DNA of 64,000 nucleotides from Deltaproteobacteria bacterium SG8_13. Lineage in GTDB: Bacteria; Desulfobacterota; Desulfobacteria; Desulfobacterales; SG8-13. Location of the stretch: positions 1 through 64,000 of the forward strand of contig LJNK01000027.1 of NCBI GenBank assembly GCA_001303025.1, read 5' to 3'. Below the pieces are notes generated by a model. The model had not been told where the DNA came from, ran no database searches, and saw only the letters and a program-made list of their open reading frames with translations. Of this stretch, positions 1-64,000 are shown piece by piece (the stretch's first letter is position 1; every line of letters starts with the position of its first letter). Both the position numbers and the translations under genes were made by a program.

Positions 1-2
1 CC

Positions 3-311
3 GGCATCACCACCATCTCGATGGGGGCTGCCCCGGGCCGGTGGGTGCTGGCGGCCGTTTTCGTTCAGCCCCTGCTGGCGGTCTGTTTTTTCCCGGCAGG
101 TTTCGCCGCCCTTTCGCGCATCGGGCCGTCCGGTTCGCGCAACCTGGCGGTCTCCCTTACCATTCCGATCGCCTTTCTGCTCGGCGGCGGAGCGGTTCCC
201 TCCCTTATCGGTCTGATGGGAGATGTGGTTTCCTTTGCGGCCGGCATCATGCTGGTGGGGGCCGCAATCACCGGTGGTGCGCTGTTGGCCGTCTGGTTGA
301 AACTTCGATAG
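3..311 (+). CDS. MFS transporter, C-terminal fragment (5' end outside window)
   Basis: The open frame runs in from the window edge and stops at 309-311. The roughly 102 visible residues form three to four hydrophobic membrane segments with short polar turns. Small-residue-rich stretches such as FLLGGGAVPSLIGLMGD resemble the last helices of major facilitator superfamily permeases, and the product ends in a short basic tail (WLKLR). The substrate cannot be inferred from this fragment. About 150 bp separate it from the crotonase gene, so the two need not be co-transcribed. An MFS identity is an inference from hydropathy and style; another polytopic permease is possible. Confidence 0.5.
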   Translation, partial: GITTISMGAAPGRWVLAAVFVQPLLAVCFFPAGFAALSRIGPSGSRNLAVSLTIPIAFLLGGGAVPSLIGLMGDVVSFAAGIMLVGAAITGGALLAVWLKLR

Positions 312-464
312 TCGCCCGCGGCGGCTCAAATCGGTCCATGACGCTGTCGCCTCAACGAGCGTTTGTCGGAATTTCGCGGAATTGCGGAAACGGACCTTTC
401 TTTGCCACCGGCAGCCACGGTCCCCTTGTGCTGCCCACTAACAAATCCAACCGGTGAGGTGCTT

Positions 465-1241
465 ATGGGAACGCGATTTCGGTCCGACATCATGCATCTG
501 GAAAAGAAAGAAAAGCTGGCATGGGTGACGATTACCCGCCAGTCTTACCTGAATGCCATCGGCAACGACGGGACCACAGCGCTCAACCGAGTGGCCCTTG
601 CCATTGAAAAGGATCCGGATATTCGCGTGGTGGTCATTCGCGGACAGGGGCGTGCGTTTTGCACCGGCATCGATTTAAAGCAGCTGTCGGCCGATGAAAT
701 CGATATGAGTTATCACCAGCGCTGGGAAAAAGCCCTGCGCATCTTCGAACAGATGGAAAAGATCGTCATTGTCGGGATGCACGGATATTGCCTGGGCGGC
801 GGCCTGCAGCTGGCGTTGGCAGCCGATATTCGGGTCAGCACAGCCGGCTGTCAGATTGGACTGCCCGCGATCCGGGAATCGCTGATACCCGGGCTGGCTG
901 TCTGGCGCCTGCCGCGGTATGTCGGCTGGGGACGTGCAAGGAAGCTGATCATCGGCGGTGCCAACATCTCCGGCGAACAGGCGCTCGATATCGGGCTGGT
1001 GGATCATCTGGTGCCTGAAAAAGACTTTTTCTCCCATCTCGACCAGGTGGCGGCCTCCTATGTAAAAGCCTGCTCCACGGGAACCAGAATGAGCAAACAG
1101 CTGACGAGCCAGGCTTTTGATAAAAGCTATGACGAGATTCTACCCTTGTACCTCCAGTTGCAGGAACGGGCCCAGTACAGCCCTGACGCCCAAGAAGCCA
1201 AAAGGGCTTATCGAGAAAAACGTGACCCCGACTTTCAGTAA
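465..1241 (+). CDS. Crotonase (enoyl-CoA hydratase/isomerase) family protein with altered active site
   Basis: A 258-residue cytosolic protein of normal crotonase length. The oxyanion-hole segments are visible (GRAFCTGIDL and HGYCLGGGLQLAL), as is the IPGLAVWRLPR stretch after the active site. In enoyl-CoA hydratase the two catalytic glutamates lie in GGGCELA and FGQPE. Here the corresponding positions read GGGLQLA (Gln) and IGLPA (Ala), so classical hydration is unlikely; an isomerase, hydrolase or other crotonase reaction on a CoA thioester fits better. The start was set at ATG 465 because GAGGT lies a few bases upstream; a TTG 34 codons earlier gives an unfamily-like leader. No obvious operon partner. 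Confidence 0.82.
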   Translation: MGTRFRSDIMHLEKKEKLAWVTITRQSYLNAIGNDGTTALNRVALAIEKDPDIRVVVIRGQGRAFCTGIDLKQLSADEIDMSYHQRWEKALRIFEQMEKIVIVGMHGYCLGGGLQLALAADIRVSTAGCQIGLPAIRESLIPGLAVWRLPRYVGWGRARKLIIGGANISGEQALDIGLVDHLVPEKDFFSHLDQVAASYVKACSTGTRMSKQLTSQAFDKSYDEILPLYLQLQERAQYSPDAQEAKRAYREKRDPDFQ

Positions 1242-1425
1242 TTCTACCCCGGTCGACCCGGAGACTCGACGGGTTGGTGAAAATTGCGCAACTGTCCCGC
1301 GGTGGTGTCCGTCGATGATGCATCCCCTCCGCCGCTGGCGTAGCCTGTTACTGTGTTTTATTAATTCTTGAAATGAAAACCGGTTCAGATTACCTTGTGC
1401 CAATAAACACTGCATGTGATCCACA

Positions 1426-2427
1426 ATGAGCGGAGACCAAGACAGCAACATATCGTGCAGTCGGTGGATTTTGTCTATCAGCAGATGGTTTGATTCCGAA
1501 GCCGGGATCGACGCCATCGATATAAACGATGACAAACAGGTGGATTGGTTTAGAATTGTACCACTGATCGGTATGCATATCGCCTGTTTGGGTGTTATCC
1601 GGGTCGGTTGGAGCCCGATTGCGGTTATCACCGCAATCGCACTGTATCTTGTGCGAATGTTCGCCATCACCGGCTTCTATCACCGCTATTTTTCCCACAG
1701 GGCTTTCAAAACCAACCGTTTCTGGCAGTTTGCCTTCGGGATCCTTGGCAATTCATCGGTTCAGCGAGGCCCGCTGTGGTGGGCCGCGCACCACCGGCAT
1801 CACCACCGGTTTGCCGACCAGCGCCAGGATGTGCATTCCCCGCTGCAGCACGGCTTCTGGTGGAGCCACATCGGCTGGATGACCTCTCGATCCAACTTCC
1901 CGACCCGCTACAAATACGTCAAGGACTGGGAAAGCTACCCTGAACTGCGCTGGCTGAATCGATACGACACCGTGGTTCCGATTCTGCTTGCCGTATCGCT
2001 GTTTGTCTTTGGAAAGTTCTGCGAAACGGTGCACCCGGAGCTGGGAACGAGCGGCCCGCAAATGCTGGTGTGGGGGTTCTTCATTTCAACCACAGTGCTG
2101 CTGCACGGCACGGTTACAATCAACTCGTTTGACCACATGTTCGGTCGACGGCGGTTCGACACTCCGGACACCAGCCGTAACAATGTCCTGCTATCTCTGC
2201 TTACACTGGGAGAAGGCTGGCACAACAACCATCACCACTACCCTGTTGCTGCCCGGCAGGGGTTTTACTGGTGGGAAATCGATATCACTTACTATCTGCT
2301 GGTAGGCTTGTCGTGGTTCGGTATTGTTCGGGATCTGAGACCGGTTCCGGTAGGGAGACTTGCGGCAAACCGAATTCGAAACTCAAACCATGCGGATGGA
2401 AGGCCTGCAAGTAAGACTACAAAATAG
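1426..2427 (+). CDS. Membrane fatty-acyl desaturase (acyl-CoA delta-9 desaturase-like)
   Basis: A 333-residue integral membrane di-iron desaturase that would introduce a cis double bond into an acyl chain using O2. The three histidine boxes are present: HRYFSH (about residues 86-91), HHRHHH (about 122-127) and HNNHHH (about 266-271), with hydrophobic segments between them as in the stearoyl-CoA desaturase family. It is the first gene of a plus-strand operon with the FAD oxidoreductase (9 bp gap), DUF1365 protein and CFA synthase. It probably supplies the unsaturated chain that the downstream methyltransferases modify. The start ATG has no strong Shine-Dalgarno. An O2-requiring enzyme is unexpected in an otherwise anaerobic gene set. 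Confidence 0.9.
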   Translation: MSGDQDSNISCSRWILSISRWFDSEAGIDAIDINDDKQVDWFRIVPLIGMHIACLGVIRVGWSPIAVITAIALYLVRMFAITGFYHRYFSHRAFKTNRFWQFAFGILGNSSVQRGPLWWAAHHRHHHRFADQRQDVHSPLQHGFWWSHIGWMTSRSNFPTRYKYVKDWESYPELRWLNRYDTVVPILLAVSLFVFGKFCETVHPELGTSGPQMLVWGFFISTTVLLHGTVTINSFDHMFGRRRFDTPDTSRNNVLLSLLTLGEGWHNNHHHYPVAARQGFYWWEIDITYYLLVGLSWFGIVRDLRPVPVGRLAANRIRNSNHADGRPASKTTK

Positions 2428-2436
2428 GGGGATCAG

Positions 2437-3681
2437 ATGCGAATCGCGGTTATCGGCTCCGGAATATCCGGGATGGTTGCGGCACACCTGCTTTCTGATG
2501 ATCATCATGTGATGGTATTCGAGGCGAACGATTACATCGGCGGGCATACCCACACCATCGACGTCGCCGAAAACGGAAAGGTGGTTCCGGTGGACACCGG
2601 CTTCATCGTATTTAATACCAAAACCTACCCGAACTTCACGCGACTGATGCAGCAGCTTGACGTTACGTGGCAGCCGTCCGACATGAGCTTCAGCGTGCAG
2701 TGTGACAAAACCGGCCTGTATTTCAAACCCAGTACGCTTAACTCCCTGTTCGCCGATCGCCGCAACCTTTTGCGTCCCTCGTTTTACCGGATGCTCATGG
2801 AGGCCATCCGGTTCCGGTCAAACGCACCAGAGTTGCTCGAGACCGATGAATACCAGGTTACGCTGCAGCAGTATCTGGAAGCCAATAATTACAGCCGCGA
2901 ATTTATCGAGCACTTCATCATCCCCATGGGAGGCTCCATATGGTCGACAGACCCGGTGAGGTTCAGGGAATTCCCGGCGCGTTATTTCGTCGAGTTCTTC
3001 ACAAACCACGGCTTCCTCAACATCCGCAACCAGCCGCAGTGGCTCGTCATTAAGGGGGGTTCCCGCTCATACATCGAACCGCTCACCCGCGGTTTTCGCG
3101 ACCAAATCCGACTGAAGGCGCCCGTGACATCGATTCGCCGCCATCCCGATCGAGTTGATGTCAGCATCGTTGGCGGCCAAACGGATTCATTTGACCAGGT
3201 GGTGATCGCCACGCACAGCGACCAGGCCCTGAAAATACTGTCAGATCCGTCGGACGCCGAGAAAAAAATCCTGGGCGACATACCCTATCAGGAAAATCTG
3301 GCGATTCTTCACACGGATACTTCCGTGCTGCCACCGAAGAAAATCGCCTGGGCGAGCTGGAATTATCATATCCCGAAAGAAGAATTGGGGCGGGTCGCGC
3401 TGACCTACGACATGAACAGTCTCCAGAGCCTGGGGTCCGCAAGGGAATATTGCGTGACGCTGAACCTGCCGGGGGCCGTAAACCAGGCCAACATCATAGA
3501 CACCTTCGACTACCACCATCCGCTTTACACGCCGGAGAGCCTGGTGGCGCGGCGTCGACAGGCGGAAATCAACGGCATTAACCGGACCTATTTCTGCGGA
3601 GCATACTGGGGTTTTGGTTTTCATGAAGACGGCGTAAAGAGCGCCCTGGCGGTGTGTGAGCATTTTGGAAAACGGTTATGA
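2437..3681 (+). CDS. FAD-dependent oxidoreductase, amine-oxidase/desaturase-like (COG2907 type)
   Basis: A 414-residue flavoprotein. The N-terminal dinucleotide-binding motif GSGISGMVAA (residues 7-16) is followed by an acidic residue ending strand 2 (VFEANDYIGGHTHT), typical of the protoporphyrinogen oxidase / phytoene desaturase superfamily. The C-terminal flavin-contact region FCGAYWGFGFHEDGVKSA is also typical. In many bacteria this family travels with DUF1365 and CFA-type methyltransferases, as it does here; it is thought to act on modified acyl chains, but its exact reaction is not established. A purine-rich GGGGGAT precedes the ATG, and the stop overlaps the next start (ATGA at 3678), which indicates translational coupling. 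Confidence 0.88.
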   Translation: MRIAVIGSGISGMVAAHLLSDDHHVMVFEANDYIGGHTHTIDVAENGKVVPVDTGFIVFNTKTYPNFTRLMQQLDVTWQPSDMSFSVQCDKTGLYFKPSTLNSLFADRRNLLRPSFYRMLMEAIRFRSNAPELLETDEYQVTLQQYLEANNYSREFIEHFIIPMGGSIWSTDPVRFREFPARYFVEFFTNHGFLNIRNQPQWLVIKGGSRSYIEPLTRGFRDQIRLKAPVTSIRRHPDRVDVSIVGGQTDSFDQVVIATHSDQALKILSDPSDAEKKILGDIPYQENLAILHTDTSVLPPKKIAWASWNYHIPKEELGRVALTYDMNSLQSLGSAREYCVTLNLPGAVNQANIIDTFDYHHPLYTPESLVARRRQAEINGINRTYFCGAYWGFGFHEDGVKSALAVCEHFGKRL

Positions 3682-4445
3682 CCATGCAAAGTCACATTTA
3701 TGAGGGCACCATCCGCCATCGCCGCTTTCGGCCGGTGCCGAACAGTTTTCGGTATCGCCTGTTTTTCATGTATCTCGATCTATCGGAGCTACCGGCCGTT
3801 TTCGACTGCCACCCGCTCTGGTCGAGCGGCAAATTCAACATCGCCTGGTTTCGCCGCAGGGATCACTTCGGCGATCCCAAAATCTCTCTGGCAGAGGCAG
3901 TTGGTGACATCGTAGAAAAGGAGTCCGGAAGCCGTCCCCGCGGTCCCATCCGCTTGCTGACCCACCTGCGTTATTTCGGGCACTGTTTCAATCCGGCCAG
4001 TATCTATTACTGCTTCGACCCGACCGGCCAGCATCTTGAGACCATCGTTGTGGAAATCCACAATACGCCGTGGAGTGAAGTTCATTGCTATGTGCTGCCC
4101 GCGGACCGCAACGAACATCCGCTCAGGGGTTGGCAGCGGTATCGGTTTGAAAAAGCCTTTCATGTATCCCCCTTCATCGACATGAACATCCGTTACGACT
4201 GGCGGTTTCGTGAACCCGGGGACCGGTTGAACGTACACATGATCGATTTTGAAAACGGCACCCGAATATTCGATGCCAGTCTGGTGCTCGAAAGAAAGGC
4301 GTTGGATCGCAGATCACTGACGCATGTTCTGGTCCAATATCCGTTTCTGACCGTCAAGGTAATCGGTATGATTTACTGGCAGGCGCTGCGTCTAATCATA
4401 AAAAAAGTGCCGTTTTTCACCCATCCGAATAAACGGGCATCATAG
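3678..4445 (+). CDS. DUF1365 domain-containing protein (COG3496)
   Basis: A 255-residue protein of the DUF1365 family, recognised from the N-terminal stretch IYEGTIRHRRFRPVPNSFRY, the central FGHCFNPASIYYCFD block and the EVHNTPWSE-like region (EIHNTPWSE), all in the usual order. The function is unknown; the family is almost always encoded between an FAD oxidoreductase of the COG2907 type and a cyclopropane-fatty-acid synthase homologue, exactly the arrangement here. Its start overlaps the preceding stop by 4 bp and the CFA synthase follows after 17 bp. It is best regarded as an accessory enzyme or lipid-binding partner in acyl-chain modification. Confidence 0.88.
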   Translation: MTMQSHIYEGTIRHRRFRPVPNSFRYRLFFMYLDLSELPAVFDCHPLWSSGKFNIAWFRRRDHFGDPKISLAEAVGDIVEKESGSRPRGPIRLLTHLRYFGHCFNPASIYYCFDPTGQHLETIVVEIHNTPWSEVHCYVLPADRNEHPLRGWQRYRFEKAFHVSPFIDMNIRYDWRFREPGDRLNVHMIDFENGTRIFDASLVLERKALDRRSLTHVLVQYPFLTVKVIGMIYWQALRLIIKKVPFFTHPNKRAS

Positions 4446-4462
4446 CGGCGAAAGGATTGCCG

Positions 4463-5743
4463 ATGACGGATTCGATCATACCCGCTGAAACACCATCCGG
4501 CAGCTGTGATAAGATGCGCGTCATTGACCGCGCAGCACGACGGCTTCTTCTGGGACTGCTCAGTCGTATCTCCCGGGGAAAGATCCTGTTAAAAGAAGAG
4601 GATCAGCACTTCCGTTTCGGAACGCGCACAGATGAATTTCCACTGGAGGCGGAAGTTACGGTTCACCATCCGAGATTTTACACCAGGTCCGTTCTCGGCG
4701 GCAGCGTCGGCAGCGCCGAAGCTTACATCAACGGCTACTGGACAACGGACGACCTCACCACATTGATCCGAATTTTGATACTGAATCGAAACGTCTTTGA
4801 CCAAATGGAAAAAGGACTGGCCCGCCTTGCAGCTCCGGTTAACAAGCTGTTCCATTTCCTGAATAAGAATACCCGCCGGGGCAGCCGGGAAAACATCCTG
4901 GTCCACTATGACCTTGGCAATGATTTTTACAAACTTTTCTTGGATGAAACCCTCACCTACTCCTGCGGTATTTTTGAATCCGAGCACAGCTCCCTGAAGG
5001 AAGCATCTATTGCGAAATATGACCGCATCTGCCGGAAGCTGCGGCTCGGTCGGGGGGATCATGTTCTGGAAATCGGCACGGGTTGGGGTGGGTTTGCCAT
5101 CCATGCAGCCAGCCATTACGACTGCCGCATCACCACGACCACGATTTCGAACAACCAGCATCGATTCGCCGCCGAGTGTTTCTCGGCCGCCGGCGTCTCG
5201 GACAAGATAACCCTGCTGCAACAGGATTACCGAGATCTAACCGGCCAATACGACAAGCTGGTTTCCATCGAAATGATCGAGGCGGTCGGTCACCATTATC
5301 TGGACGATTTTTTTCAGGTCTGCAGCGAGCGCCTTGCGCCCGACGGGATGTTTTTGCTGCAGGCAATCACCATCCGCGACCAGGTTTTCGAACAACACAA
5401 ACGTTCAGTTGATTTCATCAAACGCTTTATCTTTCCCGGAAGCTGCATCCCCTCGATTGCTGCCATCAGTGACTCCATCGCCCGTGCTACCGATTTCAAG
5501 CTCGTACACCTGGAGGATATCACTGCGCATTATGCGCGCACCCTGCGCGAGTGGCGCCGTCGGTTCTTTACCCATATTGACCAGGTGCGGGCGCTTGGAT
5601 TCCCGGAATCATTTATCCGGATGTGGGAGTATTATCTTTGCTATTGCGAAGGCGGTTTCGCCGAACGTTACATAGGAGACGTTCAGGCGCTGTTTGCCAA
5701 ACCATTGAGCCGCACGGACCCTTTACTGGGTGACCTGCTCTAA
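4463..5743 (+). CDS. Cyclopropane-fatty-acyl-phospholipid synthase family methyltransferase (full length)
   Basis: A 426-residue SAM-dependent methyltransferase that would transfer a methylene or methyl group from SAM to the double bond of a phospholipid acyl chain at the inner membrane. Visible are the N-terminal lipid-binding domain, the YDLGNDFYKLFLDETLTYSCG block (about residue 150) and the SAM-binding motif VLEIGTGWGGFA (about residue 201), plus the EMIEAVGHHYLDDFF segment. The start was set at ATG 4463 because AAAGGA lies 6 bp upstream; the TTG at 4457 lies too close to that site. Its stop codon overlaps the stop of the opposing operon, so the two lipid operons meet directly. Whether it makes cyclopropane or methyl-branched chains cannot be told from sequence alone. 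Confidence 0.9.
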   Translation: MTDSIIPAETPSGSCDKMRVIDRAARRLLLGLLSRISRGKILLKEEDQHFRFGTRTDEFPLEAEVTVHHPRFYTRSVLGGSVGSAEAYINGYWTTDDLTTLIRILILNRNVFDQMEKGLARLAAPVNKLFHFLNKNTRRGSRENILVHYDLGNDFYKLFLDETLTYSCGIFESEHSSLKEASIAKYDRICRKLRLGRGDHVLEIGTGWGGFAIHAASHYDCRITTTTISNNQHRFAAECFSAAGVSDKITLLQQDYRDLTGQYDKLVSIEMIEAVGHHYLDDFFQVCSERLAPDGMFLLQAITIRDQVFEQHKRSVDFIKRFIFPGSCIPSIAAISDSIARATDFKLVHLEDITAHYARTLREWRRRFFTHIDQVRALGFPESFIRMWEYYLCYCEGGFAERYIGDVQALFAKPLSRTDPLLGDLL

Positions 5744-6774
5744 TGCTTCTTTTGCAGCAGATAATGTGACACCAGCCACTCGTTTCCGTTTCGAAAACCC
5801 CAGAGCTCGGCACACGCCATAAAGAAAATGCGCCAGCGCTGAAACCAGATCGATGCCGCCTTTGGGCCGTAAACCTCGGACAAGATCGGAATGACCCGAC
5901 TTTTCCGGCGGTCGAGGTTTTCGAGCCAGGCCTCGGCCGTCTTGCTGTAGTGAACGCCGTTGACCTGCCAGTGTTTTTCAATCACCAGGTCTTGCTGGAG
6001 ATCATACAGCAGATCGTCGGCCGGCATCATGCCGCCGGAAAAGAAATGACGACCCATCCAGTTATCGTCACCCTCGTCTTCGAACAGATAGGCATGGGTC
6101 TTGTGAGTAAAGATGTGGATGAACATCTTTCCTTCCGGCTTCAGCCAGCTGTCGATGCGAGAGAGCAGCAGCGGCCAGTTGCGCATGTGCTCGAACATTT
6201 CCACCGATACCACCCGGTCGAAGCGGTCGTCGATATCGAAAGTATTCATATCGGCGGTGATGTGGGAGACATTGAAGATGCTCCGCTCGCGACAAACCTT
6301 GCGGATGAAATCGCCCTGATATCTGGAATTGGACACCGTGGTGATTTGGCTGGCAGGAAACTTTTCAGCCATCCAAAGGGTCAGGGAGCCCCATCCACTG
6401 CCGAGTTCCAGGATATCCATACCATCGACCAGTTCGGCCCTCTCAGTGGTCACCGCAAGCATGCGGGTCTCCGCCTCGTCCAGATCGTGGATTTCACCGT
6501 CCCACATGCAGCCACTGTATTTAAGATGCTTTCCTAGTACGGTCCGGAAAAAGGCCGGCGGCACCTCGTAATGCTGCTCATTGGCCTTTTCCGGTACCAC
6601 GGCAACGGGACTGTTTCGCATCAAGTCGATGAACCGCTCGCGCCGGTCTTTTTGATCGCGAGCGGTTGACGGTCGTTCCGATTTCAGTCGCTGCCTGTCG
6701 AGCCGGCGTATGCCGAACCGAATCAGTGAATCCGGCAGGAATCCTTGGTCGGCAAGAGAGCTGAGGATGTTCAT
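5740..6774 (-). CDS. Second CFA-type SAM-dependent fatty-acid methyltransferase (short form)
   Basis: A 344-residue methyltransferase of the cyclopropane-synthase superfamily (COG2230), but shorter than the 4463 gene because most of the N-terminal lipid-binding domain is missing. The acceptor block EQHYEVPPAFFRTVLGKHLKYSG and the SAM motif ILELGSGWGSLT are clear. It differs enough from its neighbour to be a distinct family rather than a recent duplicate. Short forms of this type resemble the methylase used in furan/methyl-branched fatty-acid synthesis in some Proteobacteria; that link is an inference. The start is ATG 6774, preceded by AAGGAG and overlapping the DUF1295 stop by 4 bp; upstream in-frame starts lie inside that gene. 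Confidence 0.85.
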   Translation of the reverse strand: MNILSSLADQGFLPDSLIRFGIRRLDRQRLKSERPSTARDQKDRRERFIDLMRNSPVAVVPEKANEQHYEVPPAFFRTVLGKHLKYSGCMWDGEIHDLDEAETRMLAVTTERAELVDGMDILELGSGWGSLTLWMAEKFPASQITTVSNSRYQGDFIRKVCRERSIFNVSHITADMNTFDIDDRFDRVVSVEMFEHMRNWPLLLSRIDSWLKPEGKMFIHIFTHKTHAYLFEDEGDDNWMGRHFFSGGMMPADDLLYDLQQDLVIEKHWQVNGVHYSKTAEAWLENLDRRKSRVIPILSEVYGPKAASIWFQRWRIFFMACAELWGFRNGNEWLVSHYLLQKKH

Positions 6775-7562
6775 GCCAACTCCTTTTTCCGAAACCACGG
6801 GAAAAATGCATTGGTTCGTTGCATATACTTCCTGTACCCCGGCCGGGTTTCTACAATGGTTCGTTCCATCAGGGGGACTCCGGTCATCTTCAGCAACACC
6901 GCTGTGATGACCAGAGGACTGATGATTGTCCACCAGCTGTTCGGAGTGGACAATGTGATCAAGAACAATCCCCACCAGATGAGAAATTCCCCGAAATAGT
7001 TCGGGTGCCGCGAGTAGGCCCACAGTCCGCGGCTCATCACCTTGCCCTTGTTAGACGGATCGGCTTTGAACTTCGCCAGCTGATAGTCGGCAATCGACTC
7101 AAAAAAGAACCCGATGCCCCATAAAGCGGTTCCGAATATATCGTAAACCGTTAAATGGTTGGGAGTAAGCGACAGCTGACCAAATTGAACAGAAAGAGAG
7201 ATAACCCACAAAATAAGCGCCTGGGGCAAAAATACTTTGACCAGGCTGAATATCCAGAAGTACGCACCGGCCTGTTCGCGCCAGGCCGCATAGCGCGGAT
7301 CTTCCCCGTGTCCCCAGTTGCGCATGGAAAGGTGCAGGCAAAGCCGAACTCCCCAGGCGGTGGTCAGGCCCACCAGCAGGTATCGTCGCAGCAGATACCC
7401 CTCGGTGATAAAATAGGTGATCCAGACGATCAGGACAAACCCCAATCCCCACAGGCTGTCTACAAAAGTGACTTTTCTGACGACCAGACTCACTATCCAG
7501 CCGAGGGCCATCAATGCCGTAATCGCAACCAGGTTGATTCCTGCTATCATCAAGAAACTCAT
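6771..7562 (-). CDS. DUF1295 membrane protein (steroid 5-alpha-reductase-like)
   Basis: A 263-residue polytopic membrane protein. The C-terminal signature SRGLWAYSRHPNYFGEFLIWWG is the hallmark of DUF1295 / 3-oxo-5-alpha-steroid 4-dehydrogenase-like proteins, which include NADPH-dependent double-bond reductases and related lipid enzymes. About six to seven hydrophobic helices are visible. It sits between the MFS gene (15 bp upstream) and the short methyltransferase (4 bp overlap), so it is probably an enzyme acting on the same modified acyl chain, for example reducing a methylated alkene. The exact reaction is unknown. Confidence 0.88.
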   Translation of the reverse strand: MSFLMIAGINLVAITALMALGWIVSLVVRKVTFVDSLWGLGFVLIVWITYFITEGYLLRRYLLVGLTTAWGVRLCLHLSMRNWGHGEDPRYAAWREQAGAYFWIFSLVKVFLPQALILWVISLSVQFGQLSLTPNHLTVYDIFGTALWGIGFFFESIADYQLAKFKADPSNKGKVMSRGLWAYSRHPNYFGEFLIWWGLFLITLSTPNSWWTIISPLVITAVLLKMTGVPLMERTIVETRPGYRKYMQRTNAFFPWFRKKELA

Positions 7563-7577
7563 GTCTGTCTCACCTCG

Positions 7578-8996
7578 CTACGGTGTGGCAAGGCCTGCCA
7601 ACAACCGGTCGGGTTGCAGCGGGTCCGCAACCTGCTGCCCGACCTGTCTCCGGGAGATGGCCTGCCGGATATCGTTATGCACTCCCTGGCTGATCGGATA
7701 CGACAGAGCGATTCCAAAGGCGATCAGGTTACACACAGAGGGCACCAGCGCATATAAGATTCGCAGGGTGAATACGACGGTCGCCGACTGCTCTGCATTG
7801 GGTGTATAGCCTGCCAATCCCAGTATGTAGAGTCCTGCGCCGACGCCGACGGCGGCTGCAAACTTTTTGGAAATAGACCACAGCCCGATGTACTGCCCTT
7901 CACGTCTTGCGCCGCTGAGCAATTCGTCATAGTCGATCACGTCGGCCTGTATGGCAGAGGGCAGCGCCAGTGTTGCCCCCAATCCAATGCCGGAAATCAC
8001 TACCAGCATCGCGTAAAGAACGACATCGCCAGGTCCGAGAAAAAACACCCAGATAAAGGCTCCGGTATTGAGAACGATGGATGCCAGCCACGCGTTTTTC
8101 TTTCCGAACCGGTGGGATATCTTGATCCAGCCCGGCAAGCATACAATGCCCGTTACAAAATACAACAGTAAGAACAGTTCGGCCAGGTCCGACAGTAGAA
8201 CATACTCAACGTAATAAAGGATCAGGGTGGCCGGCAGATTGTTTCCGATGGCGCTGATCGTATAGGATACGAGCAGGATTCTGAACGGCCTGTTGTGGCT
8301 GAGTTCGCGCATGCCGGTCGCCAGACTCTGGGTGGGCCTGGCCTGCTCCTTGAACTTCTCTTTGATGGCAATCGCACACCACCAGCAGGTTCCGACCAAC
8401 AGCGGTGTGTAGAGCACGGCAATCCAGAAATATTTCAACCGCTCCCCTTCAGCACCGTCGGGCAGACTGAATGCCCACTGAACCAGTGCGGGAGAGCTCG
8501 CGGCAGCCAGCGTCCCGGCGATCAGCAATCCGTCTCGCATTGCAAACAAACTGGTTCTTTCGTTGTAGTCAAAAGTTATTTCCGGTCCCAGCGACTCGTA
8601 GGGCACCGTAACCGCGGTCCAGAACAGAAAAAGCGTATAGATGCTCACCCCAAACCACAGCGCCGCGTAACCGGAAGCTGCTTTCGGCGGGACGAACAAC
8701 ATGAACATCGAAATAGCAACGAATAGAGAACCGACTGCGATATACGGCCGACGCCGGCCGAAAGATGTGCGGGTTTTATCTGACAGATAGCCGAATAATG
8801 GATCAGTGACGGCATCAAAAATGCGAACACCGAACAGCAGCGTACCGAGTACGGAAATATTGAGACCGATTGTGTCCGTGTAGAATTTGGGAACATACAC
8901 GTAAACCGGTATACCGACCACAGCCAGCGCGAACGCAGGAGAGGAATAGGCGAGTTTCCGGTAGAGTGTTACCGTTTTCGCTTCCACTGATATCAC
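7578..8996 (-). CDS. MFS transporter, GPH-like (MelB-type) family
   Basis: A 472-residue permease with about twelve hydrophobic segments. The loop 2-3 motif DPLFGYLSDKTRTSFGRRRPYI is characteristic of the glycoside-pentoside-hexuronide:cation symporter group. Its start overlaps the chalcone-isomerase-like stop by 4 bp, so it is translated within the lipid operon. Homologues recur in clusters with CFA-type methyltransferases and DUF1295, which suggests a lipid or lysolipid substrate, or flipping, rather than sugar uptake. That substrate assignment is an inference. Confidence 0.88.
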   Translation of the reverse strand: MISVEAKTVTLYRKLAYSSPAFALAVVGIPVYVYVPKFYTDTIGLNISVLGTLLFGVRIFDAVTDPLFGYLSDKTRTSFGRRRPYIAVGSLFVAISMFMLFVPPKAASGYAALWFGVSIYTLFLFWTAVTVPYESLGPEITFDYNERTSLFAMRDGLLIAGTLAAASSPALVQWAFSLPDGAEGERLKYFWIAVLYTPLLVGTCWWCAIAIKEKFKEQARPTQSLATGMRELSHNRPFRILLVSYTISAIGNNLPATLILYYVEYVLLSDLAELFLLLYFVTGIVCLPGWIKISHRFGKKNAWLASIVLNTGAFIWVFFLGPGDVVLYAMLVVISGIGLGATLALPSAIQADVIDYDELLSGARREGQYIGLWSISKKFAAAVGVGAGLYILGLAGYTPNAEQSATVVFTLRILYALVPSVCNLIAFGIALSYPISQGVHNDIRQAISRRQVGQQVADPLQPDRLLAGLATP

Positions 8997-9565
8997 CTGA
9001 TCCCGAGAAGTTCTTGCCTGAATTTCTGATCGATCGGGTTATCTCCGACCCATATGGAAAAGAGGGCCGCAGCAAAATCGGCCCCTTCGATAACCCCGAC
9101 TACGCTTCCGTTTCTCGCCAGCTCGGTTCCCTTACCGGGGATGTAGGTGACGGCGTAGCGATCACCCTTTTCCACCGACTCGTATAACGAGTTGTGGTAG
9201 TCGATTCGGGAACGCAGTCGTTTGATTTCCGACGACGAGATCGATTTGCGCAGTGCTTCGTCGGTGGCATTCCCGAAATCCTTTGCGTCAAACGGACGAA
9301 GGTAGGAAACTTCAAATCGCTTTGCCGTATCGTCGAGGACCTCATCCACAGACGCGTCCGATTCCAGGTAAAAGGCAGCGGTGTAGACTTTGAACACGCG
9401 GAGATACTTGAGAATCCCCGTGCCCGTCATTCTCAGCTCCTTTCGGTCCTGGACGATGACGCTTGCAAAGGAAGCCCCGTTGGGGCTGGTATCCGAAACA
9501 GCCGACGAGGGATGTGAAACCACAGCCAGCGTCAAGCCCAAGCCGGTTAGAAAGATTTTTCTCAT
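8993..9565 (-). CDS. Chalcone-isomerase-like (Chalcone_3 type) exported protein
   Basis: A 190-residue protein with an N-terminal signal peptide (basic MRK, hydrophobic core, then a PSSAVS-like cleavage region near residue 20). The mature part contains the TGTGILKYLRVFKVYTAAFYL block and a C-terminal DNPIDQKFRQELLG-like end typical of bacterial chalcone-isomerase-fold proteins that bind fatty acids in the periplasm. It is the first gene of the minus-strand lipid operon. The start is ATG 9565 with GGAAGG upstream; the longer frame back to 9646 lacks a ribosome site and would bury the signal peptide. It probably binds acyl chains rather than isomerising chalcones. Confidence 0.82.
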   Translation of the reverse strand: MRKIFLTGLGLTLAVVSHPSSAVSDTSPNGASFASVIVQDRKELRMTGTGILKYLRVFKVYTAAFYLESDASVDEVLDDTAKRFEVSYLRPFDAKDFGNATDEALRKSISSSEIKRLRSRIDYHNSLYESVEKGDRYAVTYIPGKGTELARNGSVVGVIEGADFAAALFSIWVGDNPIDQKFRQELLGIR

Positions 9566-9857
9566 CGCTGCATCCTTCCGAAATACGAGGTTGTACCTAA
9601 GTTCGGCATTTTTCAACCATTTGCAATGTGGGAAGTATCGGAGCACAATAGTAGGGTATAGCTACAATTTTCAGGGGCACGCTTCCTGTCCGAACCGCTT
9701 GGAGCGTTAACAGACAATCGGAGTTGTCCCGACGGATGATGCCAGCCCGGGAGAGAAACGGTTCGTTTCGATAGGCCCGCCCTACCGATAGACCCCGTTG
9801 ATTTTGGTATTGAATCTTTTCGTCCAGTGCTCATATTGCCTGTCGTAAGAAGTTGCC
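9566..9857. other. Intergenic region between divergent lipid-region transcripts
   Basis: This 292 bp gap lies between the start of the minus-strand lipid operon and the start of the plus-strand DUF2062 gene, so it should contain promoters for both. The stretch next to the operon is AT-rich compared with its surroundings. I could not pick a convincing -35/-10 pair in either direction. A minus-strand open frame inside it (9613-9834) has no family-like features and no ribosome site, and I consider it spurious. Confidence 0.5.
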
Positions 9858-10403
9858 ATGATGCCCGCTCATCGATCAGACGGTATGATCATGAAAGGAT
9901 CTTGTTCACTAAATTTTGGAAGGTTACGGCACCATTTATCGGCACTGGCCCGCGAAGGAATGAGCCAAAACCGGATGGCCGCTTGCATTGCCGTAGGGGT
10001 CTGTATGGGGGTTTTCCCGGTTTTGGGGACGACTACCATCCTATGCGCCGTTGCCGCCCTGCTCTTCCGGTTAAACCTGCCGCTGATTCAACTGGTCAAC
10101 TATGCAGTTTACCCGCTGCAAATCATTCTGCTGGGGCCGTTTTACGCCGCCGGCAGCTGGCTGTTCGGCAGCCGCCTGCCGGTCGAATTCGGTCGGCAAC
10201 TGATCGCTTCCATGCAGACCGATTTATGGGAAAGCCTGCTGCAACTTGGGAGTTTAACCCTCTACGCGATATCGGCATGGCTGCTGATCAGTCCGGCGAT
10301 CGTTCTATCACTGTGGGGATTGTCGAAACCGGCACTCGGGAAAGTGCAATCAGTGGTCCAAAAAGCGCAGCACCCGCGGAAACTTTCGAAAAACCGTAGC
10401 TGA
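9858..10403 (+). CDS. DUF2062 domain-containing membrane protein
   Basis: A 181-residue protein of the DUF2062 family. The block IAVGVCMGVFPVLGTTTILC followed by the NLPLIQLVNYAVYPLQIILLGPFY segment is typical, with three to four membrane helices. The family's function is unknown; members occur in lipid and exopolysaccharide loci. It precedes the lipocalin by 11 bp and is likely co-transcribed with it. Three closely spaced in-frame ATGs (9858, 9861, 9885) leave the true start open, and none has a strong ribosome site. Confidence 0.8.
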   Translation: MMPAHRSDGMIMKGSCSLNFGRLRHHLSALAREGMSQNRMAACIAVGVCMGVFPVLGTTTILCAVAALLFRLNLPLIQLVNYAVYPLQIILLGPFYAAGSWLFGSRLPVEFGRQLIASMQTDLWESLLQLGSLTLYAISAWLLISPAIVLSLWGLSKPALGKVQSVVQKAQHPRKLSKNRS

Positions 10404-10414
10404 GGAAGTGAGTA

Positions 10415-10954
10415 ATGAGAAACACGTTGCTTTTAATTCTATTTTCACCAATGATTTTAATGGGATGTCAAACAATGGAACCGATACACACGGTCAGCCA
10501 CGTCGACCTGGATCGCTTCATGGGAAGTTGGTATGTGATTGCCAGCATACCGACATTTATCGAAAAGGATGCTTACAACGCGGTTGAATCTTATCGCCTC
10601 GCCCATGATGGAACCGTCGAGACAACCTTCACATTCAACAAAGGCGGCTATGACGGTCCACTGAAGACCTACCGCCCGCGGGGGTACGTTCGGGACAAAG
10701 TTTCAAACGCGGTTTGGGGCATGCAGTTCATATGGCCGATCAGGGCAGAATATCGGGTCATATATCTTTCAGAGGATTATTCACAAACCGTGATTGGACG
10801 AACCAAGCGAGACTATGTTTGGATCATGGCACGCCAGCCATCTATTTCCGATGAGGCGTATCAGCGGATTGTCGGCTTCCTGAAGGAACAGAATTATGAC
10901 CCGACGAAGCTGCGGATCGTTCCACATAAAGCCATAGCGGGTGAGAAAGGATAA
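10415..10954 (+). CDS. blc: Outer-membrane lipocalin lipoprotein (Blc-like)
   Basis: A 179-residue lipocalin. A lipoprotein signal peptide ends in the lipobox LMGC (Cys at about residue 18). The lipocalin signature follows: DLDRFMGSWYVIASIPTFIEKDAY near residue 30, with the conserved GxW, and a later TVIGRTKRDYVWIMARQP strand. Family members bind fatty acids or lysophospholipids at the outer membrane and are linked to membrane-stress repair. GAGGAAG precedes the ATG. Its place beside the acyl-modification genes supports a lipid-carrier role for the modified chains. Confidence 0.9.
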   Translation: MRNTLLLILFSPMILMGCQTMEPIHTVSHVDLDRFMGSWYVIASIPTFIEKDAYNAVESYRLAHDGTVETTFTFNKGGYDGPLKTYRPRGYVRDKVSNAVWGMQFIWPIRAEYRVIYLSEDYSQTVIGRTKRDYVWIMARQPSISDEAYQRIVGFLKEQNYDPTKLRIVPHKAIAGEKG

Positions 10955-11014
10955 GAGGAGCAACCATTTTTGAAGGGGGAAAGAATTGCATGCGTAGCTT
11001 GGTCCGGTCGAAGC

Positions 11015-11416
11015 TTACATGAGCCGGACTGCCACCGCGAAACTGGCTCCGGAAACCAGCGTGCACAGGCAAACCCCCCAAACCACGTCAACAACCACGA
11101 TCAGGACCGGCCAATCTTTTATCGTGGCCAAATTCGTCAGGTCATAGGTTGCGTAAGTGAAAAAGCCGTAAAGAGCCCCCAAAAGAGCCGCCTGCCCCAG
11201 AGAACGTTGTGCGATTGCCGGCCGCACTGCAAAGAAAATGATACCGGCGACATAGATCAGGTAGAAGATTGCGGCCGCGGCCCGATTCACGTCTTCGCTC
11301 AGGATGAATCTTAATTTCCGGCGATAGAAACCTTTAGCGACATGCCCCAGCCAAATCATATCGATGACGAAAAAAACAAGAATCGTCAGTGCATAGAGTT
11401 TCAGATAAAACGTCAT
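11015..11416 (-). CDS. DUF2177 family membrane protein
   Basis: A 133-residue protein with four hydrophobic helices. The signature FFVIDMIWLGHVAKGFYR near the N-terminus and the GALYGFFTYATYDLTNLATIKDWP block are diagnostic of DUF2177. The function is unknown; the family often accompanies CFA synthase/DUF1295 loci, consistent with its position here, where it converges on the lipocalin gene. The start was placed at ATG 11416 because GGGAGG sits about 8 bp upstream; the ATG at 11422 is too close to it, and the longer frame to 11512 adds a non-family leader. Confidence 0.85.
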   Translation of the reverse strand: MTFYLKLYALTILVFFVIDMIWLGHVAKGFYRRKLRFILSEDVNRAAAAIFYLIYVAGIIFFAVRPAIAQRSLGQAALLGALYGFFTYATYDLTNLATIKDWPVLIVVVDVVWGVCLCTLVSGASFAVAVRLM

Positions 11417-11642
11417 TCTCATCGCCTCCCATTTGTTTTTCTGTTGATTTTTCCATCCTAATGCTTCACAAACAGCAGTTCCATAGGGCCACGGCATGCC
11501 TTTGCAGCACACATTTCCGGTAAAACAACGGATCAGCGGGCAGTGGCATTTGATAACGTGAACAAATTGTGCTTTTATTCGACATTCTGAATGTTGGCCT
11601 CACAGGATTCATGGGCTGCTGCGTCTTCAGGATTGGATATCG

Positions 11643-13100
11643 ATGAATTACCCCACTATCGCAAATGTCCTGGGAAAGCTGATGATCGTCACCGGCAGTT
11701 CCATGGTGCTGCCGTTGATCTGCTCGCTATACTACGGCGAAGACGACCTGTACGCGATAGCCGTTTCCGGTGTAATCATTATCGGGCTGGGGATGCCGCT
11801 GTGGCGGATCTTTCGCAAACACCAGGAGCTGGGCCTGAAGGACGGCTATTTTATCGCCTTTTTCGGATGGGTTCTCATCTCGGCGCTTTCCGGCCTGCCG
11901 TTTATGATCCACGGATCGATACCCGCCTTCACCGACGCTTTTTTCGAAATGATGTCCGGCTATACCACCAGCGGAGCGACCATACTAACGGACATCGAAG
12001 TGCTCCCCCGCGGCCTGTTGTTCTGGCGCAGCCAGACCCATCTGCTCGGCGGAATGGGATTTTTGACCCTGACCGTTATATTCCTGCCCCACGGAATGGG
12101 GGGGTTGCGCCTGTTTCGGGCCGAGTCGAGCCCCGGTCAGGTGATTACCAAGGAAAAATTCATCCCCCGCAACCGCGACACGATGATCTGGCTCTGGGGC
12201 ATCTACATGGGCCTCAATCTGCTGGAAACCCTGCTGTTGTGTCTGGGCGGCATGTCGGTGTTCGACGCGCTGTGTCACTCCTTCGGGACGGTGTCGACCT
12301 CCGGGTATTCGCCTTACAACGCCAGCATCGGGCACTACAACAATGCCTACTTTGACTGGGTGGTTATCGTCTTCATGTTTTTGGGCGGCATGACGTTCAT
12401 GCTCTTTTACCACATGCTGCAGGGCAACTGGCGCGTCATCCGAATCAATACCGAATTTCGCTGGTATGTGGGATTCATGGTTTTTTTCTGCGGCATCGTA
12501 TCATGGATCCTCTGGAAGGAACATACATACGGCAGCCTGTTCGATTCGATCCGCTACGCCTCCTTCCAGGTGACCTCTATCCTGACAACCACCGGATTCA
12601 CCACCGCCGATTACGAACAGTGGCCCCAGGCAGCGCAGATGTTCCTCTATGCGGTGTGCTTTATCGGCGCCTGCGCCGGATCGACCACCAGCGGCATCAA
12701 GGTGGTTCATTATGTACTGATCTGGAAATTCGGGGTTGCGGCAATCAAGCGCATCTTTTTCCGGCCGATGTCGGTGATATCGATCCAAATGAATCAGCGC
12801 CCGGTCGAGTCTCAAATCGTCGATCTGGCCGTGTGCTATTTTATCGTCAACATCTTCTTGGTACTGGGCGGGGGGTGTTTCATGGTGCTGGTGGATCGGA
12901 TGGACTATCTCACCGCCATGAGTTCGGTGATCGCCACGCTGATGAACATCGGGCCGGGATTCGGCGCGGTGGGCCCGTCTGAAAATTACGCGTTTATTTC
13001 CGACGTCGGAAAATGGTTCCTGTCCTGGAACATGCTGGTGGGTCGATTGGAAATGTTTTCGGCACTGGTGATATTTTACCCGTCGTTCTGGAAACGGTAG
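11643..13100 (+). CDS. trkH: Trk system potassium uptake protein TrkH
   Basis: A 485-residue inner-membrane K+ channel subunit. The four half-filter repeats with their glycines are visible: TTSGATIL (about residue 112), VSTSGYSPY (about 220), TTTGFTTADY (about 317) and NIGPGFGAVG (about 440). It conducts K+ driven by the membrane potential and needs the cytosolic NAD/ATP-binding TrkA, encoded just beyond it on the opposite strand. The two stop codons are only 3 bp apart, so trkH and trkA are convergent rather than in one operon. The long overlapping frame at 11591-12355 is a shadow. Confidence 0.95.
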   Translation: MNYPTIANVLGKLMIVTGSSMVLPLICSLYYGEDDLYAIAVSGVIIIGLGMPLWRIFRKHQELGLKDGYFIAFFGWVLISALSGLPFMIHGSIPAFTDAFFEMMSGYTTSGATILTDIEVLPRGLLFWRSQTHLLGGMGFLTLTVIFLPHGMGGLRLFRAESSPGQVITKEKFIPRNRDTMIWLWGIYMGLNLLETLLLCLGGMSVFDALCHSFGTVSTSGYSPYNASIGHYNNAYFDWVVIVFMFLGGMTFMLFYHMLQGNWRVIRINTEFRWYVGFMVFFCGIVSWILWKEHTYGSLFDSIRYASFQVTSILTTTGFTTADYEQWPQAAQMFLYAVCFIGACAGSTTSGIKVVHYVLIWKFGVAAIKRIFFRPMSVISIQMNQRPVESQIVDLAVCYFIVNIFLVLGGGCFMVLVDRMDYLTAMSSVIATLMNIGPGFGAVGPSENYAFISDVGKWFLSWNMLVGRLEMFSALVIFYPSFWKR

Positions 13101-13103
13101 GTT

Positions 13104-14510
13104 TCAAGCCAAAAACAACGTCTGCACATCTTTCAAATGCTGGGACATGCAAACCACGATCACCCGCTCATCGCTTTGAATGTGAGTGTCTCCGACAGCC
13201 ACATGCCAGGTGCCATCTCGATGGATCGCTCCGATCATGATCTTGCCGTAGTAGAAAGAATCCATTTTGGATAGCGGCTTGGCGGTAATCGGCGAGCCGG
13301 GGGCGGCAACGATTTCCACCACTTCGGCATCGAAACCATGCAGGTGGGCCACGGAAAGCACTTCTCCCCTGCGGATGAATTTCAGGATCTCATTGCCCGC
13401 CAGTATTTTCTTGTTCATGGCGATATCCGACCCCATGGTCGCCGCCAGCGTCAGGTAATCTTCCTTGTTCACCAGTGCGATACACTTTCTCTGCTTGCCG
13501 GGTGAGCGGCCGTTGTGTGAATTCATCAGGTGTTTGGCGAGCACGCAGCTCATGATGTTGGTTTCGTTCTCGCCGGTGGCGGTAATGAAGGTATCCATTT
13601 CCAACAATCCCGCAGAAACCAGTACATCTGACTCCGACCCGTCACCGTACAGCACCTCCGTGTTGGACAGTTCGTGGGAGAGTTCCTGGGCAAAGCGTTC
13701 ATCCTTCTCGATCAGTCTGACCTCCACCGTTTTCCCCAGCAGCCCGGCCAGGCGTCGCCCCACCAGGCCGCCTCCCAGGATCATCACCCGGTGTCGCTTC
13801 TGCTGCTCGACGCCTGTCATTCTCATCAGAAGGGGCAGGTTTTCACTCTTGGCCATAAAAAAGGCCTGGTCCTGCGGCAGCAGCTCGTCTTCGCCGCCGG
13901 GGATCAGTGTGGTGATCCCCCGCGCAATGGCGACAATCCGAAACGGAAACTCACGATACTCCTTGGCGATATCTATCAGGTTCCTGTAGGCCAGCGGAGA
14001 TTTATCATGGATGCGGGTGGCCATGACCTGTATTTGCCCCCCGGCAACATCGATGATGTCGTTTCCGGCCCGCAGTTTGATGAGCCTGAAAATTTCCTGG
14101 GCCGCCAGCTCCTCCGGGTGGATAATCAGGTCGATTTTCAGGTCCACGGCCTTCAGGACGGAATCTTCGCCGCCGAACTCCGTGGAACGAACCCGGGCGA
14201 TTTTACGTGGAATGCCGAAACGGTCGGCAATCAGGCAGGCCATCATGTTCACCGCATCGTTGTTGGTGACCGCGATCAGGTAATCCATCTTCTCGGCACC
14301 GGCTTCCCGCCAGCATTCGATGCTCATGGCATTGCCCTGTATCAGGCGGGCATCCAGAATCCCGTCGGCATGCCGGATCATACTACCGTCCGACTCGATG
14401 GCGGTGATGGCGTAGCCTTCATGCACCAGGCGCTTGGCCAGATAATAGCCGACGCCCCCCAGCCCCATGATCAGGATGTTGGTCGATTCCGCTGGTTTGC
14501 TTTGTTTCAT
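13104..14510 (-). CDS. trkA: Trk system potassium uptake regulatory protein TrkA
   Basis: A 468-residue cytosolic regulator made of two RCK (KTN) repeats. Each repeat starts with a Rossmann motif: GLGGVGYYLAKRL near residue 16 and GGGLVGRRLAGLL near residue 240. Each is followed by an acidic strand-2 end and a TrkA_C domain. It binds nucleotide and gates TrkH, which is encoded tail to tail with it. The duplicated form matches the usual E. coli-type TrkA length. The protein starts with MKQSKPAEST and has no export signal. Confidence 0.95.
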   Translation of the reverse strand: MKQSKPAESTNILIMGLGGVGYYLAKRLVHEGYAITAIESDGSMIRHADGILDARLIQGNAMSIECWREAGAEKMDYLIAVTNNDAVNMMACLIADRFGIPRKIARVRSTEFGGEDSVLKAVDLKIDLIIHPEELAAQEIFRLIKLRAGNDIIDVAGGQIQVMATRIHDKSPLAYRNLIDIAKEYREFPFRIVAIARGITTLIPGGEDELLPQDQAFFMAKSENLPLLMRMTGVEQQKRHRVMILGGGLVGRRLAGLLGKTVEVRLIEKDERFAQELSHELSNTEVLYGDGSESDVLVSAGLLEMDTFITATGENETNIMSCVLAKHLMNSHNGRSPGKQRKCIALVNKEDYLTLAATMGSDIAMNKKILAGNEILKFIRRGEVLSVAHLHGFDAEVVEIVAAPGSPITAKPLSKMDSFYYGKIMIGAIHRDGTWHVAVGDTHIQSDERVIVVCMSQHLKDVQTLFLA

Positions 14511-14823
14511 TGTTCAACAGTTCTGTCGATGTGAAGCGCCTGAAGGGTCCGCAGGTGTCTGAAAAGCGGACGCAGCCCGATGCGACCATCCGGGTCAGCC
14601 GCGCTGTGATGCGTTTCTTGATCCGTACAACTGCGACCGGGTCATAACCCGAACACCGGTAATCAAATACGCAACGGGGTCTCTTTTGTCAAATGAAACG
14701 GCCGTTGGATGCCCCTGTGCAGGTGCCGGCTGTCGATGGTCAATTCTGCGCCGGATACCATCATCGTTTCGACATCTTCAGGATACCGGTCGCACGCGTT
14801 TGTCCGCATCTCCGAATATCCCC
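14511..14823. other. Non-coding gap upstream of trkA
   Basis: These 313 bp separate the trkA start from the tRNA terminator. Short open frames here (for example those starting at 14686 and 14693) run into the tRNA-Glu gene and have no family-like features, so I do not call them. No clear promoter hexamers or repeats were found, although the trkA promoter must lie within it. Confidence 0.5.
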
Positions 14824-14863
14824 AAAAGAGAAAGGGACATCGGCACGGACCCGATCTCCCTTT
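14824..14863 (-). terminator. Rho-independent terminator after tRNA-Glu
   Basis: On the minus strand an arm beginning AAAGGGA (plus 14863 downwards) pairs with an arm ending TCCCTTT. The twelve base pairs are interrupted by one G-G mismatch around a 7-nt loop, and CTCTTTT follows directly. It lies 7 bp beyond the CCA end of tRNA-Glu, the right place to end the two-tRNA transcript. Confidence 0.85.
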
Positions 14864-14870
14864 TGCACAT

Positions 14871-14948
14871 TGGCGTCCCCAAGGGGATTTGAACCCCTGT
14901 TGCCGGCGTGAAAGGCCGGTGTCCTGGACCTGGCTAGACGATGGGGAC
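14871..14948 (-). tRNA. tRNA-Glu (anticodon TTC)
   Basis: A complete cloverleaf can be folded: acceptor GTCCCCA/TGGGGAC, D arm GTCT/AGGAC region, anticodon stem CCGGC/GCCGG with loop CTTTCAC (anticodon TTC), and T arm with loop TTCAAAT. The discriminator is G and the CCA end is encoded. It is the second gene of a tRNA operon behind tRNA-Lys. Confidence 0.96.
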
Positions 14949-15020
14949 GAAGTTTTGTCCTGTATGCTGCCGCTGAGCGGATAAACGGTGCAGCGGCCTT
15001 TCGCAAAGCGATTATGGCGC

Positions 15021-15096
15021 TGGTGGGCCGTGTTGGACTCGAACCAACGACTCTCTGCTTAAAAGGCAGATACTCTACCGACTGAGTTAACGGCCC
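15021..15096 (-). tRNA. tRNA-Lys (anticodon TTT)
   Basis: The cloverleaf is complete: acceptor GGGCCGT/ACGGCCC, anticodon stem TCTGC/GCAGA with loop CTTTTAA (anticodon TTT), and T stem GTTGG/CCAAC with TTCGAGT loop. The discriminator is A and CCA is encoded. It is the first gene of the Lys-Glu operon, 72 bp before tRNA-Glu. Confidence 0.96.
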
Positions 15097-15109
15097 GCGA
15101 AAGTGCATT

Positions 15110-15138
15110 TATGTAACGACAAATTCATCGATTGTCAA
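15110..15138 (-). promoter_or_regulatory. Sigma-70 promoter of the tRNA-Lys/Glu operon
   Basis: A perfect TTGACA (-35, plus 15133-15138) is followed after 17 bp by TACATA (-10, plus 15110-15115), about 13 bp before the mature 5' end of tRNA-Lys. Spacing and position are as expected for a stable-RNA promoter. Confidence 0.75.
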
Positions 15139-15218
15139 CCCCCAAAATGGCCGTCGGACTGGTCGCTGCCGCCCTGCAACCCGTGTTTGGTGTTTGGCCG
15201 GCGGGGGAAAAGAAGCAG

Positions 15219-15965
15219 TCAGGTCGCCAGCACGAAAATGCCGTAGACGATTCCGACTGCAAGAACAAGCCAATCGCGCCGGGTGGCGGTCAACCGGTGA
15301 CCGGTTCGATCATCGGTGTAGCAGCGGGCCTCCATGGCGATCGACAGGCGGTCGGCGGCTGAAAAAGAACGACGCAGAAACGGTATGGCCAGCCAGGTGA
15401 GACGGTAGACGGGATTTATCCGGTTTTCCACCCCGCGGGCACGCTGGGCATCCATGGTCTCTGCAAACTGTACCGACAGCAGCGGTATCAGCCGCAGCAA
15501 AAGGCCAAACATGGTACCGATCCGTGCCGCGGGAAGACCTGGAAAAGGCTTCAGAAACCATTCGACCGCCGCTTTGATCTCTGCCGGCCGGGTTGTAATT
15601 ACCAGGGTCGTCCCCAGCAAAACGACCAGCAGCATTCGCGCCGCAATCAGCGCGCCGGCTGCCGCCCCCTGGCGAGAAAAGGAGAGCCAGTAAAGGCGAA
15701 ACACCGCTTCACCCGGCATGGTGAAAGCCCGGACGAGAAAAACCAGTAACAACAGGACCAGAAGATAGCGAAGTTCTGTGGTTAGCGATTTAAAGGAACA
15801 GCCCAGGAAGGAAAGTAGAGCGATCTGTCCGCACGCAAGCAGCGCCAGATGCAGCGCCCCGGCTTTTACTACCGACAGGCTCAACACAATCAAAATGACA
15901 AACTTGAACCGGGCATCAAGTGCATGCAGCGCGCCGGTACCCAAACGGTAGCTGATCGGGCTCAT
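15219..15965 (-). CDS. bioN: ECF transporter transmembrane component EcfT (BioN/CbiQ type)
   Basis: A 248-residue membrane protein. The N-terminal SPISYRLGTGALHALDARFK motif and the two coupling-helix motifs (QRARGVE and MEARCYTD, containing Ala-Arg-Gly/Cys) are those of energy-coupling-factor T components, which link substrate-binding BioY to the ATPase. The order bioY-ecfA-ecfT on one strand, next to birA, indicates a dedicated biotin importer. The start ATG 15965 lies 5 bp past the ATPase stop with GGGAG upstream; the frame extending to 16007 would overlap the ATPase gene. Confidence 0.9.
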   Translation of the reverse strand: MSPISYRLGTGALHALDARFKFVILIVLSLSVVKAGALHLALLACGQIALLSFLGCSFKSLTTELRYLLVLLLLVFLVRAFTMPGEAVFRLYWLSFSRQGAAAGALIAARMLLVVLLGTTLVITTRPAEIKAAVEWFLKPFPGLPAARIGTMFGLLLRLIPLLSVQFAETMDAQRARGVENRINPVYRLTWLAIPFLRRSFSAADRLSIAMEARCYTDDRTGHRLTATRRDWLVLAVGIVYGIFVLAT

Positions 15966-15970
15966 CCGGA

Positions 15971-16711
15971 TCACTCCCGCCGGTTCGCCGGCCACCCGCA
16001 TGTGCATGGCTTGCGAACACCGAAGTCACCGACTTCATTAGCAATTTGTACCGGAAAGCCGTCTCGGACGATTCTGCCGGCCTGCATGACGATCAACCGG
16101 TCGGCGATGAAAAGCACCGGTTCCAGATCATGCGTGGTGACGATAACGGTGTAGCCGTCATTCTTTAAACGGCAGATTTCAGCGACAATGCTGCGAACAC
16201 CGGTATCGTCGAGGCTGGCAAAGGGTTCGTCGAAAGCCACGACACTCGGTCCCATTGCCAGTATGCCGGCCAGTGCCAGCCGCCGTTTCTCCCCGCCGGA
16301 AAGCAGGTGCGGGGGCTTGTCTGCCAGCGCTTTCAACCCGACGGACTCCAGCGCAGCAGATACCCGGCGATCCACTTCTGCCGGGTCCAGCCGCAGGTTT
16401 TGCGGCCCAAAGGCTACGTCGGAGGCCACCGTTTCGCCGACAATCTGGCTGTCGGGTTCCTGAAACACCAGCCCCACTTTGCGCCGGGCTCTTCTGACAT
16501 CTGCAGATACCGGCATGCCGTCTATCCGCACAATGCCTGCTGTGGGGTTCAGCAACCCGTTGAGGTGCCGCAGCAGCGTTGTTTTTCCCGACCCGTTTGA
16601 TCCGGCGATCACCACGAAAGAACCCTTGGAAATCGATAGGCGGATACCGTCCAGGCCCACCGTTCCGTCGGGAAATTGATGCTTCAGGTTTTCGAGTTCG
16701 ACGATGTTCAT
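15971..16711 (-). CDS. bioM: ECF transporter ATPase EcfA (BioM)
   Basis: A 246-residue ABC ATPase. Walker A GSNGSGKTT lies near residue 38, a Q-loop at VFQEPDSQI, the ABC signature LLSGGEKRRLALAG near 142, Walker B VVAFDEPFASLDD near 162 and the switch His in VTTHDLEP. It powers biotin uptake together with EcfT and BioY. It starts 18 bp after the bioY stop. A single ATPase gene (rather than an EcfA1/A2 pair) fits the dedicated group I BioMNY arrangement. Confidence 0.92.
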   Translation of the reverse strand: MNIVELENLKHQFPDGTVGLDGIRLSISKGSFVVIAGSNGSGKTTLLRHLNGLLNPTAGIVRIDGMPVSADVRRARRKVGLVFQEPDSQIVGETVASDVAFGPQNLRLDPAEVDRRVSAALESVGLKALADKPPHLLSGGEKRRLALAGILAMGPSVVAFDEPFASLDDTGVRSIVAEICRLKNDGYTVIVTTHDLEPVLFIADRLIVMQAGRIVRDGFPVQIANEVGDFGVRKPCTCGWPANRRE

Positions 16712-16728
16712 CGCGCTTCCGTCCGCCC

Positions 16729-17319
16729 TCAGGGAGTGGAGCCGGTCCTGCCGGCAGTTTCCATCCGCATCGGATCAGCTGCCGGCACTTCGGTCTGCAT
16801 GACAGGCCGCAGGGAACGGGCAATGGGAATGGCAGCAGCGATTTTCAGTGCATCACCGATCAAAAACGGCAACATGCCGACGGCCAGGGCCTTGGTCCAC
16901 GAAAGGCCGGTAACCACTTTCAGCCAGCTAACGCCGCAGGCATAAAGCAACAGCGTTCCGAGCACCATGGCCCCTGCCTCGCGCAGCAAGCGATGATCGG
17001 AACCTCGCGTCATCCGGCCGATGATGTAAACGGCGGGCAGATATCCGATCAAATACCCTCCGGTGGGTCCGATAAGCCGGCCGATCCCGGCCTGGCCACC
17101 GGCGAAAACCGGCAACCCGCAGAATCCGGCCAACAGGTATATGCCGACGCTGGCTAGACCCCAGCGTGGGCCGAGCAGCAACCCCGCCAGCATGACAAAT
17201 AGATTCTGCAGCACGATCGGCACCGGACCGATCGGCACGGCAATGAAGGCCCCCATGGCCGTAAGCGCGGCAAAAAGGGCGGCAAAGACACTCATGCGCA
17301 GGGAATGAGAATCGGTCAT
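16729..17319 (-). CDS. bioY: Biotin transporter substrate-binding subunit BioY
   Basis: A 196-residue membrane protein with six hydrophobic helices. Characteristic BioY blocks are PIGPVPIVLQNLFVMLAGLLLG and the GRLIGPTGGYLIGYLPA loop that closes over biotin. It captures biotin with high affinity and hands it to the EcfAT module encoded directly downstream. The start is ATG 17319, 5 bp behind AAGGAG; an in-frame GTG two codons earlier lies too near the ribosome site. A proline- and charge-rich C-terminal tail follows the last helix. Confidence 0.95.
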   Translation of the reverse strand: MTDSHSLRMSVFAALFAALTAMGAFIAVPIGPVPIVLQNLFVMLAGLLLGPRWGLASVGIYLLAGFCGLPVFAGGQAGIGRLIGPTGGYLIGYLPAVYIIGRMTRGSDHRLLREAGAMVLGTLLLYACGVSWLKVVTGLSWTKALAVGMLPFLIGDALKIAAAIPIARSLRPVMQTEVPAADPMRMETAGRTGSTP

Positions 17320-17496
17320 ATTCACTCCTTCCGGGCTTGGCTGCCGGCATACGCACGCCTGACAATCCGCCCCGGCTTTTTGAAAGGTGTTGGGGCAATG
17401 CGCACAAAACCCGCGTCACGCGTCATACTGGTGACCAACCGCCCCAGCAGCGAGGCACGCGCAACACCGAAATCCGGTCCTGTGCCTTGTGATCAT

Positions 17497-18429
17497 TTAC
17501 ACGTGAAAACAGTCCCCGTATAGGACCGTCTTCAATGAACCGTCAGCCAACTCCAGGATCAGCGATCCGTTCGAATCGACGTCAACGGCCCGTCCTTGGG
17601 TCTCTCCCTGCAGCGTGACGATTTTCACCTGCCGCCCGATTGTAATCGACAGCGACTTCCATGTCCCGATCACCGACTCCATGTCCATGGAATCGGACGC
17701 GAGCCGGGCTTCAAGTCGATCCAGAAAAACGGCCAGCAGCTGTTTGCGGGAAACCGGTTTTCCCATCAACCGGCGCAGGGTGACCGCCCCGGGCTCCTGG
17801 GGCGGCGGGTCATTGTTGACGTTGACACCCACGCCGATATTCACGTAAGACACACGATCCGCCTCGGCCTCCATTTCTGCCAGGATGCCCGCGATTTTCC
17901 TTTCATCCACCAGCACGTCGTTGGGCCACTTTACCGCGGCCGGCAGGTCGTAATCTCTCCGGAGGGTGTCCGCCAGCACCAGCGAGGTGCAAAGGTTGAG
18001 TCGAGGACTCAGCGCCGGAGGGATCCGCCGCCGCAGAACGATCGTGAAATAGAGTCCACCGGCAGCCGAGTGCCAACTGCGGTTCAGTCGTCCGCGTCCG
18101 GCGCTTTGCTGGTCGGCCACCACCACTGTAAAGTGCGGACAGCCGCTGCGGGCCATTCCGCGTGCTTGCTCCATTGTCGATTCGATCCGCTGGAAATGAT
18201 GAATGGTCGCTTCCCGTCCGGGAAATTCCCAGGCAAAGGGGATATCAGGATCGGTTACGAGCCGGTAGCCTTTGGGAGTGGCTTCGATTTCGTACCCAAC
18301 CTGTCGCAGCCGGTGTACATGCTTCCAGACAGAGACCCGGGAAACATCTAAGGCACGGCTCAATTCCGAGCCGGAAACAACATCGCGGCCCGCGCGCAGC
18401 ATGGATAGAATGGTTTGTTTGGGATCCAT
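17497..18429 (-). CDS. birA: Bifunctional biotin-protein ligase / biotin operon repressor BirA
   Basis: A 310-residue protein. Residues 1-60 form a winged helix-turn-helix (SGSELSRALDVSRVSVWKHV), so this is the repressor-type class II ligase. The catalytic domain has the biotinoyl-AMP loop motif SAGRGRLNRSW and the KWPNDVLV and KIAGILAE motifs, with a C-terminal SH3-like domain. It activates biotin and biotinylates carboxylase subunits, and in the biotin-AMP-bound form represses biotin genes. It stands 177 bp upstream of bioY on the same strand, and a candidate BirA operator lies just before its own start. Confidence 0.95.
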   Translation of the reverse strand: MDPKQTILSMLRAGRDVVSGSELSRALDVSRVSVWKHVHRLRQVGYEIEATPKGYRLVTDPDIPFAWEFPGREATIHHFQRIESTMEQARGMARSGCPHFTVVVADQQSAGRGRLNRSWHSAAGGLYFTIVLRRRIPPALSPRLNLCTSLVLADTLRRDYDLPAAVKWPNDVLVDERKIAGILAEMEAEADRVSYVNIGVGVNVNNDPPPQEPGAVTLRRLMGKPVSRKQLLAVFLDRLEARLASDSMDMESVIGTWKSLSITIGRQVKIVTLQGETQGRAVDVDSNGSLILELADGSLKTVLYGDCFHV

Positions 18430-18448
18430 AAAACAGTCGCCCTATATG

Positions 18449-18476
18449 GTTAACCACTAAAAGATGGAAGGGTAAC
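18449..18476. promoter_or_regulatory. Candidate BirA operator
   Basis: The half-sites GTTAACC and GGTAAC face each other across 15 bp, about 20 bp upstream of the birA start. This has the architecture of bacterial BirA sites (TTGTAAACC-N14/15-GGTTTACAA or GTTAACC variants), with one base missing from the distal half. It suggests that BirA controls its own operon. I did not find a second clear copy in front of bioY. Confidence 0.5.
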
Positions 18477-18570
18477 GTCGCCGACCGGCAATGTCAATGG
18501 CTTTTCAGTGATTCGACGGATGCGGGAAGGCTTGCAGCTGGATGAAGCGCCGGGGAACTGACGCTGCGGG

Positions 18571-18999
18571 TCAGATGATACGGATCACTCGCGGACGGTA
18601 AGATTTCTGTCTTGCCAGTCGGTTGCCGGTGCGGCGAATGAGTAAAAAAGACAGCAGGAAACAGCCCACACCCACTGCCGCTGATAGGCCGGAAGGATTT
18701 ATATCAAAGGACGGGGCCAACACCTGCCCGACCACCGCCCCGGCCAGCATCAACAGGATCGGAAATACGTAAAGCAGAAACGAGACTTTCAGAACGGCAC
18801 CGGACCCGATCCGCAGCAATATCTGGTCACCCACTTTCGCCCCGGCAACGTTGACGGCTTCGACCTCCATTTCTCGGCTGTCACCTGACAGGTGACAAGA
18901 CTGCCGGGAGGTTCACCCCTCGCAGGCGCCGGTGCGCACGGTTTTGACCCAGGCGGTGTCCGCTTCGATCCGAGTAACGATTCCGCGTTCGGTTGGCAT
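18571..18999 (-). CDS. rseC: RseC/MucC-family membrane protein with in-frame TGA read as selenocysteine (Sec29)
   Basis: Conventional reading gives only a 99-residue product from ATG 18870. Extending the same frame upstream adds MPTERGIVTRIEADTAWVKT, then VRTGACEG, a TGA at 18913-18915, and TSRQSCHLSGDSRE. That completes a full-length RseC protein of about 142 residues. The family has a CxxCxxxxxC redox/metal motif at its N-terminus; here it reads C26-x2-U29-x5-C35, so TGA replaces the second Cys exactly. A SECIS-like hairpin follows the TGA. Two hydrophobic helices (about residues 73-92 and 105-121) and a basic C-terminal tail match RseC topology. ATG 18870 has no ribosome site. An alternative upstream start is ATG 19008. 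RseC proteins belong to the SoxR-reducing Rse/Rnf systems, and this gene follows an rnfB-type gene. Confidence 0.82.
18875..18906 (-). promoter_or_regulatory. Bacterial SECIS-like hairpin for Sec29 of RseC
   Basis: Starting 15 nt after the TGA, TGTCACC pairs perfectly with GGTGACA around the loop TGTCA. A lower stem of CGGC with GCCG encloses it, with a 5-nt bulge on one side. The apical loop begins 22 nt after TGA and its second base is G. Both features match the bacterial SECIS rule of a short stem-loop about 16-37 nt downstream with a G in the first two loop positions. The hairpin lies inside coding sequence, as bacterial SECIS elements do. Confidence 0.75.
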
Positions 19000-19080
19000 G
19001 TGCTCCATCCGCAAAACGATCACCAGAGGCGGTGAACGAAGGTCGGTCTAACAATATGGAACCCTGATCGTCGAGCAGCT

Positions 19081-19104
19081 ACGGGTGGCGATAACGCCAC
19101 CCGT
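19081..19104. repeat. Perfect 10-bp hairpin between rnfB-gltD and rseC
   Basis: ACGGGTGGCG and CGCCACCCGT form an uninterrupted stem around the loop ATAA, 73 bp beyond the end of the RnfB-GltD gene and 82 bp before the rseC start. No T-run follows on either strand, so it is not a textbook intrinsic terminator. It could be a transcript-stabilising or processing hairpin at the operon's 3' end. Confidence 0.6.
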
Positions 19105-19176
19105 ATGATAAGCATCGAATCCGGATTTCAAACGGAAAATCGCCATCGGGCGTTGGTGATGCGCACGGCGACCCGG

Positions 19177-21252
19177 TCAACTCGCCTTCTTCGACTCGCT
19201 GTCGGAATGAAGGTAGCAAATCAGCCCGCATTGCAGGCAGCGGCCTGCCTCCCGGCGAGCGGCGGCATCATCGAAACCGACCTCCAGCTCCCCACCCTCG
19301 GTCAGGTCGCTGGCGGCGCGAACGGGCATGACGTTGCGAGCCGCAGTGGAAACATCTTCTACGCTGTCGACATTTTGAATGGGGCTTCCGGGAGCGACCA
19401 CATGATCGGGCAGCTCCAAAGAGATGCCGTACATGATCTCGTGGACAGAAGCCGCCGCGCGACGGCCGGCGCCGATGGCTCTTATGGCTGCGCTGTAATC
19501 GGTGAACACGTCGCCCCTGGCAAACAGGCCGATCTCTGTGCGAAAAGCCGGCTCCTTGTAAGGATCGACCGCCTGCCACTGCAGGGCCTGCTGGACGGTT
19601 TCGGCCGGTGCTTGCCCGTCAGTCGGTCGCTCGTCTTCGGCAGACCTGGTGAAGATCAGCTCAGGGAAACGGCCGGCGGCCATAATCAATGTGGATGCCT
19701 GCAGGATGCCGGTTTCCCGGGATCGCAGATCGACAGTACCCAACCCGGTCAATGAATTGTTTTCGCCGAAAAGCCGGTTGATACCGGTCTGAAATCGAAC
19801 ATCGATGTTCTCATTGCGCAGATTCTGGATTTCCTTCGCGTCAAGATCGAGCTCGGCAGATGTCTCCCGAAATACCACCGTCGTCTGTTTTGCCCCCGTG
19901 GCCCGACAGGCGCGCGCGGCCTCCAGGGCCAGCGGGCCGCCACCGTAGATCACCAGGTCCGCCGTCAGCTCCGGCATCGCAGCGCCCTGGCGGGATAGCG
20001 CCATAAAATCGATCAACAGATAGGTTCCGGGAATCGGCGATTCGATGTTACCGGAAGCCCCGCGGGCCAGACGGCTGTCCCATCCGCCGGAAGCCAGCAG
20101 GACTGCTTCGTGACCCTGCTCCAGCAGCGATGAAACGGTAATGTCCTTTCCGAGGAACTTTCCGGTTTCGGCAATTACCCCCATCTCGGTCACACCGTCG
20201 ATATCCCAGTCGAGTATGTCTTCCGGCAGACGATACCGGTCGATGGCGCTGCGCAGCAGTCCCCCCAGTTTCGCCGTCGCCTCGTAGACGGTGGCTTCGT
20301 GGCCCAAGCGGGCCAGGAAAAAAGCAGCCGACAACCCCTGCACGCCGCCGCCGGCCACCGCCACCTTGCGGCCGGTGGCCGGCGCCTTATACGGCATGAC
20401 GCGCTCTTTTTGCTCCCTTTCGTAATCGGCAGCGTACCGCTTCAAAAAATTGATGGCCACCGGTTCATCCACGTACTGCCGCCGGCACTCGATCTCGCAA
20501 GGCCTCGGGCAAATCCGTCCGATGACAGCCGGGAAAGGGTTGCGTTCCTTGATCACCTGAACCGCCCGATGATAGTCTCCCAGAGAGATTTGGCGGATGT
20601 ATTCGCAAATGTTGATCCCGGCAGGACAGGCCCGCTGGCAGGGTGTCGTGCAATCGTCAGTCGTGTATTCCCTTAAAATGCGCCGGGTGACCGAAGAGAG
20701 GTTGATGATGTGTTTCGGGCAGACCCGCTCGCAGGTGCCACAGCCGGTGCAAAGGATTTCGTCCACCACAGGCAGGCCGTCCTCCCCCATGGTTATGGCG
20801 TTAAACGGGCAGGCACGCACACAGGTTCCAAGTCCCAGGCACCCGATGGTGCACACTTTCATGCCGCCGGAAAGCATGGCCGCGGCCCGGCAGTCATTCA
20901 TGCCGTTGTAGACAAACTTGGTGTCGGCGTCGGCTACACCGAACGTACAGCCCGGTCTGGCAATATCGGGTTCTTTGGCTTCGACCGTCACCCCCATGAT
21001 CCCGGCGATTTCCTCCGCCGTTTCCGCGCCGGCGGCCACGCAGGAATTGGGAGCCGCCCGGCCGGCGACAATCGCTTCGGCATTGGCGCTACAGCCGGGA
21101 AGACCGCAGCCGCCGCAGTTGGCTCCGGGAAGCGCCTCCTCTACCGCCAGTATCTGCGGATCGACGTACACGTAAAAAACCTTGGAAGCCGCTGCCAGGC
21201 AGACGCCCACCAGCAGTCCCAAGCCGCCCATCATATACAGTGCTTCAATCAT
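19177..21252 (-). CDS. RnfB-GltD fusion: membrane-anchored Fe-S/FAD electron-transfer subunit
   Basis: A 691-residue fusion. Residues 1-30 are the RnfB membrane helix. The RnfB Fe-S domain follows (Cys46, 49, 54, 71 in GANCGGCGLPGC), then two [4Fe-4S] motifs (Cys134/138/144/148 and Cys168/171/174/178). From about residue 200 the protein turns into a GltD / NfnB-like unit: the Fe-S domain DDCTTPCQRACPAGINICEY, CPRPCEIECRR, an FAD site at GGGVQGLSAA (301-310), a second dinucleotide fold at VIYGGGPLALEAARA, and a C-terminal RCLQCGLICY. It would pass electrons between flavin, ferredoxin-type clusters and NAD(P). It lies 35 bp downstream of the NuoF-like gene. No rnfACDGE genes are beside it. Confidence 0.9.
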   Translation of the reverse strand: MIEALYMMGGLGLLVGVCLAAASKVFYVYVDPQILAVEEALPGANCGGCGLPGCSANAEAIVAGRAAPNSCVAAGAETAEEIAGIMGVTVEAKEPDIARPGCTFGVADADTKFVYNGMNDCRAAAMLSGGMKVCTIGCLGLGTCVRACPFNAITMGEDGLPVVDEILCTGCGTCERVCPKHIINLSSVTRRILREYTTDDCTTPCQRACPAGINICEYIRQISLGDYHRAVQVIKERNPFPAVIGRICPRPCEIECRRQYVDEPVAINFLKRYAADYEREQKERVMPYKAPATGRKVAVAGGGVQGLSAAFFLARLGHEATVYEATAKLGGLLRSAIDRYRLPEDILDWDIDGVTEMGVIAETGKFLGKDITVSSLLEQGHEAVLLASGGWDSRLARGASGNIESPIPGTYLLIDFMALSRQGAAMPELTADLVIYGGGPLALEAARACRATGAKQTTVVFRETSAELDLDAKEIQNLRNENIDVRFQTGINRLFGENNSLTGLGTVDLRSRETGILQASTLIMAAGRFPELIFTRSAEDERPTDGQAPAETVQQALQWQAVDPYKEPAFRTEIGLFARGDVFTDYSAAIRAIGAGRRAAASVHEIMYGISLELPDHVVAPGSPIQNVDSVEDVSTAARNVMPVRAASDLTEGGELEVGFDDAAARREAGRCLQCGLICYLHSDSESKKAS

Positions 21253-21287
21253 CAGGTTTCTCCGCGGAATTGGGATATTCGGCTAGT

Positions 21288-23135
21288 TTAATCGATCGCG
21301 TCGAACTTGCATTTTTCAAAACAGGTCATGCACTGGATGCATTTTTCCTTTTCAATACGGGCGACCTCTTTCTTTTTCCATTCGATCGCCTCAGACGGGC
21401 AGGCCCGAAAGCAAGCACCACATTTCGTGCAGGCGTCCGTATTCACCTCGAACTTCAGCAGTGCCACACAGCGTTTGGCCGGACAACGTTTTTCAACAAT
21501 GTGGGCTTGATACTCGTCCATGAAATAGCGCAAGGTGGACAAAACGGGGTTGGGACCGGTCTGCCCCAGCCCGCAGAGCGAAGCACTGCGTATAACGACG
21601 GCAAGATCTTCCAGGGTGTCCAGGTCGGACGGCTCTCCACTGCCAGCGCAGATTCTTTCAAGAATCTGCAGTTGGCGCCGGGTTCCCTCCCGGCAGGGGG
21701 TGCATTTGCCGCAAGATTCGTCTTGAACAAAATCCATGAAGAACCGCGCCATGTCCACCATGCAGGTTTTTTCATCCATCACGATGGCACCGCCCGAGCC
21801 CATGATGGCCCCGGCTTTGACGATGGCCTCGAAATCGACCGGTGTATCGACTAACTGTGCCGGTATGCATCCGCCCGAAGGGCCTCCGAGCTGCACCGCC
21901 TTGAGCTTTCTTTTTTTCGGTATCCCGCCGCCAATATCATAGACGATGGTGCGCAGCGGCGTTCCCATGGGTACTTCCACCAATCCGATGTTATTCACGT
22001 CTCCGGAAAGGGCGAACACCTTGGTCCCTTTGCTGGTCTCGGTGCCGACACTGGCATACCAGTCGCCGCCGTTGAGGATAATCTGGGGAACATTTGCATA
22101 GGTTTCGACGTTGTTGAGAATCGTCGGCTTTTCCCATAGCCCCTTGTGGGCAGGAAAAGGCGGGCGTGGGCGCGGCATGCCGCGTTTGCCTTCGATGGAG
22201 CGCATCAGCGCCGTCTCCTCGCCGCAGACAAAAGCGCCGGCCCCCTGGTAGATCTCGATATGCAGATTGAATCCGCTGCCCAGAATATCGTCTTCCAGCA
22301 GACCCAGTTCTGTCGCCTGGCGGATGGCGATGCCCAGCCGGTGGACGGCCAGAGGGTACTCGGTTCTGACGTAAATGTACCCCTTGCTCGAATGAATGGC
22401 GCGGGCAGCAATGATCATGCCCTCCAGCACCGCATGGGGGTCGGCCTCCAAAATACTGCGATCCATGAAAGCCCCGGGATCGCCTTCATCGGCATTGCAC
22501 AGGACGTACTTGACATCACCCGGACTGTTTTTGGCAAATTCCCACTTGAGGCCCGTGGGAAAGCCGGCGCCGCCGCGGCCCCGGAGTCCGGAAATCTTCA
22601 TCTGTTCGACGATCTCTTCCGGCTGCAGTTCAAACAGCGCCTTGGCAGCGGCCAGATAACCGTCCCGCGCAATATAATCGTGAATATCTTCCGGATCGAT
22701 TCGTCCTTTGTTGCGCAGCGCTCGAGGCATCTGGTGGGTGAAAAAGGGGATGTCGTTTTGAGAGGCGATGACTTTCTTGCTGACCGGATCCTTGTAAAGC
22801 AGTCTTTCGACCGGCTGGTTGTTGATCAACTGCTGCTCGACCAGCTCGGGGATATCGTCAACGCTGAGTTTTTCATAGAAGAAATCACCGGGCTGCACCA
22901 CCAGCAACGGGCCCATGGCACAAAAGCCGTTGCAGCCGGTCTCGATGATTTTTACCTTTTCGCCAAGACCTTTAGCGTCGACCTCCCGGGCAAGCGCGTC
23001 TTTTACGGCAATACTTCCGGTCGCATGGCAGCCGGTACCGCCGCATATCAGGCAATAGGTCCTGTCTGTAAAGGCAACCGACTCCGCCCGTTGCTGCCGG
23101 ATGGTCGCCAGGTCATCCACACTCAGCTTCGCCAT
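21288..23135 (-). CDS. NuoF/HydB-like NADH-binding flavoprotein subunit
   Basis: A 615-residue protein. An N-terminal thioredoxin-like [2Fe-2S] domain (CLICGGTGCHATGS, later CNGFCAMGP) precedes the NuoF core: GLRGRGGAGFPTGLKW for NADH/FMN, CNADEGDPGAFMDR, and SCGKCTPCREGT for the N3-type cluster. Two C-terminal [4Fe-4S] motifs follow (CTKCGACFRACP and CIQCMTCFEKC). This is the layout of NADH-binding subunits of bifurcating hydrogenases, formate dehydrogenases and Stn transhydrogenases rather than of complex I. The start is ATG 23135 with GAGGAG 7 bp upstream; a GTG at 23150 would overlap that site. The DRTGG gene ends 20 bp before it. Confidence 0.92.
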   Translation of the reverse strand: MAKLSVDDLATIRQQRAESVAFTDRTYCLICGGTGCHATGSIAVKDALAREVDAKGLGEKVKIIETGCNGFCAMGPLLVVQPGDFFYEKLSVDDIPELVEQQLINNQPVERLLYKDPVSKKVIASQNDIPFFTHQMPRALRNKGRIDPEDIHDYIARDGYLAAAKALFELQPEEIVEQMKISGLRGRGGAGFPTGLKWEFAKNSPGDVKYVLCNADEGDPGAFMDRSILEADPHAVLEGMIIAARAIHSSKGYIYVRTEYPLAVHRLGIAIRQATELGLLEDDILGSGFNLHIEIYQGAGAFVCGEETALMRSIEGKRGMPRPRPPFPAHKGLWEKPTILNNVETYANVPQIILNGGDWYASVGTETSKGTKVFALSGDVNNIGLVEVPMGTPLRTIVYDIGGGIPKKRKLKAVQLGGPSGGCIPAQLVDTPVDFEAIVKAGAIMGSGGAIVMDEKTCMVDMARFFMDFVQDESCGKCTPCREGTRRQLQILERICAGSGEPSDLDTLEDLAVVIRSASLCGLGQTGPNPVLSTLRYFMDEYQAHIVEKRCPAKRCVALLKFEVNTDACTKCGACFRACPSEAIEWKKKEVARIEKEKCIQCMTCFEKCKFDAID

Positions 23136-23154
23136 TGAATTGCTCCTCACCGTA

Positions 23155-23508
23155 CTACCAGGATCCGTCCAGACCTCTGAGACCGTTCATGTAAAGTTTT
23201 CCACTGGCAACAAAAAGAGAATGGCGGGTCACCATGGTTGGCAGCTGATACGATTCCGCCAGTTCCCTGGTGCTCTGATCGGGCGTTTTGCCCCTGACGA
23301 AAACCACGGCTGCCACCTCGGCCACCCTGGCGGTACGGATGACATCCGCAGTGGTCAGCCCCGTAAGGATGACAGCATCCTTTGTGGCGGCAGCCAGAAA
23401 GGCCTGCATCAGGTCCGCACCTCCTGCGCCGGCTACCGTTCGATCCATCTGGTCGTGCCCTGTCAACACCTCGGCATTTAGAATCTCCCGAATCTCAAAT
23501 ACCTTCAT
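23155..23508 (-). CDS. DRTGG-domain protein
   Basis: A 117-residue cytosolic protein that begins MKVFEIREILNAEVLTGHDQ and has the HDQMDRTVAGAGGADLMQAF block typical of stand-alone DRTGG domains. In anaerobes these small proteins are encoded in [FeFe]-hydrogenase and NuoEF-type operons, and their role (possibly nucleotide or adenylate sensing) is not established. It sits between the NuoE-like and NuoF-like genes. The start is ATG 23508 with a weak GGGGACGG ribosome site; the frame back to 23613 would overlap nuoE and adds non-family sequence. Confidence 0.8.
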   Translation of the reverse strand: MKVFEIREILNAEVLTGHDQMDRTVAGAGGADLMQAFLAAATKDAVILTGLTTADVIRTARVAEVAAVVFVRGKTPDQSTRELAESYQLPTMVTRHSLFVASGKLYMNGLRGLDGSW

Positions 23509-23590
23509 GCGACCGTCCCCACATCTTTCGGTTGGCGTTGCCCGATGCCCGCAGAGAAAGGGTGTATGGAAACCGGATATGGTTCCGGCA

Positions 23591-24085
23591 TCATTCGTAC
23601 CGGTCGAGAACATCCAGGACCGTGTCCGATGATATCGCTCCGTGGGTGTCGGCGTCCACGACCATTACCGGGGCCAGTCCACATGCCCCCAGGCATCTGA
23701 CCGCTTCGAGGGAAAAGCGGCGATCTTCACTGGTGCTGCCTTCTTCCAGCTGATACCGGTTTTTGATACGCACCAGCGACTCCTTGATCCCCTTCACGTA
23801 GCAGGCGGTTCCCATGCAGAGTTTGATGAGGTGGCGCCCCTTGGGCTGCATTGAAAAAAGGGCATAAAAGGAAGCTACGCCGAACACCTCGCTGCTAGGC
23901 AGGTTCATACCGGCACTGATAAAATCCATAAGCTGAACGGGCAGGTACCCGACGATGTCCTGACACTCGCGAAGAACGGTAATAATTGAACCGGGCTTAC
24001 CTTTATTATCGGCGATGACCGTGGTGATCTTCGACCACATTTCTTCGGTAATGTCCGGGTGGGCAGGTTGTAATGCGTGCGTCAT
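23591..24085 (-). CDS. NuoE/HydC-like [2Fe-2S] thioredoxin-fold subunit
   Basis: A 164-residue protein with the NuoE helical N-terminus (SIITVLRECQDIVGYLP) and the [2Fe-2S] ligands in CMGTACYVKG and CLGACGLAP. It transfers electrons to or from the NuoF-like flavin subunit encoded two genes downstream. The start is ATG 24085, with CAGGAG 9 bp upstream. It is the first gene of the minus-strand electron-transfer operon, behind a promoter at 24154-24182. The DRTGG gene starts 82 bp downstream. Confidence 0.92.
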   Translation of the reverse strand: MTHALQPAHPDITEEMWSKITTVIADNKGKPGSIITVLRECQDIVGYLPVQLMDFISAGMNLPSSEVFGVASFYALFSMQPKGRHLIKLCMGTACYVKGIKESLVRIKNRYQLEEGSTSEDRRFSLEAVRCLGACGLAPVMVVDADTHGAISSDTVLDVLDRYE

Positions 24086-24153
24086 GGTCGGATCTCCTGT
24101 TTCACTGCTGCTCGGCGGATGCGCCAACCGCCGGCAGATCTTTGCAGAAGCCT

Positions 24154-24182
24154 TTTAGATCATAATAATCGGAGAATGTCAA
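24154..24182 (-). promoter_or_regulatory. Promoter of the nuoE-DRTGG-nuoF-rnfB operon
   Basis: TTGACA (plus 24177-24182) and TCTAAA (plus 24154-24159) are 17 bp apart on the minus strand, 69 bp upstream of the nuoE-like start. The -35 is perfect; the -10 matches the consensus at four of six positions. Confidence 0.55.
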
Positions 24183-24205
24183 CGCGGGCGGCCGGGATTG
24201 AATTC

Positions 24206-24235
24206 TTGACGCGAGGCCGGTCTCTGGCATATATA
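24206..24235 (+). promoter_or_regulatory. Promoter of the nucleoside-salvage operon
   Basis: TTGACG (24206-24211) and TATATA (24230-24235) are 18 bp apart. Transcription would start near 24242, almost at the ATG of the phosphorylase (24244). The mRNA may therefore be leaderless, which fits the absence of a Shine-Dalgarno there. Confidence 0.55.
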
Positions 24236-24243
24236 TCGGTCCC

Positions 24244-25077
24244 ATGAAAAACGACAAACATCGAGCAGAGGACACGGCCGGGTACTTGCGCCGACAGGTT
24301 GTCGGACCGGTGGAGATCGGCATATTCACCGGCACGGGGCTGGGTGGCAGTGTCGGCTTCATTCGGGTCGACACCGAAATCGCCTACCGGGATCTGCCTT
24401 TTTTCCCGGTATCCACCGTGCCGGGTCATGCCGGCAAAATGCTGTTCGGGCGTCTCAAGGACCGACACGTCATGGTCATGCAGGGGCGATTTCACCTCTA
24501 CGAAGGCTACAGCGCCCGGGAAGTCACCTTCCCTATCCGTGTAATGCAGGAACTTGGCGTGAAAGTTCTGATTGTGACCAACGCTGCCGGCGGATTGACC
24601 GCCCGGTTGCAGGCCGGCGATATCATGGTCATCCGAGACCATATCAACCTGACCGGCGACAACCCATTGGTAGGGGAAAACGAGGAGTCCTGGGGCGTTC
24701 GATTTCCGGATATGTCCGGTGCCTATGATGCCGATCTGGCCCAGACAGCCGGAAAGGCGGGCCGACATCACGGTATGGAAGTGAAATCCGGCGTGTATGC
24801 CGGTCTGAAGGGTCCTTCACTGGAAACCCCCGCCGAGGTTCGCTTTTTAAAGACGATCGGCGCCGATGCGGTCGGATTTTCAACGGTACAGGAGGTGATC
24901 GCTGCCGTGCACGCCCGAATGAGGGTGCTGGGCCTGTCGATAATCACCAACATTAACGACCCGGATGCGCCGATGCCCGCCACGGTGGAGGAGATCATTG
25001 CCACCGCCGAAGCCGCTGCACCGCGGCTGGAAAAATTGCTGCAAACCATCGTGGAGCAGTTCAATGACAAGCCGTAA
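24244..25077 (+). CDS. Purine nucleoside phosphorylase family (probable 5'-methylthioinosine/inosine phosphorylase)
   Basis: A 277-residue trimeric-type PNP. Visible are the phosphate-binding GIFTGTGLGG (normally GSGLG), the QGRFHLYEGY motif, TNAAGGL and the base-site region GVYAGLKGPSLETPAEVRF with GFSTVQEVIAA. Such enzymes cleave (deoxy)inosine or methylthioinosine with phosphate. The gene overlaps by 14 bp with a methylthioadenosine/S-adenosylhomocysteine deaminase and precedes mtnA. This suggests the route methylthioadenosine to methylthioinosine to methylthioribose-1-phosphate plus hypoxanthine. The exact nucleoside is an inference. No ribosome site precedes the ATG. Confidence 0.85.
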   Translation: MKNDKHRAEDTAGYLRRQVVGPVEIGIFTGTGLGGSVGFIRVDTEIAYRDLPFFPVSTVPGHAGKMLFGRLKDRHVMVMQGRFHLYEGYSAREVTFPIRVMQELGVKVLIVTNAAGGLTARLQAGDIMVIRDHINLTGDNPLVGENEESWGVRFPDMSGAYDADLAQTAGKAGRHHGMEVKSGVYAGLKGPSLETPAEVRFLKTIGADAVGFSTVQEVIAAVHARMRVLGLSIITNINDPDAPMPATVEEIIATAEAAAPRLEKLLQTIVEQFNDKP

Positions 25078-26380
25078 GGCCGACCTGCTGATCACCGACG
25101 GCATCGTCGTGACCATGGATGCTGAAGGCACCTGCATCGAAGGCGGCGGCGTCGCCATCGTCAACAGCCGAATTGCTGCGGTGGGCACGGCAACCGCAAT
25201 GAAGCAATGGACCGCGCCGCATGTCATCGACGCCCGCGGCGGCATCATCCTGCCCGGTCTCATCAACACGCACACGCATGCTGCAATGACCTGTTTTCGG
25301 GGCCTGGCCGACGATCTGCCGCTGATGGACTGGCTGCAGGATCACATCTTTCCGGCGGAAGCCAGGCTGGATGAAAAAAAGGTCTACCGCGCAGCCCTGC
25401 TGGCATGCGCCGAAATGATCCGCTCCGGAACAACGACTTTCTGTGACATGTACCTGTTCGAAGACGCGGTGGCACGCGCAGCCAGTGCGGCCGGCGTCCG
25501 GGCAGTGGTCGGTGAAGTGCTCTATGACTTCCCATCTCCCAATTACGGCGAGCTGGAGCACGGTTTCGCCTACATCGAAAAAATGATCGAGGCCTGGCGG
25601 GAAGATCCGTTGATCACCGTTGCCGTGGAACCCCACTCCCCCTATCTATGCGCATCGGATCTGCTGCAGCGTGCAGCCGCCCTGGCACGCCGGCACCGTA
25701 TTCCGCTGGTGATTCATGTCTCCGAGACCCGCAGCGAAGCAGATCAGATGCAGCAGCGCTACGGGCACACCCCTGTGGGCTTTCTGGCCGAACACGGCAT
25801 TCTTTCCGCCAATTTGCTCGCCTGCCATTGTGTGGTCTTGTCCGAAGAGGACTTCGATCTGCTGGAAGCCCACGACGTCAAGGTAGCCCACAATCCCGAA
25901 AGCAACATGAAACTGGCCTCTGGGATCGCCCCTGTTCCCGAAATGCTGCGGCGCGGGATCTGTGTGGGGCTGGGTACCGACGGCTGTGCCAGCAACAACA
26001 ATCTGGACATGTTCCTGGAGATGAGCACCGCGGCAAAGCTGCACAAGGCAAGCACCCTGGACCCGACGGTGCTGGATGCGGAAACCGTTTTGCGCATGGC
26101 CACCATCGACGGGGCCAGAGCCCTGGGTATCGAAAGCACAACCGGGTCGATAGAGGAAGGTAAAGCCGCCGACATTATTGTCATCGATACCCGGCAGCCG
26201 CACCTGACTCCCATGTACAACCCGATCTCCCATCTGGTGTATGCGGCCAGTGGCAGCGACGTATCCTGGACCATTGTCAACGGCCGGGTGGTTATGCAAG
26301 ATCGCCGGCTGTGCAGCCTGGACGTGGACAAAGTGATGGACGACGCAATGCGGATCGCCGAAGAAATCCGTTCCGGATAA
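25064..26380 (+). CDS. mtaD: 5'-methylthioadenosine / S-adenosylhomocysteine deaminase (copy 1)
   Basis: A 438-residue amidohydrolase. Metal ligands are visible in NTHTHAAM (about residue 66), IHVSETRSEADQ, LLACHCVVLS and GLGTDGCASNNNLDMFLEM. The family hydrolyses the 6-amino group of methylthioadenosine, S-adenosylhomocysteine or 5'-deoxyadenosine. The start ATG lies inside the end of the phosphorylase gene, 8 bp after GGAG, so the two are translationally coupled. A paralogue follows after 46 bp. The upstream extension of the frame to 24965 is a shadow of the phosphorylase gene. Confidence 0.88.
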   Translation: MTSRKADLLITDGIVVTMDAEGTCIEGGGVAIVNSRIAAVGTATAMKQWTAPHVIDARGGIILPGLINTHTHAAMTCFRGLADDLPLMDWLQDHIFPAEARLDEKKVYRAALLACAEMIRSGTTTFCDMYLFEDAVARAASAAGVRAVVGEVLYDFPSPNYGELEHGFAYIEKMIEAWREDPLITVAVEPHSPYLCASDLLQRAAALARRHRIPLVIHVSETRSEADQMQQRYGHTPVGFLAEHGILSANLLACHCVVLSEEDFDLLEAHDVKVAHNPESNMKLASGIAPVPEMLRRGICVGLGTDGCASNNNLDMFLEMSTAAKLHKASTLDPTVLDAETVLRMATIDGARALGIESTTGSIEEGKAADIIVIDTRQPHLTPMYNPISHLVYAASGSDVSWTIVNGRVVMQDRRLCSLDVDKVMDDAMRIAEEIRSG

Positions 26381-26426
26381 CTCCGGCAGCGACTGACGCT
26401 GCAACCAAAGACAAGGCCGATTGCAT

Positions 26427-27752
26427 ATGGAAAAGCCCTTCGACATCGTCATCCACGGCGGCGTAGTGATCACCGTCAACGACGATTCCGATATCATCGC
26501 AGACGGCCTGATCTGCATCAGGGGCAACCGCCTGGAGCGCATCGACACCTGCTCGGGGACCGCACCGCTTCCGCCGGCTGTCAAAACGATCGATGCCCGC
26601 GGCATGATCGTCTTACCCGGTTTGGTGAACACCCATACCCACACGCCCATGACCCTGTTCCGTGGGCTGGCCGACGATCTGCCCTTGCAGCAGTGGTTGG
26701 AAGAGCACATCTTCCCGGCTGAATCGCGACACATCCATCCCGAGGCGGTAGAAATCGGCGCACTGCTGGCCTGCGCGGAGATGATTCTGTCCGGGACAAC
26801 GACTTGCTGTGACGGATACTTTTTGGAAGATTGCGTCGCACGGGCCGTGCTGCAAAGCGGCATGCGAGCAGTTCTCGGCCAGGGCGTCATCGACATGCCG
26901 GCCCCCGGCGTGCCGGATGCGGCCGACAACATCGCTGCGGCCGAGCGCTTCATCGCACGGTGGCGCAACGCATCATCCCGGGTGCAGCCATCGGTCTTCT
27001 GTCATGCGCCCTACACCTGTTCATCCACAACCCTGCAAGCGGCCAAAAAGTCCGCCGACAAGGCAGGTGTGCGCTTCCAGATCCATGCGGCGGAAACTCG
27101 CACCGAGAAAGAGCGACTGGCAGAAGGACATAGCTCTCCGGTGAAAGTCCTCGATCGCCTCGGCCTGCTGGATGCCGGCACCCTGCTGGTTCACTGTGTC
27201 TGGCTCGATGAGGGCGACGTGGAAATCATCGCCGAGAGCGGCGCGGCGGTCGCCCACTGCCCGGAGAGCAACATGAAACTGGCCTCTGGAATTGCGCCGG
27301 TTATCGAACTGCTGGCGGCCGGCGTACCCGTGGGGCTGGGAACGGACGGCTGCGCTTCCAACAATAATCTGGACCTGCTGCAAGAAATGGATACGGCTGC
27401 CAAACTGCACAAGGTACACCGCATGGACCCCACTGCTGCAGATGCCGCAACCGTCCTGCGCATGGCCACTTCAACCGCAGCGACCGCTGTCGGGCTGGGC
27501 AAAGAGATCGGATCGCTGGCGTTCGGCAAAAAAGCGGACCTGATCTTGCTCGATGCCCGCCAACCGCACCTGATACCGATGTACCACCCGATCTCCCAGG
27601 TGGTGTATGCCGCAAAGGGCAGCGATGTTCACACCTCTATCATCGATGGCCGCGTCGTAATGGAAAACCGACGGTTGTCCACCTTGAACCTGGAACAGAT
27701 CCTTGATCGCGCAAACGAGCTGGGAAGAAAGATTCGTCGCACGGATGCCTGA
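26427..27752 (+). CDS. 5'-methylthioadenosine / S-adenosylhomocysteine deaminase (copy 2)
   Basis: A 441-residue amidohydrolase of the same family as the preceding gene. It has the equivalent metal motifs NTHTHTPMTLFRGLADDLPL, IHAAETRTEKER, LLVHCVWLD and GLGTDGCASNNNLDLLQEM. The two copies share the domain order and many motifs but differ widely elsewhere, so this is an old duplication or two separate acquisitions rather than a recent tandem repeat. Different substrates are likely, for example methylthioadenosine against 5'-deoxyadenosine or S-adenosylhomocysteine. The start ATG 26427 has only a weak AAGG upstream. Confidence 0.87.
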   Translation: MEKPFDIVIHGGVVITVNDDSDIIADGLICIRGNRLERIDTCSGTAPLPPAVKTIDARGMIVLPGLVNTHTHTPMTLFRGLADDLPLQQWLEEHIFPAESRHIHPEAVEIGALLACAEMILSGTTTCCDGYFLEDCVARAVLQSGMRAVLGQGVIDMPAPGVPDAADNIAAAERFIARWRNASSRVQPSVFCHAPYTCSSTTLQAAKKSADKAGVRFQIHAAETRTEKERLAEGHSSPVKVLDRLGLLDAGTLLVHCVWLDEGDVEIIAESGAAVAHCPESNMKLASGIAPVIELLAAGVPVGLGTDGCASNNNLDLLQEMDTAAKLHKVHRMDPTAADAATVLRMATSTAATAVGLGKEIGSLAFGKKADLILLDARQPHLIPMYHPISQVVYAAKGSDVHTSIIDGRVVMENRRLSTLNLEQILDRANELGRKIRRTDA

Positions 27753-27866
27753 CGGTCATTTCCCGTTTGGCAAGTGCCGCCGGAGGGTGATGCTGCCCGT
27801 TTGCCCCGAAAGTAAGACCGGCGAGCCGAATCCGACAACCTGCAGCCCCGAAAGGCAATGTGTCCC

Positions 27867-28921
27867 ATGGACAGAGAAGCAAAAACCGACCGCTCCATCT
27901 GGCTAAACGCCCATCGGCAAACTGTCAGCATCATCGACCAGCGGCGGCTGCCCCACGAGTTGGTGGTTGCCGAGTTGGTGACGGTCGACGATGTCATCCG
28001 GGCTATCCAGGAGATGACCTTGCGGTGGTGAACACGCCACCGGATGTTGCCGCAGATGACCATCTTCGAAAACAGTGCCGTCGCATTCGCGGCGCCCGGC
28101 CGACAGCGGTTAACCTTGCATGGGCGGTGGACCGGATGGATGCCGCTGTGCAACCGGTCAAAGCGACAGCAGAGCGCATCGCAATCGCCCGGCAGGAAGC
28201 AACCGCTATCGAAAAAGAGGAGATCGACAATTGCCGGCGAATCGGCGAAAACGGGTTGCCGCTCATTGCAGAGATCAGCCGGCGAAACAGTGGTCGAACC
28301 GTAAACATATTGACCCACTGCAATGCGGGCTGGCTGGCCTGCGTAAAGCATGGCACCGCAACCGCCCCGATATACGCGGCGCACGACAGCGGGCTGGAGG
28401 TGCACGTGTGGGTGGATGAAACCCGTCCGCTGAATCAGGGGGCCCGTCTGACGGCATGGGAGCTGGGCCGGCACGGTGTGCCCCACACGGTCATTGTCGA
28501 CAACACCGGCGGCCACCTGATGCAGCACGGCCTGGTGGACATCGTAATCGTCGGTACGGACCGCACCACGTTCACGGGGGATGTGGCCAACAAAATCGGC
28601 ACCTATCTCAAAGCGCTGGCCGCCAAGGACAACGGCGTTCCTTTCTATGTGGCGCTGCCGTCGAGTACTTTCGACTGGACACTGCGTGACGGCGTGCGGG
28701 AGATTCCCATCGAGAACCGCAATCCTGACGAGATTCGCACCGTCCAGGGATGGGATAACCATGCGCCGCGCACGGTGCTGGTGCCCCCGGCAGACAGCCC
28801 GGTTGCCAACTACGCATTCGATGTGACGCCGGCCCGGCTGGTCACCGGCTTCATCACCGAACGCGGCATCTGCGGTGCAAGCGAAAAACAGGTCCGCAAG
28901 CTGTTTCCGGAGAAAGCCTAA
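27867..28921 (+). pseudogene. mtnA: mtnA (methylthioribose-1-phosphate isomerase), broken by internal deletion and frameshift
   Basis: The N-terminus (RSIWLNAHRQTVSIIDQRRL to IQEMTLRW) is encoded from ATG 27867 and stops at 28029-28031. The rest of the enzyme continues in another frame from about 28019 (LAVVNTPPDVAADDHLRK) to 28921. It includes the catalytic Cys in NILTHCNAG and the Asp in IVGTDR. What is missing between the frames is the conserved RGAP...GxTAAYG segment, roughly 14-16 residues, which includes a substrate-binding Arg. The junction reads CTTGCGG, a sequence both flanks would be expected to contain, so slippage between short direct repeats is plausible. It follows the deaminase pair in the salvage operon. 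A sequencing or assembly error remains possible. Confidence 0.8.
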
Positions 28922-28962
28922 CCGAACTTGACACCAGACCTTTTGAATGCCTAAATGATCCC

Positions 28963-29439
28963 ATGCTCACCGATCTGGAAAAAAAAATTGTCGCTTGCGT
29001 ACAGGAAGACATCGCTGTAACCAAGCGACCGTATCACGAAATGGCGCGCAGGCTCGAACTGCCGGAAGCAAAGCTGCTGCAGACGCTCCAGGACCTTTGT
29101 GACCGGGGTGTCATCCGGAGGTACGGCGCCACCATCCGGCACCAGAAGTCCGGTTTTGCCGCCAACGCCATGGTTGCCTGGCGAGTAGAGGAAGATCGCA
29201 TCGAAGAGGTCGGCTCCCGGATGGCTTCATTCAAACAGGTTTCGCACTGTTATCGCCGCAATCCCACCGACAGTTGGCCGTATAACCTCTACACCATGGT
29301 TCACGCCCGCAGCGAGGCCGCTTGCATTGAGACGGCCCGCAAGATGTCGACCACAGCAGGAGTCGAAGACTTCACTCTGCTTTTCAGCCGCCGCGAGCTG
29401 AAAAAGACTTCCATGAAGTACTTTACCAACGAAGAATGA
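28963..29439 (+). CDS. ahbB: Siroheme decarboxylase subunit AhbB (Lrp/AsnC fold)
   Basis: A 158-residue protein with an N-terminal helix-turn-helix of the Lrp/AsnC type and a C-terminal RAM-like domain. It carries the AhbA/B family block CYRRNPTDSWPYNLYTMVHAR and ends FSRRELKKTSMKYF. Together with AhbA it decarboxylates siroheme to didecarboxysiroheme in the alternative haem route used by sulfate reducers and archaea. No ahbA is adjacent. The downstream radical SAM gene overlaps by 4 bp (ATGA), so the two are coupled. hemL, which feeds tetrapyrrole synthesis, lies a few genes away on the other strand. Confidence 0.88.
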   Translation: MLTDLEKKIVACVQEDIAVTKRPYHEMARRLELPEAKLLQTLQDLCDRGVIRRYGATIRHQKSGFAANAMVAWRVEEDRIEEVGSRMASFKQVSHCYRRNPTDSWPYNLYTMVHARSEAACIETARKMSTTAGVEDFTLLFSRRELKKTSMKYFTNEE

Positions 29440-30815
29440 TATCGGTGCATGCGGACTGCCGGCACCTGCCGAAGGCAGACACCCCCCACATACTGTGTAT
29501 CAACCCCTGGATTCACGATTTTGCGGCCTACGATTTCTGGGCCAAGCCCCTCGGCCTGCTGACGCTGGCCGCCATCTGCCGCTTGCACGGCTGTCGTGTC
29601 TCCTACCTCGACTGCCTGGACCGTTTTCATCCCCGGGCGCCGCACGCCGATCCCTTCCTGAGATACGGCCGCGGCCCGTACCTGAAAACACCCATACCCA
29701 AACCGCCCGGTCTGTCGGACGTCCGGCGGCGCTACTGCCGATACGGCATTCGGCCGCAGTGGCTGCTGTCCGACCTGCGGGCCTTGCCTCGGCCGGACCT
29801 GATCCTGGTGACCTCGCTGATGACCTACTGGTATCCGGGACTGCAGGAAACGGTGCGTCTGCTGCGAACGGTTTTCCCCGAAACGCCGGTTCTGGTGGGC
29901 GGGATTTACGCAACCCTGTGCAGCGATCACTGCCGATCGCAGATCGATGCCGACGAGGTCGTAACCGGCGGCGGTGAGGCCCTCCTGCTCGATTTGATCG
30001 GCAAATACACCGGCCACCGCGCAACCCTGCAATTCGACCCGCAGCAACTCGACTCTTATCCGTATCCGGCCCTGGATTTGCAGCATTGCGTCAACTACGT
30101 TCCTTTGCTGACCTCAAAAGGCTGCCCGTTCTCATGCGCTTACTGCGCCTCCCGGAGACTGAACCCAAACCGGATCACCCGCAACCCGGAAGCGGTGGCT
30201 GAAGAGATCGGATTCTGGCACGCGGCCCACGGTGTGAAAGATTTCATTTTTTACGACGACGCGCTGTTGATGGATATGGAGACACACGCCGGCCCGATTT
30301 TCGAAGCGGTTGCCAGCAGTGGTATCAATGTTCGGTTCCACACCCCGAATGCACTGCACATCCGCTGGATCGACTCTAAAGCCGCACGGTTGATGAAGCG
30401 CGCCGGATTCGAAACGATCCGATTGGGCCTCGAGACTGCCGGATTCGGGGACCGGCGGAAGTTCGACTGGAAGGTCACGGCCACCGAATTTCACAGCGCC
30501 GTGGCGTGCCTGAACAAAGCTGGATTTACCGCCCGGCAGATCGGTGTCTACCTGCTGGTCGGCCTTCCGGGGCAGAAAACAACATCCATCGAAGCCTCGA
30601 TTCAAATCGTCCGCCGAAGCGGCGCCACGCCCATCCTCGCAACCTATTCCCCCATTCCGCACACGGCACTGTGGCCGCAAGCGGTTGCCGCCTCCCGCTA
30701 CGATCTGAAAGCCGATCCGGTCTTTTGCAACAATGCCGTGATGCCGTGCCAAAGAGAAACCTTCTCCTGGCAGCGACTGTCTCACCTGAAACAACTGGCT
30801 GCTGCAACCGCTTGA
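29436..30815 (+). CDS. B12-binding-type radical SAM protein of unknown function
   Basis: A 459-residue protein. The N-terminal part (HILCINPWIHDFAAYDFWA, then PDLILVTSLMTYWYPG and PVLVGGIYATL) resembles the cobalamin-binding Rossmann domain of class B radical SAM enzymes, although a DxHxxG motif is not evident. The radical SAM core has CPFSCAYCA (about residues 231-239) for the [4Fe-4S]-SAM cluster and later FIFYDDALLMD and IRLGLETAGFG. It does not look like AhbC or AhbD. Because its start overlaps the ahbB stop, a role in tetrapyrrole modification is possible but unproven. Confidence 0.82.
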   Translation: MISVHADCRHLPKADTPHILCINPWIHDFAAYDFWAKPLGLLTLAAICRLHGCRVSYLDCLDRFHPRAPHADPFLRYGRGPYLKTPIPKPPGLSDVRRRYCRYGIRPQWLLSDLRALPRPDLILVTSLMTYWYPGLQETVRLLRTVFPETPVLVGGIYATLCSDHCRSQIDADEVVTGGGEALLLDLIGKYTGHRATLQFDPQQLDSYPYPALDLQHCVNYVPLLTSKGCPFSCAYCASRRLNPNRITRNPEAVAEEIGFWHAAHGVKDFIFYDDALLMDMETHAGPIFEAVASSGINVRFHTPNALHIRWIDSKAARLMKRAGFETIRLGLETAGFGDRRKFDWKVTATEFHSAVACLNKAGFTARQIGVYLLVGLPGQKTTSIEASIQIVRRSGATPILATYSPIPHTALWPQAVAASRYDLKADPVFCNNAVMPCQRETFSWQRLSHLKQLAAATA

Positions 30816-30885
30816 CATCCAAACGGGCGGCGGATATGTTCACACTCTCGATTCCGTCATCACCTGCCACAAGGAGAGAGGTGCC

Positions 30886-32367
30886 ATGATCAAGCTGGTG
30901 ACCACCGATCCGACCCGGATCAAAAGCAACCTACTGGTGATAGCGGCCTGCAAGGACGCCAACGTCTACGAACATCCCCGACTGGTGGCCACGATCCAGC
31001 AGACCCGCCGTTTGAGCGAGTTTTCCGGCAACCGGGGTGATGAAATCGTCCTTTACAATCCTCCCGGCTTTACGACCGATCGTCTGATGATCGTCGGGCT
31101 GGGCGATTTGGAAAGGCTGAATGCGGAAATTTTGCGGACAGCGACCGGAAAAGCGGTTGGCCGGGCGATGGAGCACGAGCTTTCCAATGTTACCATCGCC
31201 GTGCCCGGACCGCCGGATGGCAGCCTCGGCTTCGAAGACCTTCTCGTTTCCATGCTGGAAGGAGCCTGCCTGGCGAATCATCATTTCGATCGCTACAAAA
31301 ACGACAAAAAAACCGCCGCAGTGAAGCAAATCGCCTTTGTCGTGCCGGAGAAAGCCGCGTCCAAGCACCGCCGCCTTGTGACCGTGGCCCAAACCATTTG
31401 TTCCGGAACCCTTCTGGCCCGGGACTGGGTCAACACTCCCGCAAACGATAAAACCCCGCAGCGCTTCGCAGCCGTTGTCAGCAAGCTCTGTGAGAAAACG
31501 GGTCTGAAAACCCGGCTGCTGGGGAAAAAAGAGCTGCGGCGCCAGAAGTTCGGGTCGATACTGGCCGTTGCGGCCGGCAGCGAAACCGATCCGGCCCTGC
31601 TGGTGCTCGAACACGCCCCTGCGCGGGTCAAGAAAACCGTCGCCCTGGTGGGCAAAGGGGTGACCTTCGATTCCGGCGGACTGAACCTGAAGACAAACGT
31701 TCGGATCAACCAGATGAAAGCCGACATGGCCGGGGCCGCCGCGGTGGCGGCTGCGATGATCTGCTTGAGCCGGTTGAAACCGGACCTGCGCGTTGTCGGG
31801 GTGATTCCTCTCGTGGAAAACATGATCTCCGGGCAGGCGATCCGGCCCGGGGACATTATCCGGACTTACAGCGGCAAAACGGTGGAAATCGGCAACACCG
31901 ACGCCGAAGGCCGCCTGATTCTCGGCGATGCCATCTCGTTTGCCATAAAAAAATACCGACCGGAGGTCCTTATCGACATTGCCACCCTCACCGGTGCCTG
32001 CGTCATTGCATTGGGCGAGGAACTGGCCGGAGTGTTCACTGCCGACGACGAGCTGGCCGAAACCATCCTGCAGTCGGCACAGCGAACTCACGAGCGCTGC
32101 TGGCGCATGCCGCTGACCGAAGACTACCGGGATTTGCTGAAAAGTGACGTGGCCGACATCAACAACATGCCGCGCCACCGGTACGGAGCCGCCATCACCG
32201 CCGCGCTATATCTGTCGGAATTTGCGGCCGGCACCCGCTGGGCCCACATAGACATCGCCGGACCGGCCTTTCATAAAAAATCAAGCGCCTACTGCGGCCC
32301 GGGGGCCACCGGCTTCGGTGTGCGCCTTCTGTGCGAGGTGGTTCGCTCTTTGGCAAAGACGCTCTAA
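30886..32367 (+). CDS. pepA: Leucyl aminopeptidase (M17 family)
   Basis: A 493-residue cytosolic metallo-aminopeptidase. The catalytic domain carries KGVTFDSGGLNLK, the Lys/Asp ligands in QMKADMAGAAAV, and the family signature NTDAEGRLILGD (around residue 343). The N-terminal macro-like domain is intact, and overall length is normal for PepA hexamers. It removes N-terminal residues from peptides using two Zn/Mn ions. GGAGAGG precedes the ATG. It is convergent with mpl, with 106 bp between the two stops and no obvious terminator. Confidence 0.95.
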   Translation: MIKLVTTDPTRIKSNLLVIAACKDANVYEHPRLVATIQQTRRLSEFSGNRGDEIVLYNPPGFTTDRLMIVGLGDLERLNAEILRTATGKAVGRAMEHELSNVTIAVPGPPDGSLGFEDLLVSMLEGACLANHHFDRYKNDKKTAAVKQIAFVVPEKAASKHRRLVTVAQTICSGTLLARDWVNTPANDKTPQRFAAVVSKLCEKTGLKTRLLGKKELRRQKFGSILAVAAGSETDPALLVLEHAPARVKKTVALVGKGVTFDSGGLNLKTNVRINQMKADMAGAAAVAAAMICLSRLKPDLRVVGVIPLVENMISGQAIRPGDIIRTYSGKTVEIGNTDAEGRLILGDAISFAIKKYRPEVLIDIATLTGACVIALGEELAGVFTADDELAETILQSAQRTHERCWRMPLTEDYRDLLKSDVADINNMPRHRYGAAITAALYLSEFAAGTRWAHIDIAGPAFHKKSSAYCGPGATGFGVRLLCEVVRSLAKTL

Positions 32368-32473
32368 GCGTCACCCGAGACCAAACAGAAGCAACGCCTG
32401 CCAGCCTGCCCATTGCTGCCTTCTGCTCGCCCAGCGTCATATAATCAGCCGGTCTTTTCCCGCCACGAATCGC

Positions 32474-33928
32474 TTACACCCTGCGCTGCACTGGGGCTGG
32501 CGCTTGCAGCTGCTCCAGCAGCCTCTCGTGGATGTTGTCGAAACCGCCGTTGGACATCACCAGGATGAGGTCGCCACTGCGGGCTTCTGCGCGCAGGAAC
32601 CCGATAATGGTGTCCGTATCCGGGAAAAAATGGGCCTTCTTGCCGCGATCGGTGAGGTCTGCGACAAGTTTTTCAGAAGAAAACCGCTGTTCAGGGGGAA
32701 TCTTTTCCAGCAAAGGCGGCCGTCGGATGCAAACCAGGTCGGCTGCGTCGAACGACTGCGCATAGGTTTCCTGAAACACGTCGCGCATGCTGGAGTTGGT
32801 GCGGGGCTCAAAGACCGCCACTACGCGCCCAGGTCTGAAAAAAGGGCGCACGGCCCGGATCGTCTCCCGCACCGCTGTCGGGTGGTGGGCAAAATCGTCC
32901 ATCACGGTGATACCGTTGCGCACACCCCGGATTTCCTGGCGGCGGCGTATACCGGCAAATGAAGCCAGAGCCGCCTCGATACCATCGGCGGGGATATTCA
33001 GGCAGTCGGCAACGGCAATGGCCGCCAGCGTGTTACGCAGATTGTGGTCGCCCATCAGGGGGCTGCGGAAGCGCTTGAAGGGCCCATTGGTTTTGAACAC
33101 CTCAAAAGTGGTGCGGGGCGGCTGCACTTCGATGTTGTCCATACGCCAGTGGGAGCCCGGTTGCTGCCCGTAACTTTCCACGCGGCACGGGCTGTTTCGA
33201 ATCAGGTCTTGAACGCTGTGGTCTCCATCGAAAGCCACCAGTCGGCATGTCGGCGGCAGCCCCGCGACGAACTGCCGGAATGCAGCCTTTACGTGGTCCA
33301 GATCAGCGAAAATATCCGCATGGTCGAACTCCACGCTGGTGAGTACGGCGGCATGGGGCCGGTAGTGCAGGAACTTGGGCCCCTTGTCAAAAAAGGCCGT
33401 GTCATACTCGTCCCCCTCGACAACGAAGTATTCTCCTTTGCCCAGCCGATAGTTGCTGTCGAAGTTTTTCAGGATACCACCGATCATGAAGGTGGGATCG
33501 AGGCCTGCCTGCACCAGCAGGTGGGCGATCAGCGCTGCGGTGGTGGTCTTGCCGTGGGTGCCGGTGATGACGATCGGCTTTTTCCCGGCCGCCACCAGGT
33601 GGTTGAGGGCCTGGGGCATGGAACAATATGCCAGGCCCAGCTCCATCATCGCCTCCACCTCGGGGTTGGTCTTTGAAACGGCGTTGCCCACCACCACCAG
33701 ATCGGGCCGCAGGGCAAGATTGTCACCGCTGAATCCGCGGGTGACGTCGATGCCCTTCTCCTGCAGAAAGCGGCTCATGGGCGGATACACATTCTGATCG
33801 GAACCGGTTACCTCATATCCGGACTCCTTGAGCATGCAGGCCAGCGCACCCATACCGGTGCCGCAGACCGCAATCAGGTGAATTCGGCCGATGTTTTCCG
33901 GCCACCGGCTGTTGGTCGACTCGGTCAT
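32474..33928 (-). CDS. mpl: UDP-N-acetylmuramate:L-Ala-gamma-D-Glu-meso-DAP ligase (Mpl)
   Basis: A 484-residue Mur ligase of peptidoglycan recycling: it joins recovered tripeptide to UDP-MurNAc in the cytosol. The N-terminal Rossmann motif is IHLIAVCGTGMGALACMLKE, followed by the ATP loop VITGTHGKTTT (about residue 119) and central Mur motifs such as YFVVEGDEYDTAFFDK. The latter, with DEYD, is characteristic of Mpl rather than MurC. The start is ATG 33928, directly after the hemL stop at 33931; a TTG two codons upstream is in frame but overlaps hemL. The hemL-mpl order implies co-transcription. Confidence 0.9.
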   Translation of the reverse strand: MTESTNSRWPENIGRIHLIAVCGTGMGALACMLKESGYEVTGSDQNVYPPMSRFLQEKGIDVTRGFSGDNLALRPDLVVVGNAVSKTNPEVEAMMELGLAYCSMPQALNHLVAAGKKPIVITGTHGKTTTAALIAHLLVQAGLDPTFMIGGILKNFDSNYRLGKGEYFVVEGDEYDTAFFDKGPKFLHYRPHAAVLTSVEFDHADIFADLDHVKAAFRQFVAGLPPTCRLVAFDGDHSVQDLIRNSPCRVESYGQQPGSHWRMDNIEVQPPRTTFEVFKTNGPFKRFRSPLMGDHNLRNTLAAIAVADCLNIPADGIEAALASFAGIRRRQEIRGVRNGITVMDDFAHHPTAVRETIRAVRPFFRPGRVVAVFEPRTNSSMRDVFQETYAQSFDAADLVCIRRPPLLEKIPPEQRFSSEKLVADLTDRGKKAHFFPDTDTIIGFLRAEARSGDLILVMSNGGFDNIHERLLEQLQAPAPVQRRV

Positions 33929-33930
33929 GG

Positions 33931-35214
33931 TCAAAGGGCCCTGAAGGATGCCCGGGCAGCGTCAGCGGTGGCTTGCAGGTCATCTGCGCTGTGGGCTGCC
34001 GACACGAACAGGGCTTCGAACTGGGAAGGCGCCAGGTAGATCCCCCGGGACAGCATCTGCCGGTAGTAGGAGGAAAAGGTTTCCAGGTCGCTGGTTTTCG
34101 CGTCTGCAAAGCTGTGCACCGGGCCCCGGGCAAAAAACATTCCCAGCATCGATCCGACCCGGTTCAGCGAGACGCTCCTACCGGCCTTTTCCGCGGCTGT
34201 CTGCAAGCCGTCCGCCAGTATCCGGGACTTTTCTTCCAGCTGCGAATAGAAACCGGGTTTTTTGAGCTCGCGCAAGGTGGCAATGCCGGCGGCCATGGCC
34301 ACCGGATTGCCGGAAAGGGTTCCGGCCTGATAGATCGAACCACTCGGGGCAACCTGTTCCATGATGTCCTTCCGGCCGCCATAGGCACCCACCGGCAGAC
34401 CGCCGCCGATAATCTTGCCGAAGCAGGTCAGGTCCGGAGAAATGTCGTATAGCGACTGCGCTCCGCCGTATGCGACGCGAAAGCCGGTCATCACCTCGTC
34501 GAAAATCAGCAGGCATCGGCTGCGCGAACACTCGTCACGCAGGGTTTGCAGAAAATTCCCTGCGGGTGCAACGAGCCCCATGTTTCCGGCCACCGGCTCG
34601 ACTATGACCGCGGCAATGCCGTTTCCCTGCCGCACCATTAGCTGCTTTATCGCCTCGGTATCGTTGTACGGCAGAGAATAGGTCTGGGCGACGAAAGAAC
34701 CGGGGACCCCCGGACTGCCGGGTATCCCTAAGGTAGCCACGCCGGAGCCGGCCTCCACGAGAAGCGAGTCCGCATGCCCGTGGTAGCAGCCGTCGAACTT
34801 TACGATCGCTTCCCTGCCGGTAACACCGCGGGCCAACCGGATGGCACTCATGGTCGCCTCGGTGCCGGAGTTAACCATCCGCACCATTTGCACCGAGGGC
34901 ACGGCTTCCACCACCATTTCGGCCAACTCGACCTCCAGCTGGGTCGGCGCACCGAAGCTGGTTCCTTTTTCGAGAACCTGCCGGATCGAATCCACAACGG
35001 CCGGGTGTCGATGTCCCAGGATCATGGGACCCCAGGAACCCACGTAATCGATGTAGGCGTTGCCGTCGGCATCGACGATCCGGCTGCCTTCCGCGCTTTT
35101 TATGAATAGCGGGTCGGCTCCCACCGAACGGCAGGCACGCACCGGGCTGTTGACCCCGCCGGGCATCAGGGACAAGGCCTTACGATATAGCGTATCGGAG
35201 GTTTTTCGATTCAT
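33931..35214 (-). CDS. hemL: Glutamate-1-semialdehyde 2,1-aminomutase
   Basis: A 427-residue PLP enzyme that makes 5-aminolevulinate for tetrapyrroles by the C5 route. It shows the N-terminal [17 protein letters not shown], the [18 protein letters not shown] phosphate-binding loop, [16 protein letters not shown], and the PLP lysine in [19 protein letters not shown]. Length and domain order are normal. An AAGGAAC-like stretch lies in front of the ATG. Together with ahbB a few genes away it ties this region to haem/siroheme synthesis. Confidence 0.96.
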
Positions 35215-35414
35215 CGCACAGTTCCTTTCACTGGATTTGTCAGCTTACGGCCGGGGCGAAGGGCCCGCCTGGGAGCAGCGAAGTCTAAAATCGGGCAAAA
35301 CCGGTTGACATCCGGTCGAATTGATATTGTTATTGGCGCAAATCATTATCAAAAGGCTCTGCAGCGGTCAAGACAGGTTTTCATCAAATAACCGCTGGAG
35401 ATGGATGCAACCGA

Positions 35415-36173
35415 ATGAAACCGGAACAGGCCCTGAAAAAGCTCTCCCGCTACATCGCCACCATGCTCGGACGCAGTCCGGACGAGTTCGGCCTGGTGCC
35501 GGACCGGCAGGGTTTCGTCCAGATAAAAGAACTGTTGAAAGCGATCGGCGAAGAGCAGGGATGGCGGCACATCCGACGGGCGCATCTGAACGAAGCGCTG
35601 CTCAGCCTTCGCAGGCCGGATTTTCAGATCGTCGATCAGCGGATCCGGGCAACGGACCGCAGCAAACTTCCCGGTATCACCCGGCCGATCGACCTGCCGA
35701 AGCTGCTGTATACCTGCGTTCGGCAAAAGGCGTACCCGCACGTGGCTGAAAAAGGACTATTCGCCGGGCCCGGCAACCGCATCGTACTGTCAGTCGAAAA
35801 ATCGATGGCCGAAAGAATCGGCAGGCGCAAAGACCAGCATCCGGTATGCATTACGGTCCAAGTGGAAAGCAGCCTCGCACAGGGAGTGGTTTTCGATCGC
35901 AGCGGCACAAGGCTCTTTTTGGCCGACTTCATTCCGGCAGAGTCCATGTCCGGCCCCCCGCTGCCCAGGGAAAAGCGCCCCGGGGACAAGGAAAAATCCC
36001 CGCCCCAGCGAAGTGTTCCGACCGAAGCCGGCACCTTCCCGTTGGACCCGTCGCGTATTGGATCACAGGGTCAGAAGGGGCCGAAAGAAAAAAGAGGTGC
36101 CAAGAAAAAAGATCCCGATTGGAAACGGGAAAGACGACGGCGGGGAAAACAGCCTCCGAAATGGCAGGGGTGA
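35415..36173 (+). CDS. KptA/Tpt1-like RNA 2'-phosphotransferase homologue with degenerate catalytic motifs
   Basis: A 252-residue protein. Residues 1-85 resemble the winged-helix N-domain of KptA (LSRYIATMLGRSPDEFGLVPDRQGFVQIKELL). Residues 90-180 resemble its ADP-ribosyltransferase-like domain (RIGRRKDQHPVCITVQVES, VVFDRSGTRLFLADFIP). KptA removes a 2'-phosphate from RNA using NAD. The family motifs LRHxP and YHGT read LGRSP and YTCV here, and no GHS-type motif is visible, so ordinary activity is doubtful. Residues about 190-252 form a Lys/Arg/Pro-rich tail, likely disordered and nucleic-acid binding. It lies just upstream of tRNA-Lys(CTT). Confidence 0.7.
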   Translation: MKPEQALKKLSRYIATMLGRSPDEFGLVPDRQGFVQIKELLKAIGEEQGWRHIRRAHLNEALLSLRRPDFQIVDQRIRATDRSKLPGITRPIDLPKLLYTCVRQKAYPHVAEKGLFAGPGNRIVLSVEKSMAERIGRRKDQHPVCITVQVESSLAQGVVFDRSGTRLFLADFIPAESMSGPPLPREKRPGDKEKSPPQRSVPTEAGTFPLDPSRIGSQGQKGPKEKRGAKKKDPDWKRERRRRGKQPPKWQG

Positions 36174-36203
36174 CGCAGCGCCTGCCGGGTTGAAACTAAA
36201 AGG

Positions 36204-36233
36204 TTGACAGCTGCTTCGAAAATCTGGTACCAA
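36204..36233 (+). promoter_or_regulatory. Promoter of tRNA-Lys(CTT)
   Basis: TTGACA (36204-36209) is followed after 18 bp by TACCAA (36228-36233), about 20 bp before the mature tRNA 5' end. The -35 is perfect; the -10 is of the TACCAT-like sort. It lies just after the KptA-like gene. Confidence 0.55.
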
Positions 36234-36252
36234 CCTCCCCGTTGCACCTCTC

Positions 36253-36329
36253 GGGCCGTTAGCTCAACTAGGCAGAGCACCTGACTCTTAATCAGTAGGT
36301 TGAAGGTTCGATTCCTTCACGGCCCACCA
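36253..36329 (+). tRNA. tRNA-Lys (anticodon CTT)
   Basis: The cloverleaf folds with acceptor GGGCCGT/ACGGCCC, D arm GCTC/GAGC, anticodon loop CTCTTAA (anticodon CTT) and T arm GAAGG/CCTTC with TTCGATT loop. The discriminator is A and CCA is encoded. The 27:43 position is a C-T mismatch. Its acceptor stem is identical to that of tRNA-Lys(TTT) at 15021. Confidence 0.95.
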
Positions 36330-36344
36330 CCACAGAGACGGGTG

Positions 36345-38057
36345 ATGGAAAACACCCAAGGATACGCATGCGGTGATGATGGCCCGGCCGTCACCGTGCC
36401 CGCATCCCCCCTGACTATGGAAACACCCGCAGGCCCAACAGATAAATCGAAAGATATCGAGCGGCGGCAGGTCAAAATATTTGTGATCGCCTTGCTGCTG
36501 GTCGGTTTTTTCCTTTTTTTCTACAAGGTCGGCGACCGGGATCTCTGGGCCCCGGATGAAGACGAGTATGCCCAGATCAGCCGGGAGATGCTGCGCACCG
36601 GCAACTGGGCGCTGCCCACCGTAAACGGCGAGCCATGGGCCGTCAAGCCGGTGCTCTATAACTGGCTCGTCGCAGCGGTTTCCCTGCCGTGGGGAGACGT
36701 GGATGAATTCCGTGCCCGGGTTTTCTCCTCGCTGGCCGCCATGGGTACGATGCTGCTGACCTTCTATCTGGGTCAGATGATGTTTTCTCCTCTGGCCGGT
36801 TTTCTGGCCGCCCTGGTGCTATCCACCAATATCGTCTTTCTGCAGCAGTCCCGCTGGGCCCAGACCTACATGCTTTCTACGTTCTTTGCCACACTGGCGA
36901 TCGCTCTGTTTTTCAGGGGATACCAGGCGTCCGGCAGTCGGACACAATCCTACCTGCTGATGTATCTGGCCGTCGGGTTGGGCGTGCTGACCATGGGACC
37001 GGTAAACCTGGCGATCCCCGGCCTGGTGGTCTTCGTATACCTGGTTGCCATGCGCGACCTGAGACATATCAGACAACTGCGGTTGGTCCGGGGCATCCTG
37101 ATCTTTTTGGCTGTCACCCTGCCGTGGTATCTGTGGGTAAGCCTCAACACCGACATGGGGTTCGATCTGGTGGTGACCACGAACATCTCCCGATACTTCA
37201 CCGCCCTGCACCATCCGCGTCCCTTTTACTATTACGTTAAGGACCTGCCCTGGGTATTCGCCCCCTGGTCGTTTTTCCTGCCGGGCGCATTCTGGCTGGC
37301 CTTTTCCCGGCGCTCCGATGATCACCGCAGCGCTATGAAGTTCCTGTTGGTCTGGAGTATCTCCATCTTCGTGTTCTTTTCGCTTTCCCGGGGCAAGCGG
37401 CCCCAGTACATTTTGTCGCTGTATCCTGCACTGGCGCTGCTGGTCGGCTATCTCGGCGACCGGGCCCTGCTTTGCTGGCATGACAGATTCTACCGCAGAT
37501 CCGTCATCATCCCTTCGCTGGTCTTTGTGGCGATCCTGGCTATTCTGACCGTTGGATTGCCGGTGGGCACGAGTCTGTTTTTCAAACCGATGTTCGGTCT
37601 GTCGCTGGGCATCAGCGCGGTTACGGCAGCCACCGCCGGGCTGCTCCTGTACGCCTGGCGAAAAAAACACGCCCGGCTGCTGCTGTTTGTGCCTGCCGGG
37701 TTTGTGGTGGTTTTCACGATTTTCAGCGCCCACCTGTTGATCCCCAAAATGGAGGATTTCAAATCTCCCCGGCCCTTTTGCGATGAAATCGTCACGCGGA
37801 TGGAAAAAGGTGCCGACTGGGCCATGTACAAGTTCTACCGCGCGGCGTACGTCTATTACACGGACAGTTTTGCAAAGGTGCTGGAAGATGAAGAGCAGCT
37901 GACCCGTTTTCTGGATCGGCAAGACCAGGTGCTGGTTGCCATGACGGAAAGAGACTTTGAGCAGTTGCAGCAGCCGCTTGCCGGCAGGATTCACGTCATC
38001 ACCCGCAGAAAGATCGGACATCGACCGATGATACTGATCTCCAATCAGGACCGCTAA
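36345..38057 (+). CDS. Glycosyltransferase family 39 (ArnT/PMT-like) membrane protein
   Basis: A 570-residue polytopic membrane protein. After a roughly 40-residue cytosolic leader, the first helix is followed by the periplasmic catalytic motif LWAPDEDEYAQISREMLRTG (acidic pair as in GT-C enzymes) and the PVLYNWLVAA segment; about eleven helices follow. The family moves a sugar from a polyprenyl-phosphate carrier to lipid A, protein or another acceptor. The frame extends into the tRNA gene (producing the familiar false KVRFLHGPP peptide), so the start was set at ATG 36345. It heads a run of envelope genes. Confidence 0.85.
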   Translation: MENTQGYACGDDGPAVTVPASPLTMETPAGPTDKSKDIERRQVKIFVIALLLVGFFLFFYKVGDRDLWAPDEDEYAQISREMLRTGNWALPTVNGEPWAVKPVLYNWLVAAVSLPWGDVDEFRARVFSSLAAMGTMLLTFYLGQMMFSPLAGFLAALVLSTNIVFLQQSRWAQTYMLSTFFATLAIALFFRGYQASGSRTQSYLLMYLAVGLGVLTMGPVNLAIPGLVVFVYLVAMRDLRHIRQLRLVRGILIFLAVTLPWYLWVSLNTDMGFDLVVTTNISRYFTALHHPRPFYYYVKDLPWVFAPWSFFLPGAFWLAFSRRSDDHRSAMKFLLVWSISIFVFFSLSRGKRPQYILSLYPALALLVGYLGDRALLCWHDRFYRRSVIIPSLVFVAILAILTVGLPVGTSLFFKPMFGLSLGISAVTAATAGLLLYAWRKKHARLLLFVPAGFVVVFTIFSAHLLIPKMEDFKSPRPFCDEIVTRMEKGADWAMYKFYRAAYVYYTDSFAKVLEDEEQLTRFLDRQDQVLVAMTERDFEQLQQPLAGRIHVITRRKIGHRPMILISNQDR

Positions 38058-38227
38058 CTCCGCCTCCATCGATTCTGGATTTTCCCGTCGGAAGGGTTTT
38101 ATTGATTCGCTGGTTGAAATTGCGACGGCCGCTAATCTGTGTTATGGATGGTGCGCCGCAGGTTGCCCTCGGGTGGGCAACTTTCGGGCGGCAGCGCTTT
38201 GAAATCGCATCCAGCATCGAACCGATC

Positions 38228-39289
38228 ATGACGGATGTAAACCCTTCCCATATCCCCCTGGACGGAGGCAAGGGGCCGGCGTTGTGGGGGAAACATACCC
38301 TGGTGAGTATTGTGCTCACCGCAGCGGTGATGGTATTTCTGGCCGCATATGTCGATGTCCATCATCTCTGGCAGCAGTTGGTGGACAGCAATAAAGTCTA
38401 TCTGGTGATTGCCGGCCTGTCGCATTATGCAACCTATCCAATTCGCGGTATCCGCTGGAAAAGATGCCTGAAGCACCTGCCGCTGCAATGCAGCAGTGCA
38501 CGTTTCGGGTTGCTGGTTTTCTTCTACAACTTTGTGGACAACCTGGTCCCGGCCAAACTCGGGGACCTGTATGCCGCCCACCTGGTTCGAATCAACTGCG
38601 GGGTGCGCCGATCCGCCGCACTGGGGTCGCTGCTGTTTCTACGCACCCTTGATTCCTGGATAATCTTCGGTATGGCAGCCGCCGTGTCCTGGCACCTTTT
38701 TGCCGACGCAATCCCCCGTTCGGTGGTCTGGGTGCTCATTGTGGGCTGCTCGTTCGCTGTGGTGGGTACCACCCTCATGGTGGTCTTCGTTTTGTTCAAG
38801 CGCTCTGTTCCGCGATGGCTGCCCGAAACGATTCGCCAGATGATCAAAGCATTCCAGGCCGGCATGTGGCCCAAACCGAAACAGTTTTTTCGCATTTCAC
38901 TGCACACCATCGCCATCTGGCTGCTGGAATCGCTGTGGATTTTTTTCCTTGCGCTTGCGTTCAACCTTCAGCTCAGCGTAGCAAATTTAATCTTTTTGAC
39001 AATGATACCGCTTATCGCCAGTGCTTTTCCCATCACCCCATCCGGGGCCGGTGTGGTGGAGCTGACGCTTTTCACTTGCCTGCGCGTCATCGGCGTGTCT
39101 TCGCCGCTGGCCGTATCCCTCACGGTGGTCAATCGTTTTATCGATTACTGGCTTCACATCGCACTGGGAGCCCTCACCTGGTCGATACGCAAACAGATCG
39201 GCCTGCACACCTGGAGGGAGATACCGCCGGGCAGTTTCGACAGCGGTGGGGACGGACCCGGATGTATCGGACAGCAGATATCGCCGTGA
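38228..39289 (+). CDS. Lysylphosphatidylglycerol synthase TM-region/flippase-like protein (UPF0104)
   Basis: A 353-residue membrane protein with about eight helices. Typical blocks are YPIRGIRWKRCLK near residue 75, FFYNFVDNLVPAKLGDLYAAHL, and the C-terminal PITPSGAGVVELTLF motif of the UPF0104/MprF-N family, members of which flip or help flip lipids. Its place between a GT39 enzyme and a DegT aminotransferase suggests handling of a lipid-linked sugar. ATG 38228 was chosen by family length; an in-frame ATG at 38144 is possible, and neither has a strong ribosome site. Confidence 0.78.
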   Translation: MTDVNPSHIPLDGGKGPALWGKHTLVSIVLTAAVMVFLAAYVDVHHLWQQLVDSNKVYLVIAGLSHYATYPIRGIRWKRCLKHLPLQCSSARFGLLVFFYNFVDNLVPAKLGDLYAAHLVRINCGVRRSAALGSLLFLRTLDSWIIFGMAAAVSWHLFADAIPRSVVWVLIVGCSFAVVGTTLMVVFVLFKRSVPRWLPETIRQMIKAFQAGMWPKPKQFFRISLHTIAIWLLESLWIFFLALAFNLQLSVANLIFLTMIPLIASAFPITPSGAGVVELTLFTCLRVIGVSSPLAVSLTVVNRFIDYWLHIALGALTWSIRKQIGLHTWREIPPGSFDSGGDGPGCIGQQISP

Positions 39290-39338
39290 CGATCAAGCAG
39301 GTACGGGAAATATTCACCTTGCAACGGAGAAAATACAA

Positions 39339-40604
39339 ATGACGATCGTTGGCAGCATACCGCGCAGATGCGTGAATCTCCCGCCGGGCTCGTTGAGCAC
39401 CCTGATCAGCTGTTCAACAGGGGGCAGACTGCAACAAGGCCCGGCCATTGAAAAGTTCTACGATGCTTTCAGCGCTTGGCTGGGGGGGCCGCACGTGTTC
39501 GGGGCCGGTTCCGGCCGATCTGCATTCCAGCTGGCCCTGGAAGCATTGAATCTGGACAGGGGATCGGAGATCATATTCCCGATTTTCACCTTTCCCGTCA
39601 TGCCGATGGTGGCCAAACTGCTCGGTTACAAACCGGTCTTTTGTGAAGTCGACCCGGTGACGTTTAACTCCGGTCCCGATCACATCGAAGCGAAAATCAG
39701 CGACAAAACCGGAGCGGTGCTGGCCACACACCTTTTCGGGCAACCCTGCCCGATTCGCGAAATCACCGAATTGACGCAAAGCCGCCAGATTCGCCTGATG
39801 GAGGACTGCGCCCATGCTTGCGGTGTGCGGGTGGGGGGTCGGCTGGTCGGCACCTACGGGGATGTGGGAGTGTTCAGCTTTGCCGAGGGGAAAAACATGC
39901 CCTGCTTCGGCGGTGGCGCCATCGCAACTGCCGACGACGACATTGCCGGCAGGGCCGCGGGAATCCTTACCCGGGCCGCGATACCGGAAAAGGGTGCCGT
40001 GTTGAAGAAGGCGCTCGACATTTGGCTGAAATGGCTGTTGACTCGGCCGGAGGTTTTCGGAATTACCGTCTATCCGCTTTTGCGGTTGAAACTGCTGATG
40101 GGCCAGCCGTTGATGGATTCAACAGTGGGCGATGAACTCCTGGACAGCTTCGCCGCCTCCAATCCGAAGGTGGAACGGCTGGCCAACTTGCAGGCCGAAA
40201 TCGGCCTGCGACAACTGCAGCGAATCGAGGCGTTCAACCAGGGCGCACGGGAAAATGCCCGTATCCTGACAGAAAGCCTGTCGGGCGTCACCGGCATCGG
40301 CGCGCCGGACACGGCCGGCGGCGAGCACATTTACGTCTACTACCCGCTAACGGTTGCGCCGGACCGCCGGGATGCACTGCGCCGGCACCTGCTGCAGAAC
40401 GGCATCGATGCCAAGATCACCGATATGTCGGATTGCTCTTTGCTGCGACAGTTCGGCGGGGCCGACAACCAGACCGACCCGCGCAGCGGGCCGACGGAAG
40501 CCTCTATACTGGAGATTTGTGTCTACCCGGTGATCCCCGAGCGGAACATCCGCAGGCTCGGGCGCATCATCCAAGCCTGGGCCCGGGAAGCAGAGGAAAA
40601 CTAA
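39339..40604 (+). CDS. DegT/DnrJ/EryC1/StrS-family aminotransferase
   Basis: A 421-residue PLP-dependent sugar aminotransferase-like protein. It has the GAGSGRSAFQLALEALNLD phosphate-binding start, the IFPIFTFPVMPMVAKLLGYKP segment, the cofactor Asp/His pair in MEDCAHACG, and the internal-aldimine Lys in FSFAEGKNMPCFGGG. These enzymes usually aminate a nucleotide-linked keto sugar for LPS or O-antigen. GGAGA lies about 10 bp before ATG 39339; the frame to 39246 overlaps the flippase gene. Its close distance to that gene (49 bp) and to the next aminotransferase suggests one operon. Confidence 0.85.
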   Translation: MTIVGSIPRRCVNLPPGSLSTLISCSTGGRLQQGPAIEKFYDAFSAWLGGPHVFGAGSGRSAFQLALEALNLDRGSEIIFPIFTFPVMPMVAKLLGYKPVFCEVDPVTFNSGPDHIEAKISDKTGAVLATHLFGQPCPIREITELTQSRQIRLMEDCAHACGVRVGGRLVGTYGDVGVFSFAEGKNMPCFGGGAIATADDDIAGRAAGILTRAAIPEKGAVLKKALDIWLKWLLTRPEVFGITVYPLLRLKLLMGQPLMDSTVGDELLDSFAASNPKVERLANLQAEIGLRQLQRIEAFNQGARENARILTESLSGVTGIGAPDTAGGEHIYVYYPLTVAPDRRDALRRHLLQNGIDAKITDMSDCSLLRQFGGADNQTDPRSGPTEASILEICVYPVIPERNIRRLGRIIQAWAREAEEN

Positions 40605-40694
40605 ACTACAACCTTGTTGCCGGTTCGAAAATCGAATGCGACGGATCGATTTCGACCTGCGCCGCGCCGGCAACCAGCCAGTAGAAAACAAACC

Positions 40695-41864
40695 ATGGAT
40701 ATAATAGCCGATCGCCTCAAAGGCATGCCCACCTACCTGTTTATGCGCCTGCGCAACAAGATTAAACAAATCGAAGCCACCGGTGCCGATTGCATCTCCC
40801 TGGCAATCGGTGATCCGGTCGAACCGACGCCGGCCTACATCATCGACACGCTGCGCGAAGCGGTGCTGGACCCGGACAACCACCAGTATCCCACAGACGA
40901 GCAGAAAGGCATGCTGGCATTCCGGAAGGCCGTTGCCCGCTGGTACCACCGAAAATACGCGGTGACGCTCGAGCCGGAGACCGAAGTGCTGACTCTCGGC
41001 GGTTCCAAAGAGGGGATTCACCATTTCATGATGGCAGCGATCAATCCCGGCGATACGATCCTGATCACAAACCCCGGCTATCCGGGGTATCGGGCAAACA
41101 TTCTGCTGGCCGGCGGTCGGGCCCACGAGGTCCCGCTGCTGGGAAAAAACGGGTTCCTCCCGCAGCTCGAAGAGATTCCCGAAGATGTCTGCCGTCGCGC
41201 AAAGGCCTTTTTCCTCAACTATCCCAACAACCCCACCGGCGCGTGCGCAGACAGCCGCTTTTTCACCCGTCTGGTGGCGTGGGCCAGGCGTCACAACATC
41301 CTGTTGGTGCACGACAATCCATACAGCGAATTGGTCTTCCCCGGCAGTGAACGGTTGAGCCTGCTGCAGATCCCCGGCGCCAAAGACATCAGTGTCGAGT
41401 TCAATTCACTGAGCAAGTATTACAACATGACCGGTTGGCGCATCGGCATGGCTGTCGGCAACCGCAGCATCATCCAGGCCATGTGCAAATTCAAGGAGAA
41501 CGTAACATCCGGGGTGTTCAACGCCATCCAACTGGCCAGCATCAAGGCGATGGACGAAGGGGATGCGGATATCGACAACATGCTAGCCGTATACCGTCGG
41601 CGGCGGGAGATGGTCTTGAAAGCCTGCGAGCGGATGCGGATCTCGACCAATGCTGGAATGGGGACCTTCTACCTGTGGCTGCAGGTGCCAAACGGTTTGT
41701 CCTCCATCGCGTTCGCCGAGAAACTGCTCGACGATGTCTGCGTGCTGGTAACCGCTGGAACTGCCTATGGCCAATATGGCGAGGGATATTTTCGCCTTTC
41801 CCTTACCGTGCCCGACGCTCGGTTGCAGGAAGCCCTGCATCGGATGCAAGAGTCGATCGGTTAG
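40695..41864 (+). CDS. Class I/II aminotransferase (LL-diaminopimelate aminotransferase-like)
   Basis: A 389-residue PLP enzyme of fold type I. It shows SLAIGDPVEPTP near the N-terminus, the HQYPTDEQKGMLAFRKAVARW block, LNYPNNPTGA, and the PLP lysine in EFNSLSKYYNMTGWRIG. This combination is typical of the DapL/MalY-neighbour group that includes LL-diaminopimelate and alanine/aspartate aminotransferases, so the substrate is uncertain. The start is ATG 40695; the upstream frame to 40614 has no family-like sequence. It lies 90 bp after the DegT gene and is convergent with the GT9 gene. Confidence 0.85.
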   Translation: MDIIADRLKGMPTYLFMRLRNKIKQIEATGADCISLAIGDPVEPTPAYIIDTLREAVLDPDNHQYPTDEQKGMLAFRKAVARWYHRKYAVTLEPETEVLTLGGSKEGIHHFMMAAINPGDTILITNPGYPGYRANILLAGGRAHEVPLLGKNGFLPQLEEIPEDVCRRAKAFFLNYPNNPTGACADSRFFTRLVAWARRHNILLVHDNPYSELVFPGSERLSLLQIPGAKDISVEFNSLSKYYNMTGWRIGMAVGNRSIIQAMCKFKENVTSGVFNAIQLASIKAMDEGDADIDNMLAVYRRRREMVLKACERMRISTNAGMGTFYLWLQVPNGLSSIAFAEKLLDDVCVLVTAGTAYGQYGEGYFRLSLTVPDARLQEALHRMQESIG

Positions 41865-41952
41865 ACCGCGCGCAGCACCAGCAACGGCAGTCGGCGGCTA
41901 TTGGGCCGCTCCCACCCGGCGCGGTGTTCGGTAAGACCCGCCGCAACCCGAT

Positions 41953-43155
41953 TCACTGCGTTTCCAGCAGATCGAATGCCTTTGCCATCACCTCTTGCGG
42001 GTCGATCGATCTCAGGCAAACATTGTCGCCGTCACAGGGAGAATTGCGGTGATTAAAAGCGGTCAAACACGGAGAGCAATTGAGCTGACGGTGCATATTG
42101 ACCGCCTTCGGGCTCAAGGACCCATACAGCACAGGAGTTTCCGGGCCGAACAAGATGATCGCCGGTATGGGAGTCAGAGCGGTAAAATGTCCCGGTCCGC
42201 CGTCGTTGGTAATCAGCAGAGAGGCGATGTTGAACAGCACGAGCAGATCCTGCATGGTTTTCGTAAATCCGGCCAGATTCATGCATTCCGAAGATTTCAG
42301 CCGTGCGGCAATGGCTTCGGCCACCTGGCGATCCGTCTGAAGTCCGATAATACCCACCGCGTAACCTGCCTGCAGCAGTTTGCCGGCAACGGTCACGTAC
42401 GATTCCATCGGCCAGGCCCGGATCGGAATCAACCCGCCGCTGGGGTAAAGTAAAACCAACTTCTTATCCATTGGACAGTGGTAGGTTTGCTTCAAGCGCG
42501 AGCGCATTTCCTCGACGACCTCCTCGCTGAATTCAAGCCGCTGCAGGGCACCCACCGGGGCCGTATCGATCGACTTCGCCTTCGGAACGGTCTGCGAATC
42601 AATGGCCGCAACCAGGGTGAGAAATTGTCGAGAAATGTGGCTGTAGGGATTGTACAGGACTTTGCGGGTGATAAAATTGCCGCGGAACAACCCTTCCTGG
42701 GTGTGGCGGTGAAACCCCACGCGGGTGCCTGCTCCGCAGAAAAACGACAGCAGACTGCTGACGCGGGAAAAAAGTTCGCAGTCGATTACGGTGTCAATCC
42801 CTTCCCGGCGCAACCGGATGAGGCCGCGGACGCAGTCCGCGCAGAACTGCAGAAAAGATGCATCGTTTATGATACAGATATGCTCTGACGGTACGAGCTG
42901 CATCAGCTCGACGATTTCTCGGTTCCGTTTAAAAGTAAGCAGGTAAACCGATGCGGCTGGATATTTCAATGCCAACTGCGCGAACATGGGTGCCGACAGC
43001 ACCAGGCTTCCCATTTCCGATAGCAGGATGACAAGGATCTTTTCCGGATTCGGATTTGTCGAACGCCGCACAAAGGGAAAGTAGAGAAGCGAGAGGATCC
43101 CACAGAGGAAGGTGCCGACGATCTGGTCAATTTTTCGCTGTACCGCTATCCGCAT
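41953..43155 (-). CDS. Glycosyltransferase family 9 (LPS heptosyltransferase-like)
   Basis: A 400-residue cytosolic GT-B transferase. The N-terminus carries a hydrophobic patch (IVGTFLCGILSLLYFPF) and then KILVILLSEMGSLVLSAPMFAQL, where family members usually have a GD dyad. The C-terminal nucleotide-sugar region reads LLITNDGGPGHFTALTPIPAIILFGPETPVLYG. It ends with a Cys-rich segment (CSPCLTAFNHRNSPCDGDNVC) as in RfaF-like enzymes. It would add heptose or a related sugar to the LPS core; HldD and RfaE2, which make the heptose donor, lie about 16-18 kb away in this window. Confidence 0.86.
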   Translation of the reverse strand: MRIAVQRKIDQIVGTFLCGILSLLYFPFVRRSTNPNPEKILVILLSEMGSLVLSAPMFAQLALKYPAASVYLLTFKRNREIVELMQLVPSEHICIINDASFLQFCADCVRGLIRLRREGIDTVIDCELFSRVSSLLSFFCGAGTRVGFHRHTQEGLFRGNFITRKVLYNPYSHISRQFLTLVAAIDSQTVPKAKSIDTAPVGALQRLEFSEEVVEEMRSRLKQTYHCPMDKKLVLLYPSGGLIPIRAWPMESYVTVAGKLLQAGYAVGIIGLQTDRQVAEAIAARLKSSECMNLAGFTKTMQDLLVLFNIASLLITNDGGPGHFTALTPIPAIILFGPETPVLYGSLSPKAVNMHRQLNCSPCLTAFNHRNSPCDGDNVCLRSIDPQEVMAKAFDLLETQ

Positions 43156-43364
43156 ATTCGGTTCCTGCAGGCAATTGGCGCAGGGGCTAAGGCTCGGTGA
43201 AAATCACGACGGTCCCCGAGAGCTTTGTATTTTGCCAACATCGCGATATATTGTCAAATGCGTATTTAGCGACAGGAATGCGCCCCTTCAACGCCGCCGG
43301 CCACGCGGGGACCTCCCTTGTCCGCCGGGGAGCCAAGAAATCTACCGGCCTGGACAATCTCGGC

Positions 43365-43394
43365 TTGACACTTATCATTTAGGAGTGCTATACA
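43365..43394 (+). promoter_or_regulatory. Promoter of the rpsF-rpsR ribosomal operon
   Basis: A perfect TTGACA (43365-43370) and TATACA (43389-43394) are 18 bp apart, about 83 bp upstream of the rpsF ATG. The 209 bp between this site and the start of the divergent GT9 gene hold no gene that I can recognise. Confidence 0.7.
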
Positions 43395-43428
43395 GCTAAA
43401 TTTTTAACACCCCTGAAGATCGATCCTT

Positions 43429-43450
43429 GCTCCGGCTCTTCGGTCGGGGC
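43429..43450 (+). promoter_or_regulatory. rpsF leader hairpin, possible S6:S18 autoregulatory element
   Basis: GCTCCG pairs with CGGGGC (one G-U pair) around a loop containing a UUCG-type sequence, 26 bp before the rpsF ATG and just upstream of the AGGAGG ribosome site. Many bacterial rpsF leaders carry a CCG-containing hairpin bound by the S6:S18 complex. The position fits, but I cannot show the full consensus. Confidence 0.35.
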
Positions 43451-43476
43451 TTTACATCCAAAAGGAGGTTTTTCAA

Positions 43477-44022
43477 ATGAGAAGATACGAGACGTTCGTA
43501 ATCTTTGACCCGGATCTCTCCGATGAAGAGCGCGTTCCGGTCGTCGACAGAATCAAGGAGACCATCACCAAGCAAGACGGTTTTCTGGTAGAGGTCGATG
43601 ACTGGGGATCGCGCAAACTTGCCTACGAAATCAAGAAAAAATCCCGCGGATATTACAACCGTCTGGATTACTGCGGAGGCGGTCCACTGGTAAACGAGCT
43701 GGAACGGTTTTTTCGCATCGACGACCGCGTGCTCAAGTACATGACGGTCCAGCTGGAAGAGACGGCGGATCTGGAAAAGATCAAAGAGGAACTTGCCCAA
43801 GCCGAGGCGCAAAAGGCTGAAAAAGAGCAGCCGAAAGCGGATGCACCGGTTGAAAATGCGGATGCCGAGGACTCACCCGACGAAACACCGGCCTCCGAAT
43901 CACCGGCTGCAGAAACGCCGACTTCCGAGACACCGGCGGAGCCGGAAGCTGAAGCGGCAAAGACCGAGACAGAAACACCGGCGTCCGAAACCAAGCCCGC
44001 TGAAGTCACCAAGGAGGGATAA
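43477..44022 (+). CDS. rpsF: 30S ribosomal protein S6 with long acidic C-terminal extension
   Basis: Residues 1-97 are a normal S6 (MRRYETFVIFDPDLSDEER at the N-terminus, then GSRKLAYEIKKKSRGYYNRL). S6 binds S18 and 16S rRNA in the small-subunit platform. Residues about 100-181 add a Glu/Ala/Pro/Thr-rich, low-complexity tail with irregular repeats of the type ETPxSE, roughly doubling the usual 95-135 residue length. AGGAGG stands 8 bp before the ATG. It is followed after 3 bp by rpsR. The tail is acidic and probably disordered. Confidence 0.95.
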   Translation: MRRYETFVIFDPDLSDEERVPVVDRIKETITKQDGFLVEVDDWGSRKLAYEIKKKSRGYYNRLDYCGGGPLVNELERFFRIDDRVLKYMTVQLEETADLEKIKEELAQAEAQKAEKEQPKADAPVENADAEDSPDETPASESPAAETPTSETPAEPEAEAAKTETETPASETKPAEVTKEG

Positions 44023-44025
44023 GCA

Positions 44026-44292
44026 ATGGCAGCCGCATATAGACCCAGACCCGGAGGGCAGCGCAAGCGAAGAATCTATCATCGTCGCAAGGTGTGTCGT
44101 TTCTGCGCCGACAGCAGCCTGACGATCAACTATAAAGAGCCGAAGACTCTCCGGTATTTTATCACCGAGCGCGGAAAGATCATACCGCGGCGCATCTCGG
44201 GGTGTTGCGCCAAACATCAACGGACGCTCACCCATGCGATCAAACGCGCCCGCACTATAGCACTGCTGCCTTACGTCGGCACGGTGGATTAA
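44026..44292 (+). CDS. rpsR: 30S ribosomal protein S18
   Basis: An 88-residue protein with the S18 core [43 protein letters not shown]. It has kept the zinc-ligand version: VCRFCADS near the N-terminus and GCCAKHQ later. S18 pairs with S6 in the 30S platform. It starts 3 bp after rpsF, in the standard rpsF-rpsR-(DUF2232)-rplI order of this lineage. Confidence 0.97.
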
Positions 44293-44330
44293 TCGGGCGC
44301 GATCAACGGCTGCTGCAGGAGATCGGCAAG

Positions 44331-45287
44331 GTGCTGCCAGGCGCTTCCGGAGAGACGGTGAAAGATCTAGCGATCGGTATCGGGGTGACCAGCATCTTGT
44401 TCCTCATCACGATCCTGTCACCCATCCTCGGATTCCTGTGCACCGTCGGCATACCGCTGCCAACACTCGTCTACCGGGCCAAACTCGGCAGAAAACAGGG
44501 AGCGCTGGTTCCTGCAGGCTCACTGGTCGTTTTGGTCTTGGTTCTGGGCGGGATTTCGTTGGATATCCTCTATTTCCTGGAGCTGTTGCTGATCGGTTAT
44601 GTCCTTTACGAAGCCTACGAACAGCGGGTTTCGGTCGCAAAAACTATCGGTTTCACTAGTTTCACAGCCGTGTTGGCCGGATCCATTGTTCTGTTGGCTT
44701 TCAGCGTCACATCTGAAACCGGAGTCCTTTCCCTGGTAAGCGGATACATACGGAAGAATCTCGATGCCACACTGGTCCTTTACCAGGAGATGGGAATGTC
44801 AGCGGAGAATCTCGACCTGGTAAGAGATTCGCTTGAACAGATTCAGTATGTGTTCGTCCGGATTCTGCCGGCTCTGGCCGTAATCTCGACACTGATCGTA
44901 ACCTGGGCAAGCCTGCTGCTTTCACGGCCTTTGCTCAAACGCCTGAATCTGTTTTTCCCGGATTTCGGCAGCCTGAACCTCTGGAAGGCGCCGGATCCCC
45001 TGGTCTGGGCGGTAATCGGATCCGGCCTGATGCTGCTGATCCCCTCCACTGGAATAAAACTGGCAGGCATCAACGGGCTGTTGATCTCGTTGACGATTTA
45101 CTTTTTCCAGGGAATCGCAATCATATCCTATTATTTTGACAAAAAACGATTTCCCCGGATTCTGCGCATTTTTCTCTATGCTTTGATCGCGCTGCAGCAG
45201 ATCTTGCTGTTGATTATCGTCGGTCTCGGATTCTTCGACATCTGGCTGAACTTTAGGCGGCTGCCGGTGGACAAATCGACTGGATGA
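44331..45287 (+). CDS. DUF2232 (YybS-like) polytopic membrane protein
   Basis: About 318 residues with eight or so hydrophobic helices and few charged loops. DUF2232 proteins are regularly encoded between rpsR and rplI, as here; their function is unknown. The frame is open back into rpsR, so the start must be chosen. GTG 44331 is preceded by CAGGAG at a spacing of 9 bp and gives the family's usual length, whereas no ATG exists near the expected N-terminus. The start is therefore an inference of moderate strength. Confidence 0.78.
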   Translation: MLPGASGETVKDLAIGIGVTSILFLITILSPILGFLCTVGIPLPTLVYRAKLGRKQGALVPAGSLVVLVLVLGGISLDILYFLELLLIGYVLYEAYEQRVSVAKTIGFTSFTAVLAGSIVLLAFSVTSETGVLSLVSGYIRKNLDATLVLYQEMGMSAENLDLVRDSLEQIQYVFVRILPALAVISTLIVTWASLLLSRPLLKRLNLFFPDFGSLNLWKAPDPLVWAVIGSGLMLLIPSTGIKLAGINGLLISLTIYFFQGIAIISYYFDKKRFPRILRIFLYALIALQQILLLIIVGLGFFDIWLNFRRLPVDKSTG

Positions 45288-45394
45288 GGGTATAGCTCAA
45301 CTGGAACGGCACCCGATAGCGTCCATTGCGTTCCAAGGAAAAAAAGCTTCGCTCGCTCCGTGCAGCGCTGCGAATCCACAATCGGGAGGTTGTT

Positions 45395-45841
45395 ATGAAA
45401 GTCATCTTGACAGAAACCATCAACTCACTGGGCATTATCGGCAGCGAAGTGGAAGTTGCCGCCGGCTATGCCCGCAATTACCTGCTGCCGCAGAAAAAAG
45501 CGGTACTGGCCACTGATCAGAATCGAAAGCTCCTGAAGCAGGAAAAGGCCAAATTCGACCTGCAGATCGCCAAAGAAAAAAAGATCGCCGAGGAAATGGC
45601 CGAAAGACTGCACGGGGTTGTTTGCCAGATCGCTGCCAAAGTCAGCGAGGAAGACCGCCTGTATGGCTCGATCAATGTCCGCGACATCGTCAGGGCTTTG
45701 GAAAAGCAAGACATCCAGGTCGAAAAACGGATGGTATTGCTAAACGAAGCACTGAAGACGACCGGCACTTTCCAGATCCCCATTCGGGTCTACAAAGGGG
45801 TCGAACCCGAAATAACGGTGGAAATCATACCGGAAGCATAG
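45395..45841 (+). CDS. rplI: 50S ribosomal protein L9
   Basis: A 149-residue protein with the L9 N-terminal domain (MKVILTETINSLGIIGSEVEV, then GYARNYLLPQKKAVLAT), the long connecting helix rich in Lys/Glu/Ala, and the C-terminal domain with EEDRLYGSINVRDIV. It binds 23S rRNA near the L1 stalk. GGGAGG lies 6 bp before ATG 45395. dnaB starts 14 bp after its stop, so replication and ribosome genes share a transcript. Confidence 0.97.
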   Translation: MKVILTETINSLGIIGSEVEVAAGYARNYLLPQKKAVLATDQNRKLLKQEKAKFDLQIAKEKKIAEEMAERLHGVVCQIAAKVSEEDRLYGSINVRDIVRALEKQDIQVEKRMVLLNEALKTTGTFQIPIRVYKGVEPEITVEIIPEA

Positions 45842-45855
45842 GTGACGATGCGATT

Positions 45856-47229
45856 ATGGCCGAACGTCCTCACCAGACCGGCAGCAGTGTTGCCGCGCAC
45901 GTTCCACCGCAGAATGTCGAAGCGGAAGAGTCGATCCTGAGTGCCATACTGATCGACAACCACACGCTGCTGGATGTGCTTGAAATTCTTGCCGCCGAGG
46001 ATTTCTATAAATCTGCCCACCAGTTGATCTACGCTGCCATAATGGAGCTGTTCGACCGCAACGAGCCGGTGGATCTCATCACCCTCTCCAATCACCTCAA
46101 AGAAAAGAACCAAATCGAAAAGATCGGTGGCGCCTCCTACCTGGCCGAGCTGGTCGACACGGTTCCGATGGCCGTCAACGCCCGTCACTATGCAGAAATC
46201 GTGCACGGTAAAGCCTGCTTGCGGCGGCTGATTGAAAAGGCCAACATCATCACAAAACGCTGCTTCGAAGACCAGGGCAGCGTCGACGAGGTCGTCGATT
46301 TCGCCGAAACGGCTATTTTTGAGGTCTCGGAGAACAGGGGGCACCAGTCCTATTATCCGTTGAGCAAGATGATCGAAGACAACATCGACGCCCTGGAGGA
46401 GCGGCAGGGAAACCGCTCCTTGATTACGGGAGTGCCGACCGGCTTCACCCAATTCGATCACAAGACCTCCGGATTGCAGAAATCGGACCTGATTATCGTT
46501 GCCGCCCGACCGGGAATGGGTAAAACGGCTTTTGCCCTGAACATCGCTCGCAATGCCGCGCTGGGACCGGATATTCCGGTGGCGATTTTTTCACTGGAAA
46601 TGTCCAGGGAACAACTCTCGATGCGCATGCTCAGCAGTGAGGCCCGCCTCGATTCAACCCGATTGCGCAGCGGTTTCATCAGCCAGGATCACTGGCTGCA
46701 AATTACCGAGGCGGCGGGTACCCTCTCCAATGCACCCGTATTCATCGACGACACGCCGACCCTCACCGCAATGGAAGTGCGGGCAAAAGCGCGTCGACTC
46801 AAACTGGACAAAAATATCGGACTGGTCATCATCGATTACCTGCAGTTGATGCAGGGTCGACGCTCGGCAGAACGGCGTGATCTCGAAATTTCGGAAATAT
46901 CCCGTTCCCTCAAAGCACTGGCCAAGGAGCTTAACATCCCTGTATTGGCCCTGTCGCAGCTAAACCGGATGCTCGAACAGCGCAGCGACAAGCGCCCGCA
47001 GCTGTCCGACCTGCGAGAGTCCGGTGCCCTGGAGCAAGATGCCGATGTGGTTGCGTTCATCTATCGCGATGAGGTCTACAACAAGGACGAAAACAATCCC
47101 AACCGCGGTAAGGCCGAAATCATCATTGCCAAACAGCGAAACGGTCCGATCGGAACCGTGCCACTCGTATTTCTGGCATCTTACACCCGTTTTGAAAACG
47201 CCGCCGGTGAAGGGATGATCGAGTCGTAA
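45856..47229 (+). CDS. dnaB: Replicative DNA helicase DnaB
   Basis: A 457-residue RecA-type hexameric helicase that unwinds the fork. The N-terminal domain starts PPQNVEAEESILSAILID. The ATPase domain has Walker A AARPGMGKTAFAL (about residue 215), Walker B IGLVIIDYLQLM, the LALSQLNRMLEQRSDKRPQLSDLRESGALEQDADVV-type DnaB motif region, and an arginine finger region near the C-terminus. No intein is inserted at these motifs. The start is ATG 45856 after AGGTGA; the longer frame lies inside rplI. Confidence 0.96.
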   Translation: MAERPHQTGSSVAAHVPPQNVEAEESILSAILIDNHTLLDVLEILAAEDFYKSAHQLIYAAIMELFDRNEPVDLITLSNHLKEKNQIEKIGGASYLAELVDTVPMAVNARHYAEIVHGKACLRRLIEKANIITKRCFEDQGSVDEVVDFAETAIFEVSENRGHQSYYPLSKMIEDNIDALEERQGNRSLITGVPTGFTQFDHKTSGLQKSDLIIVAARPGMGKTAFALNIARNAALGPDIPVAIFSLEMSREQLSMRMLSSEARLDSTRLRSGFISQDHWLQITEAAGTLSNAPVFIDDTPTLTAMEVRAKARRLKLDKNIGLVIIDYLQLMQGRRSAERRDLEISEISRSLKALAKELNIPVLALSQLNRMLEQRSDKRPQLSDLRESGALEQDADVVAFIYRDEVYNKDENNPNRGKAEIIIAKQRNGPIGTVPLVFLASYTRFENAAGEGMIES

Positions 47230-47286
47230 TCCGCGCTGTGCTTCTTGATTGCCGGATAAAAGAGATTTACTATATGGCAAGAGAGA

Positions 47287-48942
47287 ATGAAAAGGCTATA
47301 CGGTAATACCGGTGGGCTGAAAGCCGGTCAGCTGCGTCGACTCGAAAAACTCTACCGCCGACGCATTCCCCCCGAAAACGCCATTTCTTTTGAACTTGCC
47401 AAAGATATCAGCCGTCTTTCAGGGGAAATTCGGCGTCAGGTCGGACTGCTCATCGACCGCAGCGGTAAAATCATCCGGGTGCTCGTCGGGGATCACCGCC
47501 AAATCGTCATTCCGGATGTCAGTGAGTACCGTCTGGCGGCGGGAAGGCTGCGCGGGTTGCGCTGCATGCACACCCACATCAACGGTGAGCCGCTCACCAA
47601 GGACGACCTGACGGACCTTGCCCTGCTGAGACTCGACCTGATGGGTGTCGTATCGGTAGAACACGACGGACAGCCGCCCCGCATCTACCTGGCCCATATC
47701 CTCCCCTCTTCCTCCAGCGACCAACCATACCGGCTGCTTCCACCGTTTCGGGCTCACGAAACTCACGTGCGGTGCCTGCAGACCGTCAGGGCCCTGGAAG
47801 ATGAACTTGCCAGCGTTAGGGCGCTGCACCGCGGTGAAGGGCGAAAAGAGAGGGCGTTGCTGGTCAGTGTCACCGACGCGTCCACGCGCAGCGACAGCGA
47901 CGGCCTGGATGAGTTGCGGGAGCTGGCCGTCTCCTGCGGCATCACCGTTGTCGGCAACGTTGTCCAACATCGCAGGGAAGCCGATTCCCGCTTCCTACTC
48001 GGCCGTGGTAAGCTGGAAGAGCTCACGCTGGCCGTACTGGCCAAGGGCGCTACCCTGATCATATTCGACCAGGAACTGAATCCGTCACAAATTCGATCGA
48101 TCACCAATCAGATCGACATAAAGGTGATCGATCGAACCATGCTGATTCTCGATATATTTGCCCAGCGGGCCCAGTCCCGGGAGGGAAAACTCCAGGTGGA
48201 GCTGGCACAACTCAAATACCTGCTTCCACGCCTGGCCACCAAAAATACGGCCATGTCCCGTCTGACGGGAGGAATCGGCGGTCGGGGTCCCGGTGAAACC
48301 AAACTGGAAATCAACCGCCGACGCACCCGGGACCGAATCGCAAACCTGGAAAGGTCTCTGGGTCTGGTCCGTAAACAACGCAAACAGCGCCGTGCCCGGC
48401 GCAGCAAGAAACAGCTGCCGATCATATCCATTGTCGGTTACACCAACGCGGGGAAATCGACACTTCTCAACACCCTGACAAAAAGCCGTGCGCTCGTTGA
48501 AAACCGGTTGTTCGCCACCTTGGACCCGTCGAGCAGGCGTCTGCGGTTTCCCCAGGACATCGAGGTCATCATCACCGACACGGTCGGATTTATCAAGGAC
48601 CTTCCGCGGGATCTGGTAGTAGCCTTCCGTGCCACCCTCGAAGAGCTGGAGAGCGCGGATCTACTGCTGCACGTGATCGATATCAGCAACCCCCGATTCA
48701 TGGATCAAATCCGTTCAGTGGAAACCATTCTGACCGATCTGCAGCTGCAGGACATTGCCATGATCCGGGTCCTCAACAAGCAGGACCTGGTCGATCCCGA
48801 AACCGCCCGGCAGGTGACTCGCCGATTCAACGGCATCCCCGTTTCGGCCACCCGCTCCTCCACCCTGTTGCCCCTGATCGAAGAGATGCAGGGCCGCATC
48901 GTTCAAAGCTCCTCGGATCATCACCCCGTGAACCCTGCATGA
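47287..48942 (+). CDS. hflX: Ribosome-associated GTPase HflX, with extended N-terminus
   Basis: A 551-residue GTPase that splits or rescues stalled 70S ribosomes. The HflX domain contains GRGKLEELT, the Gly-rich linker TGGIGGRGPGETKLEINRR, then the G domain: G1 GYTNAGKSTLLN (about residue 384), G3 DTVGFIKDLP and G4 NKQD. About 190 residues precede the HflX core (including MHTHINGEPLTKDDLTDLALL), which is longer than in E. coli but seen in other Desulfobacterota and Firmicutes. The gene begins 57 bp after dnaB. Confidence 0.93.
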   Translation: MKRLYGNTGGLKAGQLRRLEKLYRRRIPPENAISFELAKDISRLSGEIRRQVGLLIDRSGKIIRVLVGDHRQIVIPDVSEYRLAAGRLRGLRCMHTHINGEPLTKDDLTDLALLRLDLMGVVSVEHDGQPPRIYLAHILPSSSSDQPYRLLPPFRAHETHVRCLQTVRALEDELASVRALHRGEGRKERALLVSVTDASTRSDSDGLDELRELAVSCGITVVGNVVQHRREADSRFLLGRGKLEELTLAVLAKGATLIIFDQELNPSQIRSITNQIDIKVIDRTMLILDIFAQRAQSREGKLQVELAQLKYLLPRLATKNTAMSRLTGGIGGRGPGETKLEINRRRTRDRIANLERSLGLVRKQRKQRRARRSKKQLPIISIVGYTNAGKSTLLNTLTKSRALVENRLFATLDPSSRRLRFPQDIEVIITDTVGFIKDLPRDLVVAFRATLEELESADLLLHVIDISNPRFMDQIRSVETILTDLQLQDIAMIRVLNKQDLVDPETARQVTRRFNGIPVSATRSSTLLPLIEEMQGRIVQSSSDHHPVNPA

Positions 48943-49021
48943 AAATAGATGGCGCGCGGAGTCCTCTGTCGGAACATTTCGGTTGACACGAAAGCCGAAT
49001 GCCATATAAGGGTGGTCCCTT

Positions 49022-49810
49022 ATGGATTTGGACCTGATCAAAAGAACCGCAATTGCGGCCGCTTACCGGGGGGCGGAGGTGCTCCGAGCTTATTTCGGCA
49101 AAAACCCGGCAGTGCAGAAAAAAAGCGCCATCGATCTGGTCACCGAGGCCGATACGGCTTCGGAAGAAGCGATAGTGAAAGTGATCCGTTCCCGATTTCC
49201 GGATCACGCTGTGCTGGCGGAAGAAGGCGGATGGAGCGGCGGGGAGCGAGAGCTGCGGTGGATCATAGACCCGCTGGACGGCACGACCAACTTTGCCCAC
49301 CAGGTTCCGATCTATGCCGTTTCGATCGGCTTTGCCTGGAGCGGCCGAATCGTCGCCGGCGTGGTGCTGAATCCTTGCAGTGGAGAGCTTTTCACGGCAA
49401 CCGCCGAAGAGCGCGCCTGTCTGAACGGCAGGCCGATCCGGGTCTCATCGGTGGCAACGCTGGAAGACAGCTTGCTGGTTACCGGGTTTCCTTACAACGT
49501 TCGGGATCTGCTGCCGGACATCACCCGTCGAATGCAAAACTGTTTGCGCCTCGCCCAGGGGGTTCGACGTCTCGGGTCGGCTGCCCTGGATCTGTGCTAT
49601 GTGGCCTGCGGCCGATTCGAGGGATTCTGGGAACAGTACCTGAAGCCGTGGGACACGGCAGCCGGTATATGCATCGCCGAAGCAGCCGGTGCCGTTATTA
49701 CGGACTTTTCCAGTCAGCCATATCCTGTCGGTGGAGAGGAAATCCTGGCCACCAACGGCCGCATCCATGCACAGATGATCGCCGCGCTTGAATTGAGGGA
49801 TACGGAATGA
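49022..49810 (+). CDS. suhB: Inositol-1-monophosphatase family phosphatase SuhB
   Basis: A 262-residue Mg2+-dependent phosphatase. The metal-binding residues are visible in VLAEEGGWSG, IIDPLDGTTNFAHQ (family motif DPLDGT) and the C-terminal EQYLKPWDTAAGICIAEAAG. It dephosphorylates inositol monophosphate or related substrates; in Proteobacteria SuhB also takes part in rRNA transcription complexes. The length is normal. Its stop overlaps the start of a small Cys-rich gene by 4 bp. Confidence 0.94.
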   Translation: MDLDLIKRTAIAAAYRGAEVLRAYFGKNPAVQKKSAIDLVTEADTASEEAIVKVIRSRFPDHAVLAEEGGWSGGERELRWIIDPLDGTTNFAHQVPIYAVSIGFAWSGRIVAGVVLNPCSGELFTATAEERACLNGRPIRVSSVATLEDSLLVTGFPYNVRDLLPDITRRMQNCLRLAQGVRRLGSAALDLCYVACGRFEGFWEQYLKPWDTAAGICIAEAAGAVITDFSSQPYPVGGEEILATNGRIHAQMIAALELRDTE

Positions 49811-50004
49811 AGAAAGACGCTCCGGCTGTCGATGATCTAAACCGCCGCATGCAGTGCTTCGGCGAGTTTGATGTCCAAGACCCTGTCTGTCGGCAGGTTT
49901 GCGCACTGCGGCTTCGATGTGCGATTGAATTCGGCCAGCAGGAACGAACGGAACTGATGGAAGAGCTGTTCAGCGGGAACGAGGTCCGCGACAGGATGCA
50001 CTGA
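49807..50004 (+). CDS. Small Cys-rich protein of unknown function, coupled to suhB
   Basis: A 65-residue protein whose ATG overlaps the suhB stop (ATGA), which supports real translation. It contains four cysteines in a spaced set: MQCFGEFDVQDPVCRQVCALRLRC, that is C-x11-C-x3-C-x5-C. That spacing suggests a small metal or Fe-S binding fold. The start MKKDAPAVDD is charged and there is no signal peptide. I do not recognise the family. It ends 231 bp before the 3' end of the convergent dnaA gene; nothing else is visible in that gap. Confidence 0.6.
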   Translation: MKKDAPAVDDLNRRMQCFGEFDVQDPVCRQVCALRLRCAIEFGQQERTELMEELFSGNEVRDRMH

Positions 50005-50235
50005 AGAAACGTCCCGCCCGGCAGTCGCGGCACGCCTGTCGCCAGCGCGCCACACAGTGATTCCCGGTAATGGGTTCGCACGACCGGGTCGGTTTCATAT
50101 CAAAAGTGGGCAACGCCTCTTAGGAGGAAGGTCAGCAGCAAGTTGCGGGGAGACAGCTGTCGGGCTTTGACTCTCATCCGGCGAGCGGCGGACCGGATCG
50201 TCCCAAGGGGTGCGCTGCTCGTCGATTTGCCCGAT

Positions 50236-51573
50236 TCAGGTTCTTCCTGAGTCCAGTTTCTGCCGGAAAAAATCCACCTGTTTTTGAATCGCACCATTTT
50301 CCCTGACCCCCCGTTCGATGGCATTGATCGCATACAATGCGGTAGCGTGGTAGCGGTTAAAACTCCTCCCGATGGCTTGGAGGGGAGAATCCGTATACAA
50401 CCGCGCAAGGTACATGGCTATCTGACGCGGCCTCACAAGGCTCTGTTTGCGGGACCGGGAAACGATTTCGTTGACCGATATACCGTAATATTTGCACACC
50501 AGTTTTTTGATGGAATCGATGGTAATGTTGCTGCGCTGACGAACAATGTTTTTCACAACGCTTTCAGCCAGAGCCAGGTCTATCGGAGCGCCCAGCAGCG
50601 AGGCTTTGGCCGTCACTCCAATCAGGCCGCTTTCGAGCTGGCGGACATCCTCGGTCAGCTCTGCGGCCAGATAGTGAATCACCTTCTCCGGGATCTTGAA
50701 ACCTCTGATCGCCGCCTTTTTTTTCAGAATCCTCACGCGCGTTCTGAAATTCGGTGGATCGATGTTGGAAATGAGGCTAGACGACAGCCGCGACCGAAGT
50801 TTGTCGTTTATCTTGGGAATCTCCGAAGGTCGATAGCAGCTAGAGAAGATGATTTTCTTGTTTGCCTCGAACAAGGTGTCCAAGGTCATCGCGAGCTCAA
50901 CCTGCGTGCGCTCTTTTCCGCTCAGGTAATGGAGGTCCTCGAGCAGCAGTACGTCACATTCGCTGCGGTATTTACTCTTGAATTTGTCAATCGTGTCGCT
51001 GCGAAATGCCTGAACCATTTCACTGCTGAAGTCCTCGGCAGTCATGTAAAATATGCGTTCCTTCGGAAATTGCGTCAAAATATGGTGTCCGACGGCCTGT
51101 GTCAGATGGCTCTTTCCCATCCCGGTTGGCGAGAGCAGAAAAAGCGAATTTTGCAGGGAATGCTTGCGCGCCGCCAGCGACAGTGAAGCCGAATAGGCAA
51201 AATCATTGTTGCCGCCGACCACAAAATGATCGAAAGTAAAATCGTTGCGCAGCAGCCGGCCGCTGTATGGACGAACGCTCACATCGGGAAGCGGCAACTG
51301 GATAGTGCCGTTACCGGAAGGTTTGCGGCCGTTTCCATTTTCTACGATGATGGTGACATCACACGGCTTTCCAAGGGCATTTGCCAGTTCGGACTCGATG
51401 AGGGAACCGAAATTTTCCTGAACTCGCTTCTTGGAGAAAAAATTCGGGCAAGCCAGTACCAGGCTTCCCGTTTCCCCCTCGGAGGGTTTCATCGGTTCGA
51501 TCCACATTTGGTAACTGTGACCGGGGACTTGTTCCTTGATCGCGGCCTTGACCGCGTTCCAGACAGCTTCCAT
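50236..51573 (-). CDS. dnaA: Chromosomal replication initiator DnaA, divergent DNA-binding signature
   Basis: A 445-residue AAA+ initiator. Domain I occupies residues 1-80. Walker A is LSPTGMGKSHL (about 147-157), Walker B VLLLEDLHYL, and sensor/box VII regions follow (IPKINDKLRSRLSSSL). Domain IV has RSRKQSLVRPRQIAMYLARL. The normally near-invariant FGGRDHTTVxHA motif that reads the DnaA box appears as SFNRYHATALYA (about residues 404-415): one residue shorter, Asp to Tyr and first Thr to Ala. DnaA melts oriC and loads DnaB. It is divergent from uvrA across an AT-rich gap. Confidence 0.93.
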   Translation of the reverse strand: MEAVWNAVKAAIKEQVPGHSYQMWIEPMKPSEGETGSLVLACPNFFSKKRVQENFGSLIESELANALGKPCDVTIIVENGNGRKPSGNGTIQLPLPDVSVRPYSGRLLRNDFTFDHFVVGGNNDFAYSASLSLAARKHSLQNSLFLLSPTGMGKSHLTQAVGHHILTQFPKERIFYMTAEDFSSEMVQAFRSDTIDKFKSKYRSECDVLLLEDLHYLSGKERTQVELAMTLDTLFEANKKIIFSSCYRPSEIPKINDKLRSRLSSSLISNIDPPNFRTRVRILKKKAAIRGFKIPEKVIHYLAAELTEDVRQLESGLIGVTAKASLLGAPIDLALAESVVKNIVRQRSNITIDSIKKLVCKYYGISVNEIVSRSRKQSLVRPRQIAMYLARLYTDSPLQAIGRSFNRYHATALYAINAIERGVRENGAIQKQVDFFRQKLDSGRT

Positions 51574-52061
51574 AAGGCTTGATAAGACAGACTGTTAGAT
51601 GGTTGTTAACGAAAACAGAATTAAGATGCTGTAATACCAAAAATTTTTGGACAAAATGAACGACATTCACCGGTTTGGTAGGTTTATTAAAGGTTTTCAA
51701 ATGGTCTGGTAAGACAACACGCACTCTGTACGGTATCACTCCAATGGTGTCAAACCGAATGGAACCACATTAAAAAAATGTTCGGAACAGGTTATCAACA
51801 ATTTATAACCAATTATTATCATAGTTATTTTTTCTAATACTTTCCACAACTATCCTTAAACACGAACATTTTTGAAGATCGGAATTCTCTAAGGATACCA
51901 AGCAGATCGGAAGATATTCACAAAATCGATACAAAAATACAATCTGCCGAAATCGTCTATTTTCTGCCGATTATTTGTTTTTTCACTATATTTACCCCTC
52001 CCCTAACCAGATCCGAACAACACCGGTACCAGAAAACGAATGGAGGCGACAGCGAATCTAT
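51574..52061. other. Candidate oriC: AT-rich gap between dnaA and uvrA
   Basis: Nearly 500 bp upstream of dnaA carry no gene and are strikingly AT-rich, most of all 51760-51860 and 51910-52000, with runs of A and T that could serve as an unwinding element. Possible DnaA boxes relative to TTATNCACA are TTATCAACA at 51792 and ATATTCACA at 51913 (one mismatch each) and CTTTCCACA at 51840 (two mismatches). No perfect TTATCCACA was found. Position beside dnaA, base composition and the divergent flanks support an origin; the weak boxes argue for caution or for altered DnaA specificity. Confidence 0.5.
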
Positions 52062-52093
52062 TTGAAAAAGCATCGCAGAGTCTGTAGTATACT
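52062..52093 (+). promoter_or_regulatory. Probable uvrA promoter
   Basis: TTGAAA (52062-52067) is followed after 17 bp by TAGTAT (52085-52090), which overlaps a better -10-like TATACT (52088-52093). It lies about 65 bp before the uvrA start. The palindrome AGTATACT sits on the -10 region and could be an operator, but it does not match a LexA site that I know. Confidence 0.4.
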
Positions 52094-52155
52094 GTACTTT
52101 TAATCCGACCGTGTCCGCCCGACGGCCGGATGGAATCCACATTGCGGTTTTATCG

Positions 52156-54975
52156 ATGAGCACAGAATGTATTGTCATCCGTGGTGCCAGGGTGCACAAC
52201 CTCAAAGATATCGATCTGCAGTTGCCACGCAACCGGCTGATCGTCGTCACCGGCTTGTCCGGATCCGGCAAGTCGTCGCTGGCATTTGACACCCTCTATG
52301 CAGAGGGACAGCGCCGCTATGTGGAGTCGCTCTCGACCTATGCCCGCCAATTTTTGGAACGGATGGAAAAGCCGGATGTTGATCTGATCGAGGGGCTTTC
52401 TCCTGCGATTGCCATCGAGCAGAAAAGCGCCAGCCACAATCCACGTTCCACTGTCGGTACGGTCACAGAAATATACGACTACCTGCGCCTGCTGTATGCA
52501 CGTGCCGGCACGGCCCACTGCTACCGCTGCGGTGAGCCCATCGCCGCACAAACAGTGGATCAGATCATCGATCGGGTGATGACGCTGCCCGCAAAAAGCC
52601 GCATCTTGGTTCTGGCTCCGCTGGTGGTCGAGCAGAAAGGGCGCCACACGGCGCTGCTGGAGAGGCTGCGTAAGGACGGCTTTGCGCGGGTTAGGGTGGA
52701 CGGTGAAACCCTCGCGATCGAGGATATCGGCACCCTGGACCGTCAAAAAAAACACACCATTGAGGCAGTGGTGGACCGGCTGATCGTAGGCAGCAGCATC
52801 CGCAACCGGCTGGCCGACTCACTAGAGCTGGCCCTTTCCCTGTCCGAAGGACAGGTTATGGTGGATGTAATCGAAGGAGAGTCGATTTTGTTCAGTGACA
52901 AATCGGCTTGTGTTCGCTGCGGGATCGACTATCCCGAATTCACGCCGGCCAGCTTCTCCTTCAACTCCCCCCAGGGGGCCTGTCAAAAGTGCGACGGGCT
53001 GGGGGCCACTACCGAACTCGATCCCGACCTGATCATACCGGACCAAGCGCTCTCTCTGCGTGAAGGTGCCGTCACCATATGGGCGCATCGAAACACCGTG
53101 CATTTTATAGAATTCCTCGACGCCCTTACCGCTCACTACGGCGTGGATATTTACACCCCTTACCGGGACCTGCCGGAAAGCTTTAAAACGGTGTTGCTAT
53201 ATGGTTCACAGGACGAGCTGATCAATTTTTACTTTGAGCGCGATGAGCGACGGCATACCTACCGGAAACCGTTTGAAGGGTTGATTCACAACCTGCAGCG
53301 CCGTTACCGGGAAACCGATTCCTATCAGATCCGCGAGGAAATTCGTCGCTATATGAATTTTCGGACCTGTCCGGAGTGCTCCGGGGCAAAACTCAACCGC
53401 GCCAGCCGTTCTGTGCGCGTGGGCGGAAAGGCCATTTACGAGGTCGCCGGAATGTCGATTACCGGAGCGCGCGAATTCTTATCCGCCATAAGCCTGTCCG
53501 GACAAAAGGCGGTGGTAGCGGATCGAATCCTGCGGGAAATCAACGAGCGACTCGGGTTTTTGGAAAATGTCGGCCTGACCTACCTGACCCTGGACCGGGC
53601 GGCGGCAACCCTTTCCGGCGGTGAAAGCCAGCGGATCCGACTGGCCACCCAGATCGGCTCCAAACTGACCGGCGTATTGTATGTCCTGGATGAACCGAGC
53701 ATCGGGCTGCATCAGCGGGACAACCAGCGGTTGCTGCAAACACTTCTTCAAATGCGCGATCTCGGTAACACCGTCCTGGTTGTCGAGCACGATGAAGCCA
53801 CCATCCTGGCAGCCGATCATGTGGTGGACATGGGGCCGGGAGCCGGTATCAACGGCGGCTATGTCGTATTCTCCGGCCCCCCTTCGGATATCGTCGGCCA
53901 GCAAGACTCGCTAACCGGCCAGTACCTGTCGGGCCGACGAAAGATTGAAGTTCCCCAGCGGCGCCGCGCGGGTAACGGCAACCAGATCGTCATCGAGGGG
54001 GCTGCGGCCAACAACCTGAAGAACATCCATGTGAGCTTTCCGCTGGGGGTGTTTGCATGCGTTACCGGTGTATCCGGAAGCGGCAAGTCCACGCTGGTCC
54101 TCGATACGCTTTTTCACGTCCTGGCGCAGCGCCTCTTTCAGGCCAGAATTCGGGCCGGTCAGCACGAGAAGGCGCAGGGGCTGGAATATGTGGACAAAGT
54201 CGTTCATATCGACCAGTCGCCCATCGGCAAGACCCCTCGCTCGAATCCGGGCACCTATACCGGCTTGTTCACCCACATCCGTGACCGGTTTGCCCAGACA
54301 CCTGAGGCCCGGATCCGGGGATACAGGGCCGGTCGCTTCAGTTTCAACGTGAAGGGGGGGCGCTGCGAGGCCTGCAGGGGCGATGGGGTCGTTAAAATTG
54401 AGATGCACTTTCTCCCCGATGTCTACGTAACCTGCGACGTCTGCCGCGGCCGGCGATACAATCGCGAAACCCTGGAGATCCGATACAAGGGCAAGAGCAT
54501 AACCGATGTGCTGGACATGACGGTCAATCAGGCATTGGTATTTTTTCAGCGTATCGGAAAAATCCGCACGATTCTGCAAACGCTCGTCGATGTGGGCCTT
54601 GGCTACATTCGCCTGGGTCAGCAGGCCACAACCCTCTCCGGTGGCGAGGCGCAGCGGGTCAAGCTGTCTCGCGAACTCAGCAGAAAAGGTAGCGGAAAAA
54701 CCGTATACATTCTCGACGAGCCGACCACCGGACTGCACGCCGACGACATCCGCAAACTACTCGAAGTCTTGAACCGGCTGGTGGATGCCGGCAACACGGT
54801 TATCGTCATCGAGCACAACCTGGATGTCATCAAAACCGCGGATCACATTATCGACCTCGGACCCGAGGGCGGCGACGACGGGGGATTTGTCATCGGCTGC
54901 GGCACCCCGGAACAGATAGCCTCGATCCCATCATCTTATACGGGGAAGTGGCTGCGGGAGGTATTGCCTGTATAA
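52156..54975 (+). CDS. uvrA: Excinuclease ABC subunit A
   Basis: A 939-residue DNA damage sensor of nucleotide excision repair. Two ABC modules are visible: Walker A GLSGSGKSSLAFDT (about residue 33) and GVSGSGKSTLVLDT (about 637), and signatures TLSGGESQRIRLA and TLSGGEAQRVKLS. Zinc-finger cysteines occur in CVRCGIDYPEF...CQKCDGLG and CEACRGDGVV...CDVCRGRR. UvrA2 loads UvrB at lesions. The length is standard. ATG 52156 was chosen because the protein then begins STECIVIRGARVHNL, as in the family; the ribosome site is weak. A strong terminator follows. Confidence 0.97.
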   Translation: MSTECIVIRGARVHNLKDIDLQLPRNRLIVVTGLSGSGKSSLAFDTLYAEGQRRYVESLSTYARQFLERMEKPDVDLIEGLSPAIAIEQKSASHNPRSTVGTVTEIYDYLRLLYARAGTAHCYRCGEPIAAQTVDQIIDRVMTLPAKSRILVLAPLVVEQKGRHTALLERLRKDGFARVRVDGETLAIEDIGTLDRQKKHTIEAVVDRLIVGSSIRNRLADSLELALSLSEGQVMVDVIEGESILFSDKSACVRCGIDYPEFTPASFSFNSPQGACQKCDGLGATTELDPDLIIPDQALSLREGAVTIWAHRNTVHFIEFLDALTAHYGVDIYTPYRDLPESFKTVLLYGSQDELINFYFERDERRHTYRKPFEGLIHNLQRRYRETDSYQIREEIRRYMNFRTCPECSGAKLNRASRSVRVGGKAIYEVAGMSITGAREFLSAISLSGQKAVVADRILREINERLGFLENVGLTYLTLDRAAATLSGGESQRIRLATQIGSKLTGVLYVLDEPSIGLHQRDNQRLLQTLLQMRDLGNTVLVVEHDEATILAADHVVDMGPGAGINGGYVVFSGPPSDIVGQQDSLTGQYLSGRRKIEVPQRRRAGNGNQIVIEGAAANNLKNIHVSFPLGVFACVTGVSGSGKSTLVLDTLFHVLAQRLFQARIRAGQHEKAQGLEYVDKVVHIDQSPIGKTPRSNPGTYTGLFTHIRDRFAQTPEARIRGYRAGRFSFNVKGGRCEACRGDGVVKIEMHFLPDVYVTCDVCRGRRYNRETLEIRYKGKSITDVLDMTVNQALVFFQRIGKIRTILQTLVDVGLGYIRLGQQATTLSGGEAQRVKLSRELSRKGSGKTVYILDEPTTGLHADDIRKLLEVLNRLVDAGNTVIVIEHNLDVIKTADHIIDLGPEGGDDGGFVIGCGTPEQIASIPSSYTGKWLREVLPV

Positions 54976-55010
54976 AAAAGGCTTTCCCCTCAAGCGGGAA
55001 AAGCCCTTTT
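54976..55010. terminator. Bidirectional Rho-independent terminator between uvrA and atpE
   Basis: AAAAGGCTTTCCC pairs with GGGAAAAGCCCTTTT (13 bp with two single-base bulges) around the loop CTCAAGC. It ends in TTTT on the plus strand and in a run of T on the minus strand. It starts right after the uvrA stop and lies 23 bp beyond the atpE stop, so it can serve both converging transcripts. Confidence 0.85.
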
Positions 55011-55033
55011 AGTTGAAGTGTGGCCAAGCAGGC

Positions 55034-55315
55034 TTAGCCGGCAAACAGCCCGGCAATGGCTCCAGCCTGCGGATGGGCGAAGATCAGAATCAGTGCCACG
55101 ACCAGCGCGTAGATACACAGTGATTCGATCAGGGCCAGACCGATGAGCATGGTAACCGTCACTTTACCGGAAGCTTCGGGATTCCTGGCGATACCTTCGA
55201 CTGCAGACCTCAAGCCAATACCCTGGGCGATACCGCAACCGAAAGCTGCAATCGCGATTCCAAAACCAGCAGCAGTCACACAGGCGATGAAGAACTCTAA
55301 TGCTTTTGCTTCCAT
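55034..55315 (-). CDS. atpE: F0F1 ATP synthase subunit c, with partial Na+-type binding signature
   Basis: A 93-residue proteolipid hairpin that forms the rotor ring. Two hydrophobic helices flank the polar loop ARNPEASGK. The ion-binding carboxylate is Glu64. Compared with Na+-translocating rings (Gln32, Val63, Glu65, Ser66, Thr67, Tyr70 in Ilyobacter numbering), this protein has Gln31, Leu62, Glu64, Ser65, Leu66 and Tyr69, so the core Gln/Glu/Ser/Tyr set is present but Thr is lost. Na+ coupling is possible but not certain. It is the last gene of the atpZ-atpI-atpB-atpE operon. Confidence 0.95.
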
Positions 55316-55423
55316 TCTCTAAAATCCCTCCTTTGATTGATTGATAGGTTGGCTTCTTCCCTTATCCCATGAATGATGAAGCGCGAAACGATTTGTGTTT
55401 TTGCGAAACACGCAACCAACCGG

Positions 55424-56113
55424 CTAGTGGGCGTGTTCCATTGCGCCGGCAAAGTACATAATCGACAGCAGGAAAAACACGAAGGCCTGCACGAAGCTGA
55501 CGAAGATGCCCATTGCCATGATCGGCAGCGGTGCCAGGAAGGCTCCGGCCAGCATGAAAAGGATGGCCAGGACCAGTTCATGGCCCATGATGTTGCCGAA
55601 AAGCCGAAATGACAGCGACAGTATGCGGGCAAAGTGCCCGATGATCTCGATGATAGCAATCAGCGGGGCCATCCACCACACGGGCCCCAGGAAATGTTTT
55701 ACATACTTGAATCCGTGATACCTAACCCCGATGTAGTGAGTGAAAAGAAACACCGGCAGCGCGCAGGACAGGGTCGTATTGATACTGGCGGTCGGTGGAA
55801 AGAACCCTGGAATCAGCCCGCACAAATTGCAGCAGGCAATGTAAAGAAAGATCGTTGCAATGATCGGAAAGAACTGGCGCCCTTCCTCTCCGGTGATGTC
55901 CACCATGAACTCTTCCATCCCGGAAATCACGATTTCCCAGAAGTTCTGGGCTTTTCCAGGGATCATGCTGATACCCTTGGCGGCAATCGCACCGACGACG
56001 ATCAGAAACAGCATGACAAACCAGGTGTAGATGACATACGGATATTCATGGGCGAAATGCCCCAGGCCGATCAACTCGAACAGCTTAACGAGAAAGAGAT
56101 ACGGATGTTCCAT
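55424..56113 (-). CDS. atpB: F0F1 ATP synthase subunit a
   Basis: A 229-residue membrane stator protein with five to six helices. The helix with the essential arginine reads SLSFRLFGNIMGHELVLAIL (Arg within SFRLFGN), and the C-terminal helix contains FVSFVQAFVFFLLSIMYFAGA. It forms the half-channels that carry H+ or Na+ to the c ring encoded downstream. The start lies 3 bp after the atpI stop. F1 genes are not in the window, so the F0 operon is separate, as is common in this lineage. Confidence 0.95.
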   Translation of the reverse strand: MEHPYLFLVKLFELIGLGHFAHEYPYVIYTWFVMLFLIVVGAIAAKGISMIPGKAQNFWEIVISGMEEFMVDITGEEGRQFFPIIATIFLYIACCNLCGLIPGFFPPTASINTTLSCALPVFLFTHYIGVRYHGFKYVKHFLGPVWWMAPLIAIIEIIGHFARILSLSFRLFGNIMGHELVLAILFMLAGAFLAPLPIMAMGIFVSFVQAFVFFLLSIMYFAGAMEHAH

Positions 56114-56116
56114 ACG

Positions 56117-56503
56117 CTAGACCGCCTCCTTGAAGAGAATTTTTTTCGCTTCGTACACCGTCGCACACATGATGCTGGTGACAACCACAGACAGGCCGAG
56201 AACCAGGCCGATCGGATTGACCACTTTTGTCGCAATCAGCAGGAAGATAATGAAACCGCTCAGCGTAAAGCGCAGATAGTACTTGACAAGCACTGCGTTG
56301 GGAGAGGCAAGGTGCGGTGGGGTGAGGGCTTTTTTCAGGGTCTTGGCGAGGAAATGAAAATTGACGGTGACGATCAGCCCCCCAAAAACGACTCCCCTGG
56401 CAAAATCCGCCGATGCAGCCATCACGGCGGCCAGGCTGGCGGTGGCAAACAGGATCCAATTCGCCCGGGTCACGAATTGTAACAGGCGCCGCTGAATCTC
56501 CAT
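56117..56503 (-). CDS. atpI: ATP synthase subunit I (AtpI-like)
   Basis: A 128-residue membrane protein with four hydrophobic helices. The ATP-synt_I family pattern is visible: a GGLIVTVNFHFLAKTLKKA segment in the middle and KYYLRFTLSGFIIFLLIA later. AtpI helps assemble the c ring and may aid Mg2+ or Na+ supply. It stands between atpZ and atpB with very short gaps, in the expected order. The start ATG is preceded by GGGGGAGAG. Confidence 0.82.
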   Translation of the reverse strand: MEIQRRLLQFVTRANWILFATASLAAVMAASADFARGVVFGGLIVTVNFHFLAKTLKKALTPPHLASPNAVLVKYYLRFTLSGFIIFLLIATKVVNPIGLVLGLSVVVTSIMCATVYEAKKILFKEAV

Positions 56504-56534
56504 CCAGGAACTCTCCCCCTCTGTTCCGATCCCC

Positions 56535-56756
56535 TCAGAGCTTTCTGCTTTTCTTTATCGCCAGGCCGATATTCCGGTATCCTGCAATGATGCCGACGAT
56601 CAGTCCGATCAGCGTCAGCCACGGGGTGGTATGGAAAACTTTTCGGTCCAGATAGACCCCGATGGCCAGCCCGATCACAATCGAAAGAGCCACGGCAAAG
56701 CCCAGACTGCTGAAATAGGCTAGCTCCCGAAAGTACCTTCTGGTTTCGCGTTTCAT
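56535..56756 (-). CDS. atpZ: AtpZ/AtpI-family small membrane protein
   Basis: A 73-residue protein with two helices: YFSSLGFAVALSIVIGLAIGVYLDRKVF, then TPWLTLIGLIVGIIAGYRNIG. The G-x-x-LD(R/K) end of helix 1 and the G-x-x-(A/G)GxRN motif in helix 2 are those of AtpZ, which with AtpI can form a small ion channel tied to F0 assembly. It is the first gene of the F0 operon, 31 bp before atpI. Confidence 0.85.
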   Translation of the reverse strand: MKRETRRYFRELAYFSSLGFAVALSIVIGLAIGVYLDRKVFHTTPWLTLIGLIVGIIAGYRNIGLAIKKSRKL

Positions 56757-56778
56757 GACTCAGTGATTCGACACAATG

Positions 56779-56800
56779 AAAGGCTCCCCAGAGAGCCTTT
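56779..56800. repeat. Perfect 8-bp hairpin upstream of atpZ
   Basis: AAAGGCTC and GAGCCTTT form an uninterrupted stem around a 6-nt loop, 22 bp before the atpZ start and about 200 bp beyond the pyrK stop. The T-tract after it is only three bases within the stem, so it is at best a weak terminator for pyrK. It may instead be a leader structure of the atp operon. Confidence 0.5.
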
Positions 56801-56996
56801 GCGACGCTTGAGCACCTACCATAGGATCCCCCCTCAAGTCAACGGAAATTTAAACCGGACTTTGATCTCACGGCTTTTTCCGGCAGCGGGTCACTCAACG
56901 ACCGGATTCAGGGGTTTGCGACGGTCGGAAACCCGTCGAGAACGGGATCTGGCACCACGGGACAGAGAGTGGAAAAGATGCGGGCCGGTTCGAAAC

Positions 56997-57809
56997 TCAG
57001 TCAGCGGGTTCGAACAATTGGATTTCCTGCAGATCAAAAACCGGACCATCGAGACATGCGTGGACGTAAACACCGGGAGCGTTTCTGACCGCAACCGCAC
57101 AGCCCAGGCAGGCACCCATTCCGCATGCCATTCTCGTTTCGATGGAAACCTGGCACGCAATACCGCGGTTTTCCGCTATACCGGAAACGCATTTCAGCAT
57201 TTCCAGCGGGCCGCAAGCGTAGATGACGTCGGGCTGCCGGCCGTCTACTGCCAGTTCGACCGGCAGGGTCACCAGGCAATGATCTCCCGCGCTGCCATCG
57301 TCGGTAGCGGTCCGGCAGGCAATACCGAGCCGATCGAAATCATTGAGGCAGAGCAAATCGCTGCTGGTTCGCCCCCCCACAAACACCGTTACATCTTCAG
57401 CGGCAACACCCCTGTTGAGCAGATGGCCTGCCAAAAACACCATGGGGGCAACGCCGATACCGCCGGCCACGATAAAAATCCGGCGGGTATTTTCCGGCAG
57501 CAGGAAGGCGCTGCCCAGGGGGCCGAGCAGATCAAGGCTGTCGCCCGGTGTCACACCGGCCAGCAGGCGGGTGCCCTGGCCGACGACCTTGTAGAGAATC
57601 TCGATTCCCGTCACCCGTCCTTCGGATTCGATGGGCATGTGCACGGAAAAAGGCCGGCGCAACAGGGGGTTCACGCCTCCGGAAACACGGAGCATGACGA
57701 ACTGGCCCGGCTTAAGCCGGCCCATACCCCGTCGGCACTGCAGTCCGATCTTGTGATAGGCACCCCCCAATGCCCTGTTCCACAATACCTTCGCGCTCTG
57801 CTGAACCAT
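56997..57809 (-). CDS. pyrK: Dihydroorotate dehydrogenase electron-transfer subunit PyrK
   Basis: A 270-residue FAD/[2Fe-2S] protein. It shows the FAD-binding NPLLRRPFSVH, the NAD-binding IFIVAGGIGVAPMVFLA and ACGPLEMLK, and the C-terminal [2Fe-2S] ligands in CGMGACLGCAVAVRN followed by a downstream Cys (YVHACLDGPVF). PyrK passes electrons from class 1B dihydroorotate dehydrogenase (PyrD) to NAD+ in pyrimidine synthesis. pyrD is not adjacent. The start is ATG 57809, five bases after GAAGG. Confidence 0.9.
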   Translation of the reverse strand: MVQQSAKVLWNRALGGAYHKIGLQCRRGMGRLKPGQFVMLRVSGGVNPLLRRPFSVHMPIESEGRVTGIEILYKVVGQGTRLLAGVTPGDSLDLLGPLGSAFLLPENTRRIFIVAGGIGVAPMVFLAGHLLNRGVAAEDVTVFVGGRTSSDLLCLNDFDRLGIACRTATDDGSAGDHCLVTLPVELAVDGRQPDVIYACGPLEMLKCVSGIAENRGIACQVSIETRMACGMGACLGCAVAVRNAPGVYVHACLDGPVFDLQEIQLFEPAD

Positions 57810-57841
57810 AGACACCTTCGACGGTTATTCTGCATGATCAT

Positions 57842-58636
57842 TCAGGTGAGGCCGATGACCGCTGCAAAGCGACCGGTGATCCCCTCCCCCCGATACGAAA
57901 AAAACAGCTCCGGATGGCAGCGAGTGCAAATACCGCTCACCTGGATATTCTCCGAACCAACCCCGGCTGCCACCAGCTGATCCCGACTGATTGCCCAGAA
58001 GTCAAAGTGGTGATCACCGTCTTTATAGCGCCAGAACCGTTGCGGGATTTCCCGGCGGTAATGCCTAAATTCCGCACAGCAAGGGCCAAGAGAAGGCCCT
58101 ACCCCGGCGATGATGTCACCGGGGTCACTTTGGAAAGCTTCCTGCATGGCCTGAACCGTCCGACCGACAATGTTGCGAATGGAGCCCCTCCATCCGGCGT
58201 GAACGTTGGCGACAGCCTTGCGATGCGGATCATACAGCAGCACCGGCTGGCAGTCGGCCACCTGTACCGTCAAAAACCGGTGCCTGAGGTTGGTGGCCAT
58301 CGCATCCACCACCGACGGGACGCTGTCAGCCTGCATCGGATTTTCGCTCTTTTCACTGGTTATTACCTGCACGTCGACACCGTGCACCTGCCTGGCAAAT
58401 ACCATCTGGCGGGCTTTCAGGCTGGACTGGATGGCCTGGCGGTTGCGCTTGACATGCTCGGGATCGTCTCCGACACCAAAACTGGTATTCAGGCTGCTGA
58501 AAGGCGGGGAGCTGCAGCCGTTGCGGCGCGTGAACACCGCGTGCCGAAGCTGCGGGTGCTCCAACATCTGGTCGAACTGAAAAAAAGACAGCCCGTTGTC
58601 CGGGCTGCGAGTCATGCGACACGGCTCCGGTTGCAT
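57842..58636 (-). CDS. pgeF: Peptidoglycan editing factor PgeF (polyphenol oxidase, YfiH family)
   Basis: A protein of about 264 residues of the laccase-domain YfiH family. The zinc/copper ligands are visible in ARQVHGVDV, VQVADCQPVLLY and HAGWRGS, with GPSLGPCCAEF later. PgeF removes misincorporated amino acids such as L-Ser from muropeptide precursors, and homologues are also reported as purine nucleoside phosphorylases. The start was set at ATG 58636 after AGGTGA; ATG 58615 is an alternative. It starts downstream of RfaE2 and ends 33 bp before pyrK. Confidence 0.9.
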   Translation of the reverse strand: MQPEPCRMTRSPDNGLSFFQFDQMLEHPQLRHAVFTRRNGCSSPPFSSLNTSFGVGDDPEHVKRNRQAIQSSLKARQMVFARQVHGVDVQVITSEKSENPMQADSVPSVVDAMATNLRHRFLTVQVADCQPVLLYDPHRKAVANVHAGWRGSIRNIVGRTVQAMQEAFQSDPGDIIAGVGPSLGPCCAEFRHYRREIPQRFWRYKDGDHHFDFWAISRDQLVAAGVGSENIQVSGICTRCHPELFFSYRGEGITGRFAAVIGLT

Positions 58637-58721
58637 TCGAATCACCTGTTTCGGGTCGAGATCAGCAGCGGTTCACTGCGGAAAATGCAAGCGCAACGCT
58701 CGAAAAGCGCCGCCGGATGGT

Positions 58722-59213
58722 TCACTCTTTTCGCGCACCGCAGCGATCTACGATTCGTTCGATGATGCGGGAAGTGGAAATGCCCGGCACCACCGGGACA
58801 CGCACCACCCGGCCGCCGCCGGCTTTCACCACGTCCGCCCCTATGATCCGGTCGTCAGGCCAATCATCGCCCTTGACCAGAACATCTGGTCGAAGGGTTT
58901 GAATCACCTGCAGAGGGTCGGGTTCGTCGAAGATGACAATGAAATCGACGCACCACAGACCGGCCAGCACCTCGGCTCGCTGCTGCTGTGAAACGAGGGG
59001 CCGTTGAGGCCCTTTGATGTCTCGAACCGACCGGTCGGAATTGAGCCCCACGACAAGCAGGTCTCCCTGCTGTCTGGCGGAGGTCAGATACCGCACATGT
59101 CCGGCATGCAGGATATCGAAACAGCCGTTTGTGAATACAATGCGTTTACCCGCGTTTCGCAGCAGATCGAGTTCTGGTTTCAGCTCGCTGAGCTCTCTGA
59201 GTTTATTGCGCAT
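58722..59213 (-). CDS. rfaE2: D-glycero-beta-D-manno-heptose-1-phosphate adenylyltransferase (RfaE2/HldE C-domain)
   Basis: A 163-residue nucleotidyltransferase. The cytidylyltransferase-like motifs are clear: VFTNGCFDILHAGHVRYLTSA (HxGH), VGLNSDRSVR, KGDDWPDD and PGISTSRIIERI. It makes ADP-heptose for LPS from heptose-1-phosphate; the kinase half (RfaE1) is not fused and not in the window. HldD, the next enzyme of the route, is encoded three genes upstream on the same strand. The start is ATG 59213; the longer frame back toward comF is not family-like. Confidence 0.92.
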   Translation of the reverse strand: MRNKLRELSELKPELDLLRNAGKRIVFTNGCFDILHAGHVRYLTSARQQGDLLVVGLNSDRSVRDIKGPQRPLVSQQQRAEVLAGLWCVDFIVIFDEPDPLQVIQTLRPDVLVKGDDWPDDRIIGADVVKAGGGRVVRVPVVPGISTSRIIERIVDRCGARKE

Positions 59214-59294
59214 CCGCGTCACTTTTTGTAGCCGTGCTTTCCGCAATACTGACAGACGAAATGCCGACTGCCAGGGTTCAACCGGCAAGGGCCG

Positions 59295-60203
59295 TCATAC
59301 GGCGCGTGCCAGGGTCAAGACATCCACCCGTCTAGCGCCGCAGTGCATCAACACCCGGGCGCATTCGTTGACGGTTGCACCGGTGGTGTAAACATCATCG
59401 ACCAGCAGGATCCGCCGGGACCGCACCGATTCGGGCCGCTTGACGTCAAAGGCACGGCGAATGTTTCGCCGTCTCTCTGCCTTTCCCAACCCGGTCTGCG
59501 GTGCCGTTGCGCGTGTTCTTACCAGCAAACGAGGAGTTGCGGCAAGACGGGCATCCAGCCGGTTCCAGTTCGCCATGAGCAGACAGGCCTGGTTAAAACC
59601 CCTCTGTCTGAAACGCTTGGGATGCAGCGGGACCGGCAGAATCAGGTCCATATCATCGCTGCCCCAGAAGCGCAAGAAAGTCCCCAGCAGAATGTCGCCG
59701 AAAGGGCCGGCCAGCCGGGTCTTGCCTCGATATTTAAACTGGTGCACCACCTTTCGAAAACCGGATATGTAAAGCACCGCCGAGCGGGCGCTGGCAAAAT
59801 ACCGGGGCTGCCGGGTACAATCACCGCATCGGCGATCCGATCCCTCCCGGTCCTCGAACATTCTGCCGCAAACAGTGCAAAGCGGCCGCTGCACCGTCAC
59901 GACTTGCTGCCGGCAGCTATCGCACAGGATCGTCGCCAGATTTGACAGCCCGGCAGCAAGCAGGGCTGCCGGCAAAGCACTGCCGCATTGATTCGCGGCC
60001 GCGTTCCCGGCGCAGTCACCTGCACCCGATCCGATGCTTCCTGAAATCAGGTGCGGCGTATCGATCGCCGGTACCCAGTTGCCACAGACTGCGCAGCGGT
60101 TCGGTAGCAGCGCATTCCGCCACGCGTCCAGAATCCGCCAGCCGGTGATCTTCCATAATGACCGGCGGGCGGGACGTTCAGTCTTTAGGCTGTTCTCAAG
60201 CAT
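59295..60203 (-). CDS. ComF-family phosphoribosyltransferase-like protein
   Basis: A 302-residue protein. The N-terminal half has paired CxxC motifs (CAVCG, CDSC, CTVCG, CGDC) separated by a long, Gly/Ala-rich insertion. The C-terminal half is a PRTase-fold domain with LPVPLHPKRFRQRGFNQ and the PRPP loop ILLVDDVYTTGATV. ComF proteins act in DNA uptake or repair, with an unclear biochemical role. ATG 60203 overlaps the end of rlmB by 8 bp; the frame extending to 60275 lies inside rlmB. Confidence 0.85.
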   Translation of the reverse strand: MLENSLKTERPARRSLWKITGWRILDAWRNALLPNRCAVCGNWVPAIDTPHLISGSIGSGAGDCAGNAAANQCGSALPAALLAAGLSNLATILCDSCRQQVVTVQRPLCTVCGRMFEDREGSDRRCGDCTRQPRYFASARSAVLYISGFRKVVHQFKYRGKTRLAGPFGDILLGTFLRFWGSDDMDLILPVPLHPKRFRQRGFNQACLLMANWNRLDARLAATPRLLVRTRATAPQTGLGKAERRRNIRRAFDVKRPESVRSRRILLVDDVYTTGATVNECARVLMHCGARRVDVLTLARAV

Positions 60204-60963
60204 GGCCGTTAGTGGAGTTGGCCAGACGCTGCCGATACACCTCGTACATCGCAATTGCCGCGGCAACGGACGCATTCAGGGATTCCAGCCGGTCGGATTG
60301 CGGAATGGAAAGCAGCACGTCGCAGTTTTTTTTCACCAGCGGCCGAATTCCCCTCTCCTCTCCACCGACGACCAGTGCCACCGAACCGGTAAAATCCACC
60401 TCGTACACGGATTGATCTGCTGTCGGCTCCAGCCCGTAAAGCCAGCAGCCATGCTCCCGCAGCTGCCGCATGGTTGCCACCACATTGGTCACCCGAACCA
60501 GGCGGGTGTGCTCCAGAGCACCGGCAGAAGTTTTGGAGACCGCCGGCGTTGGTCCTGCAGAGCGATCCTTCGGTAAAAGGATCGCTTCTGCTTCAACCGC
60601 CAGCGCACTGCGGACAATGGCTCCCAGATTCCGGGGGTCGGTCAGGTTGTCCAGAATGATCAGAAACCGTCTATCGGCGCCGGCCGCATCCGATGCCAGC
60701 ACTTCGGCCAGCGCTGTCACCGGAAATGGACTTACCCTGGCGACCACGCCCTGATGATGCTCGCTTTGCGCCAACCGCTCCAGCATGGAGGCGCTGGTGT
60801 TTCCGACGGGGATGTTGTGCGTTGCGGCAAGTTTCCTCAGCTTATCCAATCGCCGGGAGGAAACGCCACCGGGGGTAAGAAAGATACGGTGAAACTTTCT
60901 TCTTCCGGCCCGCAGTGCTTCGAAAACCGGGTGAACCCCGTAAATGACTTCCGTGTTCCTCAC
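60196..60963 (-). CDS. rlmB: 23S rRNA 2'-O-methyltransferase RlmB (SpoU/TrmH family)
   Basis: A 255-residue SPOUT methyltransferase. An N-terminal L30e-like substrate domain (EVIYGVHPVFEALRAGRRK) precedes the knotted catalytic domain with LDNLTDPRNLGAIVRSA, ALVVGGEERGIRP and the SAM-site IPQSDRLESLNASVAAAIAMYE. It methylates G2251 of 23S rRNA in E. coli. GTG 60963 was chosen: it is preceded by TTGAGG and gives the usual N-terminus. It starts 12 bp after the hldD stop. Confidence 0.9.
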   Translation of the reverse strand: MRNTEVIYGVHPVFEALRAGRRKFHRIFLTPGGVSSRRLDKLRKLAATHNIPVGNTSASMLERLAQSEHHQGVVARVSPFPVTALAEVLASDAAGADRRFLIILDNLTDPRNLGAIVRSALAVEAEAILLPKDRSAGPTPAVSKTSAGALEHTRLVRVTNVVATMRQLREHGCWLYGLEPTADQSVYEVDFTGSVALVVGGEERGIRPLVKKNCDVLLSIPQSDRLESLNASVAAAIAMYEVYRQRLANSTNGHA

Positions 60964-60974
60964 GGTCAATGGCC

Positions 60975-61946
60975 TCAACGGTTTTTCGATCGGTACTCCA
61001 GCAACCAATCGCAATAGCGGTGAATGCCGTCTTCCAAAGAGGTCGGCTGATAATGATAGCCCGCTTCCACGATTTTGCTCATGTCCGCTTCGGTAAAGTA
61101 CTGATAACTGCCCATCAGGGATTCGGGCATATCGAAATACTCGATGTTGACCGGTTTTTGCAGCGCGCTGAAAATTGCTGTCGCCAACCGGTTGAATGTC
61201 TGCGCCCTGCCGCTGCCCGCATTGTATATACCGCTTGGAGCGGCGTTGTTCAGGAAATGAATCGCAATGCTGACGACGTCTCCGACAAACACAAAGTCTC
61301 GTTTCTGCTCCCCGTCGCCATAATCCGGTCGGCCGGATTTGAAGAGGCGAATCCGACCTTTTTCCAGCGCCTGCGGAATGGCGAAATACGCCACACTGGC
61401 CATGCGGCCTTTGTGGTTTTCATATGGGCCGTAAACATTGAAAAACTTCAAGCCGTACCAGCGAGAAGGGGCATCGCTCTGCTTCAAGGCCCACAGGTCG
61501 AACAGATGTTTGGATAATCCATAGGGATTGATGGGTCGGTAGCGGTGAATCTGTGAATGGTTGTCTGAAAAACCGCCGGTTCCGTCTCCGTATGTAGCCG
61601 CGCTGCTGGCATAAACGAACGGGATCTGTTTCTCCGTGCACAGCTGCCACAATCTCTGGGAGTACCGCAGGTTGTTTTCCGCTAAATAGTCGAAATCGGT
61701 TTCCATCGTATCGGTGCATGCACCCAGATGAATCACCGCTTCCAGAGAAGCGGACGGTCGTTCGGCCAGCCACTGCCAGAGCCGGTCCTTGTGGATGTAC
61801 TGCCGAAAAGCCGCACCCACCAAATTCTTCCATTTATCGGTAGCGGCGATGTTGTCCACCACAATCACATCGTCACAGCCCATCCGGTTTAGCGCAATCA
61901 GCGTGTTGGTGCCGATAAACCCGGCCCCGCCGGTAAGAATGATCAT
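60975..61946 (-). CDS. hldD: ADP-L-glycero-D-manno-heptose-6-epimerase
   Basis: A 323-residue short-chain epimerase. The NADP site is IILTGGAGFIGTNTL, the catalytic pair is Ser (ASSAATYG) with YGLSK (YxxxK), and HldD-specific stretches are ACTDTMETDFDYLAENN and FNVYGPYENHKGRMAS. It converts ADP-D-glycero- to ADP-L-glycero-manno-heptose, the donor for LPS inner core. It lies 76 bp after the gmk stop. RfaE2 and a GT9 transferase in this window fit the same pathway. Confidence 0.95.
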   Translation of the reverse strand: MIILTGGAGFIGTNTLIALNRMGCDDVIVVDNIAATDKWKNLVGAAFRQYIHKDRLWQWLAERPSASLEAVIHLGACTDTMETDFDYLAENNLRYSQRLWQLCTEKQIPFVYASSAATYGDGTGGFSDNHSQIHRYRPINPYGLSKHLFDLWALKQSDAPSRWYGLKFFNVYGPYENHKGRMASVAYFAIPQALEKGRIRLFKSGRPDYGDGEQKRDFVFVGDVVSIAIHFLNNAAPSGIYNAGSGRAQTFNRLATAIFSALQKPVNIEYFDMPESLMGSYQYFTEADMSKIVEAGYHYQPTSLEDGIHRYCDWLLEYRSKNR

Positions 61947-62022
61947 CGGTAATCCTCGTCTTTTCGAAGTGCGCTGTGCCCGTTCTTAGCGGGCAGCGGC
62001 GATCGTTTTGCTTCGCTGGCTG

Positions 62023-62676
62023 TCAGCGACGCGCACTTGTCGCTTCTCGCCGGTAAGAGATGATCAAAGCCACCAGTTCTTCTATCGCGACTTCAAGGCG
62101 GTCGTTGATCAAAACGTGCCGGTACTGATCCCGGCAATCCATCTCTGCCTCGGCATTGGTCAAACGGCGCTTGATTTCCGCTCGACTGTCGGCTCCACGG
62201 CGGCGCAAACGCGCCGCCAGCTCCTGTCTGGACGGCGGCATTATGAATATCGAAACACAATCGGCATATCGTTTTCGAATCTGCATGGCACCTTGAACAT
62301 CGATGTCCAGCAAAATATCATATCCGGATGCCAGCTGCCGGTCGATGAATTCCGCGGAGGTTCCGTAGCAGTGACCGTGCACTTTGGCCCACTCCGCCCA
62401 CCGCCCGGTATCGATGCCCCGAATGAATTCTTCCCTGCTGATGAAATGGTAGGCGACACCGTCTCGCTCCCCGCTGCGGGGTCGGCGGGTGGTATAGGAA
62501 ACCGAATACTGCAGTTTGGGAATCCGCGCCAACACAGCCCTGCAAAGAGTGGTTTTACCGGCGCCGGATGGAGCCGATACAACGAAGAGCCTGCCCCGAC
62601 CGCCGTGATCCCGGTCCGGACCCGCCGGTGCCGTGTCAGTCCCGGATGCGCTTTTGTCGGAAAGAATGGCGCTCAT
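62023..62676 (-). CDS. gmk: Guanylate kinase
   Basis: A 217-residue nucleoside-monophosphate kinase that phosphorylates GMP. It has the P-loop [15 protein letters not shown] (about residues 33-47), the GMP-binding [22 protein letters not shown], and [16 protein letters not shown] polar leader of about 28 residues precedes the conserved core, which may mean a later start, but the ATG at 62676 overlaps the remA stop (ATGA), typical of this operon. Confidence 0.95.
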
Positions 62677-62927
62677 GGCTGTTCTTTGAGGGTCGAAAAC
62701 CGCTGGGAAATCGTTTCCGCCTGAATGGCGGAAAGCACGATGTGGTTGCTGTCCATAATGATGATCGAGCGTGTCCGGCGGCCGTGGGTGGCATCGATGA
62801 GCCGTTTTTCCTCGCGAGCTTCATCCTTGAGCCGTTTCATCGGTGCCGAATGCGGTGATACAATGGCAACCACCCTGTCGGCAACCACGGTGCTGCCGAA
62901 TCCGATGTTTAGAAGCGTCTGTTCCAT
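62673..62927 (-). CDS. remA: RemA-like DNA-binding regulator (DUF370)
   Basis: An 84-residue protein with the RemA pattern [23 protein letters not shown], then [26 protein letters not shown]. In Bacillus RemA activates matrix genes; in Desulfobacterota the gene is conserved between yicC and gmk, as here. The start is ATG 62927, although the GGGAGG upstream is about 15 bp away, which is long. The frame extending to 63032 would overlap yicC and is not family-like. Confidence 0.87.
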
Positions 62928-63024
62928 TTTTGATAATCGATACCTCCCGTCCGTCGATCTCCCGGGTCTAAAGCCTTCACTGCCGGCGTTGGTTGACTCC
63001 GATCGATTGCAGCCTCGATCGGTT

Positions 63025-63906
63025 TCATTCAATGTTCTGAACCTGCTCCCGGATCTTTTCGACCTCCGCTTTCACTTCAACGACCAGATGAGCCACCGAC
63101 GATTTGTCGGTTTTGGATCCCATGGTGTTGAATTCCCGGTTGAGCTCCTGAAGAAGGAAATTCAGCTTGCGGCCGGCAGGTTCGTTCGATTTCATCAAGT
63201 CAAGAAATTGCGTCAGGTGGCTGCCGGCTCTGACGATCTCTTCGGTGATATCGCTGCGATCGGCAAGTATGGCCGCTTCCTGTGCGATCCGATCCGGATC
63301 GATGGATACAATTCCTTCAGTCAGGGTAGTGATCCGTTGGGTCAGTCGCTCGCGATACCCGTTGACCAGGCCCGAGGAAAGCTGCCGGACTTCGGCCAAC
63401 CGTTGCACAATCAGCTGAATCCGTTGGTCGATATCCGCAGCGATATAATCACCTTCCCGGGTGCGCATCTCGTCGAGATCGGTCAGGGCCCGGGCGAGGC
63501 ATTCTTCCACCACCGGCCAGATCTGGCTCAGGTGGAGTTCGGTCTCCGCCGGTTTGATAATATCAGGCACCGCTGCGATCTGCTCCAGCGCAACGGGGCC
63601 CTCTATGTTCAATGCGTCCCGAAGCTGCACCAGCGCCTGATAATAGGCAATCGCTTTGGGACGGTTGATCTCGAAGTGAACCGGGTCCGAAGGCTCTCCG
63701 GTCACCTGCATTTTCAGTTCAACGCGTCCCCGGGCTATTTTTTCTACGATAACGGGCCTGATGCGCTCCTCCAGCGGAAGATATTGCTGGGGCAGCCTCA
63801 GGACGATATCGAGGTAGCGGTTGTTGTAGGATCGGATCTCCAGGCTCAGCGATACCGGGTCTCCCCTGCTCTCGGCCTTGGCAAAAGCTGTCATGCTCTT
63901 GATCAT
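63025..63906 (-). CDS. yicC: YicC-family endoribonuclease
   Basis: A 293-residue protein with the YicC N-terminus ([27 protein letters not shown]) and the DUF1732 C-terminal end ([17 protein letters not shown] then [19 protein letters not shown]). YicC proteins are Mn-dependent endoribonucleases that help degrade small RNAs in E. coli. The ATG overlaps the stop of the upstream gene by 4 bp (ATGA). The order yicC-remA-gmk is a conserved operon. Confidence 0.93.
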
Positions 63907-63998
63907 ATTCGACTTCCCCGTTGCAGGTCATCGAGGTATTTGCGGCGTGCCGCGCATAAATAGTTGCGCATCCGATCCTCGCGGTAATCGGGGTAGGT
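63903..63998 (-). CDS. C-terminal fragment of an unknown protein upstream of yicC (start outside window)
   Basis: An open frame enters from the window edge and ends at 63903-63905, overlapping the yicC ATG. The last 31 residues (TYPDYREDRMRNYLCAARRK, then a short basic end) are soluble and charged. In related genomes I expect a DUF4416 family gene before yicC, and this tail would be compatible with it, but that assignment is only a guess from context. Confidence 0.5.
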   Translation of the reverse strand, partial: TYPDYREDRMRNYLCAARRKYLDDLQRGSRI

Positions 63999-64000
63999 CC

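Follow-up and report, generated by a model that had tools for sequence, protein, structure and literature searches.

The RseC protein of the Escherichia coli SoxR-reducing (Rsx) system carries conserved cysteines at positions 26, 29 and 35, according to the accessible part of PMC11729352. It has been reported that these three cysteines support an oxygen-sensitive Fe-S cluster, and mutants of the protein indicate that two of the three suffice. In Clostridium ljungdahlii, autotrophy requires rseC, which also affects rnf expression (PMC9124969, accessible part). Selenocysteine (Sec) has been placed within Rnf-type electron transfer as well: Table 1 of PMC13188914 contains a Sec-containing RnfB-type Fe-S protein (NF005503, UxxC), and a Sec-containing RnfC has been predicted and is already listed (PMC13188914 and PMC5029168, in the portions of both that are accessible). 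The same table gives other predicted selenoproteins of the CxxU/UxxC kind.

The rseC gene described here lies in the window, the whole stretch of 64,000 nucleotides analyzed from contig LJNK01000027.1 of Deltaproteobacteria bacterium SG8_13, and can be compared with each of these systems. It resembles E. coli RseC in matching the whole of the RseC_MucC family (PF04246), in the CxxCx5C spacing at 26, 29 and 35 and in two predicted helices (residues 66-98 and 102-129 of the AlphaFold model) that recall the membrane helices of the E. coli protein (PMC11729352, accessible part), but it differs by a predicted Sec at position 29 and by an RnfB-GltD-like neighbor, whereas the E. coli gene sits by rpoE-rseAB. 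With the Sec-containing RnfB-type protein and RnfC it would share the presence of Sec within Rnf-type electron transfer, although these belong to other protein families. Like the predicted CxxU/UxxC selenoproteins of Table 1 in PMC13188914 (as far as that table is accessible), it combines a putative Sec two residues from a Cys with many Cys homologs; RseC differs from them in having two membrane helices, one more conserved Cys and, in E. coli, a reported Fe-S cluster. The coordinates of the locus are collected in Table 1.

Table 1. Features of the rseC locus and its upstream neighbors, in positions of the window
Feature	Position	Strand	Remarks
rseC coding sequence	18571..18999	minus	142 residues with putative Sec29, terminal TGA; PF04246 118.9 bits when read through
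Putative Sec codon, TGA	18913..18915	minus	middle cysteine of CxxCx5C; TGA also in the same-genus genome
Cys26 codon, first motif cysteine	18922..18924	minus	putative Sec position in G051 and G162
Cys35 codon, third motif cysteine	18895..18897	minus	
SECIS-like hairpin	18878..18898	minus	9-bp stem, GUC loop beginning 24 nt past the UGA
RnfB-type N-terminus fused to GltD-like NAD(P)/FAD oxidoreductase	19177..21252	minus	upstream of rseC; PF04060, Fer4, PF14691, PF07992
NuoF-like gene	21288..23150	minus	upstream of the fusion; PF01512, PF10589 over cut-off

Translation of the rseC frame contains a single internal TGA, which is residue 29 and falls between Cys26 and Cys35, so that the CxxCx5C motif is complete if Sec is counted as Cys, with Cys itself at two of the three places. 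The sequence-only reading had proposed that reading through this codon joins an RseC N-terminus to a 99-codon frame, and the profile searches bear this out: with Sec entered as Cys for scoring, the read-through protein aligns with positions 1-130 of the 130 in PF04246 (E 1.8e-34; curated cut-off 24.4 bits), while the 99-codon frame alone reaches 76.1 bits, above the cut-off, over positions 38-130 only. Since the positions before 38 are matched only on read-through, the segment preceding the TGA is also RseC, and the presence of an in-frame TGA within a full-length RseC gene is confirmed. Translation might also start at an ATG that lies in frame nine bases upstream of 18999. The gene is the sole RseC match in its 3.8-Mb draft genome (125 contigs, 91.5% complete), and it was among the 30 candidates given by a scan of the window for TGA read-through frames with redox-like motifs. 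Judged by its profile scores, the product is a member of the RseC family and not an E. coli-type equivalog, the NCBIfam model for the latter (NF008115) giving 40.3 bits against a cut-off of 184; no Sec-specific RseC model was matched in NCBIfam. A PDB sequence search with the protein returned no relative at E <= 0.1. The AlphaFold model has a mean pLDDT of 81.9, falling to only 56 for residues 21-30 and 51 for residues 31-40, and because of this low confidence around the motif its geometry is left without claim.

The reading that we favor, with a probability of about 0.9, is that the rseC of the window would be a selenoprotein gene whose UGA codon is decoded as Sec. Insertion of Sec, which we infer, is very likely, and the checks that were run support the selenoprotein interpretation put forward from the DNA letters.

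The simplest alternative, a sequencing error or a nonsense mutation leaving a wrong base or a broken gene, draws on the draft state of the assembly that contains the window, and is nevertheless very improbable in view of how the codon recurs. In G001, a separate assembly of the same genus whose protein is 91% identical to that of the window, the same codon is TGA; two genomes of the same family carry Cys at residue 29, and no other stop codon is found there in these close relatives. PF04246 was searched in 194 genomes, that of the window together with relatives as far out as the order, with repeat searches of the 50 genomes that had further matches and of the families of G051 and G171. RseC matches were obtained in 164 genomes, over the cut-off in 163, and six of the 194 have an internal TGA in an over-cut-off RseC: G000 (the window), G001, G051, G151, G162 and G171. 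The TGA-bearing G171 and G151 are single-contig genomes. No over-cut-off match in the 194 genomes contains an internal TAA or TAG; the two TAA-bearing matches, in G055 and in G144 (at C227, where TGA occurs too), are both below the cut-off. G051 also has an additional Cys-type RseC copy (L037). In a second RseC copy of G171 (L094) the cysteine-motif part reads N.

Scanning genome_contigs, a collection of 84,980 species, for a strict CxxU pattern yielded six loci, three of which are RseC as judged by translation (L055, L056 and L057). Of these, L056 adds LT984855.1, from the uncultured Desulfobacterium sp. TRIP AH-1 (G389), and the scan also returned what are apparently G171 (CP070746.1, Desulfobacterales bin36) and G001 (JAHEIV010000123.1). 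The other three, L058 and L060 (Pseudoxanthomonas) and L059 (Bacteroidetes), were rejected on their translations as chance matches. The UxxC pattern was found in one of 389 genomes of the order, which is G051 itself; a looser UxxC pattern gave one match among 395 in the phylum, discarded as chance because its letters include an in-frame TAG. The patterns are tied to a V-[KR]-T-like start and let variants escape (the strict ones, G162 and G151), so no total is derived from them. A plasmid search gave no match.

The comparison set of 80 fetched non-redundant RseC proteins, which is part of all matches, divides into 73 with CxxCx5C, five with CxxUx5C (G000, G001, G171, G151 and G389) and two with UxxCx5C (G051 and G162), and no other internal TGA occurs within the first 125 residues of any of them. 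The three motif columns do not vary when the window protein, with Sec written as C, is aligned with 42 Cys-type relatives. By rough arithmetic, the chance that five independent TGAs all fall on three of about 125 codons is near 1e-8. The earlier argument that a TGA on a motif cysteine exceeds chance is upheld by the same-genus genome and five further genomes that carry such a TGA, and this recurrence again speaks against an error in the window.

A maximum-likelihood tree computed for the 80 proteins from an alignment of only 143 columns suggests a repeated exchange. The seven Sec rows sit in five places among Cys forms: the genus of the window groups with its Cys-type family members G002 and G003 (99/83 and 100/98), G389 pairs with the Cys-type G106 (100/100), G171 and G151 fall within a group (95/93) that also holds Cys forms from f29, f8 and f55, G162 goes with f67 (98/79, not strong and with a long branch), and G051 lies in an unresolved part of the tree. 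The minimum number of Cys/Sec changes is five, at least four of them forced by strong branches, in counts that do not tell gain from loss of Sec. Forcing the seven Sec rows into a single clade was rejected (p-AU 0.000191), as was doing so with the five CxxU rows (p-AU 0.002). Since Cys is the usual state, the pattern is most simply explained by repeated Cys-to-Sec exchange, and the swap seems to have been made several times among related bacteria.

Codon comparisons further indicate that RseC is maintained by purifying selection on both sides of the TGA. Between the window and G001, dN is 0.074 and dS 0.41 before the TGA (27 codons), and dN 0.049 and dS 0.74 after it (113 codons); between G171 and G151 the values are dN 0.145 and dS 1.14 before (27 codons), and dN 0.109 and dS 0.74 after (114 codons). 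Selection on the part behind the codon is a further point against a broken gene.

It could also be proposed that the UGA is a real stop, the gene being expressed in two pieces or controlled through termination followed by reinitiation at ATG 18870, where the 99-codon frame that passes PF04246 by itself begins. This is hardly credible. No clear Shine-Dalgarno sequence precedes ATG 18870 on inspection, in agreement with the earlier remark that this start has no ribosome site; the piece before the stop would amount to 28 residues; and in G171 the longest open frame with a start codon downstream of the TGA does not begin until within the first membrane helix. Moreover, the middle-cysteine column holds Cys in 73 of the 73 fetched Cys-type relatives, as expected from the claim that the stop hits a conserved motif cysteine.

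Under the favored Sec reading, a SECIS element would lie behind the codon, and a hairpin of that shape had been pointed out there; it is present, and strong in the genus of the window, but varies among the other Sec-RseC genes, and this argument is weaker than proposed. Starting at the UGA of the window, a stretch of 61 nt has a folding energy of -24.3 kcal/mol (z -2.8), equalled by 2 of 200 shuffled sequences. When the 45 nt that follow the codon are folded, z is -3.7 in the window and -2.5 in G001, against -0.75 to +0.69 in the other five Sec genes; 73 Cys controls have a mean z of -0.04, five of them lying at -1.5 or below. A hairpin rule devised after the sequences had been seen (stem of at least 4 bp, loop of 3-6 nt with GU) is passed by six of the seven Sec genes, two pairs of which are sisters, whereas of the 73 controls 8 pass when counting starts at Cys1 and 6 when it starts at Cys2; at 5 bp or more, the numbers are 4/7 versus 4/73 and 1/73. 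G389 has no hairpin by this rule. The window and G001 share an identical 20 nt at the hairpin, which is weak support because a 30-nt identical run occurs elsewhere in the gene. A SECIS in the genus of the window is likely; elsewhere the SECIS-like hairpin is weaker and a candidate only.

The machinery for Sec synthesis and insertion, for which a check had been proposed, is present in the genome of the window, with selA (608 bits), selB (328 bits against a cut-off of 242, the gene being cut by a contig start), tRNA-Sec (76.5 bits against a gathering score of 47; ARAGORN reports tRNA-SeC with anticodon tca) and selD (371 bits; G000:C34:9626-10549, L080), the last with an in-frame TGA of its own. 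Among 14 control genomes the cut-offs were exceeded by selA in one, selB in two, tRNA-Sec in five and selD in two, so that tRNA-Sec alone is the least specific marker. The sel genes were also searched in six relatives, a set that leaves out G151 and G162, and tRNA-Sec in the window's genome alone. Of the seven genomes searched, six have selA (the exception is G002) and all seven have selD with an in-frame TGA, taken from the window's genome and from the best match in each of the others. At E <= 1e-40, selB was found in three of the six relatives (G051, G171 and G389) and not in G001, G002 or G003, which are 70-82% complete; G001, at 72%, thus combines Sec-RseC with no selB at that threshold. 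The selB cut-off is passed twice each in G051 (L064, L066) and G389 (L063, L065).

The least probable alternative, that the UGA is decoded as an amino acid other than Sec through readthrough or a change of code, starts from the fact that DNA alone does not reveal the residue, but it faces the Sec pathway of this genome, the usual Sec/Cys exchange implied by TGA at Cys positions, and the use of TGA to end both rseC and the upstream fusion, which makes it an ordinary stop there.

The genomic surroundings of rseC point to electron transfer. The RnfB-GltD-like fusion and the NuoF-like gene are co-directional with rseC; the fusion exceeds the cut-off of TIGR01944 (rnfB; 77.5 bits over 68.7), and the NuoF-like gene scores 494.7 bits with TIGR01959, below the cut-off of that model. 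Visual inspection of translations places the fusion, or the end of it where a contig is cut, next to Sec-RseC in the six other Sec genomes; as it also adjoins the Cys-type RseC of G003 (L036), this layout does not set Sec forms apart. The fusion of G171 (L034) and G151 (L096) carries a TGA in frame where the ANCGGCG motif of the window has its first Cys (AN-U-GGCG), and in these two genomes it is likely a second selenoprotein beside Sec-RseC. The end of the fusion gene in G151 (L096) lies in two frames, 537-2195 and 2096-2446, in a single-contig assembly. On the other side of rseC, the minus strand at 15219-18429 encodes a BirA-type biotin ligase with HTH, BioY, an ABC ATPase and a CbiQ-type subunit, a group that looks like a biotin uptake set, and two tRNA genes lie at 14874-15096, also on the minus strand.

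Taken as a Sec codon, the UGA would be read by the ribosome as SelB and Sec-tRNA(Sec) deliver Sec, helped by the hairpin behind the codon. The predicted product is a full-length RseC made of a cytoplasmic CxxUx5C domain, two membrane helices and a short tail. Sec would replace one of the three cysteines that support the Fe-S cluster in E. coli RseC, possibly providing a more reactive and more easily re-reduced selenol, and Sec-RseC probably works beside an Rnf-type electron-transfer module, a putative partnership suggested by its NuoF-like and RnfB-GltD-like neighbors. We infer that Sec-RseC serves this module, with Sec tuning a redox or Fe-S site. The occurrence of Sec at either of two positions is compatible with a redox pair of the CxxC type as well as with a cluster site whose ligands can be exchanged. 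A more tentative proposal, rather unlikely at present, is that Sec in RseC acts as a selenolate Fe-S ligand and, together with Sec in the RnfB fusion of G171 and G151, forms a selenium-ligated electron path. If the ligand reading were true, lineages would have placed selenium at two ligand positions, a repeated natural experiment on Sec-ligated Fe-S clusters.

Regarding novelty, neither RseC nor PF04246 is listed in the accessible part of the 2026 inventory of 119 prokaryotic selenoprotein families and subfamilies (PMC13188914), in keeping with the earlier remark that RseC had not been described as a selenoprotein. The main texts of PMC12013277, PMC9312934, PMC8318568 and PMC5029168 contain no occurrence of rseC. 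A literature search pairing rseC with selenoprotein or selenocysteine gave nothing relevant, its one co-mention having rseC only in a reference title, and no paper was found that links any two of the SoxR reducing system, selenocysteine and an Fe-S cluster ligand. Sec-RseC is new as far as this literature goes; a groundwater MAG survey reports further candidate selenoproteins, according to the accessible text of PMC13188914, and could include the RseC family.

Sec-RseC would add to the selenoproteins a family of membrane proteins linked to Rnf-type electron transfer, one in which ordinary gene calling on the window rseC would yield a 99-residue fragment. The Cys-to-Sec exchange at two alternative positions hints at which RseC cysteines do the chemistry, a question that the E. 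coli mutants left open, and selenium may serve as a spectroscopic probe to distinguish thiol redox from Fe-S ligation in RseC.
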